A DNA stretch of 64,000 nt. Source: Lachnospiraceae bacterium. GTDB taxonomy: Bacteria; Bacillota; Clostridia; Lachnospirales; Lachnospiraceae. The position numbers were made by a program, and so were the translations under genes. Positions 1-64,000 of this stretch are shown here, piece after piece. Below the pieces are notes generated by a model. That model saw only the letters and a program-made list of their open reading frames with translations, made no database searches and was not told the DNA's origin. The DNA lies in contig JAFLSW010000003.1 of NCBI GenBank assembly GCA_022510725.1, positions 1-64,000 on the forward strand. The letters are read 5' to 3'. The first letter of the stretch is position 1; each line of letters starts with the position of its first letter.

Positions 1-187
1 CATCATTAAACAATCCCTGAAATTCATCACCAGCACTAAAAGTAACCTCACATTGCATTTCTTCATAAAATAATCTATTAAGATTCTCGATACATTTAGC
101 TATATAATGTTGCATTTCATTTCGAGCATTAATGCCATATGTTTTTGACTTTTCAATATCCATAATTAAAGAAACATATTTGTTCAT
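1..187 (-). CDS. SatD family protein, partial (C-terminus beyond window)
   Basis: Read by eye on the minus strand from ATG at 187: MNKYVSLIMDIEKSKTYGINARNEMQHYIAKCIENLNRLFYEEMQCEVTFSAGDEFQGLFND. The N-terminal 'xxLIMDIxxSK' and 'FSAGDEFQGL' resemble SatD family proteins. SD GGAGGG lies upstream. Confidence 0.7.
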   Translation of the reverse strand, partial: MNKYVSLIMDIEKSKTYGINARNEMQHYIAKCIENLNRLFYEEMQCEVTFSAGDEFQGLFND

Positions 188-230
188 AAGCACCCTCCGT
201 TCTTATATATTTTATAACTTATATCACCGT

Positions 231-310
231 TTTGCAATCGTTTTTGATTGCATTTTTATTTTGCAATCGTTTTTGATTGCATTTTTATTTTGCAATCGTT
301 TTTGATTGCT
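231..310. repeat. Three tandem 29-bp repeats, each containing the inverted repeat TGCAATC-N6-GATTGCA (third copy ends GATTGCT)
   Basis: GCAATCG at 234, 263 and 292 (period 29 bp) in unit TTTGCAATCGTTTTTGATTGCATTTTTAT. Confidence 0.9.
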
Positions 311-417
311 TTCTATCAATATAATTGTAAAATAATAGCTCTAGCCATTACAGCAATTCATAATCTCCTAATATAATTAATACATTAAAAATCGGTCTAG
401 TAAGGCAATTTTAATTG

Positions 418-1845
418 CTAGACATTCAATTTGGACAATAAACATACCGTCTCCACATGCACCGTCTGCGGAAACTGATCCACCGCCCTTACCTTCTTCA
501 GCTGATACCCGTTTCCACACAAATATTTCAGATCCCTTGCCAGGGTTGCCGGATCGCAGCTGATATAGACAATTTTTTCCGGCTGCATCCTGACCATGGT
601 TTTAAGGCAGGCTTCATCGCAGCCCTTCCTTGGCGGATCCACTACGATCACATCAGCCCTGATCTGTTCCTTTTCATATTTCTCAGGCAGCACCTCCTCT
701 GCCTTTCCTACAAAAAACTCTGCATTGGAAATACCATTTATCTTTGCATTTTCCCTGGCGTTATCGATGGCCTGTGGAATGACCTCTACACCATATACCT
801 TTCCTGCTTTTTTAGCAAGGAACAAGGATACGGTTCCAATTCCGCAGTAAAGATCCCATACCGTTTCGTCGCCTTTTAGGTTAGCATAATCTAACGCAAG
901 CTGATACAATTCCTTGGTCTGCACCGGATTCACTTGATAGAAAGACAGGGGAGAAATTTGAAAAGCCACATCCCCGATCCTGTCAGTGATATATCCTTTT
1001 CCATACAACACTTCATAGCTTTCTCCCATGATCACATTGGTGTTTTTGGTATTGGAACTGATACAGATGCTTTCGATCTTCCAGTCTCCCAGAGAAAGGG
1101 AAAGCAATCTGTCCGTAAACTCCTTTTCTTTGGGAAAGCTCTTTCCGTTTATCACAAGGCATACCATTACTTCCTTGGAAGTAAAACCGCAGCGGATCAG
1201 CACATGACGCACCAAGCCTTTTTGCAGCGTTTCATCATAGGCGGGAATGTGATTTTCTTCCATGAAATCCAGAACCGCTTCTAAGATTTCTTTGTTGACA
1301 GCCGTTCCTAACTTACAGTCCGTATTGGCAATGATGGAATGGGTTCTGCCGGCATAAAAGCCTGCCACCGGCTTTCCTTCTTTATCGGTTCCGATAGGGT
1401 ATTGAGCCTTATTCCGATAGGCAAAGGGCTCTTCCATTCCCAGAATGGGCTCCATGACTGCTTCTATTTCTTGTGCCGAAAATCCACCGATGCGCACCAG
1501 ATCATGGAATACTTTTCGCTCTTTAAACCAAAGCTGCTTTTCATAGCTGACTGCCTGGAGCTGACAGCCGCCGCATACTCTGGCATACTGACACAAAGGC
1601 TCTATACGAAAAGGAGAAGGTGTCAACACCTTCTCTAGTCTGGCATAGGCATAGCTTTTCTTTGCCTTCATGATCTTGGCTTCTACCACATCACCCATGA
1701 CCCCGTCCTTAATAAACAGAGTATAGCCATCCACTTTTCCGATGCCTTCTCCCTCTGTGCCCACATCCTCAATGGTTACGGTGACCAGGTCATTTTTCTG
1801 ATAGGTATGCAGTTGTTTTTCCGGTTTGTTCTTCTTTTTCTCCAT
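418..1845 (-). CDS. rlmD: 23S rRNA (uracil-C5)-methyltransferase, RlmD/TrmA family
   Basis: TRAM-like N-terminus, CQYARVCGGCQLQ Cys motif, DLYCGIGTVSLFLA SAM motif, VVDPPRKGC and YISCDPATLARD. Start MEKKKNK at 1845 has SD GGAGGCGG. Confidence 0.92.
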   Translation of the reverse strand: MEKKKNKPEKQLHTYQKNDLVTVTIEDVGTEGEGIGKVDGYTLFIKDGVMGDVVEAKIMKAKKSYAYARLEKVLTPSPFRIEPLCQYARVCGGCQLQAVSYEKQLWFKERKVFHDLVRIGGFSAQEIEAVMEPILGMEEPFAYRNKAQYPIGTDKEGKPVAGFYAGRTHSIIANTDCKLGTAVNKEILEAVLDFMEENHIPAYDETLQKGLVRHVLIRCGFTSKEVMVCLVINGKSFPKEKEFTDRLLSLSLGDWKIESICISSNTKNTNVIMGESYEVLYGKGYITDRIGDVAFQISPLSFYQVNPVQTKELYQLALDYANLKGDETVWDLYCGIGTVSLFLAKKAGKVYGVEVIPQAIDNARENAKINGISNAEFFVGKAEEVLPEKYEKEQIRADVIVVDPPRKGCDEACLKTMVRMQPEKIVYISCDPATLARDLKYLCGNGYQLKKVRAVDQFPQTVHVETVCLLSKLNV

Positions 1846-1896
1846 GCTTTCCGCCTCCAATACGAAAGCTCTCATGACAACTTCCGCCTCAGAGTT

Positions 1897-2841
1897 TTAT
1901 TTCATCTTGGTTGCCCGCACATTGCTTTCCAACATTCTGTTGTAGCCCAGCCAGCCGATCTGATCTGTTGTTTCCAAAAGCTCTGTAAAAGTCTCCATCT
2001 TGGCATCGGTATTATCCGCAAAGTTGAGGGCCAAAGCTTCTATCAAAGCCGGCTTCTTGGGGGAACCGAATTCCAGCTCGCCATGGTGGGATAAGATACA
2101 ATGCTTTAATTCCCCTAAAAGGGTCGGGGGAAATCCGGGAATCTGTTTTGCCACATCCGAGATCATTTCACTTCCCATAACAATATGACCCAATAAGTTT
2201 CCTTCGTCAGTATAGTCATTTTCCGGGAAAAGAGAGAGCTCTTTGGTCTTTCCGATGTCATGGCAGATTGCCGCTGTCAAGAGCAGATCTCTTTTTAAGA
2301 TGGGATACTGGGTGCAATAATAGTCACAAAGCTTTGCCACGCTTAAGGTGTGTTCCATGAGCCCGCCCACAAAACCGTGATGAACGGATTTTGCAGCAGA
2401 GGAAGTACCGAATGCCTGTACAAAGTCCTTATCTTCTATAAACATCTTTTCCAAAAGCTGACGACAATAGTTATCCTCTATGGATGCGACCAATTCTTTC
2501 AGCTGCCCGTACATTTCATTGCGGTCCTTTTTGGAGGTGGGAAGATATTCGCTTGGGTCGTATTCTCCTTCGCTGCAGCGGCGGATTCTTTTTACATTGA
2601 CCTGCAAAGCCCCCTGAAAAGAAACAATGTCTCCGTTTACTTCAATAAAGTCCAGGGCATCAAAGTCATCAATTCCCGCACTGCCCGGGTCCCAGATCTT
2701 GGCATCCATATTTCCTGTCTTATCCTGTAAGATCGCAGTATCATAGGGTTTCCCGTTTTTGGTCACTGCCGACTGTTTAAATTTACACAGATAGATTTCG
2801 CTTACTCTGTCTCCCTCATGATATTCTTTTAAATATTTCAT
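1897..2841 (-). CDS. 3'-5' exoribonuclease YhaM-like, OB fold + HD domain
   Basis: OB-fold N-terminus (LQDKTGNMDAKIWD) and HD motifs MEHTLSVAK, AAICHDIGKTKEL, HCILSHHGELEFGSP. Confidence 0.9.
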   Translation of the reverse strand: MKYLKEYHEGDRVSEIYLCKFKQSAVTKNGKPYDTAILQDKTGNMDAKIWDPGSAGIDDFDALDFIEVNGDIVSFQGALQVNVKRIRRCSEGEYDPSEYLPTSKKDRNEMYGQLKELVASIEDNYCRQLLEKMFIEDKDFVQAFGTSSAAKSVHHGFVGGLMEHTLSVAKLCDYYCTQYPILKRDLLLTAAICHDIGKTKELSLFPENDYTDEGNLLGHIVMGSEMISDVAKQIPGFPPTLLGELKHCILSHHGELEFGSPKKPALIEALALNFADNTDAKMETFTELLETTDQIGWLGYNRMLESNVRATKMK

Positions 2842-4217
2842 TGTCTTAATTCCTCCGGTTTGATCTCGCCTTCTATGGTCACATATTTTTCTCCGTCAAA
2901 GCGTTTTAGTTCAATTACCACCGTTAATTCTGCCCGCATGGATTGCAATGCTTCTTCATAATCCCTGCTGCTTTTTATCTCCTTATTTCCCAGCCTTGTG
3001 ATCACATCTCCGTTTAGCACACCGCTGGTCATGGCAGGAGAACCGGAATCCACCTCCATAGCATAGATTCCGTAAGGGATTCCCATATCCTCATGGACTT
3101 CCTCTGTCACATCCACCCCATGGATACCCAGATACAGCCTTCTGTCTCCGTTGGATAACTGCTCCAACAAAGTACGGATATCCGAAATGCCAAAGCAGGC
3201 AAGAAGTGCGCCTCGGGCATTGACGCTGGATTCTTTGGTAATGATCCCCAGGATCTGTCCGGAGGTATTGATAATGATTCCGCTGGCATTGGTTGCGCTG
3301 CCTGTTATATCCGTAGTCAAAACAGAATACCGATGGTCTGCATAGACCACTTCCGACTGATTAGAGGTAATGATTCCATAGCAGACAGAACCGCTTTGTC
3401 CCAGAGGACTTCCCAATGCTACTACCGGTCTTCCTACAATGGCAGAGGAATTAGAATTGCCCAATTTTGCTACCCCTACGCCTTCCCATTCTTCATCTGT
3501 CATAGCTGTTTTGGGAACGGTAAACACAGCCAGTCTCGTATAGGGATCTTCCCGCTTCAAATGAGCTTCCTGCCTGCTGCCATTTCCAAATGTCACATTA
3601 TAGGTTTCCGCATCCGGAAGGCCGTTTAAATCTGCCAGAATATATATCTGATCCTCACTTTTTGCCACTACTGCGCCGGAAGTCTCATTGATATTTTCTA
3701 CCCGGTTTTGGAACCAGTCGGTATCCTGGGAAACGCCTGTAAGGGTTACCACATAACCGGAAGCGTCTGCTGCAATTTGATACAACTCATCATAAATGTT
3801 CTGATAAGTCTGCATGGCGAATTGCCCACTGCTAACTTGTGCTGTAATCTGATCCAGCACCTGTTGGTTAAACTGCTGATTAGACTGCATCTGCTCTTCC
3901 TGCTTGATGTCCTGTTCCACATGTTCATCAGTCAACAGCTCTTCCGGCGTGATCTCATCCTCTTCCTCAGGAAACTCCACTCTGGTGATCTCTTCCGGAT
4001 AAAGCCAGTTGCTGATAACCGGCTCTAACAAAAGGAAGGTAATACAGGCAACTATACCAAAAATAGCCGCTCCACATACAGTGATAACCGTCTTTTTAAA
4101 AAGCTTTCTTTTATTGATGGGACGCTCTTTGATCTTTTCACTGATAAAGGAATAAGAACCTTCTTCTTTCTGCTCTTTTTCTTCCCCATCCTGTTCTATG
4201 ATTTCATTTTCGTTCAT
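2838..4217 (-). CDS. HtrA/S1C-like PDZ protein, apparently lacking the catalytic triad (pseudoprotease candidate)
   Basis: N-terminal TM segment, chymotrypsin-fold landmarks (YILADLNGL, DPYTRLAVF, VVALGSPLG, TDITGSATNASGIIINTSGQILGI) and C-terminal PDZ (GSPAMTSGVLNGDVITRLGN). Confidence 0.85.
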   Translation of the reverse strand: MNENEIIEQDGEEKEQKEEGSYSFISEKIKERPINKRKLFKKTVITVCGAAIFGIVACITFLLLEPVISNWLYPEEITRVEFPEEEDEITPEELLTDEHVEQDIKQEEQMQSNQQFNQQVLDQITAQVSSGQFAMQTYQNIYDELYQIAADASGYVVTLTGVSQDTDWFQNRVENINETSGAVVAKSEDQIYILADLNGLPDAETYNVTFGNGSRQEAHLKREDPYTRLAVFTVPKTAMTDEEWEGVGVAKLGNSNSSAIVGRPVVALGSPLGQSGSVCYGIITSNQSEVVYADHRYSVLTTDITGSATNASGIIINTSGQILGIITKESSVNARGALLACFGISDIRTLLEQLSNGDRRLYLGIHGVDVTEEVHEDMGIPYGIYAMEVDSGSPAMTSGVLNGDVITRLGNKEIKSSRDYEEALQSMRAELTVVIELKRFDGEKYVTIEGEIKPEELRQ

Positions 4218-4256
4218 TTCTTTCCCTCTTTACCAATACAGCATACATACTATATT

Positions 4257-4916
4257 TCAGTATATCGGACGGGGCATTTCTTGTAAAGACAAACCTTTTA
4301 CTTGCCCTTTTTCTACAAAAAATACTTCATCACACAGAATATCAATATCTTCTCGATTATGACTCGCAAGAATAACCAGTCTCCCCTCTGCTTTCATTTT
4401 TAGCAAAAGCATCCTGACAGTAGCTATCCCCTCCTTATCTAACCCATTCATCGGTTCGTCCAAAATCAATATTGATTGGTCCTCCATGATCGCTTGAGCG
4501 ATACCCAACCTCTGTCGCATTCCCAGACTATATTTTTTAACCGGCAATTTAAGATCCGGATCCAGTCCACATTCTTTCATTGTTTCTTTAATTTTAGTTA
4601 CATTTGTTTTTCCACTTATTTCTGCCAAAATTTTAAGATTCTTTAATCCCGAATAATACATAATAAAACCCGGCGTTTCAATAATGATACCTGTATTCTT
4701 TATATAATCGATATCCTTGCCAATAACCTCATTATCAACGACGATCTTACCGGATGTGGTTTTTACAAACCCACAGATGCACTTCATTAACATCGTTTTT
4801 CCACTGCCGTTATTTCCGACCAGACCATAAATATTTCCTTCCTGCAAAGTCATATTGACATTGGATAAGATTTGATGTCCCTTTATATTTAAATTCAGAT
4901 CACTTATTTTTATCAC
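4257..4916 (-). CDS. ABC transporter ATP-binding protein
   Basis: Walker A GNNGSGKT, signature YSLGMRQRLG, Walker B LILDEP. Confidence 0.93.
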   Translation of the reverse strand: MIKISDLNLNIKGHQILSNVNMTLQEGNIYGLVGNNGSGKTMLMKCICGFVKTTSGKIVVDNEVIGKDIDYIKNTGIIIETPGFIMYYSGLKNLKILAEISGKTNVTKIKETMKECGLDPDLKLPVKKYSLGMRQRLGIAQAIMEDQSILILDEPMNGLDKEGIATVRMLLLKMKAEGRLVILASHNREDIDILCDEVFFVEKGQVKGLSLQEMPRPIY

Positions 4917-4929
4917 ATTTACCCTCCTT

Positions 4930-5787
4930 TTATATACTATGATACCTTTTACTCATGACAATAGATAGAACTACCAATATAGTGTTAATTACAATGAAAT
5001 AAATATAAGAATAGGATAGCGGCATGATCTGTTCACTTTGATATTTTTCATAATGCAGCCATGTAATGGTATGTGCCATAGGAAGGAACCACATATATGA
5101 TGTTCTGGAAGCACAGGCTATACCTCCCATAACAATAAGAAATGCATCCAGCAAGATCCCTATTATTTTCTTTTTCAATAGGGAAAAAACAAGAATAATC
5201 AGCGCAAGCATAATAAAGTATAATATAAGCAATATTGCTGTATGAAGCATAGATGTCTTTAACAAAACCTGATTATACAAATTTTCAGGAATCAGTTGTA
5301 CTACATATTCTCCTGCTCTTTCCGGATAAACTGCTGCATATTTTGTTACAGCATAACTGTAATATGGGCTTTTATCTATAAAATTCAATGCCAATAAAAC
5401 TGATGCAGTAAAAACAAATAATGTTAGGGCAATGGAACTTTCTATTGCATAAACAACTTGACCCACAATCCATGTTCTTTTACTGCATCGTATCTGGTAA
5501 AAATATTGACTGCCTCCTTCTCTTGGATAATCCGCCATCATCGTAATAAAAAAAAGCGGCAATATTAATACAATAATTCCTGAATTACCCACTGCTATAA
5601 ATGGCTCAAATACAGAAATTTTGCTTTCCATCAGAACGCTTAGCTCTCTAAGAGGAGTAATGATTTGAATATTTATAAAAATGACAAAGAGAGTAAGTAT
5701 AATGATTTTTGTACTTCTAACTAGTTGCAGCATTTCAATTCGGGAAAGGTTCCGTATAATTTTTATTTTATTCAAACCCAACTTCAC
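4930..5787 (-). CDS. ABC-2-like membrane permease
   Basis: Multiple hydrophobic segments; overlaps the upstream permease and is adjacent to the ATPase. Confidence 0.75.
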   Translation of the reverse strand: MKLGLNKIKIIRNLSRIEMLQLVRSTKIIILTLFVIFINIQIITPLRELSVLMESKISVFEPFIAVGNSGIIVLILPLFFITMMADYPREGGSQYFYQIRCSKRTWIVGQVVYAIESSIALTLFVFTASVLLALNFIDKSPYYSYAVTKYAAVYPERAGEYVVQLIPENLYNQVLLKTSMLHTAILLILYFIMLALIILVFSLLKKKIIGILLDAFLIVMGGIACASRTSYMWFLPMAHTITWLHYEKYQSEQIMPLSYSYIYFIVINTILVVLSIVMSKRYHSI

Positions 5788-6625
5788 TCCCTTTCTTCTT
5801 TAACAAATATAGATTTAAGCAAAAACCACCCATGTATATGACAAACACAAGCAGCAATGTCATCCACCAAAAGACAGATTGATTCATACTTAAAATATTT
5901 TCAATTCTTAAACCGGAACATAAATTCAGTAATGCATCTTGCCCTGTATTTATTGCATTCATTTCTATTTTTAAAATCGTCTGTCCCCAAATATATTTCA
6001 TCATGATAGGTAAGCAAAGCAAAATATATTTATCCACAAATATTATTGATACGAAATATGCAAAAATATTGATACACATTCCATATAAGAAAATACCTAT
6101 GCACCGTTTCAAGCCCCCAAAAAATTCTTGAAAACCATAAAAGGATTCCATATACATGTTTAAATAATCAACCGGATATTCCTGTATGGATGGAAATTTA
6201 ATAAATATGATTGCTCCAAAAATTGCATATCCTACAAACATAATAATGCCACCGCTTAGCATGGCTGAAATTGTTTTTGAAATACAATATCCAAGATTGT
6301 TTTCTCTGACTAATATCAGTCTGTGCATTCCTGTTAATTTTTCATTTGAAATGTCATAAAGATATCCTATACTCAACAAAAACGGAAGAAGCAGTTGTGT
6401 CCATGTCCCTATCCCTTTCATCCATATTTCATATCGGTTTAAAGAAACATCTGTCAACATTGTATCTTTACTTAAAAATAGCAGCAGTTCCATGATCGTA
6501 TAACTTTTTCCACCAAGAGAAGTATAGCCCTCACTTAACAGGCAGACTAAAACCACTCCAAAGCAGGATAATATGAAAAAAGGCAGATACAAACTTTTTT
6601 TAATTTCAGTTACTATATTCTGCAT
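5768..6625 (-). CDS. ABC-2-like membrane permease
   Basis: Multi-TM. The start MQNIVTEIKK at 6625 immediately follows the preceding stop (6627), suggesting coupling. Confidence 0.75.
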   Translation of the reverse strand: MQNIVTEIKKSLYLPFFILSCFGVVLVCLLSEGYTSLGGKSYTIMELLLFLSKDTMLTDVSLNRYEIWMKGIGTWTQLLLPFLLSIGYLYDISNEKLTGMHRLILVRENNLGYCISKTISAMLSGGIIMFVGYAIFGAIIFIKFPSIQEYPVDYLNMYMESFYGFQEFFGGLKRCIGIFLYGMCINIFAYFVSIIFVDKYILLCLPIMMKYIWGQTILKIEMNAINTGQDALLNLCSGLRIENILSMNQSVFWWMTLLLVFVIYMGGFCLNLYLLKKKGSEVGFE

Positions 6626-6626
6626 A

Positions 6627-7898
6627 CTATTCCTCCACATAGGAGTAGTAATAGATCTCTCCTGTAAGCACATTGATATAGAATCTCATTAATTGATTAT
6701 TTGTTTGGTTAACACCCTGAAATTGCCAACAAGGATATACGACTTTATTTTCTGATTTATCAACATGGGGACAATAGACCAACCCTACTTTGCTTACTTT
6801 TAATGTTACATTGGCTGCTAAAAAGTCATCTAATATCATAATCGCATCCTTTAGACTAATGATATCTGTCTGTTCTTCCATAAGAGGTTCTAGCTGCTCT
6901 GCATCCGAATATCCTGTAAATGCAGATACCCGGTCATGATTTATAACATATGCCCTTTTCATATCTTCCATAAGTTCATAGTCAGAACCATAGTAAGTCC
7001 TAATACCGGTTGCGGCATATGCAAAGGGTATTCCTCTATAAACTCTGCGGACTTTAAAGGCATAACCATACTTATCCCCCAGCATAAACACTTCTACTTC
7101 CGGTGCATCAATGGATATATTATCTGGATTTTCTTTTGGCGTTCCTGCTTCAAAATAGTTTTTTACGATTTCTGCAGCATCTGCAATGGACATTTCTCCA
7201 TCCGCCAAATCCCATACATTATCACCCAACTGTGAAACCATTCCTTTACCCACGACATTTTCCTGATTGGTTCCCAAAGCATCCATTGCGGCAAAACCAT
7301 CCAGATCCAGAAAAGCTGTTATCGAACCGTCGCTCATGGAGTATATTCCACCATTCCCCATTTGGATATAACACCTATTGGTGTTAAGAAAAAATCCTCT
7401 TCCTGAATCAAAATCAGGATAATGGTCAAATACCGCCGGATAATCATAGGGATATTCTTCATTGCTTCCCTCGTATTGCCCAGTAGCGTCTCGTAGTTCT
7501 TTCTCTAAATCTATATCATCACAGTTAATATTTCTAAGCCAGCCTTTTATGAATTCTATGGTCTCATCTACTCCCATATTTTCTGAATATAGTCTGTAGA
7601 TTCCTACTGTATCAATTCCTTTAATTGGCATGATCTCACAATCTTGAAAAATAATATTCTGAAATTTACTCTCTTTTATTTCAATGATTTCATTCTCGTA
7701 CCGATTTTGGTATTCTGTAATATTGATGCGATTTTCAGAAAACTGAAAATCATATTGAATTAGCTCATTATCCCCTGTTGTGTCCGATGTAATAGTCGTA
7801 TTTTCTAATCCGGTAATATCCTTTTCAATTTGAGAATTGCATCCTACAAGATACACAATGCATATTGCCATTATGAAACATAATTTAACTTTTTTCAT
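6627..7898 (-). CDS. Lipoprotein of unknown function, partner of ABC module
   Basis: Start MKKVKLCFIMAICIVYLVGC with lipobox LVGC; SD GGAGGATTGG directly upstream. The upstream extension in the ORF track is not supported. Confidence 0.8.
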   Translation of the reverse strand: MKKVKLCFIMAICIVYLVGCNSQIEKDITGLENTTITSDTTGDNELIQYDFQFSENRINITEYQNRYENEIIEIKESKFQNIIFQDCEIMPIKGIDTVGIYRLYSENMGVDETIEFIKGWLRNINCDDIDLEKELRDATGQYEGSNEEYPYDYPAVFDHYPDFDSGRGFFLNTNRCYIQMGNGGIYSMSDGSITAFLDLDGFAAMDALGTNQENVVGKGMVSQLGDNVWDLADGEMSIADAAEIVKNYFEAGTPKENPDNISIDAPEVEVFMLGDKYGYAFKVRRVYRGIPFAYAATGIRTYYGSDYELMEDMKRAYVINHDRVSAFTGYSDAEQLEPLMEEQTDIISLKDAIMILDDFLAANVTLKVSKVGLVYCPHVDKSENKVVYPCWQFQGVNQTNNQLMRFYINVLTGEIYYYSYVEE

Positions 7899-7920
7899 AC
7901 CAATCCTCCATAATAAAACG

Positions 7921-7950
7921 GCAGAGGATAAAATATTCTTTATCCTCTGC
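7921..7950 (-). promoter_or_regulatory. Perfect 12-bp inverted repeat (hairpin) in predicted 5' UTR of lipoprotein-ABC operon
   Basis: GCAGAGGATAAA-ATATTC-TTTATCCTCTGC. Confidence 0.85.
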
Positions 7951-7959
7951 TTTTGTCGC

Positions 7960-8025
7960 ATTATAGCTGATTATGTTTTTATTTACTATATGTTTAACAC
8001 CAACGACTTCTGTGCAACATAAACG
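7960..8025 (-). promoter_or_regulatory. Putative LytTR-activated promoter: -10 TATAAT (7960-7965) with weak -35 and two imperfect direct repeats (7996-8005, 8016-8025)
   Basis: On minus strand CGTTTATGTT and CGTTGGTGTT, 20 bp apart, centred upstream of a promoter with no recognisable -35. Confidence 0.45.
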
Positions 8026-8032
8026 GCACAGG

Positions 8033-9352
8033 TTATTTAGGTTCTTGGTCTTGTGCTTCAATATGAAGCCATATTTCCGCTATAAATATATTCCCTTCTT
8101 CACAAAACTTCACTGTACCATCGTATTTGCTACATATTTCATGAATTGATGCAATTCCATATCCATGCATAGACTTTTCCGACTTTGTAGTAACCAGATC
8201 CGGATTACTCGATAACACAGAATTTCTGATGCTATTTTTAACAATAATTTGTATATAGGATTTTTTTCTGCTTATTTCTAAATCTATCATAGGCTTATCA
8301 GAATCCTTACATCCACTCATAGCATTGTCCAGCAAGTTAGAAAGTAATATGCTCATGTCCATTTCATTTACTTCATGAAATTCCGTATTCAAAACAGCTT
8401 TTACCGTAATTCCTTTTTCCTTGCAGATTGAGAACTTATCATTTATTACTGAGTCTACAGCGATCATTCCCGTCTGAATACCGATAGATACAGAAGACAG
8501 CTTTTGCTGTAATAGTGTTTCCAGATAATTCTTTGCTTCATCCGGATTCCCATTTGAAATAAGACCTGTTGTTGTCATTAAATAATGTTTCATATCATGA
8601 TAAAGAATTTTTGTTTCCTTATAATGTTTTTGTGCATTCAACACGAATTGTTTCTGGAGCTTAAGATTCATTTGGGCCAAATTGTATTTTTCCCGCAAGT
8701 GACTGCTGTTTTCCATCTGATTCAAAAGAACAAACAGCAATATATTTAACATCGCTATGGAAAGGAAAACCAGCAAAACCCTATAATCGTCAACAGAAGC
8801 CTGCTTTGATATACTCCAGATCATATTAGCAATGTAAAAAGAAATAACAAAACATAGAACCTGAATCGGCCATTGGAAACTCTTAAGGGAAGCGGTCTCT
8901 TTTTTCTTCAATCTGATTAATATTTCGCATACTATAAAAAATGCAAACTTACTAAAAAACAACACTAGTATCCTTAATTCCTCACCGGAACTTCGAAGCA
9001 TGTCCACACTTTCATGTGTAATAAAAGAAATCGAATACAAAACAATTCCATTGATAGGGAATAAAGTAAGTGTCGGTATCAATATTTCCAATATTTTCTC
9101 ATAAGCCCTTCCCTTTTGGCATATAAGAGAATAGATGGAGAGCAGAATTAGCATAATAAGAATTGAGATGTTTTCTGTTCCTTTTTTCTGACTTAAAATA
9201 ATATTATCCGTTGCTAACAAAACAAATAATATGCTTGTTACATAGATTTTATAGTTTTTATATCGAAATGGTAACCATTGATTTAAAAATCGTACAATAA
9301 TGAAACATTCTACCAAAGAGGCCAGCCACTCTATATAATTCACTGTCATCAT
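8033..9352 (-). CDS. GHKL (AgrC-type) sensor histidine kinase
   Basis: About 6 TM segments, YHDMKHYLMTTTGLIS H-box, LLSNLLDNAM N-box, HGYGIASI G-box. Confidence 0.9.
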   Translation of the reverse strand: MMTVNYIEWLASLVECFIIVRFLNQWLPFRYKNYKIYVTSILFVLLATDNIILSQKKGTENISILIMLILLSIYSLICQKGRAYEKILEILIPTLTLFPINGIVLYSISFITHESVDMLRSSGEELRILVLFFSKFAFFIVCEILIRLKKKETASLKSFQWPIQVLCFVISFYIANMIWSISKQASVDDYRVLLVFLSIAMLNILLFVLLNQMENSSHLREKYNLAQMNLKLQKQFVLNAQKHYKETKILYHDMKHYLMTTTGLISNGNPDEAKNYLETLLQQKLSSVSIGIQTGMIAVDSVINDKFSICKEKGITVKAVLNTEFHEVNEMDMSILLSNLLDNAMSGCKDSDKPMIDLEISRKKSYIQIIVKNSIRNSVLSSNPDLVTTKSEKSMHGYGIASIHEICSKYDGTVKFCEEGNIFIAEIWLHIEAQDQEPK

Positions 9353-10056
9353 ATGCTCCTCATTAATATTTCAAATTTCTCTCTTACCTCGTGAGCTCTT
9401 TTCCGACCAAGCAATAATTCTTCTCCATTATCCAAAACAACGATATTTTTCTGTATGGAGTAAATATACCATCCATTAGCCAAATAGCTTTTATGCGTCC
9501 TTACAAAACCATATTTTTCCCATTGTTTTTCATAGGCTGACAGACTTCCATAGCACTCAAAAACTTTGCCATCCTTTGTGTGGATCTTGATCCAATGTCC
9601 ATAAATTTCCGCAAATGTAATATTCTTTACGCTTAATGTAATATTTCCCATGGATGTATGCAGACATACCAAGTGATTCTGAAACTGCACCTTGATATGT
9701 TCTTCTAATGCCTTAACCGCCTCTTCTAATTCAACATCCACATATTCCTTTCTAATAAATCGAAAGGGCTGAAACTGAATAGACGAATACACCAGTTCAT
9801 CATGAGCTGTAAGAAACAATATAGGCATTGGATGATTTTGTTTAATATAAACTGCTATCTCCATACCATTTATTTTAGGCATATCAATATCAAGGAATAC
9901 TGCATCAAAATAAGATAATTCCTTTAAAAACTTTTCCTCATCGTGGTAACTCTTGATGTCCCCTTCAATATTTAATTCTTTTAGCTTTTCCTCCAACTTA
10001 ACCTCAAATGTCTTTAAGAATATTGGCTCATCATCACAAACAGCAATGTGTAACAC
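9349..10056 (-). CDS. LytTR family response regulator
   Basis: Receiver domain (CDDEP, FLDIDMP, FLTAHDE) and LytTR domain (FVRTHKSYLAN...); GTG start with SD AGGAAAAGAGG. Confidence 0.92.
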   Translation of the reverse strand: MLHIAVCDDEPIFLKTFEVKLEEKLKELNIEGDIKSYHDEEKFLKELSYFDAVFLDIDMPKINGMEIAVYIKQNHPMPILFLTAHDELVYSSIQFQPFRFIRKEYVDVELEEAVKALEEHIKVQFQNHLVCLHTSMGNITLSVKNITFAEIYGHWIKIHTKDGKVFECYGSLSAYEKQWEKYGFVRTHKSYLANGWYIYSIQKNIVVLDNGEELLLGRKRAHEVREKFEILMRSI

Positions 10057-10180
10057 TTTTTAAATCCTCTTTTCCTGCTAAAATGAAGTCTGTTAAATTA
10101 CTAATAAACTTTTATCTATCATAATACTATCATTTTAGATAATCAAGAAGTGATGTTCTTATTTCTTTCCCAATGTTTCG

Positions 10181-10209
10181 TTGGATTTTTAAGGGATATA
10201 TGCTATACT
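10181..10209 (+). promoter_or_regulatory. Sigma-A-like promoter for mutS2 (TTGGAT-N17-TATACT)
   Basis: TTGGAT 10181-10186, TATACT 10204-10209, 6 nt before the ATG at 10216. Confidence 0.6.
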
Positions 10210-10215
10210 TTTCTC

Positions 10216-12585
10216 ATGAATAAGAAAGCATTGCAAACCTTGGAATTTGATAAGATCATAGAACAGCTTGCAGCCAATGCGGATTCGGAACCGGGCAGAC
10301 AGCTTTGTAAAAAAATCCTGCCAAGGACGGATATGGAGCAGATCCGGCTTTATCAGAAGCAGACCGGAGATGCTCTTTCCAGACTATTAAAAGACGGTTC
10401 TACTTCTTTTGGCAGCAATAAGGATATACGGCATATGACCAAGCATCTTGCCATAGGCGGCAGCTTAAATGCAGAAGAGCTGCTTTCCTTAGCATCCTTT
10501 TTGGAGAATGTGGCAAGAGTCAAACAATACGGCTGCAAGGCTCCCGATGCAGAGAGCGACAGCCTGACAGAATTTTTCGACAGCTTAGAGTCTTTGTCCG
10601 GTTTAAGTGCAGAGGTAAGGCGCTGTATTGTAGCTTCTGATGAATTTGCCGACGATGCCTCTCCCGCATTAAGAGACATTCGCAGGAAGATGGCGGGAAC
10701 CGGAGATAAGATCCATTCCCAGCTGACCTCCATGGTAAACGGCTCCCTGCGCACTTATTTGATGGATGCGGTCATTACCATGAGGGATAACCGCTATTGT
10801 CTGCCTGTAAAAGCGGAATACAAAAGCCAGGTGCCCGGCATGGTCCATGATCAGTCTTCCACCGGCTCCACCTTTTTTATCGAACCGGCAGCCATTGTGG
10901 AATTGAACAATCGATTAAAGGAACTGGCTCATGCGGAAAAAGAGGAAATAGAGAGAATTTTGGCAGAGCTTTCCGCTTCCTTTGCGCCCCACGCTGAGAC
11001 ACTGGAACAAAACGGTCAGACCATGACCCGTCTGGACTTTATTTTTGCCAAGGGAAGGCTGGCTTTGGCACAAAATGCCACGGAGCCTGTTTTTTCTCTC
11101 CATGACGGGATCAATATCCGAAAAGGGCGCCATCCTTTATTGGATCCTAAGACCGTGGTTCCTATTGATATCCGTCTGGGCGAAGAATTTGACCAACTGA
11201 TGATAACCGGACCCAACACCGGAGGCAAGACGGTTTCCCTAAAGACCGTTGGCCTCTTTACTCTTATGGGACAGGCAGGGCTGCATATTCCTGCCCTTCA
11301 CCAAAGTAAGCTTCAGGTATTTAATAATGTATTTGCAGATATCGGAGATGAACAGAGCATTGAACAGTCTTTGTCCACCTTTTCTTCTCACATGAAAAAT
11401 ATCATTTATATGTTGAAGGAATCGGATGAAAGAAGTCTCTGCCTTTTTGACGAGTTATGTGCAGGAACGGATCCCACTGAGGGTGCGGCACTTGCCATAT
11501 CCATTTTGTCTCATCTTCATGAAAAGAAGATCTGCACCATTGCCACTACCCATTACAGCGAGCTAAAGCTGTATGCCTTGTCCACAGAAGGTGTGGAAAA
11601 TGCCAGCTGTGAATTCGATGTAGAGACCTTATCCCCCACTTACCGGCTTTTGATCGGTATTCCCGGTAAAAGTAATGCCTTTGCCATATCCGGTAAGTTA
11701 GGACTTCCCCAGAACTTTATCGAGCATGCCAGAGCACAGCTTTCCAATGAGGACAACAGCTTTGAAGATGTGCTTGCAGATCTGGAGAAAAGCCGCCTTA
11801 CCATTGAGCGGGAGCAGCTGGAGATTGAGGCCTACAAAAAAGAGGTTGAAACCTTAAAGGAGCAGCTTTTACAAAAACAGCAAAAGGCGGATGCGGCAAA
11901 AGAGGATATTTTAAGAGAGGCCAATATACAGGCCAAAGAGATCTTGCAGGAAGCAAAGGATCTGGCGGACGAAACCATCCGAAGCTTCAATCAATATGCC
12001 AAGGATGCCAATATTCAGGAAATGGAAGCAAAACGCCAAAGAGTAGGAAGGGCCATTTCCAAAAAGAATGAAAAGCTTTCCACAAAAGCAAAGGCACCCA
12101 AAGGACCGGGAATTTCCAAAGAAGAGGCCAAGCCCGGAGAAAAAGTAAAGGTGCTTTCCATGGGCGTAGAGGGTATTATTGTTTCTGCCCCGGATGCAAA
12201 GGGTAATCTGTTTGTCCAGTGCGGTATCATCAAATCCAAGGTCAATTTAAAGGATCTGGCTCCCGCACCGGAAGAAGAGATCAAAACCAATGTATTAGTC
12301 CGCAGTCATTCTTCCAAGATCAAGGCATCAAAGGCAGCCTCCATCTCTCCTGAGATCAATCTTTTGGGCATGACCTGTGATGAGGCCATTTCCGTTTTGG
12401 ATAAATATTTGGACGATGCCTATATGTCCCATCTGCCCAGTGTGCGGATCGTCCACGGCAAAGGAACCGGCGCCTTGCGCAAGGCAGTGTCCCAGCATTT
12501 GAAAGGCTTGTCCTATATCGCTTCCTTCCGTTTGGGAGAGTTTGGCGAAGGGGATGCAGGCGTTACCATTGCGGAGTTTAAGTAA
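10216..12585 (+). CDS. mutS2: Endonuclease MutS2
   Basis: MNKKALQTLEFDKIIEQL start, Walker A GPNTGGKTVSLKT, FDELCAGTDPTEGAAL, C-terminal Smr domain (VRIVHGKGTGALR). The start at 10216 fits the family better than 10150. Confidence 0.95.
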   Translation: MNKKALQTLEFDKIIEQLAANADSEPGRQLCKKILPRTDMEQIRLYQKQTGDALSRLLKDGSTSFGSNKDIRHMTKHLAIGGSLNAEELLSLASFLENVARVKQYGCKAPDAESDSLTEFFDSLESLSGLSAEVRRCIVASDEFADDASPALRDIRRKMAGTGDKIHSQLTSMVNGSLRTYLMDAVITMRDNRYCLPVKAEYKSQVPGMVHDQSSTGSTFFIEPAAIVELNNRLKELAHAEKEEIERILAELSASFAPHAETLEQNGQTMTRLDFIFAKGRLALAQNATEPVFSLHDGINIRKGRHPLLDPKTVVPIDIRLGEEFDQLMITGPNTGGKTVSLKTVGLFTLMGQAGLHIPALHQSKLQVFNNVFADIGDEQSIEQSLSTFSSHMKNIIYMLKESDERSLCLFDELCAGTDPTEGAALAISILSHLHEKKICTIATTHYSELKLYALSTEGVENASCEFDVETLSPTYRLLIGIPGKSNAFAISGKLGLPQNFIEHARAQLSNEDNSFEDVLADLEKSRLTIEREQLEIEAYKKEVETLKEQLLQKQQKADAAKEDILREANIQAKEILQEAKDLADETIRSFNQYAKDANIQEMEAKRQRVGRAISKKNEKLSTKAKAPKGPGISKEEAKPGEKVKVLSMGVEGIIVSAPDAKGNLFVQCGIIKSKVNLKDLAPAPEEEIKTNVLVRSHSSKIKASKAASISPEINLLGMTCDEAISVLDKYLDDAYMSHLPSVRIVHGKGTGALRKAVSQHLKGLSYIASFRLGEFGEGDAGVTIAEFK

Positions 12586-12611
12586 TATAACACACAATCA
12601 AGGAGGTAGCT

Positions 12612-13328
12612 ATGGCTAACAAACAAAAAATCCTGATCGTAGATGATGATGAAAATATTGCAGAGCTGATTTCTTTGTATCTTACAAAGGAATGCTTTGA
12701 GACCTTTATTGTCCATGACGGCGAGTCTGCTCTGGATGCGGTAAAGAGCTTTGAACCCAATCTGATCTTATTGGATCTGATGCTGCCGGGCATAGACGGA
12801 TATCAGGTCTGTAGGGAAGTGCGGGCTTCCTCTTCCATTCCTATCATCATGCTTTCCGCAAAGGGAGAGATCTTTGATAAGGTATTGGGGCTGGAGCTGG
12901 GGGCAGACGATTATATGGAGAAGCCCTTTGACACAAAGGAAATGGTTGCCAGGGTAAAGGCAGTGCTTCGCCGTTATAAACCTGCTGCCGATGCTGTCAA
13001 AGAGAGTATTCCTGCCTCTCCTCAGGCAAAGGTTGCCCAGTATCCCGATCTGACCATCAATCTGACCAATTACTCTGTTGTTTACAAAGGAAAGGTTATT
13101 GAAATGCCCCCGAAAGAACTGGAACTTTTGTATTTTCTTGCGGCATCTCCCAATCAGGTTTTTACCAGAGAGCAGCTGTTGGACCAGATCTGGGGCTATG
13201 AATATATCGGCGACACCCGTACTGTGGATGTGCATATCAAAAGGCTGAGAGAAAAGATAAGAGACCATGAATCATGGCGTTTGTCCACGGTGTGGGGAAT
13301 CGGATACAAATTTGAGGTATTGGGATGA
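12612..13328 (+). CDS. OmpR/PhoB-family response regulator
   Basis: Receiver (VDDDENI, LLDLMLPGIDGY, MLSAKGE) and winged helix (RTVDVHIKRLREKI); SD AAGGAGG. Confidence 0.94.
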   Translation: MANKQKILIVDDDENIAELISLYLTKECFETFIVHDGESALDAVKSFEPNLILLDLMLPGIDGYQVCREVRASSSIPIIMLSAKGEIFDKVLGLELGADDYMEKPFDTKEMVARVKAVLRRYKPAADAVKESIPASPQAKVAQYPDLTINLTNYSVVYKGKVIEMPPKELELLYFLAASPNQVFTREQLLDQIWGYEYIGDTRTVDVHIKRLREKIRDHESWRLSTVWGIGYKFEVLG

Positions 13329-14746
13329 GAAAAACACTATATCTAAAGTTTCTTATTGCATATATCATATTCGGCTGTTTTGGTTTTGTGGCGGTAGCTA
13401 CCTTTTCCTCTTCCCTGACCCTGGAGCATGAGACCAGGGAAACGGCGGAGAATCTCTACCGGGAAGCTTCCCTCATTGCCAAAACCTATGCCAGCGAGCT
13501 TTACAACAATCAGATCACCATCGAGACTGCTTACACACAGCTCAATGCGCTGGCCACCTATCTGTCCGCATCCATCTGGATCGTAAATCCTTCCGGTACG
13601 GTCATTTTAAATTCCCTGGAAATGCCGGATGTGTCCAATCCCAGGATCATTGAGGATTTCAATCCTTCCATTACTTCGGATTCCTATTATATCCGGGACA
13701 ATTTTTTTGGAGAGTTTGATGAGGAAATGCTCAGCGTCTATACTCCCATTACCTCCAATTACAAGATCAAAGGCTATGTGGTCATTCATCAGCCTATGAG
13801 CGAGCTACGGGCAAGAAGCGACGACTATCTGAGCATCACTTATATTACCCTGGTGGTTTTGATCTTTCTTTCCCTGATCATTTTACTGTTCTTTACAGAG
13901 GTGTTTTATATCCCTCTGCGAAAGATCATTTATGCAACGGATCAGTATGCCGCAGGCAACATGCATTATGAATTTTCTTTGGACAGCAGCGACGAGTTGG
14001 GTTATCTGGCGGCAACTCTTAACTATATGGCAAGCGAAATCGCCCGTTCCGAGGATATTCAGAAAAAGTTTGTTGCCAATGTATCCCATGACTTCCGCTC
14101 TCCCCTTACCTCCATACGGGGTTATCTGGAAGCCATGTTAGACGGTACCGTTCCGCCGGAAATGCATGAAAAATATCTGAACATAGTCATGAACGAAACG
14201 GACCGGCTTGCCAAGCTGACCAACTCCCTTTTGACTTTAAACAATTTGAATACCAAGGGCATGGTTTTAGAGGTGTCGGATTTTGATATCAACGATGTCA
14301 TCCGCAATACCGTGGCTACCTTTGAGGGGACCTGTGAAAAGAAAAAAATCAGCATTTCCCTGATCCTGACAGGTGAGGAAATGCTGGTTCATGCTGATAT
14401 GACCCGTATCCAGCAGGTATTATACAATCTGTTGGATAACGCTATTAAATTTTCCCACAATCAATCTACCATTACCATTGAGACCCGGGAAAAGAACAAT
14501 AAGCTGTTTGTTTCCGTAAAGGACACCGGCATCGGCATTCCCAAGGACAGCTTAAAGATGATCTTTGACCGTTTCTATAAAACGGATCTTTCCAGAGGAA
14601 AGGATAAGAAAGGAACCGGTTTGGGACTTTCTATCACCAAAGAGATCATTCACTCCCACGGTGAGAACATCAATGTGATCAGTACCGAAGGGGTCGGTTC
14701 CGAGTTTATCTTTACTCTGGCCTTATCGGAAGAAGACGATGATTAA
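13325..14746 (+). CDS. Sensor histidine kinase (HAMP, HisKA, HATPase)
   Basis: ANVSHDFRSPLTSIRGY H-box, LLDNAIKFSHN, DTGIGIPKDSL, GTGLGLSI. Confidence 0.94.
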   Translation: MRKTLYLKFLIAYIIFGCFGFVAVATFSSSLTLEHETRETAENLYREASLIAKTYASELYNNQITIETAYTQLNALATYLSASIWIVNPSGTVILNSLEMPDVSNPRIIEDFNPSITSDSYYIRDNFFGEFDEEMLSVYTPITSNYKIKGYVVIHQPMSELRARSDDYLSITYITLVVLIFLSLIILLFFTEVFYIPLRKIIYATDQYAAGNMHYEFSLDSSDELGYLAATLNYMASEIARSEDIQKKFVANVSHDFRSPLTSIRGYLEAMLDGTVPPEMHEKYLNIVMNETDRLAKLTNSLLTLNNLNTKGMVLEVSDFDINDVIRNTVATFEGTCEKKKISISLILTGEEMLVHADMTRIQQVLYNLLDNAIKFSHNQSTITIETREKNNKLFVSVKDTGIGIPKDSLKMIFDRFYKTDLSRGKDKKGTGLGLSITKEIIHSHGENINVISTEGVGSEFIFTLALSEEDDD

Positions 14747-15240
14747 CCCTCTTTCCAATGAAGTCTGTGCAGCTCTCCCATTAACTGCATGGATGCAAAG
14801 TTTTGCTGACGCAGCCCTTCGTATAACACAATAGCTGCAGAATTGGACAGATTTAAGGAACGGATCGCCGGTTCCATGGGAATACGGATGCAGCATTCTT
14901 CATGCTCCACCAGGATTTCCTCAGGAATGCCGGCGCTTTCTTTTCCAAACATGATAAAGTCATCCGGTCCATATTCTACTTCCGTATAAATCCTTTTTGC
15001 TTTTGTGGTGGCCATCCAGATCTTCGCTCCGGGATGCTTTGCTTTAAAATCTTCAAAGTTGATGTAGGTATGGACATCCAGATCCTTCCAATAATCCATT
15101 CCCGCCCGCTTCAGGGCTTTTTCACTTAAAGAAAATCCCAAAGGCTCGATCAAATGCAGGCTGGTGCCTGTTGCCACACAGGTCCTTCCAATGTTGCCTG
15201 TATTAGCCGGAATCTCCGGCTGGTGTAAGACAATATTCAT
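14743..15240 (-). CDS. trmL: tRNA (cytidine(34)-2'-O)-methyltransferase TrmL
   Basis: SPOUT motifs: MNIVLHQPEIPANTGNIGRTC, FGKESAGIPEE, RSLNLSNSAAIVLYE. Confidence 0.93.
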   Translation of the reverse strand: MNIVLHQPEIPANTGNIGRTCVATGTSLHLIEPLGFSLSEKALKRAGMDYWKDLDVHTYINFEDFKAKHPGAKIWMATTKAKRIYTEVEYGPDDFIMFGKESAGIPEEILVEHEECCIRIPMEPAIRSLNLSNSAAIVLYEGLRQQNFASMQLMGELHRLHWKEG

Positions 15241-15241
15241 A

Positions 15242-16420
15242 CTATGCCCGCCCCTGCTCTTTCCGAAGCCGTTCTACAAAATTCTTAAGCTTATCGATAG
15301 CCACCTTTAAATTTTCCAGGGAATACGCATAGGAGATCCGCAAGAATCCTTCTCCACAGTCACCGAACGCCGTACCCGGCACCACAGCTACTTTTTCTTC
15401 TTCCAAAAATCTGGTGGCAAATTCATCACTGGTCATGCCGAATTCTTTGATACAGGGGAATACATAAAAAGCGCCGTAAGGCTCAAAGCACTGCAGTCCC
15501 ATTTCCCGGAAGGAATGCATCAAAAACCGCCGTCTCTGGTTATATGCTTCCCGCATCTGCTTCACATCTTCATCACCGTTTTTCAAGGCATTGACTGCTG
15601 CATACTGGCTGGTAGTAGGTGCACACATAATGGCAAACTGATGGATCTTGGTCATCTGCTCAATGATCTCTTTGGGACCGCAGGCATAGCCCAGTCTCCA
15701 TCCGGTCATGGCATAAGCTTTGGAAAATCCGTTGATCAATACAGTACGCTCATACATGCCCGGTAAAGAGGCAATAGACACATGTTTATCCTTATATGTA
15801 AGCTCTGCATAGATTTCATCCGACATCACATAGAGATCATGCTTCCTGATCACTTCTGCAATAGCTTCTAAGTCCTTTTGCTCCATGATGGCACCGGTAG
15901 GGTTATTGGGAAAAGGCAAGATCAAAACTTTTGTCTTTTCTGTAATGGCATCTTCTAACTCCTGTGCAGTGAGACGGAATTCATTTTCATTTTTTAGATT
16001 GATCACCACCGGCACACCGCCTGCCAGAATAGTACAAGGCTCGTAGGAAACATAGCTGGGCTGGGGGATCAGTACTTCGTCTCCGGGATCCAACATGGCG
16101 CGCAGGCCGATATCAATGGCTTCCGAACCGCCAACGGTTATGATAACCTGGTCGTTATAATTGTATTCCACACCCTGACTTCTCTTTAAATAATTGCAGA
16201 TCTCCACCCTCAGCTCTTTTAGACCTGAATTGGAGGTATAAAATGTACGGCCTTTCTCCAGGGAATAGATTCCTTCATCCCTGATATGCCAGGGCGTATC
16301 AAAATCCGGTTCGCCTACACCCAGAGAAATGGCATCCGGCATTTCACTAACGATGTCAAAAAATTTTCGAATGCCCGAAGGCTTAATCTCTTTAATCTGT
16401 TTTGATAATGGATCTCTCAT
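15242..16420 (-). CDS. PLP-dependent aminotransferase, class I/II
   Basis: SLGVGEPDFDTPWHI, NNPTGA, SDEIYAEL, NGFSKAYAMTGWRLGY. Confidence 0.93.
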   Translation of the reverse strand: MRDPLSKQIKEIKPSGIRKFFDIVSEMPDAISLGVGEPDFDTPWHIRDEGIYSLEKGRTFYTSNSGLKELRVEICNYLKRSQGVEYNYNDQVIITVGGSEAIDIGLRAMLDPGDEVLIPQPSYVSYEPCTILAGGVPVVINLKNENEFRLTAQELEDAITEKTKVLILPFPNNPTGAIMEQKDLEAIAEVIRKHDLYVMSDEIYAELTYKDKHVSIASLPGMYERTVLINGFSKAYAMTGWRLGYACGPKEIIEQMTKIHQFAIMCAPTTSQYAAVNALKNGDEDVKQMREAYNQRRRFLMHSFREMGLQCFEPYGAFYVFPCIKEFGMTSDEFATRFLEEEKVAVVPGTAFGDCGEGFLRISYAYSLENLKVAIDKLKNFVERLRKEQGRA

Positions 16421-16899
16421 GGCGTTACCTTCATCCTTTCATCTGTATATGCTTTTGAAATAATGGTTCCGTGGTCTTTGTATTTTTTCAGGATAAAGTG
16501 TGTGGCTGTACTTAATACAGACTCCAGAGTAGAAAGCTTATCCGTTACAAAGGTGGAGATCTCCTTTAAGGATTTTCCTTCCAGGGTAACCAACAGGTCA
16601 TAGCCGCCGGAGATCAAAAATACGGAATTAACCTCCGGATACTTGTAGATCCTCTCCGCAATATTGTCAAAGCCCTGTCCTCTCTGGGGTGTAACCCGCA
16701 CTTCGATTAAGGCGGATACTTTTTCGATATTGGTCTTTTCCCAGTCGATCAGGGTATGAAATCCGCAAATGATCCCTTCCTCTTCCATGGCCTTCAGTTC
16801 ATTGGCTATCTGGATCTCTGTTACACCCAAAATGATCGCCAGCTCTGCAATCTCCACTCTGCTGTTTTTCTCGATAATGCTCAATAATTGTTCTCTCAT
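16417..16899 (-). CDS. Lrp/AsnC family transcriptional regulator
   Basis: Start MREQLLSIIEKNSRVEIAELAIILGVTE; Lrp HTH and RAM-like domain. The upstream extension overlaps the neighbouring CDS and is unlikely. Confidence 0.88.
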   Translation of the reverse strand: MREQLLSIIEKNSRVEIAELAIILGVTEIQIANELKAMEEEGIICGFHTLIDWEKTNIEKVSALIEVRVTPQRGQGFDNIAERIYKYPEVNSVFLISGGYDLLVTLEGKSLKEISTFVTDKLSTLESVLSTATHFILKKYKDHGTIISKAYTDERMKVTP

Positions 16900-16900
16900 A

Positions 16901-17935
16901 TTAACTCCGTTCCCCCTGTCTTTCCAGGGCTTTATATAATTCATCGGTTTTGGGCGGCTCTAAAAATCTGGTTTCGCCATCATTTATAACCACCCTATCG
17001 TTACCTTCTGTTACCTTTCCGATCACTGCGCTAGGGATCTGCTCTTTTTCCAATTCCCTTACCAGATCATGTCCGTTATCAGCTGCGATCAAAAGACTTC
17101 CTGATGACATCAGCTCATAAGGATTGATATCAAAGTAGTTGCAGATCTCCACTGTAGCCTGTCGGATAGGCAGCTTTTTTAGATCAATGTTCAGTCCAAC
17201 GCCTGCGCTTTCTGCCAATTCCCAGAGAGCTCCGAAAACCCCGCCCTCTGTAATATCGTGCATCGCGCTGACGCCGGACTTACCGGCGATAGCGGCCTCG
17301 GACAAAATCGAAAGATAGGCATCATATCCTGCCGCCTCTTCCACCAACTGAATGGGGAATTTTTTTAACAATTCTTCTTTTCGTTCTTTTGCCAAAATGG
17401 AGGTGCCTTCCAGGCCGACCCATTTCGTTATGACGATATCCTGTCCCGGTCTGGCGCCTTTTGTGGCTAAGAACCGGTCCTTTTTCACTTTTCCGATTCC
17501 GGTTATGCTTAGAAGCGGTCTTGTTACCGCATCCGTTACCTCTGTATGCCCGCCTATGACCTGAATGCCCAGTTCTTCACAGGCCCCTTCCAGATCCTGC
17601 ATGATCTCTTTGATCTCGGCTTCGGTTATCTCCGGGGGAAGCATGGCACATACCATCATTCCGATCACTTCTGCGCCGCTGGAGGCAATGTCGTTGGCAG
17701 AGATCATAACCGCCCACCTGCCCATATCCTTGCTGGTTCCCGTAATGGGATCGGTAGACAGGACCATGACCTCATCCGGTTCTAAGGCAAGAGCCGCGCA
17801 ATCCTCACCCACACCCGCCCCCATCAAGACCTCGGGACGACTCGTCTTTATTTGTTTTAGTATAGACCGTTTTAATACATTTTCCGGTACTTTTCCAATT
17901 TTCATTTCTTTATCCTCAATCCTATGCTGCTCCAT
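16901..17935 (-). CDS. AIR synthase-related (HypE-like) protein
   Basis: GVGEDCAAL, STDPITG, DLEGACEELGIQVIGGHTEVT, MHDITEGGVFGALWELAE. Confidence 0.85.
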   Translation of the reverse strand: MEQHRIEDKEMKIGKVPENVLKRSILKQIKTSRPEVLMGAGVGEDCAALALEPDEVMVLSTDPITGTSKDMGRWAVMISANDIASSGAEVIGMMVCAMLPPEITEAEIKEIMQDLEGACEELGIQVIGGHTEVTDAVTRPLLSITGIGKVKKDRFLATKGARPGQDIVITKWVGLEGTSILAKERKEELLKKFPIQLVEEAAGYDAYLSILSEAAIAGKSGVSAMHDITEGGVFGALWELAESAGVGLNIDLKKLPIRQATVEICNYFDINPYELMSSGSLLIAADNGHDLVRELEKEQIPSAVIGKVTEGNDRVVINDGETRFLEPPKTDELYKALERQGERS

Positions 17936-18035
17936 GGGACTTTTCGGTTTTACGGATACATATAACTTTAGGAAGCCGATCCGCCTTTGAATCTGCTTCC
18001 TAAAGAAAATTTACCTATTTTACTCTTTATTCTTC

Positions 18036-19625
18036 CTAAGGCGCTACTGCATCTGCCGCCGCCGCTTCTGCCGCTGCTGCATCCGCCGCTGCCTGTGCTG
18101 CCGCTGCCGCTTCTGCCGCCTGCTGTGCCTGTTGCTGTTGAACAGCTGCCTGCTGTGCTGCCGCCTGCTGCTCCGGGGTGGGTCCTGCAGGAGCGCCTGC
18201 CAATACCGCCCTTACATAATCAATGCTCTGGGTTGCAATGGCTGCCTTTATCGCATTGGCCACATTGGGATCTGCAGTGGCTGTACCGACTGCTGCCGTT
18301 CTGGGAACAGCCTTATAGGTGCTCTTATTGATGACCTCTCTGCTCTGTTCCACACCATCTACCTTCACGATTTTCCAGAGCTGTGCCGTATAGCCTGTAT
18401 GAGCAGACTGTACACTGATATAGCCCACAGGTTTGCTGGAATCTGCTACAACCTGTTCTCCGGTTGCCGGCGTAGTAGTTAAGATCTCGCTCTCATAAAT
18501 AACCTCTCTGTTGTCAGGTCTGGTCTCAACGCCATAAATATTAAAGGTAATTTTCTTATCGTGGGTATAACCCTCGATATAAATAGGATGATCTAAGTTA
18601 TTTACAAATTTAAAGTCTTTGGCCGTTCCGGAGATCGCCGCATCGGCGGAAGGATCTACATAAGTTACGATCATGGAGTGATTGGAACGCTCTGTCACTT
18701 CCAATTCTGCACGGAGTACCGCATTATAAAGGGTGGTAGATACCTGACAGATGCCGCCGCCTAAGGAATCCACTACCAATCCGCCGGAATAGGAACCGGC
18801 CATAAAATAACCGTTTGCCTCTGTAAAGGGGCTGATGGCTTCATATACTGAAAACTCATCTCCGGGATAAAGAAGCGCCCCGTCTACCAGCCGACAGCCA
18901 TTTGCCACATTGCCGGATCGATTTGCATTGGATGTAGAATAGCTGGTAGTAAAACTGCCCAGGACATCTTTTACTTGGGAAAGTTCCTCTTCTGTTCCGC
19001 GAGGTTCATCTACCTCCACCACCAGGTCCACAACTGCATCTTTATAATCCCACTGCTCCGTCATAAATGCCACTACTGCATCTGCGGAAGCCTCATTGTT
19101 GATCTTAACACCGGTCTGTCCCGGTTCGATCACAAATTCACCGTTCTCTCTTGTAAGCGTAGCATCAATAGCCGGTACATTATATTCCTGGCACTGCTCT
19201 TCAATAATAGTCAAGATAGATTGTCGGTCTACCACAAAAGTAAGAGGAAGCATCAAGTTTTCGTGCTCCAGATCCTTTAAGGTCTTATATCTGTCAACCA
19301 GATTTCCTTTCTTTCCCACTTCCAAAGCCTGTGTGACCACATCTGCATTGGTCCATGTCAAGCCGATCTCATCTGCTGAAACCGTATAATAATTGTCATT
19401 CATGGCATGAAGCTGAATCTGGGCCTGACCGATCTCTTCAAGATATGCATTTACTTTTGCGGCAGCTTCTGCTTCCGTCAGACCGGAAACATCCACTTCA
19501 CCGATATAAATTCCATTTTCAATGGTATTGGGCGTCTGGTTGTTTGTCTCTGCTTTTACATTGTAAAGAACCGGCACCAGTGCCAAAACAAAAACGACAG
19601 CAAAAATTCCAATAATTTTTTTCAT
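18036..19625 (-). CDS. VanW family / peptidoglycan-binding-like protein with Ala/Gln-rich C-terminal tail
   Basis: VanW core (NRSGNVANGCRLVDGALLYPGDEFSVYEAISPFTEANGYFMAGSYSGGLVVDSLGGGICQVSTTLYNAVLRAELEVTERSNHS); tail EQQAAAQQAAVQQQQAQQAAEAAAAAQAAADAAAAEAAAADAVAP. Confidence 0.9.
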   Translation of the reverse strand: MKKIIGIFAVVFVLALVPVLYNVKAETNNQTPNTIENGIYIGEVDVSGLTEAEAAAKVNAYLEEIGQAQIQLHAMNDNYYTVSADEIGLTWTNADVVTQALEVGKKGNLVDRYKTLKDLEHENLMLPLTFVVDRQSILTIIEEQCQEYNVPAIDATLTRENGEFVIEPGQTGVKINNEASADAVVAFMTEQWDYKDAVVDLVVEVDEPRGTEEELSQVKDVLGSFTTSYSTSNANRSGNVANGCRLVDGALLYPGDEFSVYEAISPFTEANGYFMAGSYSGGLVVDSLGGGICQVSTTLYNAVLRAELEVTERSNHSMIVTYVDPSADAAISGTAKDFKFVNNLDHPIYIEGYTHDKKITFNIYGVETRPDNREVIYESEILTTTPATGEQVVADSSKPVGYISVQSAHTGYTAQLWKIVKVDGVEQSREVINKSTYKAVPRTAAVGTATADPNVANAIKAAIATQSIDYVRAVLAGAPAGPTPEQQAAAQQAAVQQQQAQQAAEAAAAAQAAADAAAAEAAAADAVAP

Positions 19626-19734
19626 AATACTTTCCCCTTGTGCTATAATGGAGACATAAGCAGATTTTCCGAACTGCTTATAAGGTTAATAGCTGCAAAA
19701 CTCCTCGTTTCCTCATCCGCAATCTTTCTTGAAA

Positions 19735-19833
19735 CTACTGTAAGAAAGAAATGGCTGTGGGAACGATCATAGCTAAGATCAACAGGATGATGATGATTCG
19801 TGAAATCAATTGTCTGGTATTTTTATTAAACAT
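19735..19833 (-). CDS. Small membrane protein, 32 aa (absent from the ORF track because of size)
   Basis: MFNKNTRQLISRIIIILLILAMIVPTAISFLQ; SD AAGAAGAGGTG 5 nt upstream; promoter TTGCCA-N17-TATAAT upstream. Confidence 0.75.
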   Translation of the reverse strand: MFNKNTRQLISRIIIILLILAMIVPTAISFLQ

Positions 19834-19838
19834 AAAAT
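19810..19838 (+). promoter_or_regulatory. Putative promoter TTGTCT-N17-TAAAAT for the gene at 19870
   Basis: TTGTCT 19810-19815, TAAAAT 19833-19838, inside the 5' end of the minus-strand micro-gene. Confidence 0.5.
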
Positions 19839-19859
19839 CACCTCTTCTTACGAAAGGAT

Positions 19860-19888
19860 ATTATAAACGATGTTTTCTATTTTGGCAA
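19860..19888 (-). promoter_or_regulatory. Sigma-A promoter TTGCCA-N17-TATAAT for the 32-aa micro-gene
   Basis: RC TATAAT at 19860-19865, RC TTGCCA at 19883-19888, spacer 17. Confidence 0.7.
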
Positions 19889-20481
19889 GCTTTATCATCT
19901 TTGCCGTATGGCTCACTTACGAAATCAAAAAACACGAAAAAATGGAAGATAACGCGCTGAATGACTTCTGGGCAAGGGAGCACAAAGCAAACAGTACCAG
20001 GCGGAAATCTTTGGATGGCTTAAATTATATCAAAATTCCCTTTGAATGCATTCCCAAAAGCCTGCTGCCCTATAATGATGAAGTGCAGGACTGCCTGTCG
20101 ACTTTGGAAAGACTTTCCGATAAAAAGATCGTCAATCTCACCGGCTATACCAATACGGACTTAAAGCTTGAATATGGTACTGCCAACCTTACCGTTTTGT
20201 CTTCTTATGACGAAAACTACACCCTTTATGCCCGCACCATCTACAAGCTTGCCAAGCTCTATTTGGAAAACGGCTATGAAAGCAATGCCCGCATTCTTTT
20301 GGAAAAAGGAGTAGAAAGCGGTACAGATATCAAAGACACCTATTTATTGCTGAAGGATATGTATGCCAAAGGCCACGAAGAGGATAAGATGAAGTCTCTG
20401 ATAGAAACTGCCTCCACTCTGCGCTCCGCCAACCGCTCTGCTATTCTGCGCTCCTTGGAGGAATCCGGCCATAAGAGCTGA
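19870..20481 (+). CDS. Membrane-anchored hypothetical protein with TPR-like C-terminus
   Basis: N-terminal TM (MFSILASFIIFAVWLTYEI), helical-repeat-like region (YARTIYKLAKLYLENGYESNARILLEKGVE); SD GAAAGGAT. Confidence 0.75.
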   Translation: MFSILASFIIFAVWLTYEIKKHEKMEDNALNDFWAREHKANSTRRKSLDGLNYIKIPFECIPKSLLPYNDEVQDCLSTLERLSDKKIVNLTGYTNTDLKLEYGTANLTVLSSYDENYTLYARTIYKLAKLYLENGYESNARILLEKGVESGTDIKDTYLLLKDMYAKGHEEDKMKSLIETASTLRSANRSAILRSLEESGHKS

Positions 20482-21178
20482 TCAGCCGGTCTAAATAGCG
20501 GCTGGCCTCATTGCGAGTCATATTCTCTATAATATATTCACTTTGCAGGTTATGATAGGACAGAAATCGATTGAGCTGTTCTATCTGTTTTTTTGTAACA
20601 GGGCTTTCCTTTTTGATCTTGTAAATAAGAGGTTTTGGTACAAAAACACTTTCTGCATCTTTATCCTGCCCAAACTGTTCCTTTAATAGTTCGTACAACT
20701 GCAAAGTAGCTTCCACATCCGATAAAGCCCGATGGGCTTTATGGGGAATATGAAAATGGCTGCATAAAAAAGGAAGCGACCGGCTTTCCAGGCTTTGCAG
20801 ATATTTCCTGGAAATTGCCAGGGTATCCATACCCTGTCGTTCAAATTCCCAGCCGCCATTCACTGCGGCCCTCTTTAAAAAGGAATAATCAAACAAAATG
20901 CTGTGTCCCAAAAGACAGCCCGTAGTCTCAAACTTCAGAAAGTCTTGTATGACTTCTCCGATAAAGGGGGCTTTTTCCAGGTCCTCATCCGACAGGCCGG
21001 TCAGGGTCCTGATCCGTTCTTCCAGTTTTCTCCCCGGATTGACCAGGGTATGAAAGGTGCCTGCAATCTTTCCTTTTTCTACCCGCAGGGCGGCAATTTC
21101 CGTTATCTTATCCTGTTTTGGTTCCAATCCGGTGGTCTCAATATCTACTACCGTAAAGTTGTCACAAAAGAAAGCCAT
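20441..21178 (-). CDS. 3'-5' exonuclease (DnaQ/PolC epsilon-type)
   Basis: VVDIETTGLEP (ExoI), GHSILFDYSFLK (ExoII), HRALSDVEATLQLYELL (ExoIII). Confidence 0.9.
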   Translation of the reverse strand: MAFFCDNFTVVDIETTGLEPKQDKITEIAALRVEKGKIAGTFHTLVNPGRKLEERIRTLTGLSDEDLEKAPFIGEVIQDFLKFETTGCLLGHSILFDYSFLKRAAVNGGWEFERQGMDTLAISRKYLQSLESRSLPFLCSHFHIPHKAHRALSDVEATLQLYELLKEQFGQDKDAESVFVPKPLIYKIKKESPVTKKQIEQLNRFLSYHNLQSEYIIENMTRNEASRYLDRLISSYGRIPPRSAE

Positions 21179-21820
21179 TTATTTTTTCTTCCGCCCTTTC
21201 TTATAATAAGCGCAGTAGTCCGTTAAAAAACATTCCTCACATTTGGGATTTCTGGCAAAACAAATCTCCCGGCCAAAGGTAATGATCTGAATGTTGTATA
21301 GAATCCAGTGATCCTCCGGAAGGGCTTTCATCAGATCATATTCAATCTTTTCCGGATCCTCTTCCTTAGTAAATCCCAGCTTTTTGGAGATCCTCTTTAC
21401 ATGGGTATCTACCACCACACTGGGCTTATGGAAAATGTTCCCCAGGATCACATTAGCAGTCTTCCTGCCCACTCCCGCCAAAGCGGTAAGCTCCTCTAAG
21501 GTATCCGGTACTTCTCCATCGTATTTTTCCACCAGATCCTTGCAGCAGGCAATGATATTTTTTGCCTTATTGTGATAAAAGCCGGTGGAATGGATATCCT
21601 GCTCCAACTCCTTTAAATCCGCCCTGGCAAAATCCCCGGGGCTTTTGTATTTTTGAAACAGATCCTTTGTTACCACATTAACCCTGGCATCGGTACACTG
21701 TGCGCTTAACATGGTGGCGATCAAAAGCTGCCAGGGGTTCTCATGATTCAGATAGCATTTATATTCTCTTGTATAAACTTCATCCAGCTTATCCAAAATT
21801 TCCTGTGTTCGTTTTTTCAT
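21179..21820 (-). CDS. nth: Endonuclease III
   Basis: LSAQCTDARVN, LTALAGVGRKTANVIL HhH, VDTHVKRIS, CFARNPKCEECFLTDYC FeS cluster. Confidence 0.96.
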   Translation of the reverse strand: MKKRTQEILDKLDEVYTREYKCYLNHENPWQLLIATMLSAQCTDARVNVVTKDLFQKYKSPGDFARADLKELEQDIHSTGFYHNKAKNIIACCKDLVEKYDGEVPDTLEELTALAGVGRKTANVILGNIFHKPSVVVDTHVKRISKKLGFTKEEDPEKIEYDLMKALPEDHWILYNIQIITFGREICFARNPKCEECFLTDYCAYYKKGRKKK

Positions 21821-23598
21821 TATATGATATCCCTTTCATCCTGTAGCTCTTCTTCCGAAAGAACCCGTATGGCCGCCGCCTTTGTCAAAGGATCTCTGTC
21901 ATGGTAATCAAAGGCCACATACTGTTCTTTGGAAAGCTTTTCATAAACAGGTTTTTCTTTTGCAATGTCATACCAAAAGACTTCTACATGCTCCATTCGG
22001 GGAGACGCTGCCGTCTGCTTCTGCCTGCGGTAAAAACCGCCCAGCAGGCTCTTATAAGCCCCCTGATCCTTTGCAAAAAAAGGACGGCTCTTTGCATCTT
22101 CCCTAAGATACACATCCATAGTCAAAAGTTCATCCAGTAAATCCATTTTACAAGCCGTTTCCTCCATGGCAAACTGCCGCAAAACCTCATAGCGGTATAT
22201 ACGGGAAGGCGTATTGACGAAGCAGCCCTTCTTTTCATAAAAGTCTGCCAGCCTTTCAAATAAGGAAAAAGGCCTGTCGAAAAATTGCATCATATAAGGA
22301 AGCGTATAAGTAAACTGGCTGCTGTTGTAGTACAACTCCACCATTTCCTCTATCTGCTTTAATCTGCTTACCTCTTCAAAGGAAAGCCATTTTGTGCAAA
22401 GCACCTCATAGGGCGGCCGGTCCGTATACACAAGACCGTATTCTTCGCACTTCCTTTCCAGATCGGCTCCCTTTAATACCTTTAAAAAGCCCAACTGAAG
22501 CTGCTGGGGCGCCATGACATATACATCATCAAAGGAGCGGGAAAAGCTTTCATAATCTTCAAAAGGAAGTCCTGCGATAAGATCCAAGTGAATGTGGATG
22601 TTGTTTCCTTTATGAAGCTTGTCCACCGCTTCTGCCAGTTTAGAAATATCCGCCTGTCTGCAGATCTCCCGCAGAGTATCCTCATTGGTGGTCTGCACCC
22701 CGATCTCCATCTGTACCGCACCCGGTCTTAGGGTTTTTAAAAGAGCCAGCTCTTCCTCCTGCAAAAGGTCCGCCGCTATCTCAAAATGAAAATTGGTAAC
22801 TCCGTTGTCATGCTCCTTGATATACCGCCATATTTCCATGGCGTGCTGACGATTGCAGTTAAATGTCCTGTCTATGAACTTTACCTGGGCAACTTTATTT
22901 ATGAAGAAAAAGTCTAATTCCCGCTTTACCGTTTCCATATTTCGCAGGCGAACTTTTTTATCCAAACAGGACAGGCAGTAGCTGCACCGGAAAGGACAGC
23001 CTCGGGAAGACTCATAATAGATGATCTTGTGCTCAAAATCGGAAAGCACATCATAAAGAAATGGAATCTTATTAAGATCCAGGGGCTCCTTTGCAGGGGT
23101 GTAAACTATTTCATCTTCTTTTCTGATCACAACTCCTCTTATGCTTTCAAGCAAAGGTTCTGTGCCTTCTGATTGCAGATCCGATTTGTACTTATAGTAT
23201 TGCAAAAGTTCTAAGAAGGTTTCCTCTCCTTCTCCTATCATAATTCCGGTTAGCTGTGGATAACTATTTAGCACCTCGTCGGGACGGTAGGATACCTCCG
23301 GTCCTCCCAGCCATATGGGAAGATCCGGCATCAGCTTGTGCAGGTCCTTTACTAAGGATATGATCTGCTCAATGTTCCAGATATAACAGGAAAAACCGAT
23401 GACATCCGGTTTCTGTTTGTAAATGTCCCGCAGGATCTCTTCCGGTCTCTGGTTGATGGTATATTCCAAAAGTACAATATCCGCCATCGGATCCCAGGCA
23501 TCCGTCTTTCCGTATTTTGCCCCATAGGCACGCAGACTGTACAGTCCCGGGTTGGTATGTATGTATTTTGCATTGAGAGCTGCCAGTACAAATTTCAT
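21820..23598 (-). CDS. B12-binding-domain radical SAM protein (DUF4080-type)
   Basis: B12-binding-like N-terminus, ESSRGCPFRCSYCLSCLDK radical SAM CxxxCxxC motif. Confidence 0.92.
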   Translation of the reverse strand: MKFVLAALNAKYIHTNPGLYSLRAYGAKYGKTDAWDPMADIVLLEYTINQRPEEILRDIYKQKPDVIGFSCYIWNIEQIISLVKDLHKLMPDLPIWLGGPEVSYRPDEVLNSYPQLTGIMIGEGEETFLELLQYYKYKSDLQSEGTEPLLESIRGVVIRKEDEIVYTPAKEPLDLNKIPFLYDVLSDFEHKIIYYESSRGCPFRCSYCLSCLDKKVRLRNMETVKRELDFFFINKVAQVKFIDRTFNCNRQHAMEIWRYIKEHDNGVTNFHFEIAADLLQEEELALLKTLRPGAVQMEIGVQTTNEDTLREICRQADISKLAEAVDKLHKGNNIHIHLDLIAGLPFEDYESFSRSFDDVYVMAPQQLQLGFLKVLKGADLERKCEEYGLVYTDRPPYEVLCTKWLSFEEVSRLKQIEEMVELYYNSSQFTYTLPYMMQFFDRPFSLFERLADFYEKKGCFVNTPSRIYRYEVLRQFAMEETACKMDLLDELLTMDVYLREDAKSRPFFAKDQGAYKSLLGGFYRRQKQTAASPRMEHVEVFWYDIAKEKPVYEKLSKEQYVAFDYHDRDPLTKAAAIRVLSEEELQDERDII

Positions 23599-24281
23599 GA
23601 TTCTGCCGCCTTAGGATATTCGTTACATAATAGTCGGTAAGGCGGTTCGTCCTCCTCAATCTCCGGAAACCTGCCCACTTCCTCATAGAAACGGTTGTCG
23701 GTATTATCATCATTGCACATGGAGACTTCTCCGATCAACACATCTCCCGTTCCGGGAAGCACATCAAAGTCGTGATATTGATGAGGCCAAAGGGTAATGC
23801 TTTCTCCCGGCTTTAACAAAACACCGGTACCTGCCGGCACATAATAAGAGCGTCCGTCAGAATTGACTAATACATCCGTATCATCCAGCTCTCCGTCGCC
23901 TCTGTCGTTATATACATGAATAATCAGGGTACCGCCTCCCCGGTTGATGATATCTTCACTTTTATTCCAATGAAAATGCATGGGGGAATGCTGACCTTCC
24001 TTTAACATCAAAAGCTTTTCGGCATATACCTTTTTGTACTGAGGCAGCTTTTGATTGCCGTTTCGCAAAGTGATCAGGGAAAATCCCACTTTGTCAAAAT
24101 CATTCAGTCCGTAATCCGTAATATCCCAGCCCAGCATATTGTCCCGTATCTCGTCGTACTCACTGCTCTTCTCCTGCCACTCTTCCGGTGTCCAATGGCA
24201 AAAGGGCGGTAATTGAAAACCGTGTTTTTCTATAAGCTGCTCCATATCTTTAATACAGGCATTGATCTTTGAACGCTTCAT
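23595..24281 (-). CDS. D-lyxose/D-mannose isomerase family cupin protein
   Basis: MKRSKINACIKDMEQLIEKHGFQLPPFCHWTPEEW, HSPMHFHWNKSEDIINRGGGTL, WPHQYHDF. Confidence 0.85.
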   Translation of the reverse strand: MKRSKINACIKDMEQLIEKHGFQLPPFCHWTPEEWQEKSSEYDEIRDNMLGWDITDYGLNDFDKVGFSLITLRNGNQKLPQYKKVYAEKLLMLKEGQHSPMHFHWNKSEDIINRGGGTLIIHVYNDRGDGELDDTDVLVNSDGRSYYVPAGTGVLLKPGESITLWPHQYHDFDVLPGTGDVLIGEVSMCNDDNTDNRFYEEVGRFPEIEEDEPPYRLLCNEYPKAAES

Positions 24282-24516
24282 AATTATCCCGCCTTTCTTT
24301 GATGCTTATTTGCAGATCTCACTCCGTTCGCCACCCGGCTCTGCCCTTTCTGAACATTTTACCACAATCTTTTTCAACTCTCCATCTCTATTTCCTGGTA
24401 ATTACAGTTTTTATGGGTATGCTTATATTGTAAAATTATTTTCTCTTTACTATAATAAATATAACTGAAAAAATTGTTTTCAACCCCCTTCGTAAGGAAA
24501 GCAGGAGATAAAGACT

Positions 24517-26139
24517 ATGGTTACCATAAAAGGAAAATCCATATCGCCAGGCATTGCCATAGGCACCATACAGAAAATTTCAAAAGCCTCCTCTTCTGTG
24601 GCCAGAACAACTGTTACCGATCCGGAAGCAGAAGTAAAACGATTTGAGGCAGCTTTGGCAGAGGCAGAAGCGCAATTGGCTGCTCTTTACAAAAAAGCAC
24701 AAAAAGAAGTGGGGGAATCAGAAGCTGCCATTTTTGAAGTACATGGCATGCTCTTAAAAGACCCGGATCTGACGGAAAAAGTAAAAGATGTGATCCGCAC
24801 ACAGCAGGTGGTTAGTGAGTTTGCCCTATCCTCTGTAAAGACATCCATCCTAGAGCGCTTTTCTTCCATGGAGGATGCATATATGCGGGAACGGACTGCA
24901 GATATACAGGATATTATCTGCCGCCTTATGGATATATTGACCGGAAGCGGCAAAGATCAAATCTTGGATCGGCCTATGATCCTTATGGCAGAAGAGCTGA
25001 CTCCCAGCAACACATTGCAGATAGAGAGAAAAAATCTTTTAGCTTTGATAACCAGATTTGGCTCTTCTAATTCCCATGCTTCCATCCTTGCACGCATTAT
25101 GAATATCCCTGCCATTGCAAATGTAGATATTGATGATGACTGGAATGGCAAGACAGCAATCCTGGACGGATACACCGATACTTTGATCATCGAGCCTACC
25201 AAGCAGGTTTTATCCCAGATGAAGGCTCGTCAAAAAGAAGAGGAAAATGACCGGCGGACATTGCAGGCGTTCAAGGGAATAGAAAGCATAACCTCTGACG
25301 GACATAAGATCAACCTGTTTGCCAATATCGGAAGCACAGAAGATGTAGGATCCGCTTTGGAAAATGATGCGGAGGGCATCGGCCTTTTCAGAAGTGAATT
25401 TCTTTTTTTAAACCGTTCTACCCCTCCCTCTGAGGAAGAACAATTCCAGGCTTATAAAACAGTAGCGGAAAATATGGAAGGCAAAAAGGTCATTATCCGC
25501 ACTTTAGATCTAGGTGCAGATAAACAGGCCAACTATTTGCAGTTGGATAAAGAGGAAAATCCTGCCATGGGTTTTCGGGCTATTCGCATATCCTTAAGCA
25601 GACCGGAGCTTTTTAAAACTCAACTGCGCGCCATCTACCGGTCAAGCGCCTTTGGAAATATTGCCCTGATGTTTCCCATGATCATCTCTGTTGATGAAGT
25701 AAAACGCATTAAGGAGATTCTCTCAGAAGTGAAAGCAGACCTGGATAAACAAGGCATCTCTTATAAAGACATAGAGATCGGCATTATGGTGGAAACGCCG
25801 GCGGCAGTGATACTTTCCCGGGAACTGGCAGAGGAAGTGGATTTTCTTAGCATCGGTTCTAATGATCTGACCCAATACGCACTGGCCATGGACCGGCAGA
25901 ATCCTTATTTGGACGCTTTTTATGACCCTCATCATCCCGCTGTTTTGAAGATGATCGAACTGGTGGTGCAAAACGCGCATAAGGTCGGCTGTCAAGTAGG
26001 AATATGCGGGGAACTGGCGGCAGATCTAAGCCTGACAGAAACCTTTCTGCGGATGGGTATTGACGAACTTTCCGTGGCTCCTGTGGGTATCTTGGGCCTA
26101 AGAAAAAAAATTCGGGAAACTTCGCTGAATTATGATTGA
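24517..26139 (+). CDS. ptsI: Phosphoenolpyruvate-protein phosphotransferase (PTS enzyme I)
   Basis: NSHASILAR active His region, GIGLFRSEFLF, IGSNDLTQYALAMDR, GICGELAAD. Confidence 0.95.
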   Translation: MVTIKGKSISPGIAIGTIQKISKASSSVARTTVTDPEAEVKRFEAALAEAEAQLAALYKKAQKEVGESEAAIFEVHGMLLKDPDLTEKVKDVIRTQQVVSEFALSSVKTSILERFSSMEDAYMRERTADIQDIICRLMDILTGSGKDQILDRPMILMAEELTPSNTLQIERKNLLALITRFGSSNSHASILARIMNIPAIANVDIDDDWNGKTAILDGYTDTLIIEPTKQVLSQMKARQKEEENDRRTLQAFKGIESITSDGHKINLFANIGSTEDVGSALENDAEGIGLFRSEFLFLNRSTPPSEEEQFQAYKTVAENMEGKKVIIRTLDLGADKQANYLQLDKEENPAMGFRAIRISLSRPELFKTQLRAIYRSSAFGNIALMFPMIISVDEVKRIKEILSEVKADLDKQGISYKDIEIGIMVETPAAVILSRELAEEVDFLSIGSNDLTQYALAMDRQNPYLDAFYDPHHPAVLKMIELVVQNAHKVGCQVGICGELAADLSLTETFLRMGIDELSVAPVGILGLRKKIRETSLNYD

Positions 26140-26165
26140 CATGCCCTAGTTTTCCCCCTTATAAT
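26136..26165 (+). promoter_or_regulatory. Promoter TTGACA-N18-TATAAT for HD-GYP gene
   Basis: TTGACA 26136-26141 overlapping the ptsI stop, TATAAT 26160-26165. Confidence 0.65.
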
Positions 26166-26198
26166 TTAAGTAACAGAAGGTAGAAATGGGGTGTTTCT

Positions 26199-27269
26199 AT
26201 GCACAAAGTTTTAATATCCAATTTGGAAAACGGTATGATTACCGGAGAAGATGTTTTTTCTACAGACGGGCAGTTGGTCGTTCCGAAAGGAGTTGCACTG
26301 ACGGAGAATTTGATTGCGCGTCTTTTTTCTTTTGATGTTATTTCCATACAGATCGAAGATGAAGTTCTGAAACCGGATACGCCGCAAAAAGAAGTTTCCT
26401 ATGCAGAAAAATTACAGTCCTCTCCCGATTTCGTAGCTTTTAAGGAAGAATTCGAAGAAAATATTGATAAACTGGAATTTTCCTTAAATGCATTGCTTGA
26501 AAAGAGCGATGACTTCAATCCTCAGGACATGATCAATGACACAATGGGGATGATCCAGAACAGAGAATCTCCCTCCGGCATTATGGACATGATCCTCAAT
26601 ATGCATGGTCATGATGATTGTACCTACGCACATTCTCTGAATGTTTCCTTGATCTGTAATATGTTTGCCAGATGGCTGCATTTCAGTCCTCAGGATCAGG
26701 AACTGGCAACGGCCTGCGGATTATTCCATGATGTGGGTAAGCTGGTTATTCCGGCCGATGTTTTGAAAAAGACCGACAAACTGACTGCAGCAGAATATAA
26801 GTTGATCCAGACACATCCTTTGGAATCCTACAAAATGTTGTCCCAGCTGGATCTTCCTGATGAGGTGAAAAATGCCGCATTGATGCATCACGAGCGCTGC
26901 GACGGAAGCGGTTATCCTTATGGATTTACCTACGAAAAGATCAGCCGCTTTGCCAAGATCGTGGCCATTGCCGATGTATATGAAGCCATGACCAGCAGCC
27001 GGGCATATCGGAAGGCATTTACTCCTTTTGATGTGATCACTCTTTTTGAAAATGATGGCCTACAGAAGTATGACCCTACATTCCTGCTTCCTTTCTTAGA
27101 GAATGTGGTAAATACCTTTGTAAATCAGCAGGTACGCCTTTCCAACGGTGTGGAAGGAACGATCATTTATATCAATCCTGTTGCGTTGGCAAGGCCTACT
27201 ATCAAAGTCGGCGATAGATATTTAGACTTAAAAGAGCATAAGGATTTGAATATTAAAGAGCTTATATAA
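26199..27269 (+). CDS. HD-GYP domain protein (putative cyclic dinucleotide phosphodiesterase)
   Basis: HSLNVSLICNM, CGLFHDVGKLVIP, HPLESYKML, HHERCDGSGYPYG. Confidence 0.93.
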   Translation: MHKVLISNLENGMITGEDVFSTDGQLVVPKGVALTENLIARLFSFDVISIQIEDEVLKPDTPQKEVSYAEKLQSSPDFVAFKEEFEENIDKLEFSLNALLEKSDDFNPQDMINDTMGMIQNRESPSGIMDMILNMHGHDDCTYAHSLNVSLICNMFARWLHFSPQDQELATACGLFHDVGKLVIPADVLKKTDKLTAAEYKLIQTHPLESYKMLSQLDLPDEVKNAALMHHERCDGSGYPYGFTYEKISRFAKIVAIADVYEAMTSSRAYRKAFTPFDVITLFENDGLQKYDPTFLLPFLENVVNTFVNQQVRLSNGVEGTIIYINPVALARPTIKVGDRYLDLKEHKDLNIKELI

Positions 27270-27277
27270 TGTTAAAG

Positions 27278-27320
27278 GACTGTCGCACTAACATAAAAAT
27301 TAGCGCGACAGTCTCTTTTT
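27278..27320 (+). terminator. Rho-independent terminator after HD-GYP gene
   Basis: GACTGTCGC...GCGACAGTC followed by TCTTTTT. Confidence 0.85.
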
Positions 27321-27360
27321 ATGCCCATCAATCAAGCAAGAGTACCATAGGAGGCAAATC

Positions 27361-28062
27361 ATGTCACTCATCCTTTTTATTATATATATCGTAGCTCTCA
27401 TATTGATGATCCGGACATTTATCAGATGTATGAAGCACAAATCAAAATGGCTAAAGCTGTTTGTGTCGGAGATTGCTTTTCTTCTGATATCTAACCGACT
27501 TATGGTGTATTATGACAGTCTGCCGGGGTATGGCTTTATGCCCGGCCTTACTTATTTGGGAGAGGTCCTGGCCTCTTATGTTGCCATGGTCGCCTATGCC
27601 ATTCTGCTGGCCCTTACGACTTTTATTAGGATACTGCTCTATTTGATCACAAAGAAAAAAGAAGGGAAAAATTATTTTCCCATGATTGCCATAGTCATTG
27701 CGCTGATCCTGCTGATTCCCGGAATATGCTATTTTGCCATGGATATGCAAGAAAATCTAAGCACCGCAAAGACGGATGCCGTGATCGTCGGTTACAAAGA
27801 TAATGAATACGGTTATGAACGGCCCATTGTCCGGTATCAGGTAAAAGGAAATACCTATGAGGCCATGATAGATGTGTTAAATGACAGGATCAAGACAAGC
27901 ACCATAGGCGATGAACTCCCGATCTGCTACGATAAGAAAAATCCCTCACAGCTTGTGTACCTAAGCAGCTATGAGATCATTTATGTTCCATGTCTTCTTA
28001 TCTCTATTGTTTTATTTTTCTTGGCAATCAGACAGTTTCGCCTTATGCGCCTACGCAAATAA
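27361..28062 (+). CDS. Membrane protein, DUF3592-like
   Basis: TM segments flanking a soluble segment (TDAVIVGYKDNEYGYERPIVRYQVKGNTYEAMID... DELPICYDKKNPSQLVYL); SD AGGAGG. Confidence 0.7.
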   Translation: MSLILFIIYIVALILMIRTFIRCMKHKSKWLKLFVSEIAFLLISNRLMVYYDSLPGYGFMPGLTYLGEVLASYVAMVAYAILLALTTFIRILLYLITKKKEGKNYFPMIAIVIALILLIPGICYFAMDMQENLSTAKTDAVIVGYKDNEYGYERPIVRYQVKGNTYEAMIDVLNDRIKTSTIGDELPICYDKKNPSQLVYLSSYEIIYVPCLLISIVLFFLAIRQFRLMRLRK

Positions 28063-28091
28063 AAAACTTACGAACCATAAGGGTCCGTAAG
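28061..28091 (-). terminator. Rho-independent terminator for tRNA transcription unit
   Basis: Minus strand CTTACGGACC-CTTAT-GGTTCGTAAG then TTTTTT. Confidence 0.8.
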
Positions 28092-28105
28092 CTATTTATT
28101 CGGCA

Positions 28106-28176
28106 AGCGGGTGATGGGAATCGAACCCACGTATCCAGCTTGGAAGGCTGGTGTTCTACCATTGAACTACACCCGC
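28106..28176 (-). tRNA. tRNA-Gly (anticodon TCC)
   Basis: Minus strand GCGGGTGTAGTTCAATGGTAGAACACCAGCCTTCCAAGCTGGATACGTGGGTTCGATTCCCATCACCCGCT folds as a cloverleaf. Confidence 0.97.
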
Positions 28177-28180
28177 GCAG

Positions 28181-28253
<73 letters not shown>

Positions 28254-28306
28254 TTACCACATCTTTGCCTATTTTACAAAACATCATATATATTGTCAAG
28301 AAAAAC

Positions 28307-30187
28307 CTAAATCTTAAAGATGGATAATGCGTCATTTAACTGGTCAGCCAGATGCAACAGCCACTCGGAGGAAGTCTCCAGCCGATTTATGGTATTGGTC
28401 ATGTCCTGTGCGGCTTCCATTGTAGTATGGGAAGAAGCAGCCGTTTCTTCGGATATGGATGACAGATTGAAAACCACATCCCTGATGGCAGTACCGGAAC
28501 TGCTCAACACATCCATCTTCTCTTTAATGGAACCGATATTATCCAATGAGTTTTCTACACCCTGTGCAACATCGCTGTAATTTGCCTTTGTCTCTTCCAA
28601 CTTGGCCTGCTGATGATCCATATTGGTACGAACTTCTTCCATGATCTCAACCATCTTGTTGGATTCAGCCATAACTCCGGAAATAATCTTTTCAATCTCT
28701 TCCGCAGAATCATTAGACTGCTCTGCCAATCTGCTGATCTGCTCTGCAACAACGGCAAAGCCTCTTCCGGCCTCTCCCGCTCTGGCTGCTTCAATGCTGG
28801 CATTTAAGGAAAGCAGATCCGTTTCCTCTGCAATGGCCTGAATCATGGAAAGAGCAGAATGGATACCTTTGATCGATTCATTCATAATGCTGATCTGCTC
28901 TGCAACCTTGGTAACGGATTTCTTTGTATCTTCATTGGAGGAATTCAATTCCTTAATGATCGTTTCGGACGCTTCCTCTGCATCAGCCATCTGTTTTGCA
29001 TTTTGGGTCAGGGCATTTACTACATTGGTAATATAGTTGATCTGTTCGCTAATGCGTCCTACATTATCATTTGCCGTAGCAGTTCCTTCTGCCTGTGTAA
29101 CGGTTCCTTTGGAAATTTCCTCCACAGAGCTTAAAACTCCCGCTACCGTATGCTGGGTATCCTGGGCCATATCCGTCAGATTATTTGCGGACTGGATCAA
29201 TTCGTCCGTAGACTTCTTGATATTGTTAACAATCTTCCGAAGCTCTAATTGAAGCTGGACGGAACTGCTATAAATGTCTCCTAATTCATCGTTTTGTTTT
29301 AACAGCTTATCATCAGCCTTTTCTCCCAACTGACCTTGTATGATCTTGCTAAGGAACTCTCTTGTCTTGGTCATGGTCACTACCATTTTCTTGGAAAGGA
29401 ATATCATGATCACAGAGGCAATGATCATAAATACGAGAGAAAAGAGGATTGCCTTCAGCACCTGATCTTGAATCGTCTTTTTTGCAGAAGCACTTTCCAT
29501 AGCAGCCTCAATAGCACCGACAACGGTGCCGTCGGAGTTGACCAAAGGACAATAGTATACAAAATAGCTTCTGCCCTGAATCTCAAAGTCCTCTATAAAA
29601 ATATTATTTTCACCTGCTTCCAGCCGACTGTAAATATCTTCGTCAACAGCAGTACCTACTGCAATACCTCCTGTGGGTTTGCTGACAGTGGTAAGGAGAC
29701 GTCTGCCGTTAAAGCATAGGCTGACCTCAAATCCGGTCTGCTCCTTTAAAGCATTTAACAACTGATTTTTACCGGAGATCACCTGACCGCCTTTGCTCAC
29801 TCTGCCGCTGATATCCGTTGAATAATCACCTACATACAGATTGGTATAAGTCTCTTCTACGGAAATGGCAACAATGCTTAAGGACCTTTTCATATCATTT
29901 TCAATATTGTTCTTTAAAGATATGGTACTGAATGCGGTAATGATGATACTGATCAGAAGCATAGGAAGCAGGCAAAGTGCCACCAGCTTCCTGGAAAAGG
30001 TAAAGAAGCGTTTAGGCTCGTTACTTGCCGTCTTTTCTTTTTTCTTCTTTGTTTTTCCCGGCTCTTTTACCACCGGCGCAGTATGCAAAGAAGCCTCATC
30101 TACGGACATTTCATCCACAAATGCGGCATTCGCTTCCACTTCTCCTTTTGTCGATTTCACAGATTCCAATAATTCTTCCTTATCCAT
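28307..30187 (-). CDS. Methyl-accepting chemotaxis protein (single Cache-like sensor)
   Basis: Start MDKEELLES at 30187 with SD GGGGGT; MCP signalling tip ([39 protein letters not shown]). Confidence 0.93.
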
Positions 30188-30283
30188 AAAGTACCCCCGT
30201 AATATTAAAAAGAAATACTCTTTCGCTGTAATAATCCGCCACAAAATATTGTAGCATAAAATCCCTCTATAGTTCAACAATTA

Positions 30284-31342
30284 TCACACTAACATAGAGG
30301 CAATTTTTAAAGTTATTTCCGACACTTTATTTTCCTTTAGCCAGCTCTCATCATTCTTATCAAAAAGATAAAGCTTCCTGGCTGTGGCAATGCGGTTAAC
30401 CGTCTCAAAATAATTCATTAGCTGCCGGTAATCGCTTATCTCATCCAACACGCTGTGTCCGTATTCATCATACTCATGTTCACAGCTTGTAATGATCTGC
30501 ATGGCCAATTTCAACTCGCCGTTTACATCGCTGGCTTCCATTAGGATATCCGGTCTCTTTTTTAAAAATTTCAACAGATAATCCTTTGCTTCTGTCAGCT
30601 TCTTTTCCATGATCAACTGAGACAGGCACACTTTTACCTCAATGGTCTCTTTCTTTTCACCTACCATGCCCACCATGGATTCATGTACTTTTAGGCCATT
30701 GACAATAATATAGACCTTTAACAGAAATTCGGATATAAAACCGAAGACCCGTTTATGATAATCGTCATATCCTGCAAAATCCATTTCCGGCTCCATGGCA
30801 AAAAAGATCTGAAACAGCCAATCCACATAAGCATCAAAAAGTTCACTTTTACAGATGATCATGTTGCCAAAATAGGTTTTGTTTTCATGAACCAGCTTTT
30901 CATAAACCGGATAATAATCCGGGAAATCTCTCCTTATCACTTCTCCTGCCAGGATCAGGTCTTTTAAGTTATGATTTTCTCCGAAGCCATCATAATAAGC
31001 AGAACGGAGAGAAAGTGTTTTAGTGGTCATGATGTCATATTCGGACAGGATCTTGCGAATTTCCTCTTCCGTATAGACCTTTCCCAGGGAATTGATCAGA
31101 TACCTCCGATAGTGACAGCTCCCTTTAATATCCGCATCATGACAATTCTTTGCTGCCCAGTAAAGTCCGGTCAGCTCACTGTAATAACAATTCTTTTCTG
31201 AAATTTCATCTCCTGTATCGTCCCCCGGATAGCCCAGATCCGGTTTGCCCTTTTTACCCACATGCAAAGGAACATAGATGGGATCCTTCGGCGTTTCAAA
31301 GGCCTTATGGGTACACACAAAAATCTGTACTTTCATATCCAC
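30284..31342 (-). CDS. DUF4422-containing protein (capsular polysaccharide/glycosyltransferase-like)
   Basis: KVQIFVCTHKAF...YVPLHVGKKGKPDLGYPGDDTGDEISEKNCYYSELTGLYWAAKN...GSCHYRRYL. Confidence 0.88.
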   Translation of the reverse strand: MDMKVQIFVCTHKAFETPKDPIYVPLHVGKKGKPDLGYPGDDTGDEISEKNCYYSELTGLYWAAKNCHDADIKGSCHYRRYLINSLGKVYTEEEIRKILSEYDIMTTKTLSLRSAYYDGFGENHNLKDLILAGEVIRRDFPDYYPVYEKLVHENKTYFGNMIICKSELFDAYVDWLFQIFFAMEPEMDFAGYDDYHKRVFGFISEFLLKVYIIVNGLKVHESMVGMVGEKKETIEVKVCLSQLIMEKKLTEAKDYLLKFLKKRPDILMEASDVNGELKLAMQIITSCEHEYDEYGHSVLDEISDYRQLMNYFETVNRIATARKLYLFDKNDESWLKENKVSEITLKIASMLV

Positions 31343-31373
31343 ACTGATCCTCCTGCCGGTCTATGGCATCCCG

Positions 31374-32681
31374 TCATCCTTCCCCTAACAGGTAATTGAC
31401 AAACTGCTGTGCCGTTCTGCCGGAAATGCCGCCATGGCTTAATTCCCATTTATTGGCTTCCGCCTTGATCTCTTCATCCGGCATGGTAATGCCCGCTCTT
31501 CTTGCCAGACCAATGGCGATTTCATAATATTCTTTTGGGGTAGGCTTGGAGTAGCTGATGGTAACGCCAAACCGGCTTACCAATGAAAGCTTCTCCTCCA
31601 TGGTGTCGGAACGGTGCATTCCTTCGGAGAACTCCATGTCGTTGCGGTCTCTCCAGTTTTCTTTGATCAGATGCCGCCTGTTGGAGGTAGCATAGATCAG
31701 GATATTTTCCGGCTTGGTTTCCACGCCGCCCTCTATGACTGCTTTTAAAAATTTGTATTCTACCTCAAACTCTTCAAAGGACAGATCATCCATATAGATA
31801 ATAAATTTGTAATTGCGGTTTTTGATCTTGGCGATCACATTGGAAAGATCCTTAAACTGATGCTTATAGATCTCGATCATCCTTAAGCCCTGTTCATAAA
31901 ACTGATTGACAATGGCTTTGACGCTGGTGGACTTTCCTGTGCCGCTGTCGCCGAACAACAGCACATTGTTGGCTTTCCTTCCCTCCACAAAAGCCCTGGT
32001 GTTGGCGATCAGCTTTTTCTTTTGAATCTCATAGCCGATGAGATCAGTCAGCATAACCTTATCCATATTGTTGATGGCCTGGAAGGTAATATCTCCCTTT
32101 CCGTCGCCGCCGATAATGCGGAAGGCTTTGTTCAGACCAAACATGCCTACGCCGTAATCTCTATAAAAATTCGTTACATGCAGGAAAAATTCATTTTCAT
32201 CCCTGGCAGCACCAAGCTTCTTGCTTAAAGCCCGCACCTTCTCGCTCACATTCTGATTGTACATCAGCTCCGGTTTTCCGATGGCTTTATAATCCGACAA
32301 AACGGAAAAGCAATCCACGCCCAATGCACTTTGCAGTGGACTGAAATCATAGTGGAACAGATCCATAAAAGCTTTAAAGTCGTTCTTTGCAAATTGGTTG
32401 ACGCTTCCGTCCTTTGCCCCCGTCTTTTCGCAGGTAATACTGAAAGGATTCTCATCGGTAATGAGCAGATAAGTCAGATAATTGTGCCAGAGATTGTCAT
32501 CAAAGCCATAATCAGTGGCTGTTATAAGAATCCGTTTTACCTGCTGATATACTCTTGTCACCAGTTCATCCCGGTCAAAATTTCCGGTTCTGGCCTCACG
32601 ACAGATATCCCCCAGCTGGACCAGAATAGAATCCTGAGGCATGGTTCCATATAAGATCAATTTAGATATGATTCGATTCAT
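31374..32681 (-). CDS. AAA ATPase, DUF815 family
   Basis: Walker A LLFGDSGTGKSTSVKAI, FIIYMDDLSFEEFEVEYKFLKAVIEGG, YATSNRRHLIKE. Confidence 0.9.
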   Translation of the reverse strand: MNRIISKLILYGTMPQDSILVQLGDICREARTGNFDRDELVTRVYQQVKRILITATDYGFDDNLWHNYLTYLLITDENPFSITCEKTGAKDGSVNQFAKNDFKAFMDLFHYDFSPLQSALGVDCFSVLSDYKAIGKPELMYNQNVSEKVRALSKKLGAARDENEFFLHVTNFYRDYGVGMFGLNKAFRIIGGDGKGDITFQAINNMDKVMLTDLIGYEIQKKKLIANTRAFVEGRKANNVLLFGDSGTGKSTSVKAIVNQFYEQGLRMIEIYKHQFKDLSNVIAKIKNRNYKFIIYMDDLSFEEFEVEYKFLKAVIEGGVETKPENILIYATSNRRHLIKENWRDRNDMEFSEGMHRSDTMEEKLSLVSRFGVTISYSKPTPKEYYEIAIGLARRAGITMPDEEIKAEANKWELSHGGISGRTAQQFVNYLLGEG

Positions 32682-32698
32682 TTTTAGTTCCCTTTCTC

Positions 32699-33121
32699 TT
32701 ACTCCTCTATGATCTTTAACTTAATATCCTGAATGCTTTCTATAATGCTGTCCAAAACCTCTAAAATGCCCTTTAGCTTTTCGCGCTCCCCTGCATCGAT
32801 AACACCGTCCTGGATCACATCGATCAAAATCTTGGATAAAGAATCCATATCCTGGGCCGATCCCAGAAAGCGGAGCACCACCCTATCCAGACTCTCCGTG
32901 CCATGAGCAATGGGCTTTACAACCACATCATCCTTTAATAGGTAGTCAAGGCTAACCCCAAACATATTGCTTATGTAGATCAATTTGTCCGTCTCCGGCA
33001 GGGTCACGCCGGATTCCCATTTGGAAACAGCCTGTCTGCTCACATCCAATTTTTCCGCCAGACCTTCCTGAGACAATCTGGCTCCTGTTCTTAAACTTAA
33101 AATCTTCTCCGCAAAACTCAT
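32699..33121 (-). CDS. XRE family HTH transcriptional regulator
   Basis: Start MSFAEKILSLRTGARLSQEGLAEKLDVSRQAVSKWESG. Confidence 0.9.
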   Translation of the reverse strand: MSFAEKILSLRTGARLSQEGLAEKLDVSRQAVSKWESGVTLPETDKLIYISNMFGVSLDYLLKDDVVVKPIAHGTESLDRVVLRFLGSAQDMDSLSKILIDVIQDGVIDAGEREKLKGILEVLDSIIESIQDIKLKIIEE

Positions 33122-33157
33122 ATTTCCTCTCCCCAATGATCTTCATTTTTCTTTTGT

Positions 33158-33209
33158 CAACTTAAAGTTGCATATGAATTTATCATAGCACAATCTGCAG
33201 AAAAATCAA
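33158..33209 (-). promoter_or_regulatory. Promoter TTGATT-N16-TATGAT (33182-33209) with downstream palindromic operator CAACTTTAAGTTG (33158-33170)
   Basis: Read on minus strand upstream of the XRE gene. Confidence 0.6.
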
Positions 33210-33243
33210 GAGATTCTTATTTGGAAATATCAGCCTTTTCCGG

Positions 33244-35088
33244 TTAAGATACCTGTTCAAACTGGGATTGATAAAGCTGGGCATAAAAGCCTTCTTTGGC
33301 AAGCAGCTCCTGATGATTTCCCTGCTCTACTATATCGCCGTCCTTCATCACTAAGATCAAATCTGCATCTCTTATGGTAGAAAGCCTATGGGCAATGATA
33401 AAGCTGGTCCTGCCTTTCATCAGGTTATCCATGGCTTTCTGGATCCGGATCTCCGTACGGGTATCTACGGAAGAGGTAGCTTCATCCAGGATCATGATCC
33501 TGTTATCCGCCAGAATGGCTCTGGCAATGGTCAGAAGCTGTTTCTGACCCTGGGAAACATTGCTGGCATCTTCGTTTAATTCCATATCATAGCCGCCGGG
33601 CAGGGTCTGGATAAAGTGATGGGCATGGGCTGCCTTTGCTGCCGCAATGACTTCTTCATCGGTAGCTTCCAATCTGCCATAACGGATATTTTCCATAATG
33701 CTGCCTTTAAACAGCCAGGTATCCTGCAGCACCATACCAAAAGCATCCCTTAATTCCCTGCGGTTAAAGTCTTTAACATTGTGTCCGTCCACCTTGATGG
33801 CACCGCCATTTACATCATAGAAACGCATCAGGAGTTTTACCATAGTGGTCTTTCCTGCACCGGTAGGACCCACAATAGCAATCTTTTGCCCTGGCGCAAT
33901 ATCTGCACTAAAGTCGTGGATAATGATCTTATCTTCGTTATAACCAAAGGAAACATGATCAAAGGTAACTGCTCCTTCCAGGCCCTTGGTGCTTACAGGC
34001 TCATCCACAAGCTGATCTTCCTCTTCCTCATCCAAAAACTCAAAGACACGTTCCGCCGCTGCTGCCATGGACTGTACCATGTTTGCCACCTGCGCGATCT
34101 GCTGGATGGGCTGGGTAAAATTCCGCACATACTGGATAAAGGCCTGGATATCGCCGATGGTGATCGCGCCTTTAATAGCCAAAATACCGCCGGATAAGGC
34201 TACTGCCGCATAACCCAGATTACCCACAAACATCATGATAGGATGCATCATACCGGATAAGAACTGAGACTTCCATGCGGAATTGTACAAGGTCTGATTG
34301 GTCTTATTAAATTCTTCGATCACATCTTCTTCTTTGTTATAGGCCTTGATCACGAGATGTCCTGCAAAGTTTTCTTCCACCTGTCCGTTGATATGTCCCA
34401 AATATTCCTGTTGCGCGCGGAAGAACTTCTGTGACCTTTTCATGACCAGGCCGATCAGGGATGCAGAAATAGGAAGAATAACCAATGCGATCAGGGTCAT
34501 CAAAGGGGAGATGGACAACATCATGACCAGTACGCCCACCATAGTGGTGACAGATGTAATGATCTGGGTAATGCTCTGGTTTAAGCCCATGCCCAGGGTA
34601 TCCACATCATTGGTAATACGGGAAAGCACTTCACCGTAGGTGCGGCTTTCAAAATATTTCATAGGCATCCGATTGATCTTAGCCGAAAGCTCTTTTCTCA
34701 TACGATAGCAAAGCTTCTGGGTCACACCGCTCATGATAAAGCCCTGCAAAAAGAGAAAGAGGGAACTGACAAGATATAGGCTTAATGTAAATAATAGAAT
34801 CTGTCCGATATAGCCGAAATCAAATCCGCCGGTACCGGTGATCTTGCCGATCATGCCTTCGGAAAGAGCAGTAGTTGCCTTTCCTAAGATCTTAGGTCCC
34901 ACAACATTAAATAAAGTGGAGACCATAGCAAAGATCATAACAAAGAATATGGCGATCCGGAAACTGCCCAGATAACCCATCAACTTCTTAATGGTCTTCT
35001 TTAAATCTTTGGGTTTTTCTCCCGGCATCATGCCGCCATGAGGTCCTCTTCTTCTGGGAGGCCTGCTTACCTGTTGTTTTTCTTCCAT
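33244..35088 (-). CDS. ABC exporter half-transporter (TMD-NBD), canonical NBD
   Basis: Walker A GPTGAGKTT, NVSQGQKQLLTIARA, Walker B IMILDEATSSVD. Confidence 0.94.
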   Translation of the reverse strand: MEEKQQVSRPPRRRGPHGGMMPGEKPKDLKKTIKKLMGYLGSFRIAIFFVMIFAMVSTLFNVVGPKILGKATTALSEGMIGKITGTGGFDFGYIGQILLFTLSLYLVSSLFLFLQGFIMSGVTQKLCYRMRKELSAKINRMPMKYFESRTYGEVLSRITNDVDTLGMGLNQSITQIITSVTTMVGVLVMMLSISPLMTLIALVILPISASLIGLVMKRSQKFFRAQQEYLGHINGQVEENFAGHLVIKAYNKEEDVIEEFNKTNQTLYNSAWKSQFLSGMMHPIMMFVGNLGYAAVALSGGILAIKGAITIGDIQAFIQYVRNFTQPIQQIAQVANMVQSMAAAAERVFEFLDEEEEDQLVDEPVSTKGLEGAVTFDHVSFGYNEDKIIIHDFSADIAPGQKIAIVGPTGAGKTTMVKLLMRFYDVNGGAIKVDGHNVKDFNRRELRDAFGMVLQDTWLFKGSIMENIRYGRLEATDEEVIAAAKAAHAHHFIQTLPGGYDMELNEDASNVSQGQKQLLTIARAILADNRIMILDEATSSVDTRTEIRIQKAMDNLMKGRTSFIIAHRLSTIRDADLILVMKDGDIVEQGNHQELLAKEGFYAQLYQSQFEQVS

Positions 35089-35091
35089 GGT

Positions 35092-37281
35092 TTATGCCTC
35101 CTTTTCTTCTAATCCAAGCTCTTTTGCGGAAAGCTGGGATCTTGCGATCTGTTCATATACTTCACAATTTTTAAGCAGTTCTTCATGGGTGCCCATGCCC
35201 ACGATCTTTCCTTCGTCCAACACCAGTATCTTATCTGCATGGAGAATGGTGCTGATACGCTGGGCAACGATCAAAACGGTACAGTCCTTTACCCGTTCCA
35301 TCAGGGCCTTTCTAAGAAGGGCATCTGTCTTCATATCCAATGCTGAAAAGCTGTCGTCAAACACCAAGATCTTTGGTTTGCGCACAAGGGCTCTGGCAAT
35401 GGCAAGGCGCTGCTTCTGTCCACCGGAAACATTGGAGCCGCCCTGAGAAATGGAGCTGTCAAAGCCATCCTTCTTTTCCTCTATAAAATCTGCTGCCTGG
35501 GCAATTTCTGCCGCTTCTTTCAGCTCTTCTTCATTTGCATCCTTTTTACCAAAACGAAGGTTAGAAGCAATGGTTCCCGAGAAAAGAACGCCCTTTTGGG
35601 GAACAAAGCCTACAGCCTTTCTTAAATCCTTCAAAGGAATCTTTCTGATATCCACACCATCTATGGAAATGGAACCTTCCCGCACATCATAAAATCTGGG
35701 CAGGAGATTTACCAAGGTGGATTTACCGCAGCCCGTACTTCCTATAATGGCTGTTACCTGTCCCGGCTCTGCAGTAAAGTCAATATCTGAAAGCACATCC
35801 GCCTTTGCTTCGGGATAAGCAAAGTGTACATGCTCATAGGTTACCCTTCCTTTTTCTACTTCCAAGGGCTTTGCTTCCTCATCATCCAGAATAGAGGATT
35901 TTGTCCGAAGCACCTCATCGATACGCTCTGCAGCCACACCGGCACGAGGCAGCATAATGGACATCATAGTCAGCATCAGGAAAGACATAACGATCTGCAT
36001 GGAATAAGTAATAAATGCTGTCAGTCCTCCTACCTGAAGCATGCCTGCATCGATCCTGTGAGCTGCCACCCAGGTGATCAGAATGGAGGTACCGTTCATA
36101 ATGAGCATCATACCCGGCATCATGATGGACATAACTCTGTTGGTAAAGAGCTGGGTTTTGGTCAACATCCTGTTGGCATCATCAAACCGTTCTTCTTCCT
36201 TTTCCTCTCTGCCGAAAGCACGGATGACCAGAAGACCGGTCAATATCTCTCTGGAAACCAGATTGACCCGGTCCACCAAAGTCTGCATCAATTTAAATCT
36301 GGGCATGGTAATGGAAACCAGTGTTATGACAAAGCCCATGATCACCACCACAGCCAGGGCAATGGTCCATCCCATGCCTGCATTGGTATGTATTACTTTT
36401 ATAATGCCGCCGATACCGATGATAGGAGCAAAAAGCACCATTCTAAGAAGCATGATGCTGACCATTTGCACCTGCTGGATATCGTTGGTACATCTTGTGA
36501 TCAGGGATGCGGTGGAGAACTGATCGATCTCCCCATTGGAAAATCCCATAACCCTGGAAAAGACTTTTTCCCTTAGATCCCTGCCGATGCCGGCGCCCAC
36601 TCTGGCAGAAAACAATCCCACCATGACGGTAACAACACCTAACAGCAGCGCAAGGAGCAGCATGCGAAATCCGGAATAAAGCAAATAGGATATCTGTATC
36701 TTATCCACATCCACCCCTGCTGCTTTGTTGCACTGGATAGCATACTGCAATGCCATGGAACGGACGGTGCTTTCTCCTGCTGCATCTATCATATTGATAA
36801 TGGAAGCCCTTCCCTGTTCTATGAGAGTTTCCAACTTTTCCGGCAGGCCGCCAGAGGATAAAAAGGCTGCTGCATCACCGGACCCGCCGGCTTCCAAACT
36901 GCCGCCGGCAATTCCCGATTCCTGTATGGATGCCGACACTTGGTAAGCCAATGCTAATGGTACCAGTAATTGGGAATCCGCTTCCTGCAGCTCCTCCTCA
37001 CTAAGTGCCTTTCTCACATAAAAGGCTCCCTCTTCCTCATAATCGGATGCCCACAATTCTTTTTCCTCATCCGTCATGAGAAAGGCAGTCATGGTATAAG
37101 TTTCTTTTGTGATTTTTTCCGGCAGAATGTATTCCGTTCCGCCGTTGATGATGCCCACATCGATGATGTTGGAAGTGTATTGGGGCAGAGACAGATCACA
37201 ATATGCCTGCACCATGAGCAGACAGACTACGATCAGCACGCTTTTCCAATAGGGCACCATGTTTTTAAATAATTTTCCCAT
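35092..37281 (-). CDS. ABC exporter half-transporter with extended TM1-TM2 loop and degenerate Walker B Glu
   Basis: Walker A GSTGCGKST, NVSGGQKQRLAIARA, Walker B ILVFDDSFSALD. Confidence 0.93.
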   Translation of the reverse strand: MGKLFKNMVPYWKSVLIVVCLLMVQAYCDLSLPQYTSNIIDVGIINGGTEYILPEKITKETYTMTAFLMTDEEKELWASDYEEEGAFYVRKALSEEELQEADSQLLVPLALAYQVSASIQESGIAGGSLEAGGSGDAAAFLSSGGLPEKLETLIEQGRASIINMIDAAGESTVRSMALQYAIQCNKAAGVDVDKIQISYLLYSGFRMLLLALLLGVVTVMVGLFSARVGAGIGRDLREKVFSRVMGFSNGEIDQFSTASLITRCTNDIQQVQMVSIMLLRMVLFAPIIGIGGIIKVIHTNAGMGWTIALAVVVIMGFVITLVSITMPRFKLMQTLVDRVNLVSREILTGLLVIRAFGREEKEEERFDDANRMLTKTQLFTNRVMSIMMPGMMLIMNGTSILITWVAAHRIDAGMLQVGGLTAFITYSMQIVMSFLMLTMMSIMLPRAGVAAERIDEVLRTKSSILDDEEAKPLEVEKGRVTYEHVHFAYPEAKADVLSDIDFTAEPGQVTAIIGSTGCGKSTLVNLLPRFYDVREGSISIDGVDIRKIPLKDLRKAVGFVPQKGVLFSGTIASNLRFGKKDANEEELKEAAEIAQAADFIEEKKDGFDSSISQGGSNVSGGQKQRLAIARALVRKPKILVFDDSFSALDMKTDALLRKALMERVKDCTVLIVAQRISTILHADKILVLDEGKIVGMGTHEELLKNCEVYEQIARSQLSAKELGLEEKEA

Positions 37282-37325
37282 GTTTCACTCCTCCTACAGC
37301 CTTTACACAAGGGGCTGCATGACCT

Positions 37326-38009
37326 TTACACAAATGCATAATAGATTGCAAAAAAGACCACCGGCACCAAAAGAGCCGGAAGCATATTTAAGGTTTTGAT
37401 ATCTTTAATCTTTAAAATGGAAATACCGGAGCTGGCGATCAGAAAACCTCCCACAACAGAAATCTCCGTCATCATATCGGGGGTCATAAAATCTCCCAAT
37501 AAGCAGGCAAGAAGATAGATGAGTCCCTGCCACAAAAATAAAACCCCTGCCGTCAATACCATACCGATCCCGTAAGCGGACGCCAGTACACAAGATGTGA
37601 CCAAGTCCAAGGTTGCATTGGTAAACAGATAGGTGTTGTCTCCATATAATGCGCTGTTGATGGGTCCTAAAATAGACAGGGTCCCGATGCAGAATAAGAG
37701 GATGCCCGTAGAGAGCCCCTCTCCGAGTCTGCCCTTCCCTGAAAACCGCTGGGTCATCTTCTGGAACCGATTATCGATATCCAATACGGTTCCCAGAAGA
37801 CTTCCCAGGGCAAGTGCTACAATGAACAAAACGGGAAAATTGCTTTTTGGCATATTCTGTACTACCGCATTGATCCCAAGACCGGTGGCAGCCAGACCCA
37901 TGGCATTGAACAAAGCTTCCTTATACTCTTCCTTAATGCCTTTTTTGATAATGCTTCCCGTAACGCTTCCGATTATGATGGTGCTTGTGTTGACAATGGT
38001 TCCTAACAT
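37326..38009 (-). CDS. DUF554 family membrane protein
   Basis: Start MLGTIVNTSTIIIGSVTGSIIKKGI; FNAMGLAATGLGI; SD GGAGAA. Confidence 0.9.
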   Translation of the reverse strand: MLGTIVNTSTIIIGSVTGSIIKKGIKEEYKEALFNAMGLAATGLGINAVVQNMPKSNFPVLFIVALALGSLLGTVLDIDNRFQKMTQRFSGKGRLGEGLSTGILLFCIGTLSILGPINSALYGDNTYLFTNATLDLVTSCVLASAYGIGMVLTAGVLFLWQGLIYLLACLLGDFMTPDMMTEISVVGGFLIASSGISILKIKDIKTLNMLPALLVPVVFFAIYYAFV

Positions 38010-38036
38010 GATTTTCTCCGTTAATGGTTCTATTCT

Positions 38037-38105
38037 GATAGCCATATGTACCTATATACCATATGGCTATCTTTCTATTTTAGTGCAATTGTTCCATTTA
38101 TTCAA
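38037..38105 (-). promoter_or_regulatory. Promoter TTGAAT-N17-TAAAAT (38077-38105) and perfect 12-bp inverted repeat (38037-38071) at predicted mRNA 5' end
   Basis: GATAGCCATATG-N11-CATATGGCTATC directly downstream of the -10. Confidence 0.7.
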
Positions 38106-38141
38106 CAATTGACTTCCATATTCACGGAAAAAACACAACTT

Positions 38142-40166
38142 TTATTTCCTGACAATGGCGTAATACAGCTTTGCAGTCAGACTGTATACCATGATATAGA
38201 CCAATGTAAATGCCAGATAGCAGCCTATTATGCTATACACAAACAGCCTTGTATTGCTTAAGTTTAATACGATCAGGATCTTTTCGATCAAGGGATAGGC
38301 AAAGGCCACATGCACCCCTGCCGTCAACAGCGGCAGGAAAAAAACCGTCAGGATCTGGGCGCGAATGGATGACTTTACATCCTCCTGACTCATGCCCACA
38401 TTCTGCATGATCACATATCTGTCCCTGTCATAATAGCCCTCGCTGATCTGCTTGTAATAGATCATCAAAATGGTTGCCATGGAGAAGATCAACCCCAGGA
38501 AAATACCGATGAAGAAAAAGGCTGTGTAAATGGAATAAAAACTACCTTCTCCATTGGCTCTGGACTCTCCGTAAACCTCCCTGAGCTCTCCGCTTTCTTC
38601 CAAAAGAGAAAGTCCTGCCACGATCTCCTTATGAGCTTCTATCTGTACTTCACTGCTGCCTTCCACATTAACGCCATACATGTAGCTGATAGAACCGACG
38701 GCATCTCCCTTTACTTCTTTTAACTGCTGATACAGCATCTCCAAGGCGGTCTTGGAGGGGACTACCACATAGTAGGTCGGCATGACATCAGCTTGGGCAT
38801 TATCAAAGAAATCATCCAGTCTTCCTGCAATGGTAAATTCCAGATCATCGACTACAAATTTGTCCGAAGGAATCTGTCCATAAGCGGAATAAACCAAAAC
38901 CTCCCCTTCATTCAGCACTGCATTTTCTTCCATGATCCGATTGTAATCATCCAGTACAACAAAGGTTAAGTCGGATAGATTATTAAGGCTTTCTGATATG
39001 GAAAGATTCTGAAGAGTCTCCATATCCGTAACAAATTTCTCTCCGTTCCAGACACCGGAAAAATAGACATATTCAAGCCCCTGTTCTTCAGTAGGAACAA
39101 GACCTTTTTCCTCTATAACCCGCCTAACCAGCTCATCCACCAAAGCGTAATTTTTGCCAAACTCATTTTCATGGACGCGAACCACATAGCTCATAGGATA
39201 ACGGCTTACGATCAGGTCCTTCACTCCCACCATCAAAGCGGTGGTAGATGAAACCGTGACCAACACCATAGTGGATAAGATACAGATGTTGGCAAGTCCT
39301 ACCGCATTTTGTTTCATACGGTACAGCATGCCGGAAATACCGATAAAGTTCCTTGTCTTATAATAAAACCGCTTATTTGACCGCAGGATCTTTAAGAGGG
39401 TAATGCTTCCTGCAGTAAACAGAAAATAGGTTCCGAAAATGACCAACAGCACCGCGATAAACATATTGGTAATGGCTACAAGAGGATTCTTGGTTGTTAT
39501 GGAGATGTAATAACCGGCTCCTAAACATACCAAGCCAAGCAATGCCAAAAACCACTTGGCCTTGGGTTCTTTTTCTCCTACATTGCTGCTTTGCAGCATT
39601 TGAATGGGTTTAAAGGTATATACCTTTCTCACTGTATTTAAGTACAGCAGAAAATAAATGACCGCAAACAAAATAATGGTAGTGATGATGGCTTTCCTGT
39701 ATATGTGAAATCCCAAAGGAACCTCTGCATCCAAGATCCGTAAGATCAAAAGGTACATCAGCTTATCTAAGGAAGTACCGAACAAAAGACCCAGGCCCAG
39801 AGAGAGGATGGCAAGATAAATGCTTTCCAGTCCCACCATTTTGGACAAGTGCTTTTTTTCCATGCCCAGTATGTGAAACAGACCGAATTCCTTTTCCCTT
39901 CTTTTGGTGATAAAGCTGTTGATATAAAAGAGAAAGATCACCGCAAAGACCCCTACTACATTGCTGCCGAAATTCAACACCTGCTTTACATTATCTCCTC
40001 CTGACAACTGAAGGATTCCTTCATTTAAAGACAGGGATTTCATGATGTAGAAAAAGGCAATGGTAATAACACAGGTAATCACATAGGGAACATAGATCTT
40101 GCTGTTTTTCCGAATATTGTTTGTGGCTAATCGTCCATAGAAAAAACTAGTCATACAACTCACCAC
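38142..40166 (-). CDS. BceB-like FtsX-family ABC permease
   Basis: About 10 TM segments with large central extracellular domain; FLFYINSFITKRREKEFGLFHILGMEKKHL. Confidence 0.9.
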   Translation of the reverse strand: MVSCMTSFFYGRLATNNIRKNSKIYVPYVITCVITIAFFYIMKSLSLNEGILQLSGGDNVKQVLNFGSNVVGVFAVIFLFYINSFITKRREKEFGLFHILGMEKKHLSKMVGLESIYLAILSLGLGLLFGTSLDKLMYLLILRILDAEVPLGFHIYRKAIITTIILFAVIYFLLYLNTVRKVYTFKPIQMLQSSNVGEKEPKAKWFLALLGLVCLGAGYYISITTKNPLVAITNMFIAVLLVIFGTYFLFTAGSITLLKILRSNKRFYYKTRNFIGISGMLYRMKQNAVGLANICILSTMVLVTVSSTTALMVGVKDLIVSRYPMSYVVRVHENEFGKNYALVDELVRRVIEEKGLVPTEEQGLEYVYFSGVWNGEKFVTDMETLQNLSISESLNNLSDLTFVVLDDYNRIMEENAVLNEGEVLVYSAYGQIPSDKFVVDDLEFTIAGRLDDFFDNAQADVMPTYYVVVPSKTALEMLYQQLKEVKGDAVGSISYMYGVNVEGSSEVQIEAHKEIVAGLSLLEESGELREVYGESRANGEGSFYSIYTAFFFIGIFLGLIFSMATILMIYYKQISEGYYDRDRYVIMQNVGMSQEDVKSSIRAQILTVFFLPLLTAGVHVAFAYPLIEKILIVLNLSNTRLFVYSIIGCYLAFTLVYIMVYSLTAKLYYAIVRK

Positions 40167-40914
40167 CTGTCGAAAGGAAAGTCAGGGTGTCAGAAATCTT
40201 TTGATACATTTCCTCATTGCTGTGATTGCCCCTGTAAAGCTGATGGAATACTTCTCCATCCTTAATAAACAACACTCTGCCTGCATGGCTTGCAGCTTTT
40301 ACGGAGTGGGTTACCATGAGAATGGTCTGTCCCTCTGTGTTGATCTTATTAAAAAGGTTTAACAACGCATCTGATGATGCGGAATCCAGCGCGCCGGTAG
40401 GCTCGTCAGCCAGGATCAGCTTTGGCTCCATAATCAGGGCTCTTGCTACCGCCACTCTCTGCTTTTGTCCACCGCTTATTTCATAGGGAAACTTACGGAG
40501 CAATTCGTGAATGCCCAGCTTGTATGCCATCTGCTCCACCTTTTCCCGAATCTCGGGATAGCCCTTCTTTGCCAGTACCAAAGGCAGGGAAATATTATCA
40601 TAAAGGGAAAAGGTATCTAAGAGATTAAATTCCTGAAATACAAATCCCAGATTATCCCTGCGGAAAGCTGACAACTCTTTCTCTTTTACTGTGGACATAT
40701 CCTTGCCGTCCAAAATGACTGCTCCTCCCGTAGGGGCATCCAAAGCTGCCAGAATGTTTAACAATGTGGTCTTGCCGGAACCGGATTCTCCCATGATGGC
40801 GATATACTCTCCCTGTTCCACCATAAAGGATACATTGGAAAGGGCTTCCACCTGATTACCGCCAAATCGTGTGGTATAAATCTTGTTCAGGCTTTTTACT
40901 TCTAAAATTGACAT
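40147..40914 (-). CDS. BceA-like ABC transporter ATP-binding protein
   Basis: Walker A GESGSGKTT, FVFQEFNLLDTFSLYDNISLPLVL, EISGGQKQRVAVARAL, LADEPTGALD. Confidence 0.95.
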   Translation of the reverse strand: MSILEVKSLNKIYTTRFGGNQVEALSNVSFMVEQGEYIAIMGESGSGKTTLLNILAALDAPTGGAVILDGKDMSTVKEKELSAFRRDNLGFVFQEFNLLDTFSLYDNISLPLVLAKKGYPEIREKVEQMAYKLGIHELLRKFPYEISGGQKQRVAVARALIMEPKLILADEPTGALDSASSDALLNLFNKINTEGQTILMVTHSVKAASHAGRVLFIKDGEVFHQLYRGNHSNEEMYQKISDTLTFLSTGGELYD

Positions 40915-41045
40915 TTTTCTGCCTCCTTTTGCATTGTATCCTTATTATGACAAAACAGCCTCCATGTCCGACATCGATTCTCGTGACATTTTGGCTGTTT
41001 ATTGTGACAATATTGTAAGATTTCAGGACTTTTTCTTAAAATTCA

Positions 41046-43427
41046 TTAGCCAAGCACAACGGTGATCTCATTGCTGTCCGAAAGCTTTTCTGCGGGAACA
41101 TAAGCATCTTCTAACTTCTCACCGTTTAAGATCAGCTCTTTGACGCCGCTTTCCACATGAGCGGAATTGTCCACTGTAATGTGCAGCTTCTTGCCTCTGA
41201 AGTTCTTTTCGATCTTGAAGCCATCCCAGGCGGAAGGAATGGAAGGAGAGATCGCTAATCCCTCTGCATCCGGTCTCATACCGCAGATACCTTCTACACA
41301 GCCCACCATAACAGTTGAAGCCGTACCGGTAAGCCAATGTACATGAGAACGGCCTTCATAAGGAGACGCCTTGCTTTCGGTAAACTGACCGTGAACATAG
41401 GGCTCCATGACACGGATCTCCGCTTTGTCGTTCATGGCAGCAGGTGAGCTTTCCAGGAAATACTCAAAGGCTCTGTTGCCGTGTCCCAAAAGGGCTTCTG
41501 CAAGGATCAGCCAGCCCTGGGACTGAGAGAAGATACCGCCGTTTTCCTTGGTATCGTCATTAAAGATGTGCATCAGGGCACCATCAAAATAATGCTCTTT
41601 GTAGGGCGGCTCCAAAAGCTTTGCTCCGTAAGGGGTATTAAGGATGTCATGAACGCTGTTCATGGCTTTTTCGCCCTGCTCGTCGGATGCAAACCGAGAG
41701 ATCACGCTCCAGGACTGGGGATTTAACCACATATTGGCTTCCGGATCTTTTTTGGCACCTACGATAACGCCGTCCTCCCGGATACCTCTGATGAAACGAT
41801 CCTCATCCCAGCATTTTTCAAGGGCTGCAGCAAGCTTACCCTGCACGCCGTCAATATATGCAATATAGTCATTGTCATTCTTTAAGTGAGCCATTTCCTT
41901 GATCACGGTCATAGCATAATAAAGCTGGAATGCCACGAAGGTGGACTCGCCCTTTGCACCCAGACGGAGACAGTCGTTCCAGTCTGCATGGAGTCCTGCC
42001 GGCATATCGTGATCTCCCAGACGCTCCATGGAGAAGCGGATAGCATTTTTCAGATGGTCATATACCGTATCCTCTCCGCCGTTAGCATAGACGATCACTT
42101 CATCCAAAAATGCCTTGTTGCCGCTTTCGCCGATATACTTCACTACGGTAGGGAAGAGCCAAAGGGCATCGTCTGCACGATAAGAAGGATGACCGGTTTC
42201 TTTTACGTATTCCGGATCATCGGGCGTATTCTCATGGCCTGCCTTGTGGTCAAATTTCACCAGGGGAAGTCCACCACCATTGTCCACCTGAGCTGACAGC
42301 ATAAAGCGGATCTTTTCCAGGGCCATTTCCGGATCCAAGTGGATGATACCCTGAATATCCTGTACCGTATCGCGATAGCCGTAGCCGTTTCTCAGACCGC
42401 AGTAGATAAAGGATGCGGCTCTGGACCAAACAAAGGTAATGAAACACTGATAAGCGTTCCATACATTGATCATGTTGTTGAATTCTTCGGAAGGTGTTTC
42501 CACCTGGAAGTTTTCCAGCTGACCGTGCCAGTAATTTTTAAGCTTTGCTACTTCCTCATCTACCTTGCCCGGTGTCTTGTATTCATCCAAGATCTTGGCA
42601 GCCTCTTCACTGCTTCTCTGACCCAGAACATAGATAAGCTCTGCTGTCTGACCGGGTTTTAAAACGATATCGGACTGCAGTGCGCCGCAGGAATTGCTGT
42701 TAAAATTCATCACATTGTCGCACTTGCCGTTTTCTACCGCAATAGGATTGGAGTAAGTCCTGTAAGGGCCGATGAAATTGGAAAGATTTCCGCATGCAGC
42801 ACTGACTTTCTCTCCCACCATGCCAAAGAATCTGTCACGGCGATCCTTTTTGCTGTTTTCACAAATGGACTGTACGATCCGATTTTCTTCAAATCTGGTC
42901 TGAGTAATGAACAGGGAATACTGGAGATTAACCTGATCCTGTTCATAATTATCCTCATTGGTAAACTCTACAAAACCAAAGAGGGAAAGATTTCTGTCTG
43001 TATCGCCGTTGTTGGTCACCTTTGCCCGCCATACTTCATATGTCTTTTGATAAGGCACATAGTAGGTAACTTCGGACTTGATATCCGTATACTCGGCAGA
43101 GATCACGGTATATGCGGTACCGTGACGGCACTCACTTTTATACTTGTCCAAAGGCTTGCCTACGGGCTGCCAGGAAGCGGACCAATAATCCTTTGCATCA
43201 TTGTCACGGATATAGATATATCTGCCGGGAAGGGCCATTTCCGAATTAAAACGGAAACGGGTAATACGTCCGTTTGCACCCGACTTTACAAAACTGTAAC
43301 CGGCAGCATTGTTGGATATCATTGCGCCGTATTCCGGATCCCCCAGGTAGTTTGCCCAAGAGGTAGGGGTTGCCGGATTGGTGATCACATATTCCTTGTT
43401 TTCAAGATCAAAATGTCCGTAATTCAT
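41046..43427 (-). CDS. GH94 family glycoside phosphorylase (cellobiose phosphorylase-like)
   Basis: MNYGHFDLENKEYVITNPATPTSWANYLGDPEYGAMISNNAAGYSF, RNGYGYRDTVQDIQG, HADWNDCL, GTASTVM. Confidence 0.92.
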   Translation of the reverse strand: MNYGHFDLENKEYVITNPATPTSWANYLGDPEYGAMISNNAAGYSFVKSGANGRITRFRFNSEMALPGRYIYIRDNDAKDYWSASWQPVGKPLDKYKSECRHGTAYTVISAEYTDIKSEVTYYVPYQKTYEVWRAKVTNNGDTDRNLSLFGFVEFTNEDNYEQDQVNLQYSLFITQTRFEENRIVQSICENSKKDRRDRFFGMVGEKVSAACGNLSNFIGPYRTYSNPIAVENGKCDNVMNFNSNSCGALQSDIVLKPGQTAELIYVLGQRSSEEAAKILDEYKTPGKVDEEVAKLKNYWHGQLENFQVETPSEEFNNMINVWNAYQCFITFVWSRAASFIYCGLRNGYGYRDTVQDIQGIIHLDPEMALEKIRFMLSAQVDNGGGLPLVKFDHKAGHENTPDDPEYVKETGHPSYRADDALWLFPTVVKYIGESGNKAFLDEVIVYANGGEDTVYDHLKNAIRFSMERLGDHDMPAGLHADWNDCLRLGAKGESTFVAFQLYYAMTVIKEMAHLKNDNDYIAYIDGVQGKLAAALEKCWDEDRFIRGIREDGVIVGAKKDPEANMWLNPQSWSVISRFASDEQGEKAMNSVHDILNTPYGAKLLEPPYKEHYFDGALMHIFNDDTKENGGIFSQSQGWLILAEALLGHGNRAFEYFLESSPAAMNDKAEIRVMEPYVHGQFTESKASPYEGRSHVHWLTGTASTVMVGCVEGICGMRPDAEGLAISPSIPSAWDGFKIEKNFRGKKLHITVDNSAHVESGVKELILNGEKLEDAYVPAEKLSDSNEITVVLG

Positions 43428-43472
43428 CGAAGCGTCTCCTTTTCAATATAAATTGGAAATAACTGCTATTTC

Positions 43473-43501
43473 ATCATACCTTACTTTTTATCCTTTTTCA
43501 A
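43473..43501 (-). promoter_or_regulatory. Promoter TTGAAA-N17-TATGAT for GH94 gene
   Basis: RC TATGAT 43473-43478, RC TTGAAA 43496-43501. Confidence 0.65.
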
Positions 43502-44514
43502 TGAGAAAGAGGGGAAAAATAAAGAACTGCCACAGTTCCTTCTCCCGGCACAGAATCCACTTTCACTAATACACCCAGCATGTCCGCCGTGCGTTTTACA
43601 AGATATAAGCCGATACCCGTAGATTTTTTATCCGCCCTGCCATTGTAGCCGGTATATCCCTTTTCAAAAATTCTGGGCAGGTCTTCCTTGGCAATACCGA
43701 TGCCCGTATCCCGTATCATTACCGTGGAATCTTCCCCCACTTCGATGGTGATATGTCCTTTGTCCGTATATTTTACCGCATTGGATAAAAGCTGCTCTAT
43801 CATAAAGGTCAGCCACTTTTTGTCCGTAAGGACTTTTTGATCCGTTCCCTCATATTTGACCTGCAATCCCTTTGCCACAAACCAGGAGGCATACTTGCGG
43901 ATGCAGCTGCGAATGATATCGTCTAGGGAATATTCCTTTATGACCAGATCCCGCTCCTCGCCTTCCAAGCGGAAATGGGACAATACCATGTCTACATACT
44001 GTTCGATCTTAAACAGCTCCAGCAAAAGCTTTTCATTTTCCTTGGTATCCTCTTCCTGCAGACAAAGCCGCATGACTGCAATAGGGGTTTTGATCTGATG
44101 CACCCATGTGGAGTAATAATCTACACTTTCTTCTTTAAAATATTGAAGACGGCTTTTTTCTTTTGTCGTATTTTCCAACCATTTGATCAAAAGCTCTCTG
44201 TAATTGTTTTCTTCCAGATTTCTTGCCTCTGGAAGCTGAGACGCCATGAGCCATTGACCTTCCAATAAATTGCGAAATGTTTTATACCGACGATAATAGG
44301 TTAAAAAGTGAATGGGCACGATAACCAGGCACAAAAGCAGGGACAAAAAGACGGCATAGCCCACCGCTTCCATGTTGACCCGATAGAGATAAAGGACACC
44401 GGAAAAAATACCTACTACCACAAGATAAAAGAAAACAGTCATGCGGTACTGGTAAAGATAGGCAAGAAAAACGGAAAATATGGAGTTGGATCTTTGAGAT
44501 CCTTTTTCCGGCAT
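43498..44514 (-). CDS. BceS-like intramembrane-sensing histidine kinase
   Basis: Two short N-terminal TM helices, WVHQIKTPIAVMRL H-box, DTGIGIAKEDLPRIFEKGYTGYNGR. Start MPEKGSQ at 44514 with SD AAAGGAG. Confidence 0.9.
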   Translation of the reverse strand: MPEKGSQRSNSIFSVFLAYLYQYRMTVFFYLVVVGIFSGVLYLYRVNMEAVGYAVFLSLLLCLVIVPIHFLTYYRRYKTFRNLLEGQWLMASQLPEARNLEENNYRELLIKWLENTTKEKSRLQYFKEESVDYYSTWVHQIKTPIAVMRLCLQEEDTKENEKLLLELFKIEQYVDMVLSHFRLEGEERDLVIKEYSLDDIIRSCIRKYASWFVAKGLQVKYEGTDQKVLTDKKWLTFMIEQLLSNAVKYTDKGHITIEVGEDSTVMIRDTGIGIAKEDLPRIFEKGYTGYNGRADKKSTGIGLYLVKRTADMLGVLVKVDSVPGEGTVAVLYFSPLSH

Positions 44515-44575
44515 GTCATTTTGCTCCTTTTGATTAAAGTGTATTATACCATGATTACGCTTTGCTTCATCATGG

Positions 44576-44633
44576 TTCGCGCACATTCGCCAAATGTCTG
44601 CTTCGCAGCCGCTTGGCTCATTGTGTTCGCGAA
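44576..44633. repeat. 58-nt multi-level imperfect palindrome
   Basis: TTCGCG-CACA...TGTGTTCGCGAA outer stem, GCCAA/TTGGC middle, CTGC-TTC-GCAG inner. Confidence 0.6.
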
Positions 44634-44648
44634 TATTATATCAGATAA

Positions 44649-44677
44649 TTGACAATTTGTAAGGGGTGTGCTTAGAT
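44649..44677 (+). promoter_or_regulatory. Putative promoter TTGACA-N17-TTAGAT for gene at 44719
   Basis: TTGACA 44649-44654, TTAGAT 44672-44677. Confidence 0.55.
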
Positions 44678-44718
44678 GAAAGCAAGTGGGATGAATTGGC
44701 ATTCGCGGAGGAAATATT

Positions 44719-45477
44719 TTGAAACAAGATCAGAAGGAAAAAGAAAATCCTAAGACATTCAAATGGTATTTAGATAAAATACTGATGGTGGCGGTGGCAG
44801 TATTTTTCATAACAGGCCTTGTGATCTGGATCGTAGCAACAGAAAACGACAACATGACAATGATGTTTGTCGGTGCGGCTATGATACCGGGGACAGGTCT
44901 TTTCATAGCTCCGAATATTGTCTTGACGGCGATCAAAGACAGCAAAGAATGGAAAAGCAGAACATTTAAAGATCGACAGGGCAGGTCTTTTAGCCGCCAA
45001 CTCCACAATGAGGATTTCTTCTACGAGATCACATATCCGTCGCCCTGCCATTCAAAAATCCTTTGGGGTGTTATTCGCGAAGCCATACTGAATTTTGGAG
45101 TCTTGATAATCCCTATTGTCTATTTTATTATCAGAAATGTCATCCTGTTTATTTTTGGAATGAGCAGATTTGAGGGTAAAGCGGTTTTGTTCCTACTGAT
45201 CATCGTTGCCATTCTTATCCCGGCATTTTCATATAACCTAACATGCTCGATATGCAGAATACGCACAGTTCTCCGCCGTGAGTACGGCGTCTACCACGCT
45301 GTGGTAAGCAAAGCCAACGGGTTAGACATGTATATCACAGGCCAAAATGGCAAGGTATATAAATTTGAATATTGCAGATGCCTTGGTATTCGGGCGAAAA
45401 AAATACATAATACCAGGGTTATTCTTGTTTTCGTACCGGACGAGGTGTATCTGCTTCCTTATTATAAGCAGTCATAA
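44719..45477 (+). CDS. Hypothetical membrane protein (TTG start)
   Basis: SD GGAGGAA before TTG; four predicted TM helices. Confidence 0.7.
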   Translation: MKQDQKEKENPKTFKWYLDKILMVAVAVFFITGLVIWIVATENDNMTMMFVGAAMIPGTGLFIAPNIVLTAIKDSKEWKSRTFKDRQGRSFSRQLHNEDFFYEITYPSPCHSKILWGVIREAILNFGVLIIPIVYFIIRNVILFIFGMSRFEGKAVLFLLIIVAILIPAFSYNLTCSICRIRTVLRREYGVYHAVVSKANGLDMYITGQNGKVYKFEYCRCLGIRAKKIHNTRVILVFVPDEVYLLPYYKQS

Positions 45478-45493
45478 TACTCTGAAAGGATAA

Positions 45494-46168
45494 TCAGCCA
45501 TCTATGATATATCCCTCTCCCGTCTTCGTCCTGATGAAGTCCATCAATCCGATGGACTCCAATCTTTTACGAAGCCTTGTGATGTTCACCGTCAAAGTAT
45601 TTTCTTCTACATAGCAGTCGTCTTCCCAGAGCCGTTTCATCAGTGTATTCCTGCTGACTACTTTCCCTTTATTTTCCATCAGGGTATGAAGGATGCGGAA
45701 TTCATTCTTGCTCAATTCCACCTTTTCTTTCTGATATAGCAAAGTCATATCATTTAAGTTTAAGATGGCACCCTTTTGTTCCAGGACAGGCACTTGATCT
45801 TTGAAGTCGTAGGCTCTTCTTAGCACTGCCTGTACCTTGGCATTCAATACATTCAGATCAAAGGGCTTGGCAATAAAATCATCGCCGCCCATGTTCATGG
45901 CCATGACAATATTCATATTGTCGGCTGCCGAGGAGATAAAGATCACCGGCACGCCGGAGATCTTGCGGATTTCCGTGCACCAATGATAGCCGTTGAAAAA
46001 GGGCAGCATAATATCCACTAGGACCAGATGAGGATCAAAGTCCGTAAATTCTTTTATAACATTTTGAAAATCCTGTATCAGCGCGGTCTCATTTCCCCAT
46101 GCATCTAATTGTCTTTTTACAGCGTCTGCCAAAGCAGGATCGTCTTCAATGATCAGAATCCGATACAT
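45494..46168 (-). CDS. OmpR-family response regulator (BceR-like)
   Basis: IEDDPAL, LVDIMLPFFNGYHWCTEIRK, FISSAAD, FIAKPFDLNVL, winged helix C-terminus. Confidence 0.92.
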   Translation of the reverse strand: MYRILIIEDDPALADAVKRQLDAWGNETALIQDFQNVIKEFTDFDPHLVLVDIMLPFFNGYHWCTEIRKISGVPVIFISSAADNMNIVMAMNMGGDDFIAKPFDLNVLNAKVQAVLRRAYDFKDQVPVLEQKGAILNLNDMTLLYQKEKVELSKNEFRILHTLMENKGKVVSRNTLMKRLWEDDCYVEENTLTVNITRLRKRLESIGLMDFIRTKTGEGYIIDG

Positions 46169-46221
46169 ATGTTTTCCCTTTCCAAATAATCCTTCTGCTC
46201 ATATCTTATGATTCTGTTTTC

Positions 46222-46250
46222 ATTCTATATTGCTGTCATTTTCCCGTCAA
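46222..46250 (-). promoter_or_regulatory. Promoter TTGACG-N17-TAGAAT for bceR-like gene
   Basis: RC TAGAAT 46222-46227, RC TTGACG 46245-46250. Confidence 0.6.
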
Positions 46251-46270
46251 CATGTAACTTCAAACTACAT

Positions 46271-46963
46271 TTATGCCAGCTTGCTCTTTTTGAATATAAC
46301 CACAAAGATAACTGCTGCAATCAGAATATTTACCCCGATAACGCCTACATTCATCACATCAAATTCCAGATCGTTTATTTGACCAAGCATACGGCTGATC
46401 TGCTCAGAATATATGACTTTTGCCATTTTTTCAATAGTGCTGTTAAACAAAGACAACATGGGAACAAAGGAAAAAATCATCATAACAGGTACGGCTACGG
46501 AAGTTGCCATCATCTGTGTTTTGCTCCAGACCCCTATGATCGCCCCAATCAGCAGTGAGGTCAAAATTCCTACTGCCATAATGCACATAAATACAATGCT
46601 TGTTTGCAGATCATATCCGCCTGCAGCACAGATCACAACACTGCCCAGCATACAAGCAAACCAAACATAGCTGCCAACCCCTAATAGATATTCATAGGGC
46701 TTTACATTGGACATGATCAGAACCCTAAGTGTGTTCTTTTCTTTCTCCTCTGATATGATAGCGGATATACTGGTTAATGGCGCCATTCCTATGTACATAG
46801 TGGCAAATAAGTTTACAAAGAAATTTTCCGGCATATCCTGTATCTTGATCGCGTTGTTCATGATCAATGTCATGACAGGAAACAGGATAAACTGAATCAA
46901 AACCGTCTTGTTCTTCAGGGTATCTTTTAACTGTTTTTTAAAAATTGCTGCTACATTGTTCAT
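46271..46963 (-). CDS. ABC-2 type permease
   Basis: Six hydrophobic segments (FKKQLKDTLKNKTVLIQFILFPVMTLIM). Confidence 0.85.
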   Translation of the reverse strand: MNNVAAIFKKQLKDTLKNKTVLIQFILFPVMTLIMNNAIKIQDMPENFFVNLFATMYIGMAPLTSISAIISEEKEKNTLRVLIMSNVKPYEYLLGVGSYVWFACMLGSVVICAAGGYDLQTSIVFMCIMAVGILTSLLIGAIIGVWSKTQMMATSVAVPVMMIFSFVPMLSLFNSTIEKMAKVIYSEQISRMLGQINDLEFDVMNVGVIGVNILIAAVIFVVIFKKSKLA

Positions 46964-46964
46964 G

Positions 46965-47813
46965 TTACTCTAATCCCCTTCCTGTAAGTTCGATAAAAGC
47001 AGTTTCCAGTGTCGGTTCCGTAGAATGGATCGCCTCGATCATGTTTTTTTCGAGATAATCTTTTACTGCCGAAGCGGAAGTGCTGTTGTTTTCCAACATA
47101 ACTTCTTTGCCATCCTTTAGTGTTATATGCAGCTTATTCATATGATTATATTTTCTGCAGATATCCGCCGGCTTTCCATATTCTATAATGTCGCCTTTAC
47201 TCAGCAAAGCTACATAGTCGCAAAGGCTTTCTGCTTCAAACATATTATGTGTTGTAAGAAAAATCGTCGTTCCCTTCTTCTTTTGTTCCGCCAAAATGCT
47301 ATGTATTTCTTTTGTCGTTGCAGGATCAAGCCCGGAAGTCGGTTCATCCAGAAAAAGTAATTTCGCATCGTTCATCAACGCCCTGGCTAAGGAAAGTCTG
47401 TTTTTCATGCCTTTTGAAAGCTTTGAAACAGCAGTCCCCCGCGCTTCATACAGCCCAATGCTTTTTAATGTGTCATTGATCGTGCTGCGGGAAATACGAT
47501 AGATATCCGCATAAAAAGCCAAATTATCATAAACAGACAGGCGCTCATACAGACCATAATTATCCATCATTGCGCCGATCTGCCCATGCTCTGATGCAGT
47601 CAAATTTCTCGTGTCTTTTCCCAGCAGTTCTGCCGAACCGCTATCCTGCCTCAGTTGCCCTGTCAATATCTTTATAAGGGTAGTTTTTCCTGCTCCCGAG
47701 GGACCTAACAACCCAAAGATATTTCCATTTTCCACATGAAAAGAAATATCATTTAAAACCTGTTTTTCTGCAAATTTGATAGAAAGATCATTTGCTGTTA
47801 TTGCATAACTCAT
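46965..47813 (-). CDS. ABC transporter ATP-binding protein
   Basis: GPSGAGKTTLIK, LSKGMKNRLSLARAL, LFLDEPTSGLD. Confidence 0.94.
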   Translation of the reverse strand: MSYAITANDLSIKFAEKQVLNDISFHVENGNIFGLLGPSGAGKTTLIKILTGQLRQDSGSAELLGKDTRNLTASEHGQIGAMMDNYGLYERLSVYDNLAFYADIYRISRSTINDTLKSIGLYEARGTAVSKLSKGMKNRLSLARALMNDAKLLFLDEPTSGLDPATTKEIHSILAEQKKKGTTIFLTTHNMFEAESLCDYVALLSKGDIIEYGKPADICRKYNHMNKLHITLKDGKEVMLENNSTSASAVKDYLEKNMIEAIHSTEPTLETAFIELTGRGLE

Positions 47814-48292
47814 TTTTTATTTTCCTCCTTTTCTTTCAAGCGCTGCAAAGCTTCCTCCATACGCTTGTTTTCAATTTTTTCCTGAACGGTCACTACTGTA
47901 TAGGTTCCGAGAAAGGATAGTCCGAAGCAGACAAAAAACATTGCCCAGGGCTGCCACATATTTACGGGAAACCAGTTAAATATAATGATAAAAGCAGCAA
48001 TGATGATCACGATGATCGTTAACATACAAATTGTTCGCAGCCAAATAGGCATTTTCTGTATGATCACATCTGTAAAAAACACAAAGCGCACTCCTGTTAT
48101 AAGAAAAGAGACACATAAAAACTGTAATGTGATCCCCACGGGTATCCCTTGATCTCCAAGCTTAAAGATTGCCGAGATATCCTTTGCATCGTTTCCAAAA
48201 ACCAGGCAGAAAATATTCAGAACCAATATTGCAAATCCAAATATGATCATCACTTGTGCCAGATAATCAAAAATTGTTTTCTTTTCGTCCAT
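47810..48292 (-). CDS. DUF3021-like four-TM membrane protein
   Basis: Four TM segments (ITLQFLCVSFLITGVRFVFFTDVIIQKM); located between LytTR and ABC genes. Confidence 0.75.
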   Translation of the reverse strand: MDEKKTIFDYLAQVMIIFGFAILVLNIFCLVFGNDAKDISAIFKLGDQGIPVGITLQFLCVSFLITGVRFVFFTDVIIQKMPIWLRTICMLTIIVIIIAAFIIIFNWFPVNMWQPWAMFFVCFGLSFLGTYTVVTVQEKIENKRMEEALQRLKEKEENKK

Positions 48293-48733
48293 TTATATCA
48301 CTCCCAATCTTTTTTTCAATTCTTCAGCATACTGCCTTGAAGCTATAATCTGCTCTCCGTTTGACATTGTGATACGGATTTTTCTGTTAATCTCGGCTTT
48401 CAAAGATTGTACCTTTTGCAAATGAATAAGAAAGGATTTGCTCACTCGGAAAAAACCATATCCTTCTAGCTGCTGCTCCAGCTCATAAAGCCGAAGGTCC
48501 GTCTCGTATATGTCATCAGATGTATAAACAAAGCACTTCCTATCTACACTTTCTATGTAAATAATTTGTGCGATATCAAGCAGATAAGTTTCCTCATTTT
48601 TCTTTACCATCAGCTGATGGTTCATCATCCGCAGCATGGTCAGTATTCTCTCTACATCCGGTGTTAATTGCTTACAGGTAACGGAGATATTTAAATCTGT
48701 TGCTTTTTCATCAACCACAATTTCTATCTTCAA
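48293..48733 (-). CDS. LytTR DNA-binding domain transcriptional regulator (no receiver domain)
   Basis: LTMLRMMNHQLMVKKNEETYLLDIAQIIYIESVDRKCFVYTSDDIYETDLRLYELEQQLEGYGFFRVSKSFLIHL. Likely TTG start at 48733 after SD AAAGGCGG. Confidence 0.88.
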   Translation of the reverse strand: MKIEIVVDEKATDLNISVTCKQLTPDVERILTMLRMMNHQLMVKKNEETYLLDIAQIIYIESVDRKCFVYTSDDIYETDLRLYELEQQLEGYGFFRVSKSFLIHLQKVQSLKAEINRKIRITMSNGEQIIASRQYAEELKKRLGVI

Positions 48734-48756
48734 GATCTCACCGCCTTTCAAAACTA

Positions 48757-48826
48757 ATTATAATCACTTTCTAAGTTGTATCAATTGTCATAAACATATG
48801 TTGCCCTATTTCCGACATAAGTTGCC
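48757..48826 (-). promoter_or_regulatory. Promoter TTGATA-N16-TATAAT with two upstream direct repeats GGCAACWTATG, 21 bp apart (LytTR-type site)
   Basis: RC TATAAT 48757-48762, RC TTGATA 48779-48784; repeats at 48795-48805 and 48816-48826. Confidence 0.65.
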
Positions 48827-48827
48827 A

Positions 48828-48868
48828 TAAAAAGAACAGCTATAAATCTATTCGGATCTATAGCTGTC
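48828..48868 (-). terminator. Rho-independent terminator after histidine phosphatase gene
   Basis: ACAGCTATAGATC-N6-GATTTATAGCTGT followed by TCTTTTT on minus strand. Confidence 0.8.
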
Positions 48869-48897
48869 CTTCGTTTCTAATTCTTCTGCTCTATTTT

Positions 48898-49647
48898 CTA
48901 GTCCCGCCTCTCATTTTCATTATCATAACACTCACAAAATCTGGCTGAAAAGGAAGGCTCCTGATCCTTCACATACAGATGGGAAGTATCTCCATATGCG
49001 CTCATGCGAAAGCTGGCAATGCCTTTCCTTCTTTCCTCGGTGACCACTGTGGTAACGGAAGTAGGTGCGGCACAAAAGCCATGCCATAAAACCATGGGGG
49101 AAATACCCAATAAATGTCCCAGTAATACGCAGCCCAAGCCAAAGTGACAGAAGAATACAATGGTATCGTTATTTGCCTGTTCCACACGATAGTAATGACC
49201 TTCCCTTACATATCCGTGCTTTTTCAGCAACTCATCAAAGTTCGTGGTGATCCACTCATATTCTGCTTTTAGGGTAACAGGCTCACCACCGATTTTTGCC
49301 CGGTCAAAGATTTCATGCTCATACCAATGGTCATATTGGTAAAAGGGCTCATGCTTTGTCCAATCTTCTGGAAGCCAGTCCCAAGCAACATGTTCCACAT
49401 CCTTATCGGGGCGGATGACTCTTGGCGCAAATTCCCGAAGCCACTCACATTCGATTGCCTCTCGTCCCATTTTCTCCAAAGTAAAGGATGCCGTATCTTT
49501 CGCCCGTCCCAAAGGGGAGACATAAAACTCCTTTACATCCAACTTTGCGATCCGTTCCGATAAATATTCCGCTTCCTGAAATCCTCTGGGAGTAAGGGAA
49601 TCTTTTATGTAGTCGGGCTCTCCATGTCTGATGATCAAAATTTTCAT
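48898..49647 (-). CDS. Histidine phosphatase family protein
   Basis: Start MKILIIRHGEPDYIKDSLTPRGFQEAEYL; CHFGLGCVLLGH. Confidence 0.9.
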   Translation of the reverse strand: MKILIIRHGEPDYIKDSLTPRGFQEAEYLSERIAKLDVKEFYVSPLGRAKDTASFTLEKMGREAIECEWLREFAPRVIRPDKDVEHVAWDWLPEDWTKHEPFYQYDHWYEHEIFDRAKIGGEPVTLKAEYEWITTNFDELLKKHGYVREGHYYRVEQANNDTIVFFCHFGLGCVLLGHLLGISPMVLWHGFCAAPTSVTTVVTEERRKGIASFRMSAYGDTSHLYVKDQEPSFSARFCECYDNENERRD

Positions 49648-49660
49648 AACTTTGCTCCTA

Positions 49661-50425
49661 TTATTCTGCCAAGCGGCTTTCTCCCGTGGCATAGTCTATC
49701 TCCACACCGGGCTGATTGTTATAAACAAATACATTAAAGCAGATTCCTCTGCCCCCATCTTCTACGGACCAGCCTTCCATCAACACGCCCTTTGCCACTA
49801 AGTCGTTTCCTTCAAAAATGGGCGTAACCCGATAAAGAACATGGTAATTGGTAGCTTCAATAAAATCGTCTACGGCGTTTTCAAAGGGAAGCATCCCTAC
49901 CACATTCATATATCGGGTACCTGTGATCAGATTTTTTTCGTTGGCATTTTCCCCGGTAAGCTGGTAGCCAATAAGGTGACAGCGGTTGTACAGATATTTA
50001 CCGTCCACACAATCATACTTCACCGTATGCCAGCCGGAGGGTTTGATCCCGCCGATCTCTCCCCGTTCCTCAGTTGGCATCAGCTCCCGTCCGATACAGG
50101 CATAGGCTTCCCCGCATCGACCCAGTCCATCCAAGCTGCTGTATTGCTCAAAGGCTTCCGTGGTATACTCTGTCTCTTCAAAAAAAGGGACATTGCCATT
50201 GATCTCCACATAGGGATAGCCTTCAAACGGTGGCACTTCCTCTAAGGATATGGCATCGGACCGGACAGACTCTGTCATTCCAAAGTCAGCAAAGTCCAGT
50301 CCGCCTTGAGAAGAGGCCACATACCCTGCTGCCCATCCAAACAGGCTCAGTATAAAAAGCAGGTATATGCCCCAAAATCTTCTTTTCCTTGTCCACCGTT
50401 TCCTTCTTCTTTTACGAGCTGCCAT
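49661..50425 (-). CDS. DNA/RNA non-specific endonuclease, membrane-anchored
   Basis: Basic N-terminus plus TM helix, then YNRCHLIGYQLTGENANEKNLITGTRYMNVVGMLPFEN. Confidence 0.9.
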   Translation of the reverse strand: MAARKRRRKRWTRKRRFWGIYLLFILSLFGWAAGYVASSQGGLDFADFGMTESVRSDAISLEEVPPFEGYPYVEINGNVPFFEETEYTTEAFEQYSSLDGLGRCGEAYACIGRELMPTEERGEIGGIKPSGWHTVKYDCVDGKYLYNRCHLIGYQLTGENANEKNLITGTRYMNVVGMLPFENAVDDFIEATNYHVLYRVTPIFEGNDLVAKGVLMEGWSVEDGGRGICFNVFVYNNQPGVEIDYATGESRLAE

Positions 50426-50427
50426 GA

Positions 50428-50796
50428 TTATTCCTCAACATGCTCTCTTCCTTGTGCAATAATAGTCCGCACATGTCCGTCCGCCAAGGAATAAAAAACC
50501 GATTTTCCCTCCCGGCGGGATTTCACCAGTTTATTCTGTTTTAAGATCTTAAGCTGATGGGAAATAGCGGATTGGGTCATATTTAACGCCTGGGCCAGAT
50601 CGCAGACGCAGACCTCCGCTTCAAAAAGCACATACAGGATCCGGATACGGGTTGAGTCTCCAAAAACCTTAAACAATTCCGCCAGATTATATAGCGTGAC
50701 CTCATCAGGCAAGGTCTCTTTTACGATCTTTAAGAGATCCTGATGTACTTCCACAAATTCACAACATTCCAATTCTTCCTCTGCCAAAGAATCCAC
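50428..50796 (-). CDS. ArsR/SmtB family metalloregulator
   Basis: LFKVFGDSTRIRILYVLFEAEVCVCDLAQALNMTQSAISHQLKIL (ELCVCDL-type metal motif). Confidence 0.92.
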   Translation of the reverse strand: MDSLAEEELECCEFVEVHQDLLKIVKETLPDEVTLYNLAELFKVFGDSTRIRILYVLFEAEVCVCDLAQALNMTQSAISHQLKILKQNKLVKSRREGKSVFYSLADGHVRTIIAQGREHVEE

Positions 50797-50807
50797 CTAC
50801 TTTACAC

Positions 50808-52682
50808 TTATTTTTTCACAAACAATGCGCGAATGGCATTTAAAACGGCAATGACCATAACGCCTACATCCGCAAAGATCGCCATCCACATGCCGGCAAT
50901 ACCCAGGGCACCCAATACCAGACAAACGGCTTTTACGCCCAGAGCAAAGGCAATATTTTCATATACGATCCGCAGACATTTTCTGGAGATCTGTATCGCC
51001 TTTGCGATCTTGATCGGATCATCATCCATCAGCACCACATCTGCTGCCTCAATAGCCGCATCGGAACCAAGGGCTCCCATGGCAATGCCGATATCCGCTC
51101 TGGAAAGGACCGGCGCGTCGTTAATACCGTCTCCCACAAATGCCAGCTTGCCATTCTTCTTTGTTTCGCCCAGAAGTTTTTCTACAATAGAAACCTTGTC
51201 GGCAGGAAGGAGCTGGCTGTGTACCTCATCGATCTTCAACTCTTCTGCCACCTGTTTTGCCACATTATCCATATCTCCGGTAAGCATGACCGTCTTGGAA
51301 ACGCCCGCCTTTTTCAATTCCAGAATCGCCTCTTTTGCCGTAGGCTTGATCATATCGGATATGAGAATATGTCCGGCATACGCCCCGTCTATCGCCACAT
51401 GTACAACCGTTCCCACGCTGTGGCATTCCTCAAAGGAAATCTCCAACTTCTCCATCAATCTGGCATTTCCTGCTGCCACCAGGACGCCGTCTACTTTTGC
51501 TGTTACACCGTTTCCGCCGATTTCCTCCACATCCGTTACGCGGGATGTATCCAGTTCTTTGCCGTAAGCTTTTTGCAGACTCTTACTGATAGGATGGGAT
51601 GAGTAGCTTTCCGCCAAAGCCGCATATTCCAAAAGCTTTTCTTTATCCATGGTGTTGTGATGCACACCGGCAACCTCAAACACACCCTGGGTCATGGTTC
51701 CCGTCTTATCAAATACTACACAATCCGTTTTGGAAAGGGTCTCCAAATAGTTGGAACCTTTGATCAATATGCCTGCGTTTCCTGCTCCACCGATTCCTGC
51801 AAAAAAGCTTAATGGAATACTGATGACAAGAGCACAGGGACAACTGATTACTAAGAAGGTCAAGGCCCTTAATATCCAGTTTCCCCATTCCGGTGTAAGG
51901 TTTAAGAAAACCATCCTTATCACCGGAGGCAGCAGTGCCAATGCAAGGGCGCCATAGCAGACTGCCGGGGTATAATATCTTGCAAATTTGGTAATAAACT
52001 GTTCTGACTTGGATTTCTTGGAGCTGGCATTTTCTACCAGATCCAGGATCTTGGAAACCGTAGACTCTCCAAACTCTTTTGTGGTCCTGATCTTGATCAG
52101 GCCTGTCATGTTGACGCAGCCGCTTATGACTTCTTCTCCCTCTTTTGCATCCCGAGGAAGGCTTTCTCCCGTCAAGGCTGTGGTATTTAAGGATGTATTA
52201 CCTTCTACGATGATACCGTCAATGGGTATCTTCTCTCCGGGCTGAACAACGATCACGGTGCCAAGTTCAACTTCATCCGGGTCTACCTTAACAAGGCTGC
52301 CATCTTCTTCTATATTAGCATAATCCGGACGAATATCCATCAACTGACTGATATTTCTTCTGCTTTTTCCCACTGCATAGCTTTGAAACAGCTCGCCTAT
52401 CTGATAAAAAAGCATGACCGCAACGCCCTCTTCAAAGTCCCCTAAGGCGATTGCGCCCACCGTTGCCACGGCCATCAAAAAGTTTTCATCAAATACCTGT
52501 TTGTTCAGAATTCCTTTGACCGCTTTTTTCAAAATATCATAACCGATCACCAGATAGGGAATGAGAAATAGTACAAACTTTAACATGCCCTCCACCGGAA
52601 GCAGCTCCAACAGAACAATCAAAACTGTTGCAACAATGATCCGGATCAACATCTTTTTTTGCTTCTTATTCATGATCCACAC
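50808..52682 (-). CDS. P1B-type heavy-metal ATPase (Zn/Cd/Pb type) lacking an N-terminal HMA domain
   Basis: SCPCALVISIP, DKTGTMTQG, HP motif SYSSHPI, GDGINDAPVL. Confidence 0.94.
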   Translation of the reverse strand: MWIMNKKQKKMLIRIIVATVLIVLLELLPVEGMLKFVLFLIPYLVIGYDILKKAVKGILNKQVFDENFLMAVATVGAIALGDFEEGVAVMLFYQIGELFQSYAVGKSRRNISQLMDIRPDYANIEEDGSLVKVDPDEVELGTVIVVQPGEKIPIDGIIVEGNTSLNTTALTGESLPRDAKEGEEVISGCVNMTGLIKIRTTKEFGESTVSKILDLVENASSKKSKSEQFITKFARYYTPAVCYGALALALLPPVIRMVFLNLTPEWGNWILRALTFLVISCPCALVISIPLSFFAGIGGAGNAGILIKGSNYLETLSKTDCVVFDKTGTMTQGVFEVAGVHHNTMDKEKLLEYAALAESYSSHPISKSLQKAYGKELDTSRVTDVEEIGGNGVTAKVDGVLVAAGNARLMEKLEISFEECHSVGTVVHVAIDGAYAGHILISDMIKPTAKEAILELKKAGVSKTVMLTGDMDNVAKQVAEELKIDEVHSQLLPADKVSIVEKLLGETKKNGKLAFVGDGINDAPVLSRADIGIAMGALGSDAAIEAADVVLMDDDPIKIAKAIQISRKCLRIVYENIAFALGVKAVCLVLGALGIAGMWMAIFADVGVMVIAVLNAIRALFVKK

Positions 52683-52700
52683 CTGCTCTCCCCATGCTAT

Positions 52701-52919
52701 TTAGAGATAGATCTCACAGTCGTCTTCGACTTTTTTGCAGTTTTTCAACACAGTTTCCATCACTGCCTTGGGATCTTCCCCTTCTTCAAATTCTACTGCC
52801 ATTTTTAAGGCCATGAAATTTACCACAGCATCCTTTACGCCGGGAGTCTTTTTTGCAGCCTCTTCCATTTTATTGGCACAATTTGCACAATCTACTTCGA
52901 TCTTGTAAGTTTTTTTCAT
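52701..52919 (-). CDS. Stand-alone HMA domain metal-binding protein
   Basis: MKKTYKIEVDCANCANKMEEAAKKTPGVKDAVVNFMALKM...DDCEIYL. Confidence 0.92.
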   Translation of the reverse strand: MKKTYKIEVDCANCANKMEEAAKKTPGVKDAVVNFMALKMAVEFEEGEDPKAVMETVLKNCKKVEDDCEIYL

Positions 52920-52956
52920 GTTATATACCTTCTTTCTTTTTACTATGATATTCTTT

Positions 52957-53015
52957 CATATGAACAATTATTCATATGTTTAATTGTATTATACCACCAC
53001 TGCCTACTATGTCAA
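52957..53015 (-). promoter_or_regulatory. Promoter TTGACA-N16-TATAAT and ArsR-type operator CATATGAA-N6-TTCATATG
   Basis: RC TATAAT 52988-52993, RC TTGACA 53010-53015; palindrome 52957-52978. Confidence 0.75.
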
Positions 53016-54166
53016 GACATTTTTTCATCATAACCTTCTAAAAAGCTGCGCCTGATCCCATCCTTTTTATAAGCTATGACTGTATTTAAATTGACATTCT
53101 CTACACTTCTGAAGATATTCTTTTCAATGACCGGATCTTTTGATGCCAGCTCATGAATCAGCTGCTTGATCTCAGCCCGCTTGGATCCTTTTTCTGTTCC
53201 GCCGCAGGAAGCACAGTTTTCCGTAAAGCGGCAGGCGCACTGGATAAAGTGAAGGTGATTGTATTCCGTCCATCTGATAATGTCCGCTTCTCTGATCAAA
53301 TATAAGGGGCGGATCAACTCCATCCCTTCAAAATTGGTACTGTGAAGCTTGGGCATCATAGTCTGAACCTGTCCTCCGTAAAGCATCCCCATTAAGATAG
53401 TCTCAATCACATCATCAAAATGGTGACCCAATGCGATCTTATTACAGCCAAGCTCCTTGGCCTTGCTGTAAAGATAGCCCCGGCGCATTCTGGCACATAA
53501 GTAACAGGGCGAATTTTCTTCGGCAGCAACAATGTCAAAGATCTCCGAAGTAAAGACCGTAATAGGCACATTTAACAGCCTGGCATTATTTTCAATGGTC
53601 TCATAATTGATGGCGTTGTAGCCCGGATTCATCACTAAGAATACCGCTTCAAAGTTTTTCTTTCCGTGACGGGCCAATTCCTGAAACAGCTTTGCCATCA
53701 GCATGGAATCCTTTCCGCCGGAAATGCAGACAGCGATCTTATCCCCATCTTGTATCAATTCATATTCATTGATGGCACGGGTAAAATTACGCCAGATTTC
53801 CTTTCGGAACTTTTTGATGATGCTGCGCTCTGCATCCTTTGCCCGGTCTGCGGCACTTTCTTCCTTTTCCATAAGGCGCCTGAGCTTCAACCGGAGATAG
53901 GAACGGTATCCGCCGTCTATGCTGTAGATCTCATAGCCCTGCTCTGTCAATTCCTCTGCGATATCGTCGCTTTTCTGTCCCGTATAACAAATCAGATAGA
54001 CCGGCTTATCTTTGGAGATCCGGTCCATCTGTTCTTCAAATTCTTCCCAATATATATGTTCTGCTCCGGGATAGCTTTCCTTTTGAAAATCCTCTGCACT
54101 CCGCATGTCGATGATCTGCTTATCTCGGTTATCCTGTTCTAACTCTTCAATCCTTTTTCTACACAT
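53012..54166 (-). CDS. ttcA: Rhodanese-TtcA fusion (tRNA 2-thiocytidine-type PP-loop ATPase)
   Basis: Rhodanese (IIDMRSAEDFQ...VYLICYTGQKS), PP-loop SGGKDSMLM, CYLCARMRRG, CRFTENCASCGG. Confidence 0.85.
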   Translation of the reverse strand: MCRKRIEELEQDNRDKQIIDMRSAEDFQKESYPGAEHIYWEEFEEQMDRISKDKPVYLICYTGQKSDDIAEELTEQGYEIYSIDGGYRSYLRLKLRRLMEKEESAADRAKDAERSIIKKFRKEIWRNFTRAINEYELIQDGDKIAVCISGGKDSMLMAKLFQELARHGKKNFEAVFLVMNPGYNAINYETIENNARLLNVPITVFTSEIFDIVAAEENSPCYLCARMRRGYLYSKAKELGCNKIALGHHFDDVIETILMGMLYGGQVQTMMPKLHSTNFEGMELIRPLYLIREADIIRWTEYNHLHFIQCACRFTENCASCGGTEKGSKRAEIKQLIHELASKDPVIEKNIFRSVENVNLNTVIAYKKDGIRRSFLEGYDEKMS

Positions 54167-54950
54167 CCTGCATCTGCTTTCTGCTTTCTATCATTGCTTC
54201 TTTTGTCAGATCCTTGACCACTTCACCCGCTATGATCAGCCCTGCCACCGATGGAACAAAAGCGACGGAACCGGGGATATCCCGCCTTTCGGTGCATTTG
54301 TGCTTCGCATCCGGCGGGCAGATACAATGGCTCCGACAGCTGATAGACATATCCTCAATAGGCCTGATAGGCTTTTCTTTGGAATATACCACCTTTAATT
54401 TTTTCACATTTCTTTTTTTCAATTCCCTTCGCATGACCTTTGCCAAAGGGCATACGGTAGTCTTATAAATGTCCGCCACTTCAAATTCCGCAGGATTTAA
54501 TTTGTTTCCCGCTCCCATGCTGCTGATAATGGGAACTCCTGCACTTTGTGCCTGCATGACCAGCTCGATCTTTGCCGTTACCGTATCTACCGCATCCACC
54601 ACATAGGAATAAGCAGAAAAATCAAACTCATCCTTTGTCTCCGGCAAAAAGAAACATTGGTGTGTATAAACAGTGGCTTCCGGATTGATCTCCAAGATCC
54701 GCTCCTTCATCACATCCACCTTATATTTCCCTACGGTTTTTCTGGTGGCGATCAGCTGACGGTTTAAATTGGTCAGACACACCTTATCATCATCGATCAG
54801 ATCTATGGTTCCTACTCCGCTTCTTGCAAGGGCTTCCACGGTAAATCCGCCTACGCCCCCTACGCCAAAGACAGCCACACGGGAATTTTTAAGAATTTCC
54901 ATGGCTTCATGGCCTAAGAGCAGCTCCGTTCTTGAAAACTGATTTAACAT
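54159..54950 (-). CDS. tcdA: tRNA threonylcarbamoyladenosine dehydratase (ThiF/E1-like)
   Basis: GVGGVGGFTVEALARSGVGTIDLIDDDKVCLTNLNRQL, VDAVDTVTAKIELV, GAGNKLNP. Confidence 0.92.
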   Translation of the reverse strand: MLNQFSRTELLLGHEAMEILKNSRVAVFGVGGVGGFTVEALARSGVGTIDLIDDDKVCLTNLNRQLIATRKTVGKYKVDVMKERILEINPEATVYTHQCFFLPETKDEFDFSAYSYVVDAVDTVTAKIELVMQAQSAGVPIISSMGAGNKLNPAEFEVADIYKTTVCPLAKVMRRELKKRNVKKLKVVYSKEKPIRPIEDMSISCRSHCICPPDAKHKCTERRDIPGSVAFVPSVAGLIIAGEVVKDLTKEAMIESRKQMQDV

Positions 54951-54966
54951 ATTTTATCCTCATCTA

Positions 54967-55770
54967 TTATAAAGTCTCATTCATGCTGCCTGTCCGATAC
55001 CCTGCCAGATCTAAGGTAACATAGGTAAAGCCGTATTCCTTTAGCTTCTCCCATACGGTCTTTCTGGTTGCTTCCTCTACCAGCCTGCCGATCTCCTCAG
55101 GCAGCACCTCGATCCTTGCCATCATGCCGTGGATGCGCACCCGCACCTGATGAAAGCCCATATCCAATAAAAGCTGTTCCGCCTTATCCACCATGGAAAG
55201 CTTATTTTCATCAATGGTCTCACCGTAGACAAAGCGGGAAGAAAGACAGGCAAAGGATTGTTTATCCCAGGTAGGCAGTCCCAACTGTTTGGACAACTCC
55301 CGAATCTCTTCTTTGGTAAGACCGGCTTCCCGCAAAGGACTTTTTACTTTCAACTCCTCTACTGCCATCAGACCGGGTCTGTAATCTCCGTTGTCATCCA
55401 GATTGGAGCCTTCCGCCACCTCCTGTATCCCATGCTCCTTTGCAATATCCCAGATCTTTTCAAACAGTTCCCGCTTGCACAGATAGCAACGGTTCTTGGG
55501 ATTTTGCCGAAAGCCTTCAATATCCAGTTCTTCCGACTTGCATATGATATGTTCTATTCCATTTTCCTTACAAAAGGCTTCCGCTTCATGAAGCTCCCTT
55601 TCCGGAAAAGAGCAGGAACTGGCGGTTACCGCAATGGCCTTATCCTGTAACACATCGTGAGCCACCTTTAATAAAAAGGTGGAATCCACGCCGCTGGAAA
55701 ATGCTACCACAACACTTCCCAGGCTTTTTAGATTATCCTGAAGTAATTTATATTTTTCCTGAAGATCCAT
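54967..55770 (-). CDS. larE: ATP-dependent sacrificial sulfur transferase LarE
   Basis: Start MDLQEKYKLLQ; VAFSSGVDSTFLLKVA, NRCYLCKRELF, LRPGLMAVEELKVKSPLREAGLTKEEIR-like region, SFACLSSR. Confidence 0.9.
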   Translation of the reverse strand: MDLQEKYKLLQDNLKSLGSVVVAFSSGVDSTFLLKVAHDVLQDKAIAVTASSCSFPERELHEAEAFCKENGIEHIICKSEELDIEGFRQNPKNRCYLCKRELFEKIWDIAKEHGIQEVAEGSNLDDNGDYRPGLMAVEELKVKSPLREAGLTKEEIRELSKQLGLPTWDKQSFACLSSRFVYGETIDENKLSMVDKAEQLLLDMGFHQVRVRIHGMMARIEVLPEEIGRLVEEATRKTVWEKLKEYGFTYVTLDLAGYRTGSMNETL

Positions 55771-55891
55771 TTTTGTACCCCTTCTAACAAGTATGTTTTC
55801 TTTTCCTATCATGTTAGTAGGTATTATAATTCTATGGACCTGCTCTGTCAACTTTAGAGAGAGCCCGGATAAAAATCGGTAACATATTTTA

Positions 55892-55955
55892 ACCCCGCCG
55901 GCAATGGACTGCTCCAAAAAATCTAACTTTGGGAACCGTTCATTGTCGGCGGGGT
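55892..55955. repeat. 15-bp inverted repeat with 34-nt loop downstream of surface protein gene
   Basis: ACCCCGCCGGCAATG ... CATTGTCGGCGGGGT, one non-Watson-Crick position. Confidence 0.8.
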
Positions 55956-55970
55956 CTTAACTCAAGTATT

Positions 55971-58088
55971 TTATTGTTGTTTGTTTTTGCGCTTACGAAG
56001 GCGGTAAGTTGCAGTCACGCCTATAAATCCTGCCACACCAACGGCTGTCAAAGCAAGCCACAGGCCCGGTCTTGCGCTGTCACCGGTTTTGGGCGCGATA
56101 GAGTTGCCTGATACACCGGCATTATCTGCTGCTGACTGCTCTGCAGGATTATTTGCAGGCTTCTCATCTGTCCCCGACTGCTCTGTATTACCGGTGCCAC
56201 TGTTCATGCTGCTCGCCTGTATGGTTACCTGTACTGATTGGGAGGGCAGGGTATCCTCTCCCGCCGATCTGCGCACTTCATAGCTGCCTGCTCCAAGGGA
56301 TTCAAGCTCTCCCTTAGCATTGGCAGTCACATCCTTCCAGGTCTTTCCGCCATCCTCGGAGATCTGGTATCTTCCTTCCGGCTCCAGTCCGCTGATCTTT
56401 CCGTCTTTTGCGTCTTTTGTACTCTCGCCTGTCACACTGAGAGAGCCTGCTATTTCAGGTTCACGCTTCGGTATCTCAAGTTCCTGTGCCTCACTGTCAA
56501 CCACATCGGCACCGTTACTTTTCTTCACGATACCCACCGTGCCGTTGATCCATTCATCTTTTATCTCGAGGTTTCCGTTTTCATCTGCGGTCACCGTATC
56601 CGTATGAAGGTTTCCGCCGGCATCCTTATATGTAATGTCATACTTCGCTCCCGGGATAAGCCCCTGTAGTCTGCCATTAGGCCTGTCAACAGATGCTCTC
56701 GGCATCTCTTCCGTCCACTTCGCATAGTATTCTTTATCACCATAATCAGTTTCTGTAATACTTGTTACCGGCGCTCCGCTAAAATCCGCTTTTTCATACC
56801 AACCGGCAAAGGTATAGCCGCTTCTTGTAGGTTCCGGCAGCGTTAAGCCTTTGCCCTGATAATAACTTGTATATGTTTCTTCATCCTTGATGGTTCCGCT
56901 GTTTGTGTGATAGGTGACTTGATAAGGCGGCTCATATTCGGCAGGCTTTACTAAAATCGGCCTTCCCAGTACCACACTCATTTTCCATATACTGCCAAAA
57001 TCCCAATTTTCAAAAGTGTCTTGCTGTGCAAATGCCGTCTCCCCAATGCTTTCCGCCTGACCGGACACATCGGCAGTCCCTATGCCTCCCTCTGCTGTTC
57101 CTTCCAGATAGTAACAATTTGCTATTTCAGTATTGAAATTGCGACTCACAATGCCGCTACGATCGCTACCGCTAACAAGACCATTACTATAACAGTTTAT
57201 TATTGATATTTTACTACTACTACTGAATCCTGCTATACCTCCGGCATAATTGTCACTAGTAGAAATTTTACCTGTATTATAACAGTTTTTTATCGTTATG
57301 CTACCACCACCCGAGGGGTATGCATATCCTGCTATGCCGCCGCAATTATCATTGCCCTCAACAGAGCCTGTATTATAGCAGCTTTCTATGCTTCCCTCTT
57401 CCAACCGCCCTACAATTCCTCCGGCACAATTGCTACCAACATCATTGCCCTTAATATTACCTTCATTTACGCAATTTATTATCGTTCCAAAATTTTGCGC
57501 CGCAATTCCTCCAACACCGGAGACACTGGGAGCACCACCAAAATCACTTCTGACACTGGCTTTGTTTCGGCAGTTTTCTATTGTTCCTTCTGTGTTAAGA
57601 TACCCTACAATTCCTCCCACATTTCTGGCATTACTATGAACCGTACCGGCCACAGTGAGATTTTGGATTGTACCATTCACATTTCCAAACAAGCCCTGAT
57701 ATCCCCTCTCAGGAGTAGAAGCAGGGGCCAATCCATTGATCGTGATCACATGGTTACCACCGTTAAAAATACCGGAAAATTTCATCTCGGCGTCGTAATC
57801 TCCAATCGGCCTCCAGTTAGTCACGGTAATATCCTCTGTCAATTTAAAATATACTCCACTATAGGGTTCACCGCCGTTTACATCCGCTGCAAGCCGGGTA
57901 AGATCTTCCGGTGATGAGATTATGTAGGGACTGGACGCTGTACCGTTTCCGGCAAATTCGGCTGCTAACAGCTGAATGCCATCATCTTCATACGCCGCAG
58001 CTTCTACCGTTTTCACAAATACATCTGCAATGCTTATCTGGCTGAGCAACAGTACCGCCGCCAACGCTCCTGTTATGAATCTTTTCAT
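55971..58088 (-). CDS. Cell-surface protein with GLUG-type repeats, InlB-like repeat and PKTGD sorting signal
   Basis: Signal peptide, repeated GGIxGxxxxxGxIxNCxNxGxI, TYHTNSGTIKDEETYTSYYQGKGLTLPEPTRSGYTFAGWYEKADFSG, C-terminal APKTGD + TM + RLRKRKNKQQ. Confidence 0.9.
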   Translation of the reverse strand: MKRFITGALAAVLLLSQISIADVFVKTVEAAAYEDDGIQLLAAEFAGNGTASSPYIISSPEDLTRLAADVNGGEPYSGVYFKLTEDITVTNWRPIGDYDAEMKFSGIFNGGNHVITINGLAPASTPERGYQGLFGNVNGTIQNLTVAGTVHSNARNVGGIVGYLNTEGTIENCRNKASVRSDFGGAPSVSGVGGIAAQNFGTIINCVNEGNIKGNDVGSNCAGGIVGRLEEGSIESCYNTGSVEGNDNCGGIAGYAYPSGGGSITIKNCYNTGKISTSDNYAGGIAGFSSSSKISIINCYSNGLVSGSDRSGIVSRNFNTEIANCYYLEGTAEGGIGTADVSGQAESIGETAFAQQDTFENWDFGSIWKMSVVLGRPILVKPAEYEPPYQVTYHTNSGTIKDEETYTSYYQGKGLTLPEPTRSGYTFAGWYEKADFSGAPVTSITETDYGDKEYYAKWTEEMPRASVDRPNGRLQGLIPGAKYDITYKDAGGNLHTDTVTADENGNLEIKDEWINGTVGIVKKSNGADVVDSEAQELEIPKREPEIAGSLSVTGESTKDAKDGKISGLEPEGRYQISEDGGKTWKDVTANAKGELESLGAGSYEVRRSAGEDTLPSQSVQVTIQASSMNSGTGNTEQSGTDEKPANNPAEQSAADNAGVSGNSIAPKTGDSARPGLWLALTAVGVAGFIGVTATYRLRKRKNKQQ

Positions 58089-58204
58089 TTCTTTTGTTCC
58101 TTTCTTGTATTGGTTATTTATCAGTATACACTAAGGCTGAATATTACATCATTCCATTGCGACCATACCATCTTTTTCCTGTTTTTGCAATGATTCCCAT
58201 CTCT

Positions 58205-58951
58205 TTAAGCCTGTTGAAACATATATAGCCATTCTCTGAAAATTGCCATATAAATAGCTTTTCCTGCCAAAAGTAACAAAATGTAGGTAATGATAGAAAC
58301 AATGATGGAAACCTTTTTAGAAAATTGTTTCAGTTCTCCGCTGTTAGGGTTGGTAACCTTGATCTCCGGATCAAAATTGATGCCTTCCACTCGTTTTGAA
58401 ATCGCTTTTGCATCAACAACTTCACCACGGGCTAAGTCCTCTTTCCAATTATTTAAATCTTCCAGCAGGATCGTATACCGTTGAGAATATTCCCGGCATT
58501 GCTGCACCTCAGACTTATAAACCGTCAAAGAGAATTTTTTCACTGCCCATTGCCCGATGGCATTCTGCTCATTAATCCCCAAAATGAGCACCGCCCTGCA
58601 GGTCTTATAAATGCAATAGGGCAAAAATATGATCAGGGCAGAAATACAAGCCACAACCAAAAGAGCACCACCCATTACGGCAAGAATAAGACTGGCAATA
58701 CACATAATAGCGCCTACGGGCAAAAGGAAGATCATTGCTGCCCAAGCCCCGCCAAAAAGCTTTAACTCAAATTGCAGATCCTTTTGTCTGCCTTCAGCAG
58801 ACAATAACTGTCGTTCCATGTTGTATTTGGCAAACATTGCCTTATCAATATAGTGATTGAGCAGATATGCTTCCTCGGAATCATACTCATATTTAATTGG
58901 AAATTTTGATTCTTCTGTCTTTGTCTCCAAGATCATTTCCTCAATTAACAA
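58205..58951 (-). CDS. Hypothetical membrane protein
   Basis: Hydrophobic segments, no recognised family. Confidence 0.65.
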   Translation of the reverse strand: MLIEEMILETKTEESKFPIKYEYDSEEAYLLNHYIDKAMFAKYNMERQLLSAEGRQKDLQFELKLFGGAWAAMIFLLPVGAIMCIASLILAVMGGALLVVACISALIIFLPYCIYKTCRAVLILGINEQNAIGQWAVKKFSLTVYKSEVQQCREYSQRYTILLEDLNNWKEDLARGEVVDAKAISKRVEGINFDPEIKVTNPNSGELKQFSKKVSIIVSIITYILLLLAGKAIYMAIFREWLYMFQQA

Positions 58952-58997
58952 ATGATATTTTTTCTCATTTTACCACAAGAGATTTTTATCCACAATG

Positions 58998-59915
58998 TCA
59001 GAGTCCCTGTTCTTTTGCTTTCTTGGCGACCATCTCATAGGTAGGCACCGACACTTGATATTTTTCTCCCATGCGGACTACTTCATAGATCAATCCGTCA
59101 ATCTCCGAACTTTTTCCGGCATAGACATCCCTCTGCATGGAAGTGGATGCGGTAGGTGATAATGTGTCCAATATTTTCAGATTGGTTGCTACGATATCAA
59201 CCTGGAAGGGCACGCCCATGGCCGTTGCCAGTGCATCGATCTCTTTCATCAGCTTGACAAAAGTATCTCTGGCTTCTCCGGTTTTTTGTACCTCGCCGGC
59301 AGATACATGATAATAAAGACCGCATGCCGCCATAGGTGACACATAAGAGAACTTCTGTAAGGCATCCCGTCTGATGTTGTCCGATAACACGCCTTCAATA
59401 CCGCTATCTTTTAAGTCTGCGGCAACCTGTAATAACTCCGGGCGGAATTCTTCCGGTGTCCTGACACCATAAACGATACGGAAAATATCTCCGTTTTGCC
59501 AGATCACCCCCGGCTCTTTGATCTGTGCCGCTATGTAAACGCAGCCGTCTGTTACAAGGGCATCCGGCAGTTCCTTTTGCAGCCTGCCCCCTGTCCCATA
59601 TATATTTAAGATAGGAATCACAATAGTATGAGCATCACAGATCCGCTGCAGGAAGGGAACCGTTTCCCCCAGGGAATAGCCCTTGACACAGACAAAAACC
59701 ACATCCGGCGTGTCCTTGTAATGCTCCATATCCGTAGCTTTAATAGGATTTACCACATAATTTCCTTTTACGGTAGTTTCCATGGCCAGTCCGGTTTGCT
59801 GCATCTTCTTCAGATGCCCCCCTCTGGCGATTAATGTTACATCCTTACCGGCTTCTGTCATAAAGGCGCCAATACTGCCCCCTACTCCTCCTGCTCCGAT
59901 CACTAAATATTTCAT
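58998..59915 (-). CDS. Ketopantoate reductase family protein (PanE/ApbA)
   Basis: MKYLVIGAGGVGGSIGAFMTEAGKDVTLIARG; C-terminal STSMQRDVYAGKSSEIDGL. Confidence 0.9.
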   Translation of the reverse strand: MKYLVIGAGGVGGSIGAFMTEAGKDVTLIARGGHLKKMQQTGLAMETTVKGNYVVNPIKATDMEHYKDTPDVVFVCVKGYSLGETVPFLQRICDAHTIVIPILNIYGTGGRLQKELPDALVTDGCVYIAAQIKEPGVIWQNGDIFRIVYGVRTPEEFRPELLQVAADLKDSGIEGVLSDNIRRDALQKFSYVSPMAACGLYYHVSAGEVQKTGEARDTFVKLMKEIDALATAMGVPFQVDIVATNLKILDTLSPTASTSMQRDVYAGKSSEIDGLIYEVVRMGEKYQVSVPTYEMVAKKAKEQGL

Positions 59916-59943
59916 CTATGATTCTCCTTTCAACACTTTCTCT

Positions 59944-59986
59944 AATAAAAAGCGAGCAAAGGCTTCCCCCGCTTTCACTCGCTTTT
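59944..59986 (-). terminator. Rho-independent terminator after GH13 gene
   Basis: AAAAGCGAG ... CTCGCTTTTTATT on minus strand. Confidence 0.8.
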
Positions 59987-60001
59987 ATCCCCAAATATAC
60001 T

Positions 60002-62107
60002 TTATGCTTCCTTCCGATGTCTTAAAATAATAGCAGAAGTTTTCGGAAGTTTTAAATTAATTCTGCCGCCATTGACAGGATGTTCCACGATTTCCGTAGT
60101 ATAACCATCATCCTTGGTCAGCATGATCTGCTCTAAATTACATTCTCTGGGAATACCTGCTTCCCAAATAGAAAACTGCTTTTCAATCTCATGGTCATTA
60201 TTATTAACAACAATGACATAGTGATCGTCCTTACAAAAACGGACATAACCGATCAGATTGTAATCCGATACCAGATACTTCAGGCTGCCGTTAAGGAATG
60301 CATCGCTTTCCTTGTGAATCTTGATCATATCCTTATGGAATTGGATCAGCTCTTTGTCTTCATGTCCCCAAGGGTAAGTCCGCCTGTTATCCGGATCGGT
60401 AAAGCCGCATACACCGGCTTCATCTCCGTAATAAATGGTAGGTGCGCCCACCCATGTCATCTGAACTGCCACCGCTTCTCTCATGACCGCTTTATTCACA
60501 CCCTGATTTGCCGCTTCGGAACCTAAGGTATTGACCCTGCCCACTTTTTTGTTGGTCCGGGTCAAAAATCTGGAGTGGTCATGGTTTGACAGCTCGTTCA
60601 TGGCAACATAAAGAGATTCGCCGGTAAAAGCTATTCCATGATAGCGCATAGCGCCCCAAAAGCTGTCCGCATTGCCGTACAAGTCTTCGCGATAGTCATC
60701 GCTGTGCTTCTGCATGCCTGTTAAAAACCAGGTCAAAGGCTCCATAAAGGCATCATAGTTCATGACCGTATCCCATTCTCCGTTTTGGATCCAGTCCTTG
60801 GGACTGCCGTAATGCTCTGCCAAAACAATGGCTTCAGGATTGGCATCCCGCACCGCATTTCTGAAATCCTTCCAAAATTGATGGTTAAATTCCGGAGAGT
60901 GACCCAGATCTGCAGCCACATCCAGTCTCCATCCATCCGCATTAAAAGGCGGGGAAACCCATTTTTTCCCAATATATAAGATATAATCATATAATTGCCT
61001 GGAAGCTTCGTAATTTAACTTAGGCAAAGTATCATGTCCCCACCAGCCGTCATAGGTGGGGTTATAAGGCCATTTGTTATCATCAAAGAAATGGAAGAAA
61101 TCACGATAAGGACTTTCATTTGATACATATGCGCCCTTTTCATAGCCCCGGAAATCCTCATAGATCCGTTCTCTATCCAGCCACTTATTAAAGGAGCCGC
61201 AGTGATTGAATACACCGTCCAAGATCACCTTCATGCCCCTTCTGTGAGCCTCTTCTACCACCTTCACAAACATTTCGTTGGAGGCTTCCAGATTTTTCCT
61301 GTTGGCAACACGATTGATATAACGGGATGCAAAACGGTTTTCCTGCTGCCCGGGAGGAAGCAGATCTCCCTGATCGTCTACGATCTTGCCAAAGTGGGGA
61401 TCGATATAATCATAATCCTGAATATCGTATTTGTGATTGGAAGGAGAAACAAACAGGGGATTAAAGTAGATCACATCAATTCCCAGATCCTGTAGATAAT
61501 CCATTTTGTCCAAAACGCCCTGCAGGTCTCCTCCATAAAATTCCCGCACACCCATTACCGCGGGATACTTATCCCAGTCGGTTACCCGGGTCACATGCTC
61601 TCCTATGTAGTTGTATTCATCTGTCAGCACATCATTAGTAGGATCTCCGTTATAGAAACGATCCACATAAATCTGATACATCACGGCCCCCTTTGCCCAT
61701 TTAGGCACATGCTGGCCGGGAATAATGACAAATTTATAATATTCCTGCTCGTCCTTTACCACACCCCGGTAATCAAAGATACAGACGATCTTACCGGCTG
61801 TGATCTCAAAATGATAAGCCACTCTTTCATTATCAAGCTGCAGTTCATATTCATAATAATCAAAAAGCTGATCGCTTTCATATTTCATCATCAGGTGCTT
61901 TTGCCCTTTGCAGACAAAATAGACCTTGTCTATATTATTTTTTGCGGAACGGAATTTAATGGTAACGATGCTATATGGATTGGGATCCGGCGGACAGACA
62001 AATTCCCCGGACATGTCAGAAAATAGTGCCCTTTTGTTAAAAACGGGGCGCATTGTAGAAATATATTGCTGATTCTGTTCTAATCTTGTCAGTTCATTAA
62101 AAAACAC
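60002..62107 (-). CDS. GH13 alpha-glycosidase (neopullulanase/cyclomaltodextrinase-like)
   Basis: MYQIYVDRFYNGDPTNDV, GVFNHCG, GWRLDVAADLG, VLAEHYG, ELSNHDHSR. Confidence 0.93.
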   Translation of the reverse strand: MFFNELTRLEQNQQYISTMRPVFNKRALFSDMSGEFVCPPDPNPYSIVTIKFRSAKNNIDKVYFVCKGQKHLMMKYESDQLFDYYEYELQLDNERVAYHFEITAGKIVCIFDYRGVVKDEQEYYKFVIIPGQHVPKWAKGAVMYQIYVDRFYNGDPTNDVLTDEYNYIGEHVTRVTDWDKYPAVMGVREFYGGDLQGVLDKMDYLQDLGIDVIYFNPLFVSPSNHKYDIQDYDYIDPHFGKIVDDQGDLLPPGQQENRFASRYINRVANRKNLEASNEMFVKVVEEAHRRGMKVILDGVFNHCGSFNKWLDRERIYEDFRGYEKGAYVSNESPYRDFFHFFDDNKWPYNPTYDGWWGHDTLPKLNYEASRQLYDYILYIGKKWVSPPFNADGWRLDVAADLGHSPEFNHQFWKDFRNAVRDANPEAIVLAEHYGSPKDWIQNGEWDTVMNYDAFMEPLTWFLTGMQKHSDDYREDLYGNADSFWGAMRYHGIAFTGESLYVAMNELSNHDHSRFLTRTNKKVGRVNTLGSEAANQGVNKAVMREAVAVQMTWVGAPTIYYGDEAGVCGFTDPDNRRTYPWGHEDKELIQFHKDMIKIHKESDAFLNGSLKYLVSDYNLIGYVRFCKDDHYVIVVNNNDHEIEKQFSIWEAGIPRECNLEQIMLTKDDGYTTEIVEHPVNGGRINLKLPKTSAIILRHRKEA

Positions 62108-62186
62108 GCCGTATCCTCCCTGATTGCCCTACTGTATTTTATTCTAACATAATCGCTTTTGACATTCCACTAATATTTTTTGACAG

Positions 62187-62219
62187 GAAAAAAGACAGCG
62201 TTCGCACCACTGTCTTTTT
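62187..62219 (-). terminator. Rho-independent terminator (3' end of candidate sRNA)
   Basis: AAAAAGACAG-TGGTGCGAACG-CTGTCTTTTTT on minus strand. Confidence 0.85.
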
Positions 62220-62281
62220 CGAGAAGGTATTTCTTTCTTTTGGGGTATAGCAAAAAACTATGTAATGTATTGGGGGGTTAC
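62188..62281 (-). ncRNA. Candidate ~94-nt small RNA with two C-rich tracts
   Basis: Putative promoter TAGACT-N17-TACAAT (62288-62316) followed by CCCCCC- and TACCCC-containing sequence and an intrinsic terminator; no ORF. Confidence 0.45.
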
Positions 62282-62377
62282 GAGTATATTGTAGCAACCC
62301 CCTCTAAGAAAGTCTAGTTTCAGCATTCACAAATATAACAAATAAAACTTATATTTTTTGTCTAATTTGCACAAAAA

Positions 62378-64000
62378 TCAGAACAGCGCTTCAAATTCCG
62401 CCATGGTGATCCGCTCTTTTTCTAAAAGAAGATCCGCACATTTATGGAGTATTCCTTCGTTTTCCATAATGATCTTTTTCGCCATCTGATAGCAGTTATC
62501 TACGATCTCTTTTACTTCCTGATCGATCTTTCCTGCCACCATTTCACTATGGCTTCTGGTGTGCGCCAGATCCCGTCCGATAAATACATCTTCTCCTTCT
62601 TCGTCATAGTTGATGGTGCCGATGTTATCAGACATACCATAACGGGTTACCATTTTCCTTGCTACCCGGGTAGCGCTTCTGATATCGGAAGATGCACCGG
62701 TGGTAATATCGTCAAAGATCAATTCCTCTGCAATACGGCCTCCCAGGGCAACCATGATCTTATGGAGCATCTTGCCTTTGGTTAAAAACATCTCATCCTT
62801 TTCCGGCAAAGGCATGGTATAGCCTGCCGCGCCCAGGCCCGTAGGTATGATGGAAACCGTATACACCGGTTCCATATCCGGCAGTACATGATGCAGAATA
62901 GCATGTCCCGCTTCGTGATAAGCGGTGATCCGTTTTTCCTGCTCGGAAACGATACGGCTTTTCTTTTCCGTACCTACGCCCATTTTGATAAAGGCTTTCT
63001 TTACATCCTCATCACAAATATATTCCCTGTCGGATTTTGCCGCGATCAGCGCTGACTCGTTTAACAGGTTCTCCAGATCCGCACCGGTAAATCCGGCAGT
63101 AGTCTGAGCAATGTGTTCTAAGTTCACATCCTCTGCAAGGGGCTTATTCTTAGCATAAACCTTTAATATCTCTTCCCTGCCCCCGATATCCGGTACGCCA
63201 ATACTGATCTTACGGTCAAATCGTCCCGGTCTTAATATGGCAGGATCCAAAATATCCACACGGTTGGTTGCCGCCAGCACGATGATGCCTTCATTTTCTT
63301 TAAAGCCGTCCATTTCTACCAGCAGCTGGTTTAATGTCTGTTCTCTTTCATCGTGACCACCGCCCATGCCGGTACCCCTTCTACGGGCAACTGCATCAAT
63401 CTCATCGATAAAAACGATACACGGATTATTTTTCTTAGCATCCTCAAACAGATCCCTGACGCGGGATGCACCGACACCGACAAACATTTCTACAAAGTCT
63501 GAACCGGAAATGGAGAAAAAGGGTACATCCGCCTCTCCTGCAATGGCCTTTGCCAATAAAGTCTTACCCGTACCGGGCGGGCCCTCCAACAAAACGCCTT
63601 TGGGAATCCTTGCACCTACTTTTATGAATTTCCCGGGTTCCCGTAAGAACTCTACGATCTCCGCCAGCTCTTCTTTTTCTTCCTTTAAGCCGGCGACATC
63701 TGCAAAGGTCGCCTTTTTGGGACCGCCTACCTCCAGCCTTGCCCGGTTCTTTCCGAAATTCATAGCCTTATTGCCGCCGCTTGCTGCTGCCATCTGGCTG
63801 TTTAGAAAGACCATGAATAGTACAAATACGATCACAACCAGCAGAATGGGGAGCATATAGGATTTAAACCAGGAATCCTGAGGAATATTGTTCATCAGCA
63901 CAGGAATCTGGTTCTCATCCAGCAGATCTTCCATTTCTCCCACATCAGCTACATATAAGATCGTACTGTTCCCGTCTTTAAAATAGATATTTAATCGTCC
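62378..64000 (-). CDS. ftsH: ATP-dependent zinc metalloprotease FtsH, 5' end beyond window
   Basis: [28 protein letters not shown] zinc motif. The reading frame stays open to 64000. Confidence 0.97.

Follow-up and report, generated by a model that had tools for sequence, protein, structure and literature searches.

A predicted HtrA pseudoprotease lineage encoded upstream of yhaM across the family Lachnospiraceae

The closest described relatives of the protein analysed here are the HtrA, DegP and DegS peptidases (MEROPS family S1C; structures 5zvj, 3qo6 and 7co7), with which it shares the fold, the order of transmembrane (TM) segment, chymotrypsin-like domain and PDZ domain, a carboxylate-loop-like stretch and the fold glycines. 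Unlike these enzymes, it lacks the catalytic His, Asp and Ser, its oxyanion loop is altered, and its scores against the NCBIfam equivalog models lie far under the cut-offs. HtrA pseudoproteases already have a precedent in MamO of magnetotactic bacteria, which is likewise HtrA-like with a degenerate active site, is paired with active HtrAs and serves a non-catalytic role; it has lost catalysis, promotes proteolysis by MamE and binds metal (PMC4794232). However, MamO belongs to another phylum and another locus, whereas the present case is a single old loss spanning a family. MamO also kept a His and an Asp (H116 and D149, which were mutated in that study) and has Thr in place of Ser (PMC4794232), while all three residues are usually replaced here. 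A surface di-histidine metal site of the MamO type was not apparent, as no His is conserved in the family alignment. In the open-licence literature searched, bacterial HtrA pseudoproteases have been detailed only from magnetotactic bacteria. CspC and CspA of Clostridioides difficile have a subtilisin-like fold, unlike HtrA, and are soluble. The likeness lies in the reuse of dead Clostridia proteases for sensing, in their case in spore germination (PMC12880746). Finally, active HtrAs linked to yhaM in sister families share gene position, domain order and, in most cases, a juxtamembrane motif with this protein, but retain an intact His-Asp-Ser triad (HDS) and the GNSGG loop. An HtrA pseudoprotease that spans a whole family, goes back to a single origin, keeps its synteny and carries a conserved cytosolic motif is a new variant. 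No papers on this lineage were found in the open-licence literature.

The gene, hereafter pseudo-htrA, lies near the start of the window, i.e., the whole stretch of 64,000 nucleotides that was analysed (Table 1). Its product has a cytosolic tail that is short and charged, followed by one predicted TM helix and then by a variable linker leading to a Trypsin_2 domain and a single PDZ domain. An earlier note had proposed a membrane-anchored, HtrA-like PDZ protein at this place with all three triad residues replaced. The reading frame was present, both Pfam domains scored above their cut-offs, and hydropathy predicted a single TM helix. Moreover, alignments to HtrA/DegP sequences in the PDB, to the intact HtrAs of the same genome and to other HtrAs agreed on N198, R228 and A311 at the His, Asp and Ser positions, exactly at the codons that had been named.

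Table 1. Coordinates of pseudo-htrA, its parts and the two genes that follow it, in positions of the window
Feature	Position	Strand	Evidence
rlmD, 23S rRNA (uracil1939-C5)-methyltransferase	418..1875	(-)	TIGR00479, 457 bits (cut-off 184)
yhaM-like 3'-5' exoribonuclease (OB + HD)	1897..2841	(-)	NF010007, E 5e-62, below its cut-off; HD domain
ATGA, pseudo-htrA stop overlapping yhaM start	2838..2841	(-)	Sequence
pseudo-htrA	2838..4217	(-)	ATG ORF, 459 aa; Pfam, PDB-sequence match, AF2 model and Foldseek
PDZ domain (PDZ_2), residues 367-448	2874..3119	(-)	Pfam PF13180, 46.5 bits, E 4.5e-12, above cut-off
Trypsin_2 (chymotrypsin-like) match, residues 183-325	3243..3671	(-)	Pfam PF13365, 37.8 bits (cut-off 27.6), E 4e-9
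Ser nucleophile position = Ala311; Gly/Ala in most orthologues	3285..3287	(-)	Sequence alignments
Triad Asp position = Arg228; Gly in most orthologues	3534..3536	(-)	Sequence alignments
Triad His position = Asn198	3624..3626	(-)	Sequence alignments
Predicted TM helix, about residues 44-62	4032..4088	(-)	Hydropathy maximum, 19 residues, mean 2.54; Lys/Arg-rich cytosolic side
Cytosolic juxtamembrane motif FISEKIK, residues 24-30, consensus FxxExIK	4128..4148	(-)	About 20 residues before the TM helix

Membership in the HtrA/S1C family by descent was supported by the chymotrypsin-like domain followed by PDZ and by sequence similarity to HtrA/DegP in the PDB, both in a single-sequence search (E 8e-20) and with the orthologue profile, which gave a DegP-like match (E 6e-59). 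Both the His-Asp-Ser residues and the GNSGG loop of an active S1C peptidase are missing from the protein. A YLGI stretch resembling the carboxylate loop, with the invariant G364, was kept just before the PDZ domain. The expectation that default annotation would call this protein a serine protease held only in part: the Trypsin_2 match exceeds its cut-off, and annotation pipelines risk labelling such pseudoproteases as serine proteases, but the scores fell far below the cut-offs of the NCBIfam models for the Do family (TIGR02037, 98.3 vs. 416.2 bits) and the HtrA equivalog (NF047968, 99.4 vs. 470 bits).

Structure prediction agreed with this assignment. An AF2 model built from a 15-row alignment reached a mean pLDDT of 79.3 and a pTM of 0.63; an earlier run with a two-row alignment (pLDDT 47.5) was discarded. 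The best Foldseek matches in the PDB were all HtrA/Deg/AlgW proteins; among them were HtrA1 of M. tuberculosis (5zvj, E 6e-21), plant Deg1 (3qo6) and Pseudomonas AlgW (7co7; TM 0.71), and DegP. The modelled fold is thus that of HtrA, and together with the Pfam PDZ match and the conserved glycines it bore out the claim that the fold landmarks and PDZ domain persist. The model was used for the fold only, and the triad positions were placed from the sequence alignments.

Orthologues were searched in 299 genomes of the family Lachnospiraceae, to which the window belongs, and most gave a strong full-length match. Residues were then read in 116 proteins, about one per genus, comprising 115 relatives and the window's own; none had an intact triad. 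His was absent from its column throughout (0/116), Asp was retained in eight and Ser in 12 of the 116, and no protein kept two or more of the three. A relative from the same genus (G086), for instance, has N, G and S at these sites, with Ser present and His and Asp gone. The region around the former Asp mostly reads TGLAV, with Gly at the Asp position; the Ser loop now reads GS-xxxSG and is in most cases one residue short. The replacements are therefore fairly conserved in their own right. No conserved His column was found anywhere in the family alignment; consequently, no alternative Ser-His site was visible, and alternative catalytic residues were rejected. The occurrence of triad loss in 116 orthologues also rules out chance, or decay confined to this one genome.

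Despite this loss, the 115 relatives have full-length open frames at 25%–59% identity with seven invariant columns. Invariant or near-invariant residues of the fold and PDZ domain include G181, G269, D294, G364, G383, D404 and R439, conserved residues of the TM region include F53, G54, A57, F61 and P66, and near-invariant positions were distributed over the cytosolic motif, the TM helix and the protease-like and PDZ domains. The intact frames at such identities and the conserved columns show purifying selection across the family. With its catalytic residues gone, its fold conserved and the loss shared by orthologues, pseudo-htrA encodes, at the level of sequence, the pseudoprotease that had been predicted.

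Intact HtrAs served as controls. HDS was intact in all 28 outgroup HtrAs (from a class-wide search, nearly all outside the order), in 39 of the 40 unlinked HtrAs of the order and in all 17 HtrAs labelled as sharing the yhaM slot, although two of these (L240 and L241) were not seen close beside yhaM in the DNA available. Misalignment can therefore be ruled out, because HDS was recovered by the same alignments in every other HtrA read except one. The exception comes from a different family of the order, where one gene (L226, G410:C99) of two HtrA genes in tandem has S, N and D in place of H, D and S and a GNDGG loop. Some 20 further tandem pairs were checked and found intact, so this loss is a separate, isolated event. 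The genome containing the window has two active paralogues (L001 and L002), both HDS. The sequence of its fourth Trypsin_2 protein (L004, G000:C34:100593-104045; 296-aa frame), in which the nucleophile loop reads GGNSGSP and the His motif TAGHN, suggests an intact enzyme unrelated to the pseudo-htrA family.

Scores separated most of the degenerate group. Ordinary members scored 438–573 bits (14 members), and the best-scoring other proteins reached at most 350 bits elsewhere in the order and 250 bits beyond it. Five very divergent proteins encoded upstream of yhaM in weak-match genomes were also degenerate; such members scored 163–285 bits, overlapping active HtrAs. The group is therefore delimited by locus and residues in addition to score. 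A scan of genome contigs recovered one distant intact HtrA and nothing else, and tblastn against plasmids gave only distant matches, below 60% identity. Several viral contigs from IMG/VR (L249, L250, L255, L257, L259, L260 and L267) encode related intact HtrA/DegP-like proteins (QTDAAINPGNSGGPL).

Two maximum-likelihood trees placed all degenerate proteins in one clade (support 100/100), the age of which rules out a recent duplication within the genus. The best tree grouped this clade with the active paralogues of the same family (support 99/95), although the alternative grouping with slot-sharing intact HtrAs of two sister families was not rejected (AU p 0.143). Because the tree does not place the clade with the slot-sharing HtrAs, orthology to them rests on position and motif. 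In one of these trees, the HtrA of a record titled as an Oscillospiraceae MAG (L035) grouped closely (branches 0.24 and 0.15) with that of G022, a member of the window's family, which suggests a naming mismatch or a misbinned contig.

The position is well conserved. The next same-strand gene after the degenerate htrA was yhaM in 110 of 116 loci, often overlapping it, and rlmD was usually third in the cluster, after yhaM, and found near yhaM in most loci. In the window, the ATGA overlap makes translational coupling of pseudo-htrA and yhaM likely. Five sister families have an intact HtrA at or near the same place beside yhaM (yhaM-linked active HtrAs L186–L188, L191, L192, L196 and L199–L204). 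Among 19 family genomes that were read, all sampled from those with weak matches, 14 lacked the gene upstream of yhaM, indicating that pseudo-htrA is dispensable in some lineages. The outcome of one loss event has been retained in a constant neighbourhood through a family of ca. 300 sampled genera, and sister families have intact relatives in the corresponding slot. Dead and intact proteins in the same slot offer a clean before-and-after comparison for a protease scaffold without catalysis.

The cytosolic tail provided a second link to these active HtrAs. E27 and F24 of its motif were conserved in 98 of 100 and 89 of 99 orthologues, respectively, and the strict FxxExIK pattern occurred in 83 of 115 degenerate proteins against 1.1 expected from shuffled sequences. 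The pattern was also found in 14 of the 17 slot-sharing intact HtrAs (0.2 expected from shuffles) and in six of 21 other HtrAs of the order, including three from a family with the yhaM slot (f24). None of the 19 active paralogues of the window's family and none of the 27 outgroup HtrAs carried it. The motif is thus probably older than the triad loss and outlived it, judging from this distribution, and it points to a second, catalysis-independent function of HtrA. Together, the position beside yhaM and the common motif make it likely that the degenerate protein descends directly from a yhaM-linked active HtrA.

We consider it fairly probable that pseudo-htrA encodes a dead descendant of a yhaM-linked membrane HtrA that lost its triad once, at the base of the family, and has been kept as a client-binding pseudoprotease. 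In the ancestor of the order, an active membrane-anchored S1C protein would have been encoded upstream of yhaM; the window's family would then, at its base, have lost His, Asp and Ser a single time, followed by purifying selection as a pseudoprotease. The protein would be membrane-anchored, its N-terminus facing the cytosol. On the outer side, the former substrate groove and the PDZ domain may hold exported proteins by their unfolded or C-terminal segments and leave them uncut. In this role of holdase, sensor or adaptor, the protein would most plausibly hand clients over to the active HtrA paralogues, of which there are one or two, or tune these enzymes. The conserved FxxExIK tail probably contacts a cytosolic or membrane partner. 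That the gene lost its triad yet was retained beside the same two RNA-related genes across species makes it probable that it still functions, through binding and not through cleavage. Retention for binding or scaffolding is reasonable given that the PDZ domain and fold glycines were kept. A membrane-bound client binder or adaptor is favoured by the precedents of MamO and of S. pneumoniae HtrA, which engages unfolded polypeptides mainly through its PDZ domain and, as the S234A variant, forms hexamers holding casein (PMC12745498). A single TM helix and a single PDZ domain are also the layout of a DegS-type sensor, although cleavage of an anti-sigma factor as in DegS is not expected from a protein without a triad.

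A possible but less likely role is that of a regulatory subunit, which would assemble into mixed oligomers together with the active HtrA paralogues to activate or restrain them, as MamO does MamE. The two HDS paralogues in the same genome are compatible with such a role, almost every genome that encodes the degenerate protein gave one or more additional HtrA matches, and MamO provides a precedent together with the selection for active/inactive HtrA pairing noted there (PMC4794232). However, active paralogues were equally common in genomes lacking the degenerate gene, which makes the pairing uninformative, and other studied Gram-positive HtrAs are mostly monomeric in solution (PMC12745498).

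More doubtful is a dead-HtrA transmembrane adaptor, in which the ectodomain would read the folding of exported proteins and the FxxExIK tail would couple it to a cytosolic machine, possibly YhaM; as active slot-sharing HtrAs have the same tail, this output would predate the catalytic loss. The narrower proposal that the ectodomain senses misfolding in the envelope and the tail recruits or controls YhaM at the membrane, linking envelope folding to RNA decay, seems improbable, if not without attractions. RNase Y is membrane-anchored in Bacillota. The linkage to yhaM is tight, with frequent overlap, including the ATGA of the window, the motif is enriched in yhaM-linked HtrAs whether active or dead, and RNase Y generates the ends that YhaM then trims (PMC7101322). 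Nevertheless, three motif-bearing HtrAs (L228, L234 and L236) were not shown to be yhaM-linked, and in two of them yhaM sits elsewhere; L031 and L045 keep the motif without having yhaM as a direct neighbour; and yhaM persists without the htrA gene. A common operon, moreover, need not mean contact.

It is highly improbable that the protein is still a protease acting through other residues: the fold is kept and Ser occupies the nucleophile position in 12 of 116 proteins, including the same-genus relative, but the family has no conserved His column, the Asp position is mostly Gly, most members are one residue short in the oxyanion loop, and the window's protein has Ala at the Ser position. Equally remote is a decaying gene retained only through its operon position, since its fast evolution and its absence from some genomes are outweighed by intact full-length frames in 115 relatives and by conserved columns that reflect purifying selection.

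Two further features flank the conserved cluster in the window. Just upstream of it, positions 4257–10056 (-) encode an ABC transporter (4257–4916), two membrane-protein-like ORFs, a 444-aa ORF without a clear Pfam match (6627–7961, -) and a GHKL kinase/LytTR regulator pair (8033–10056, -), which together look like a peptide-signalling cassette. Downstream of rlmD, positions 230–310 (+) contain three near-identical hairpins (TGCAATCGTTTTTGATTGCA) at a spacing of ca. 29 bp, with a T-rich stretch after each, resembling a tandem terminator-like array.
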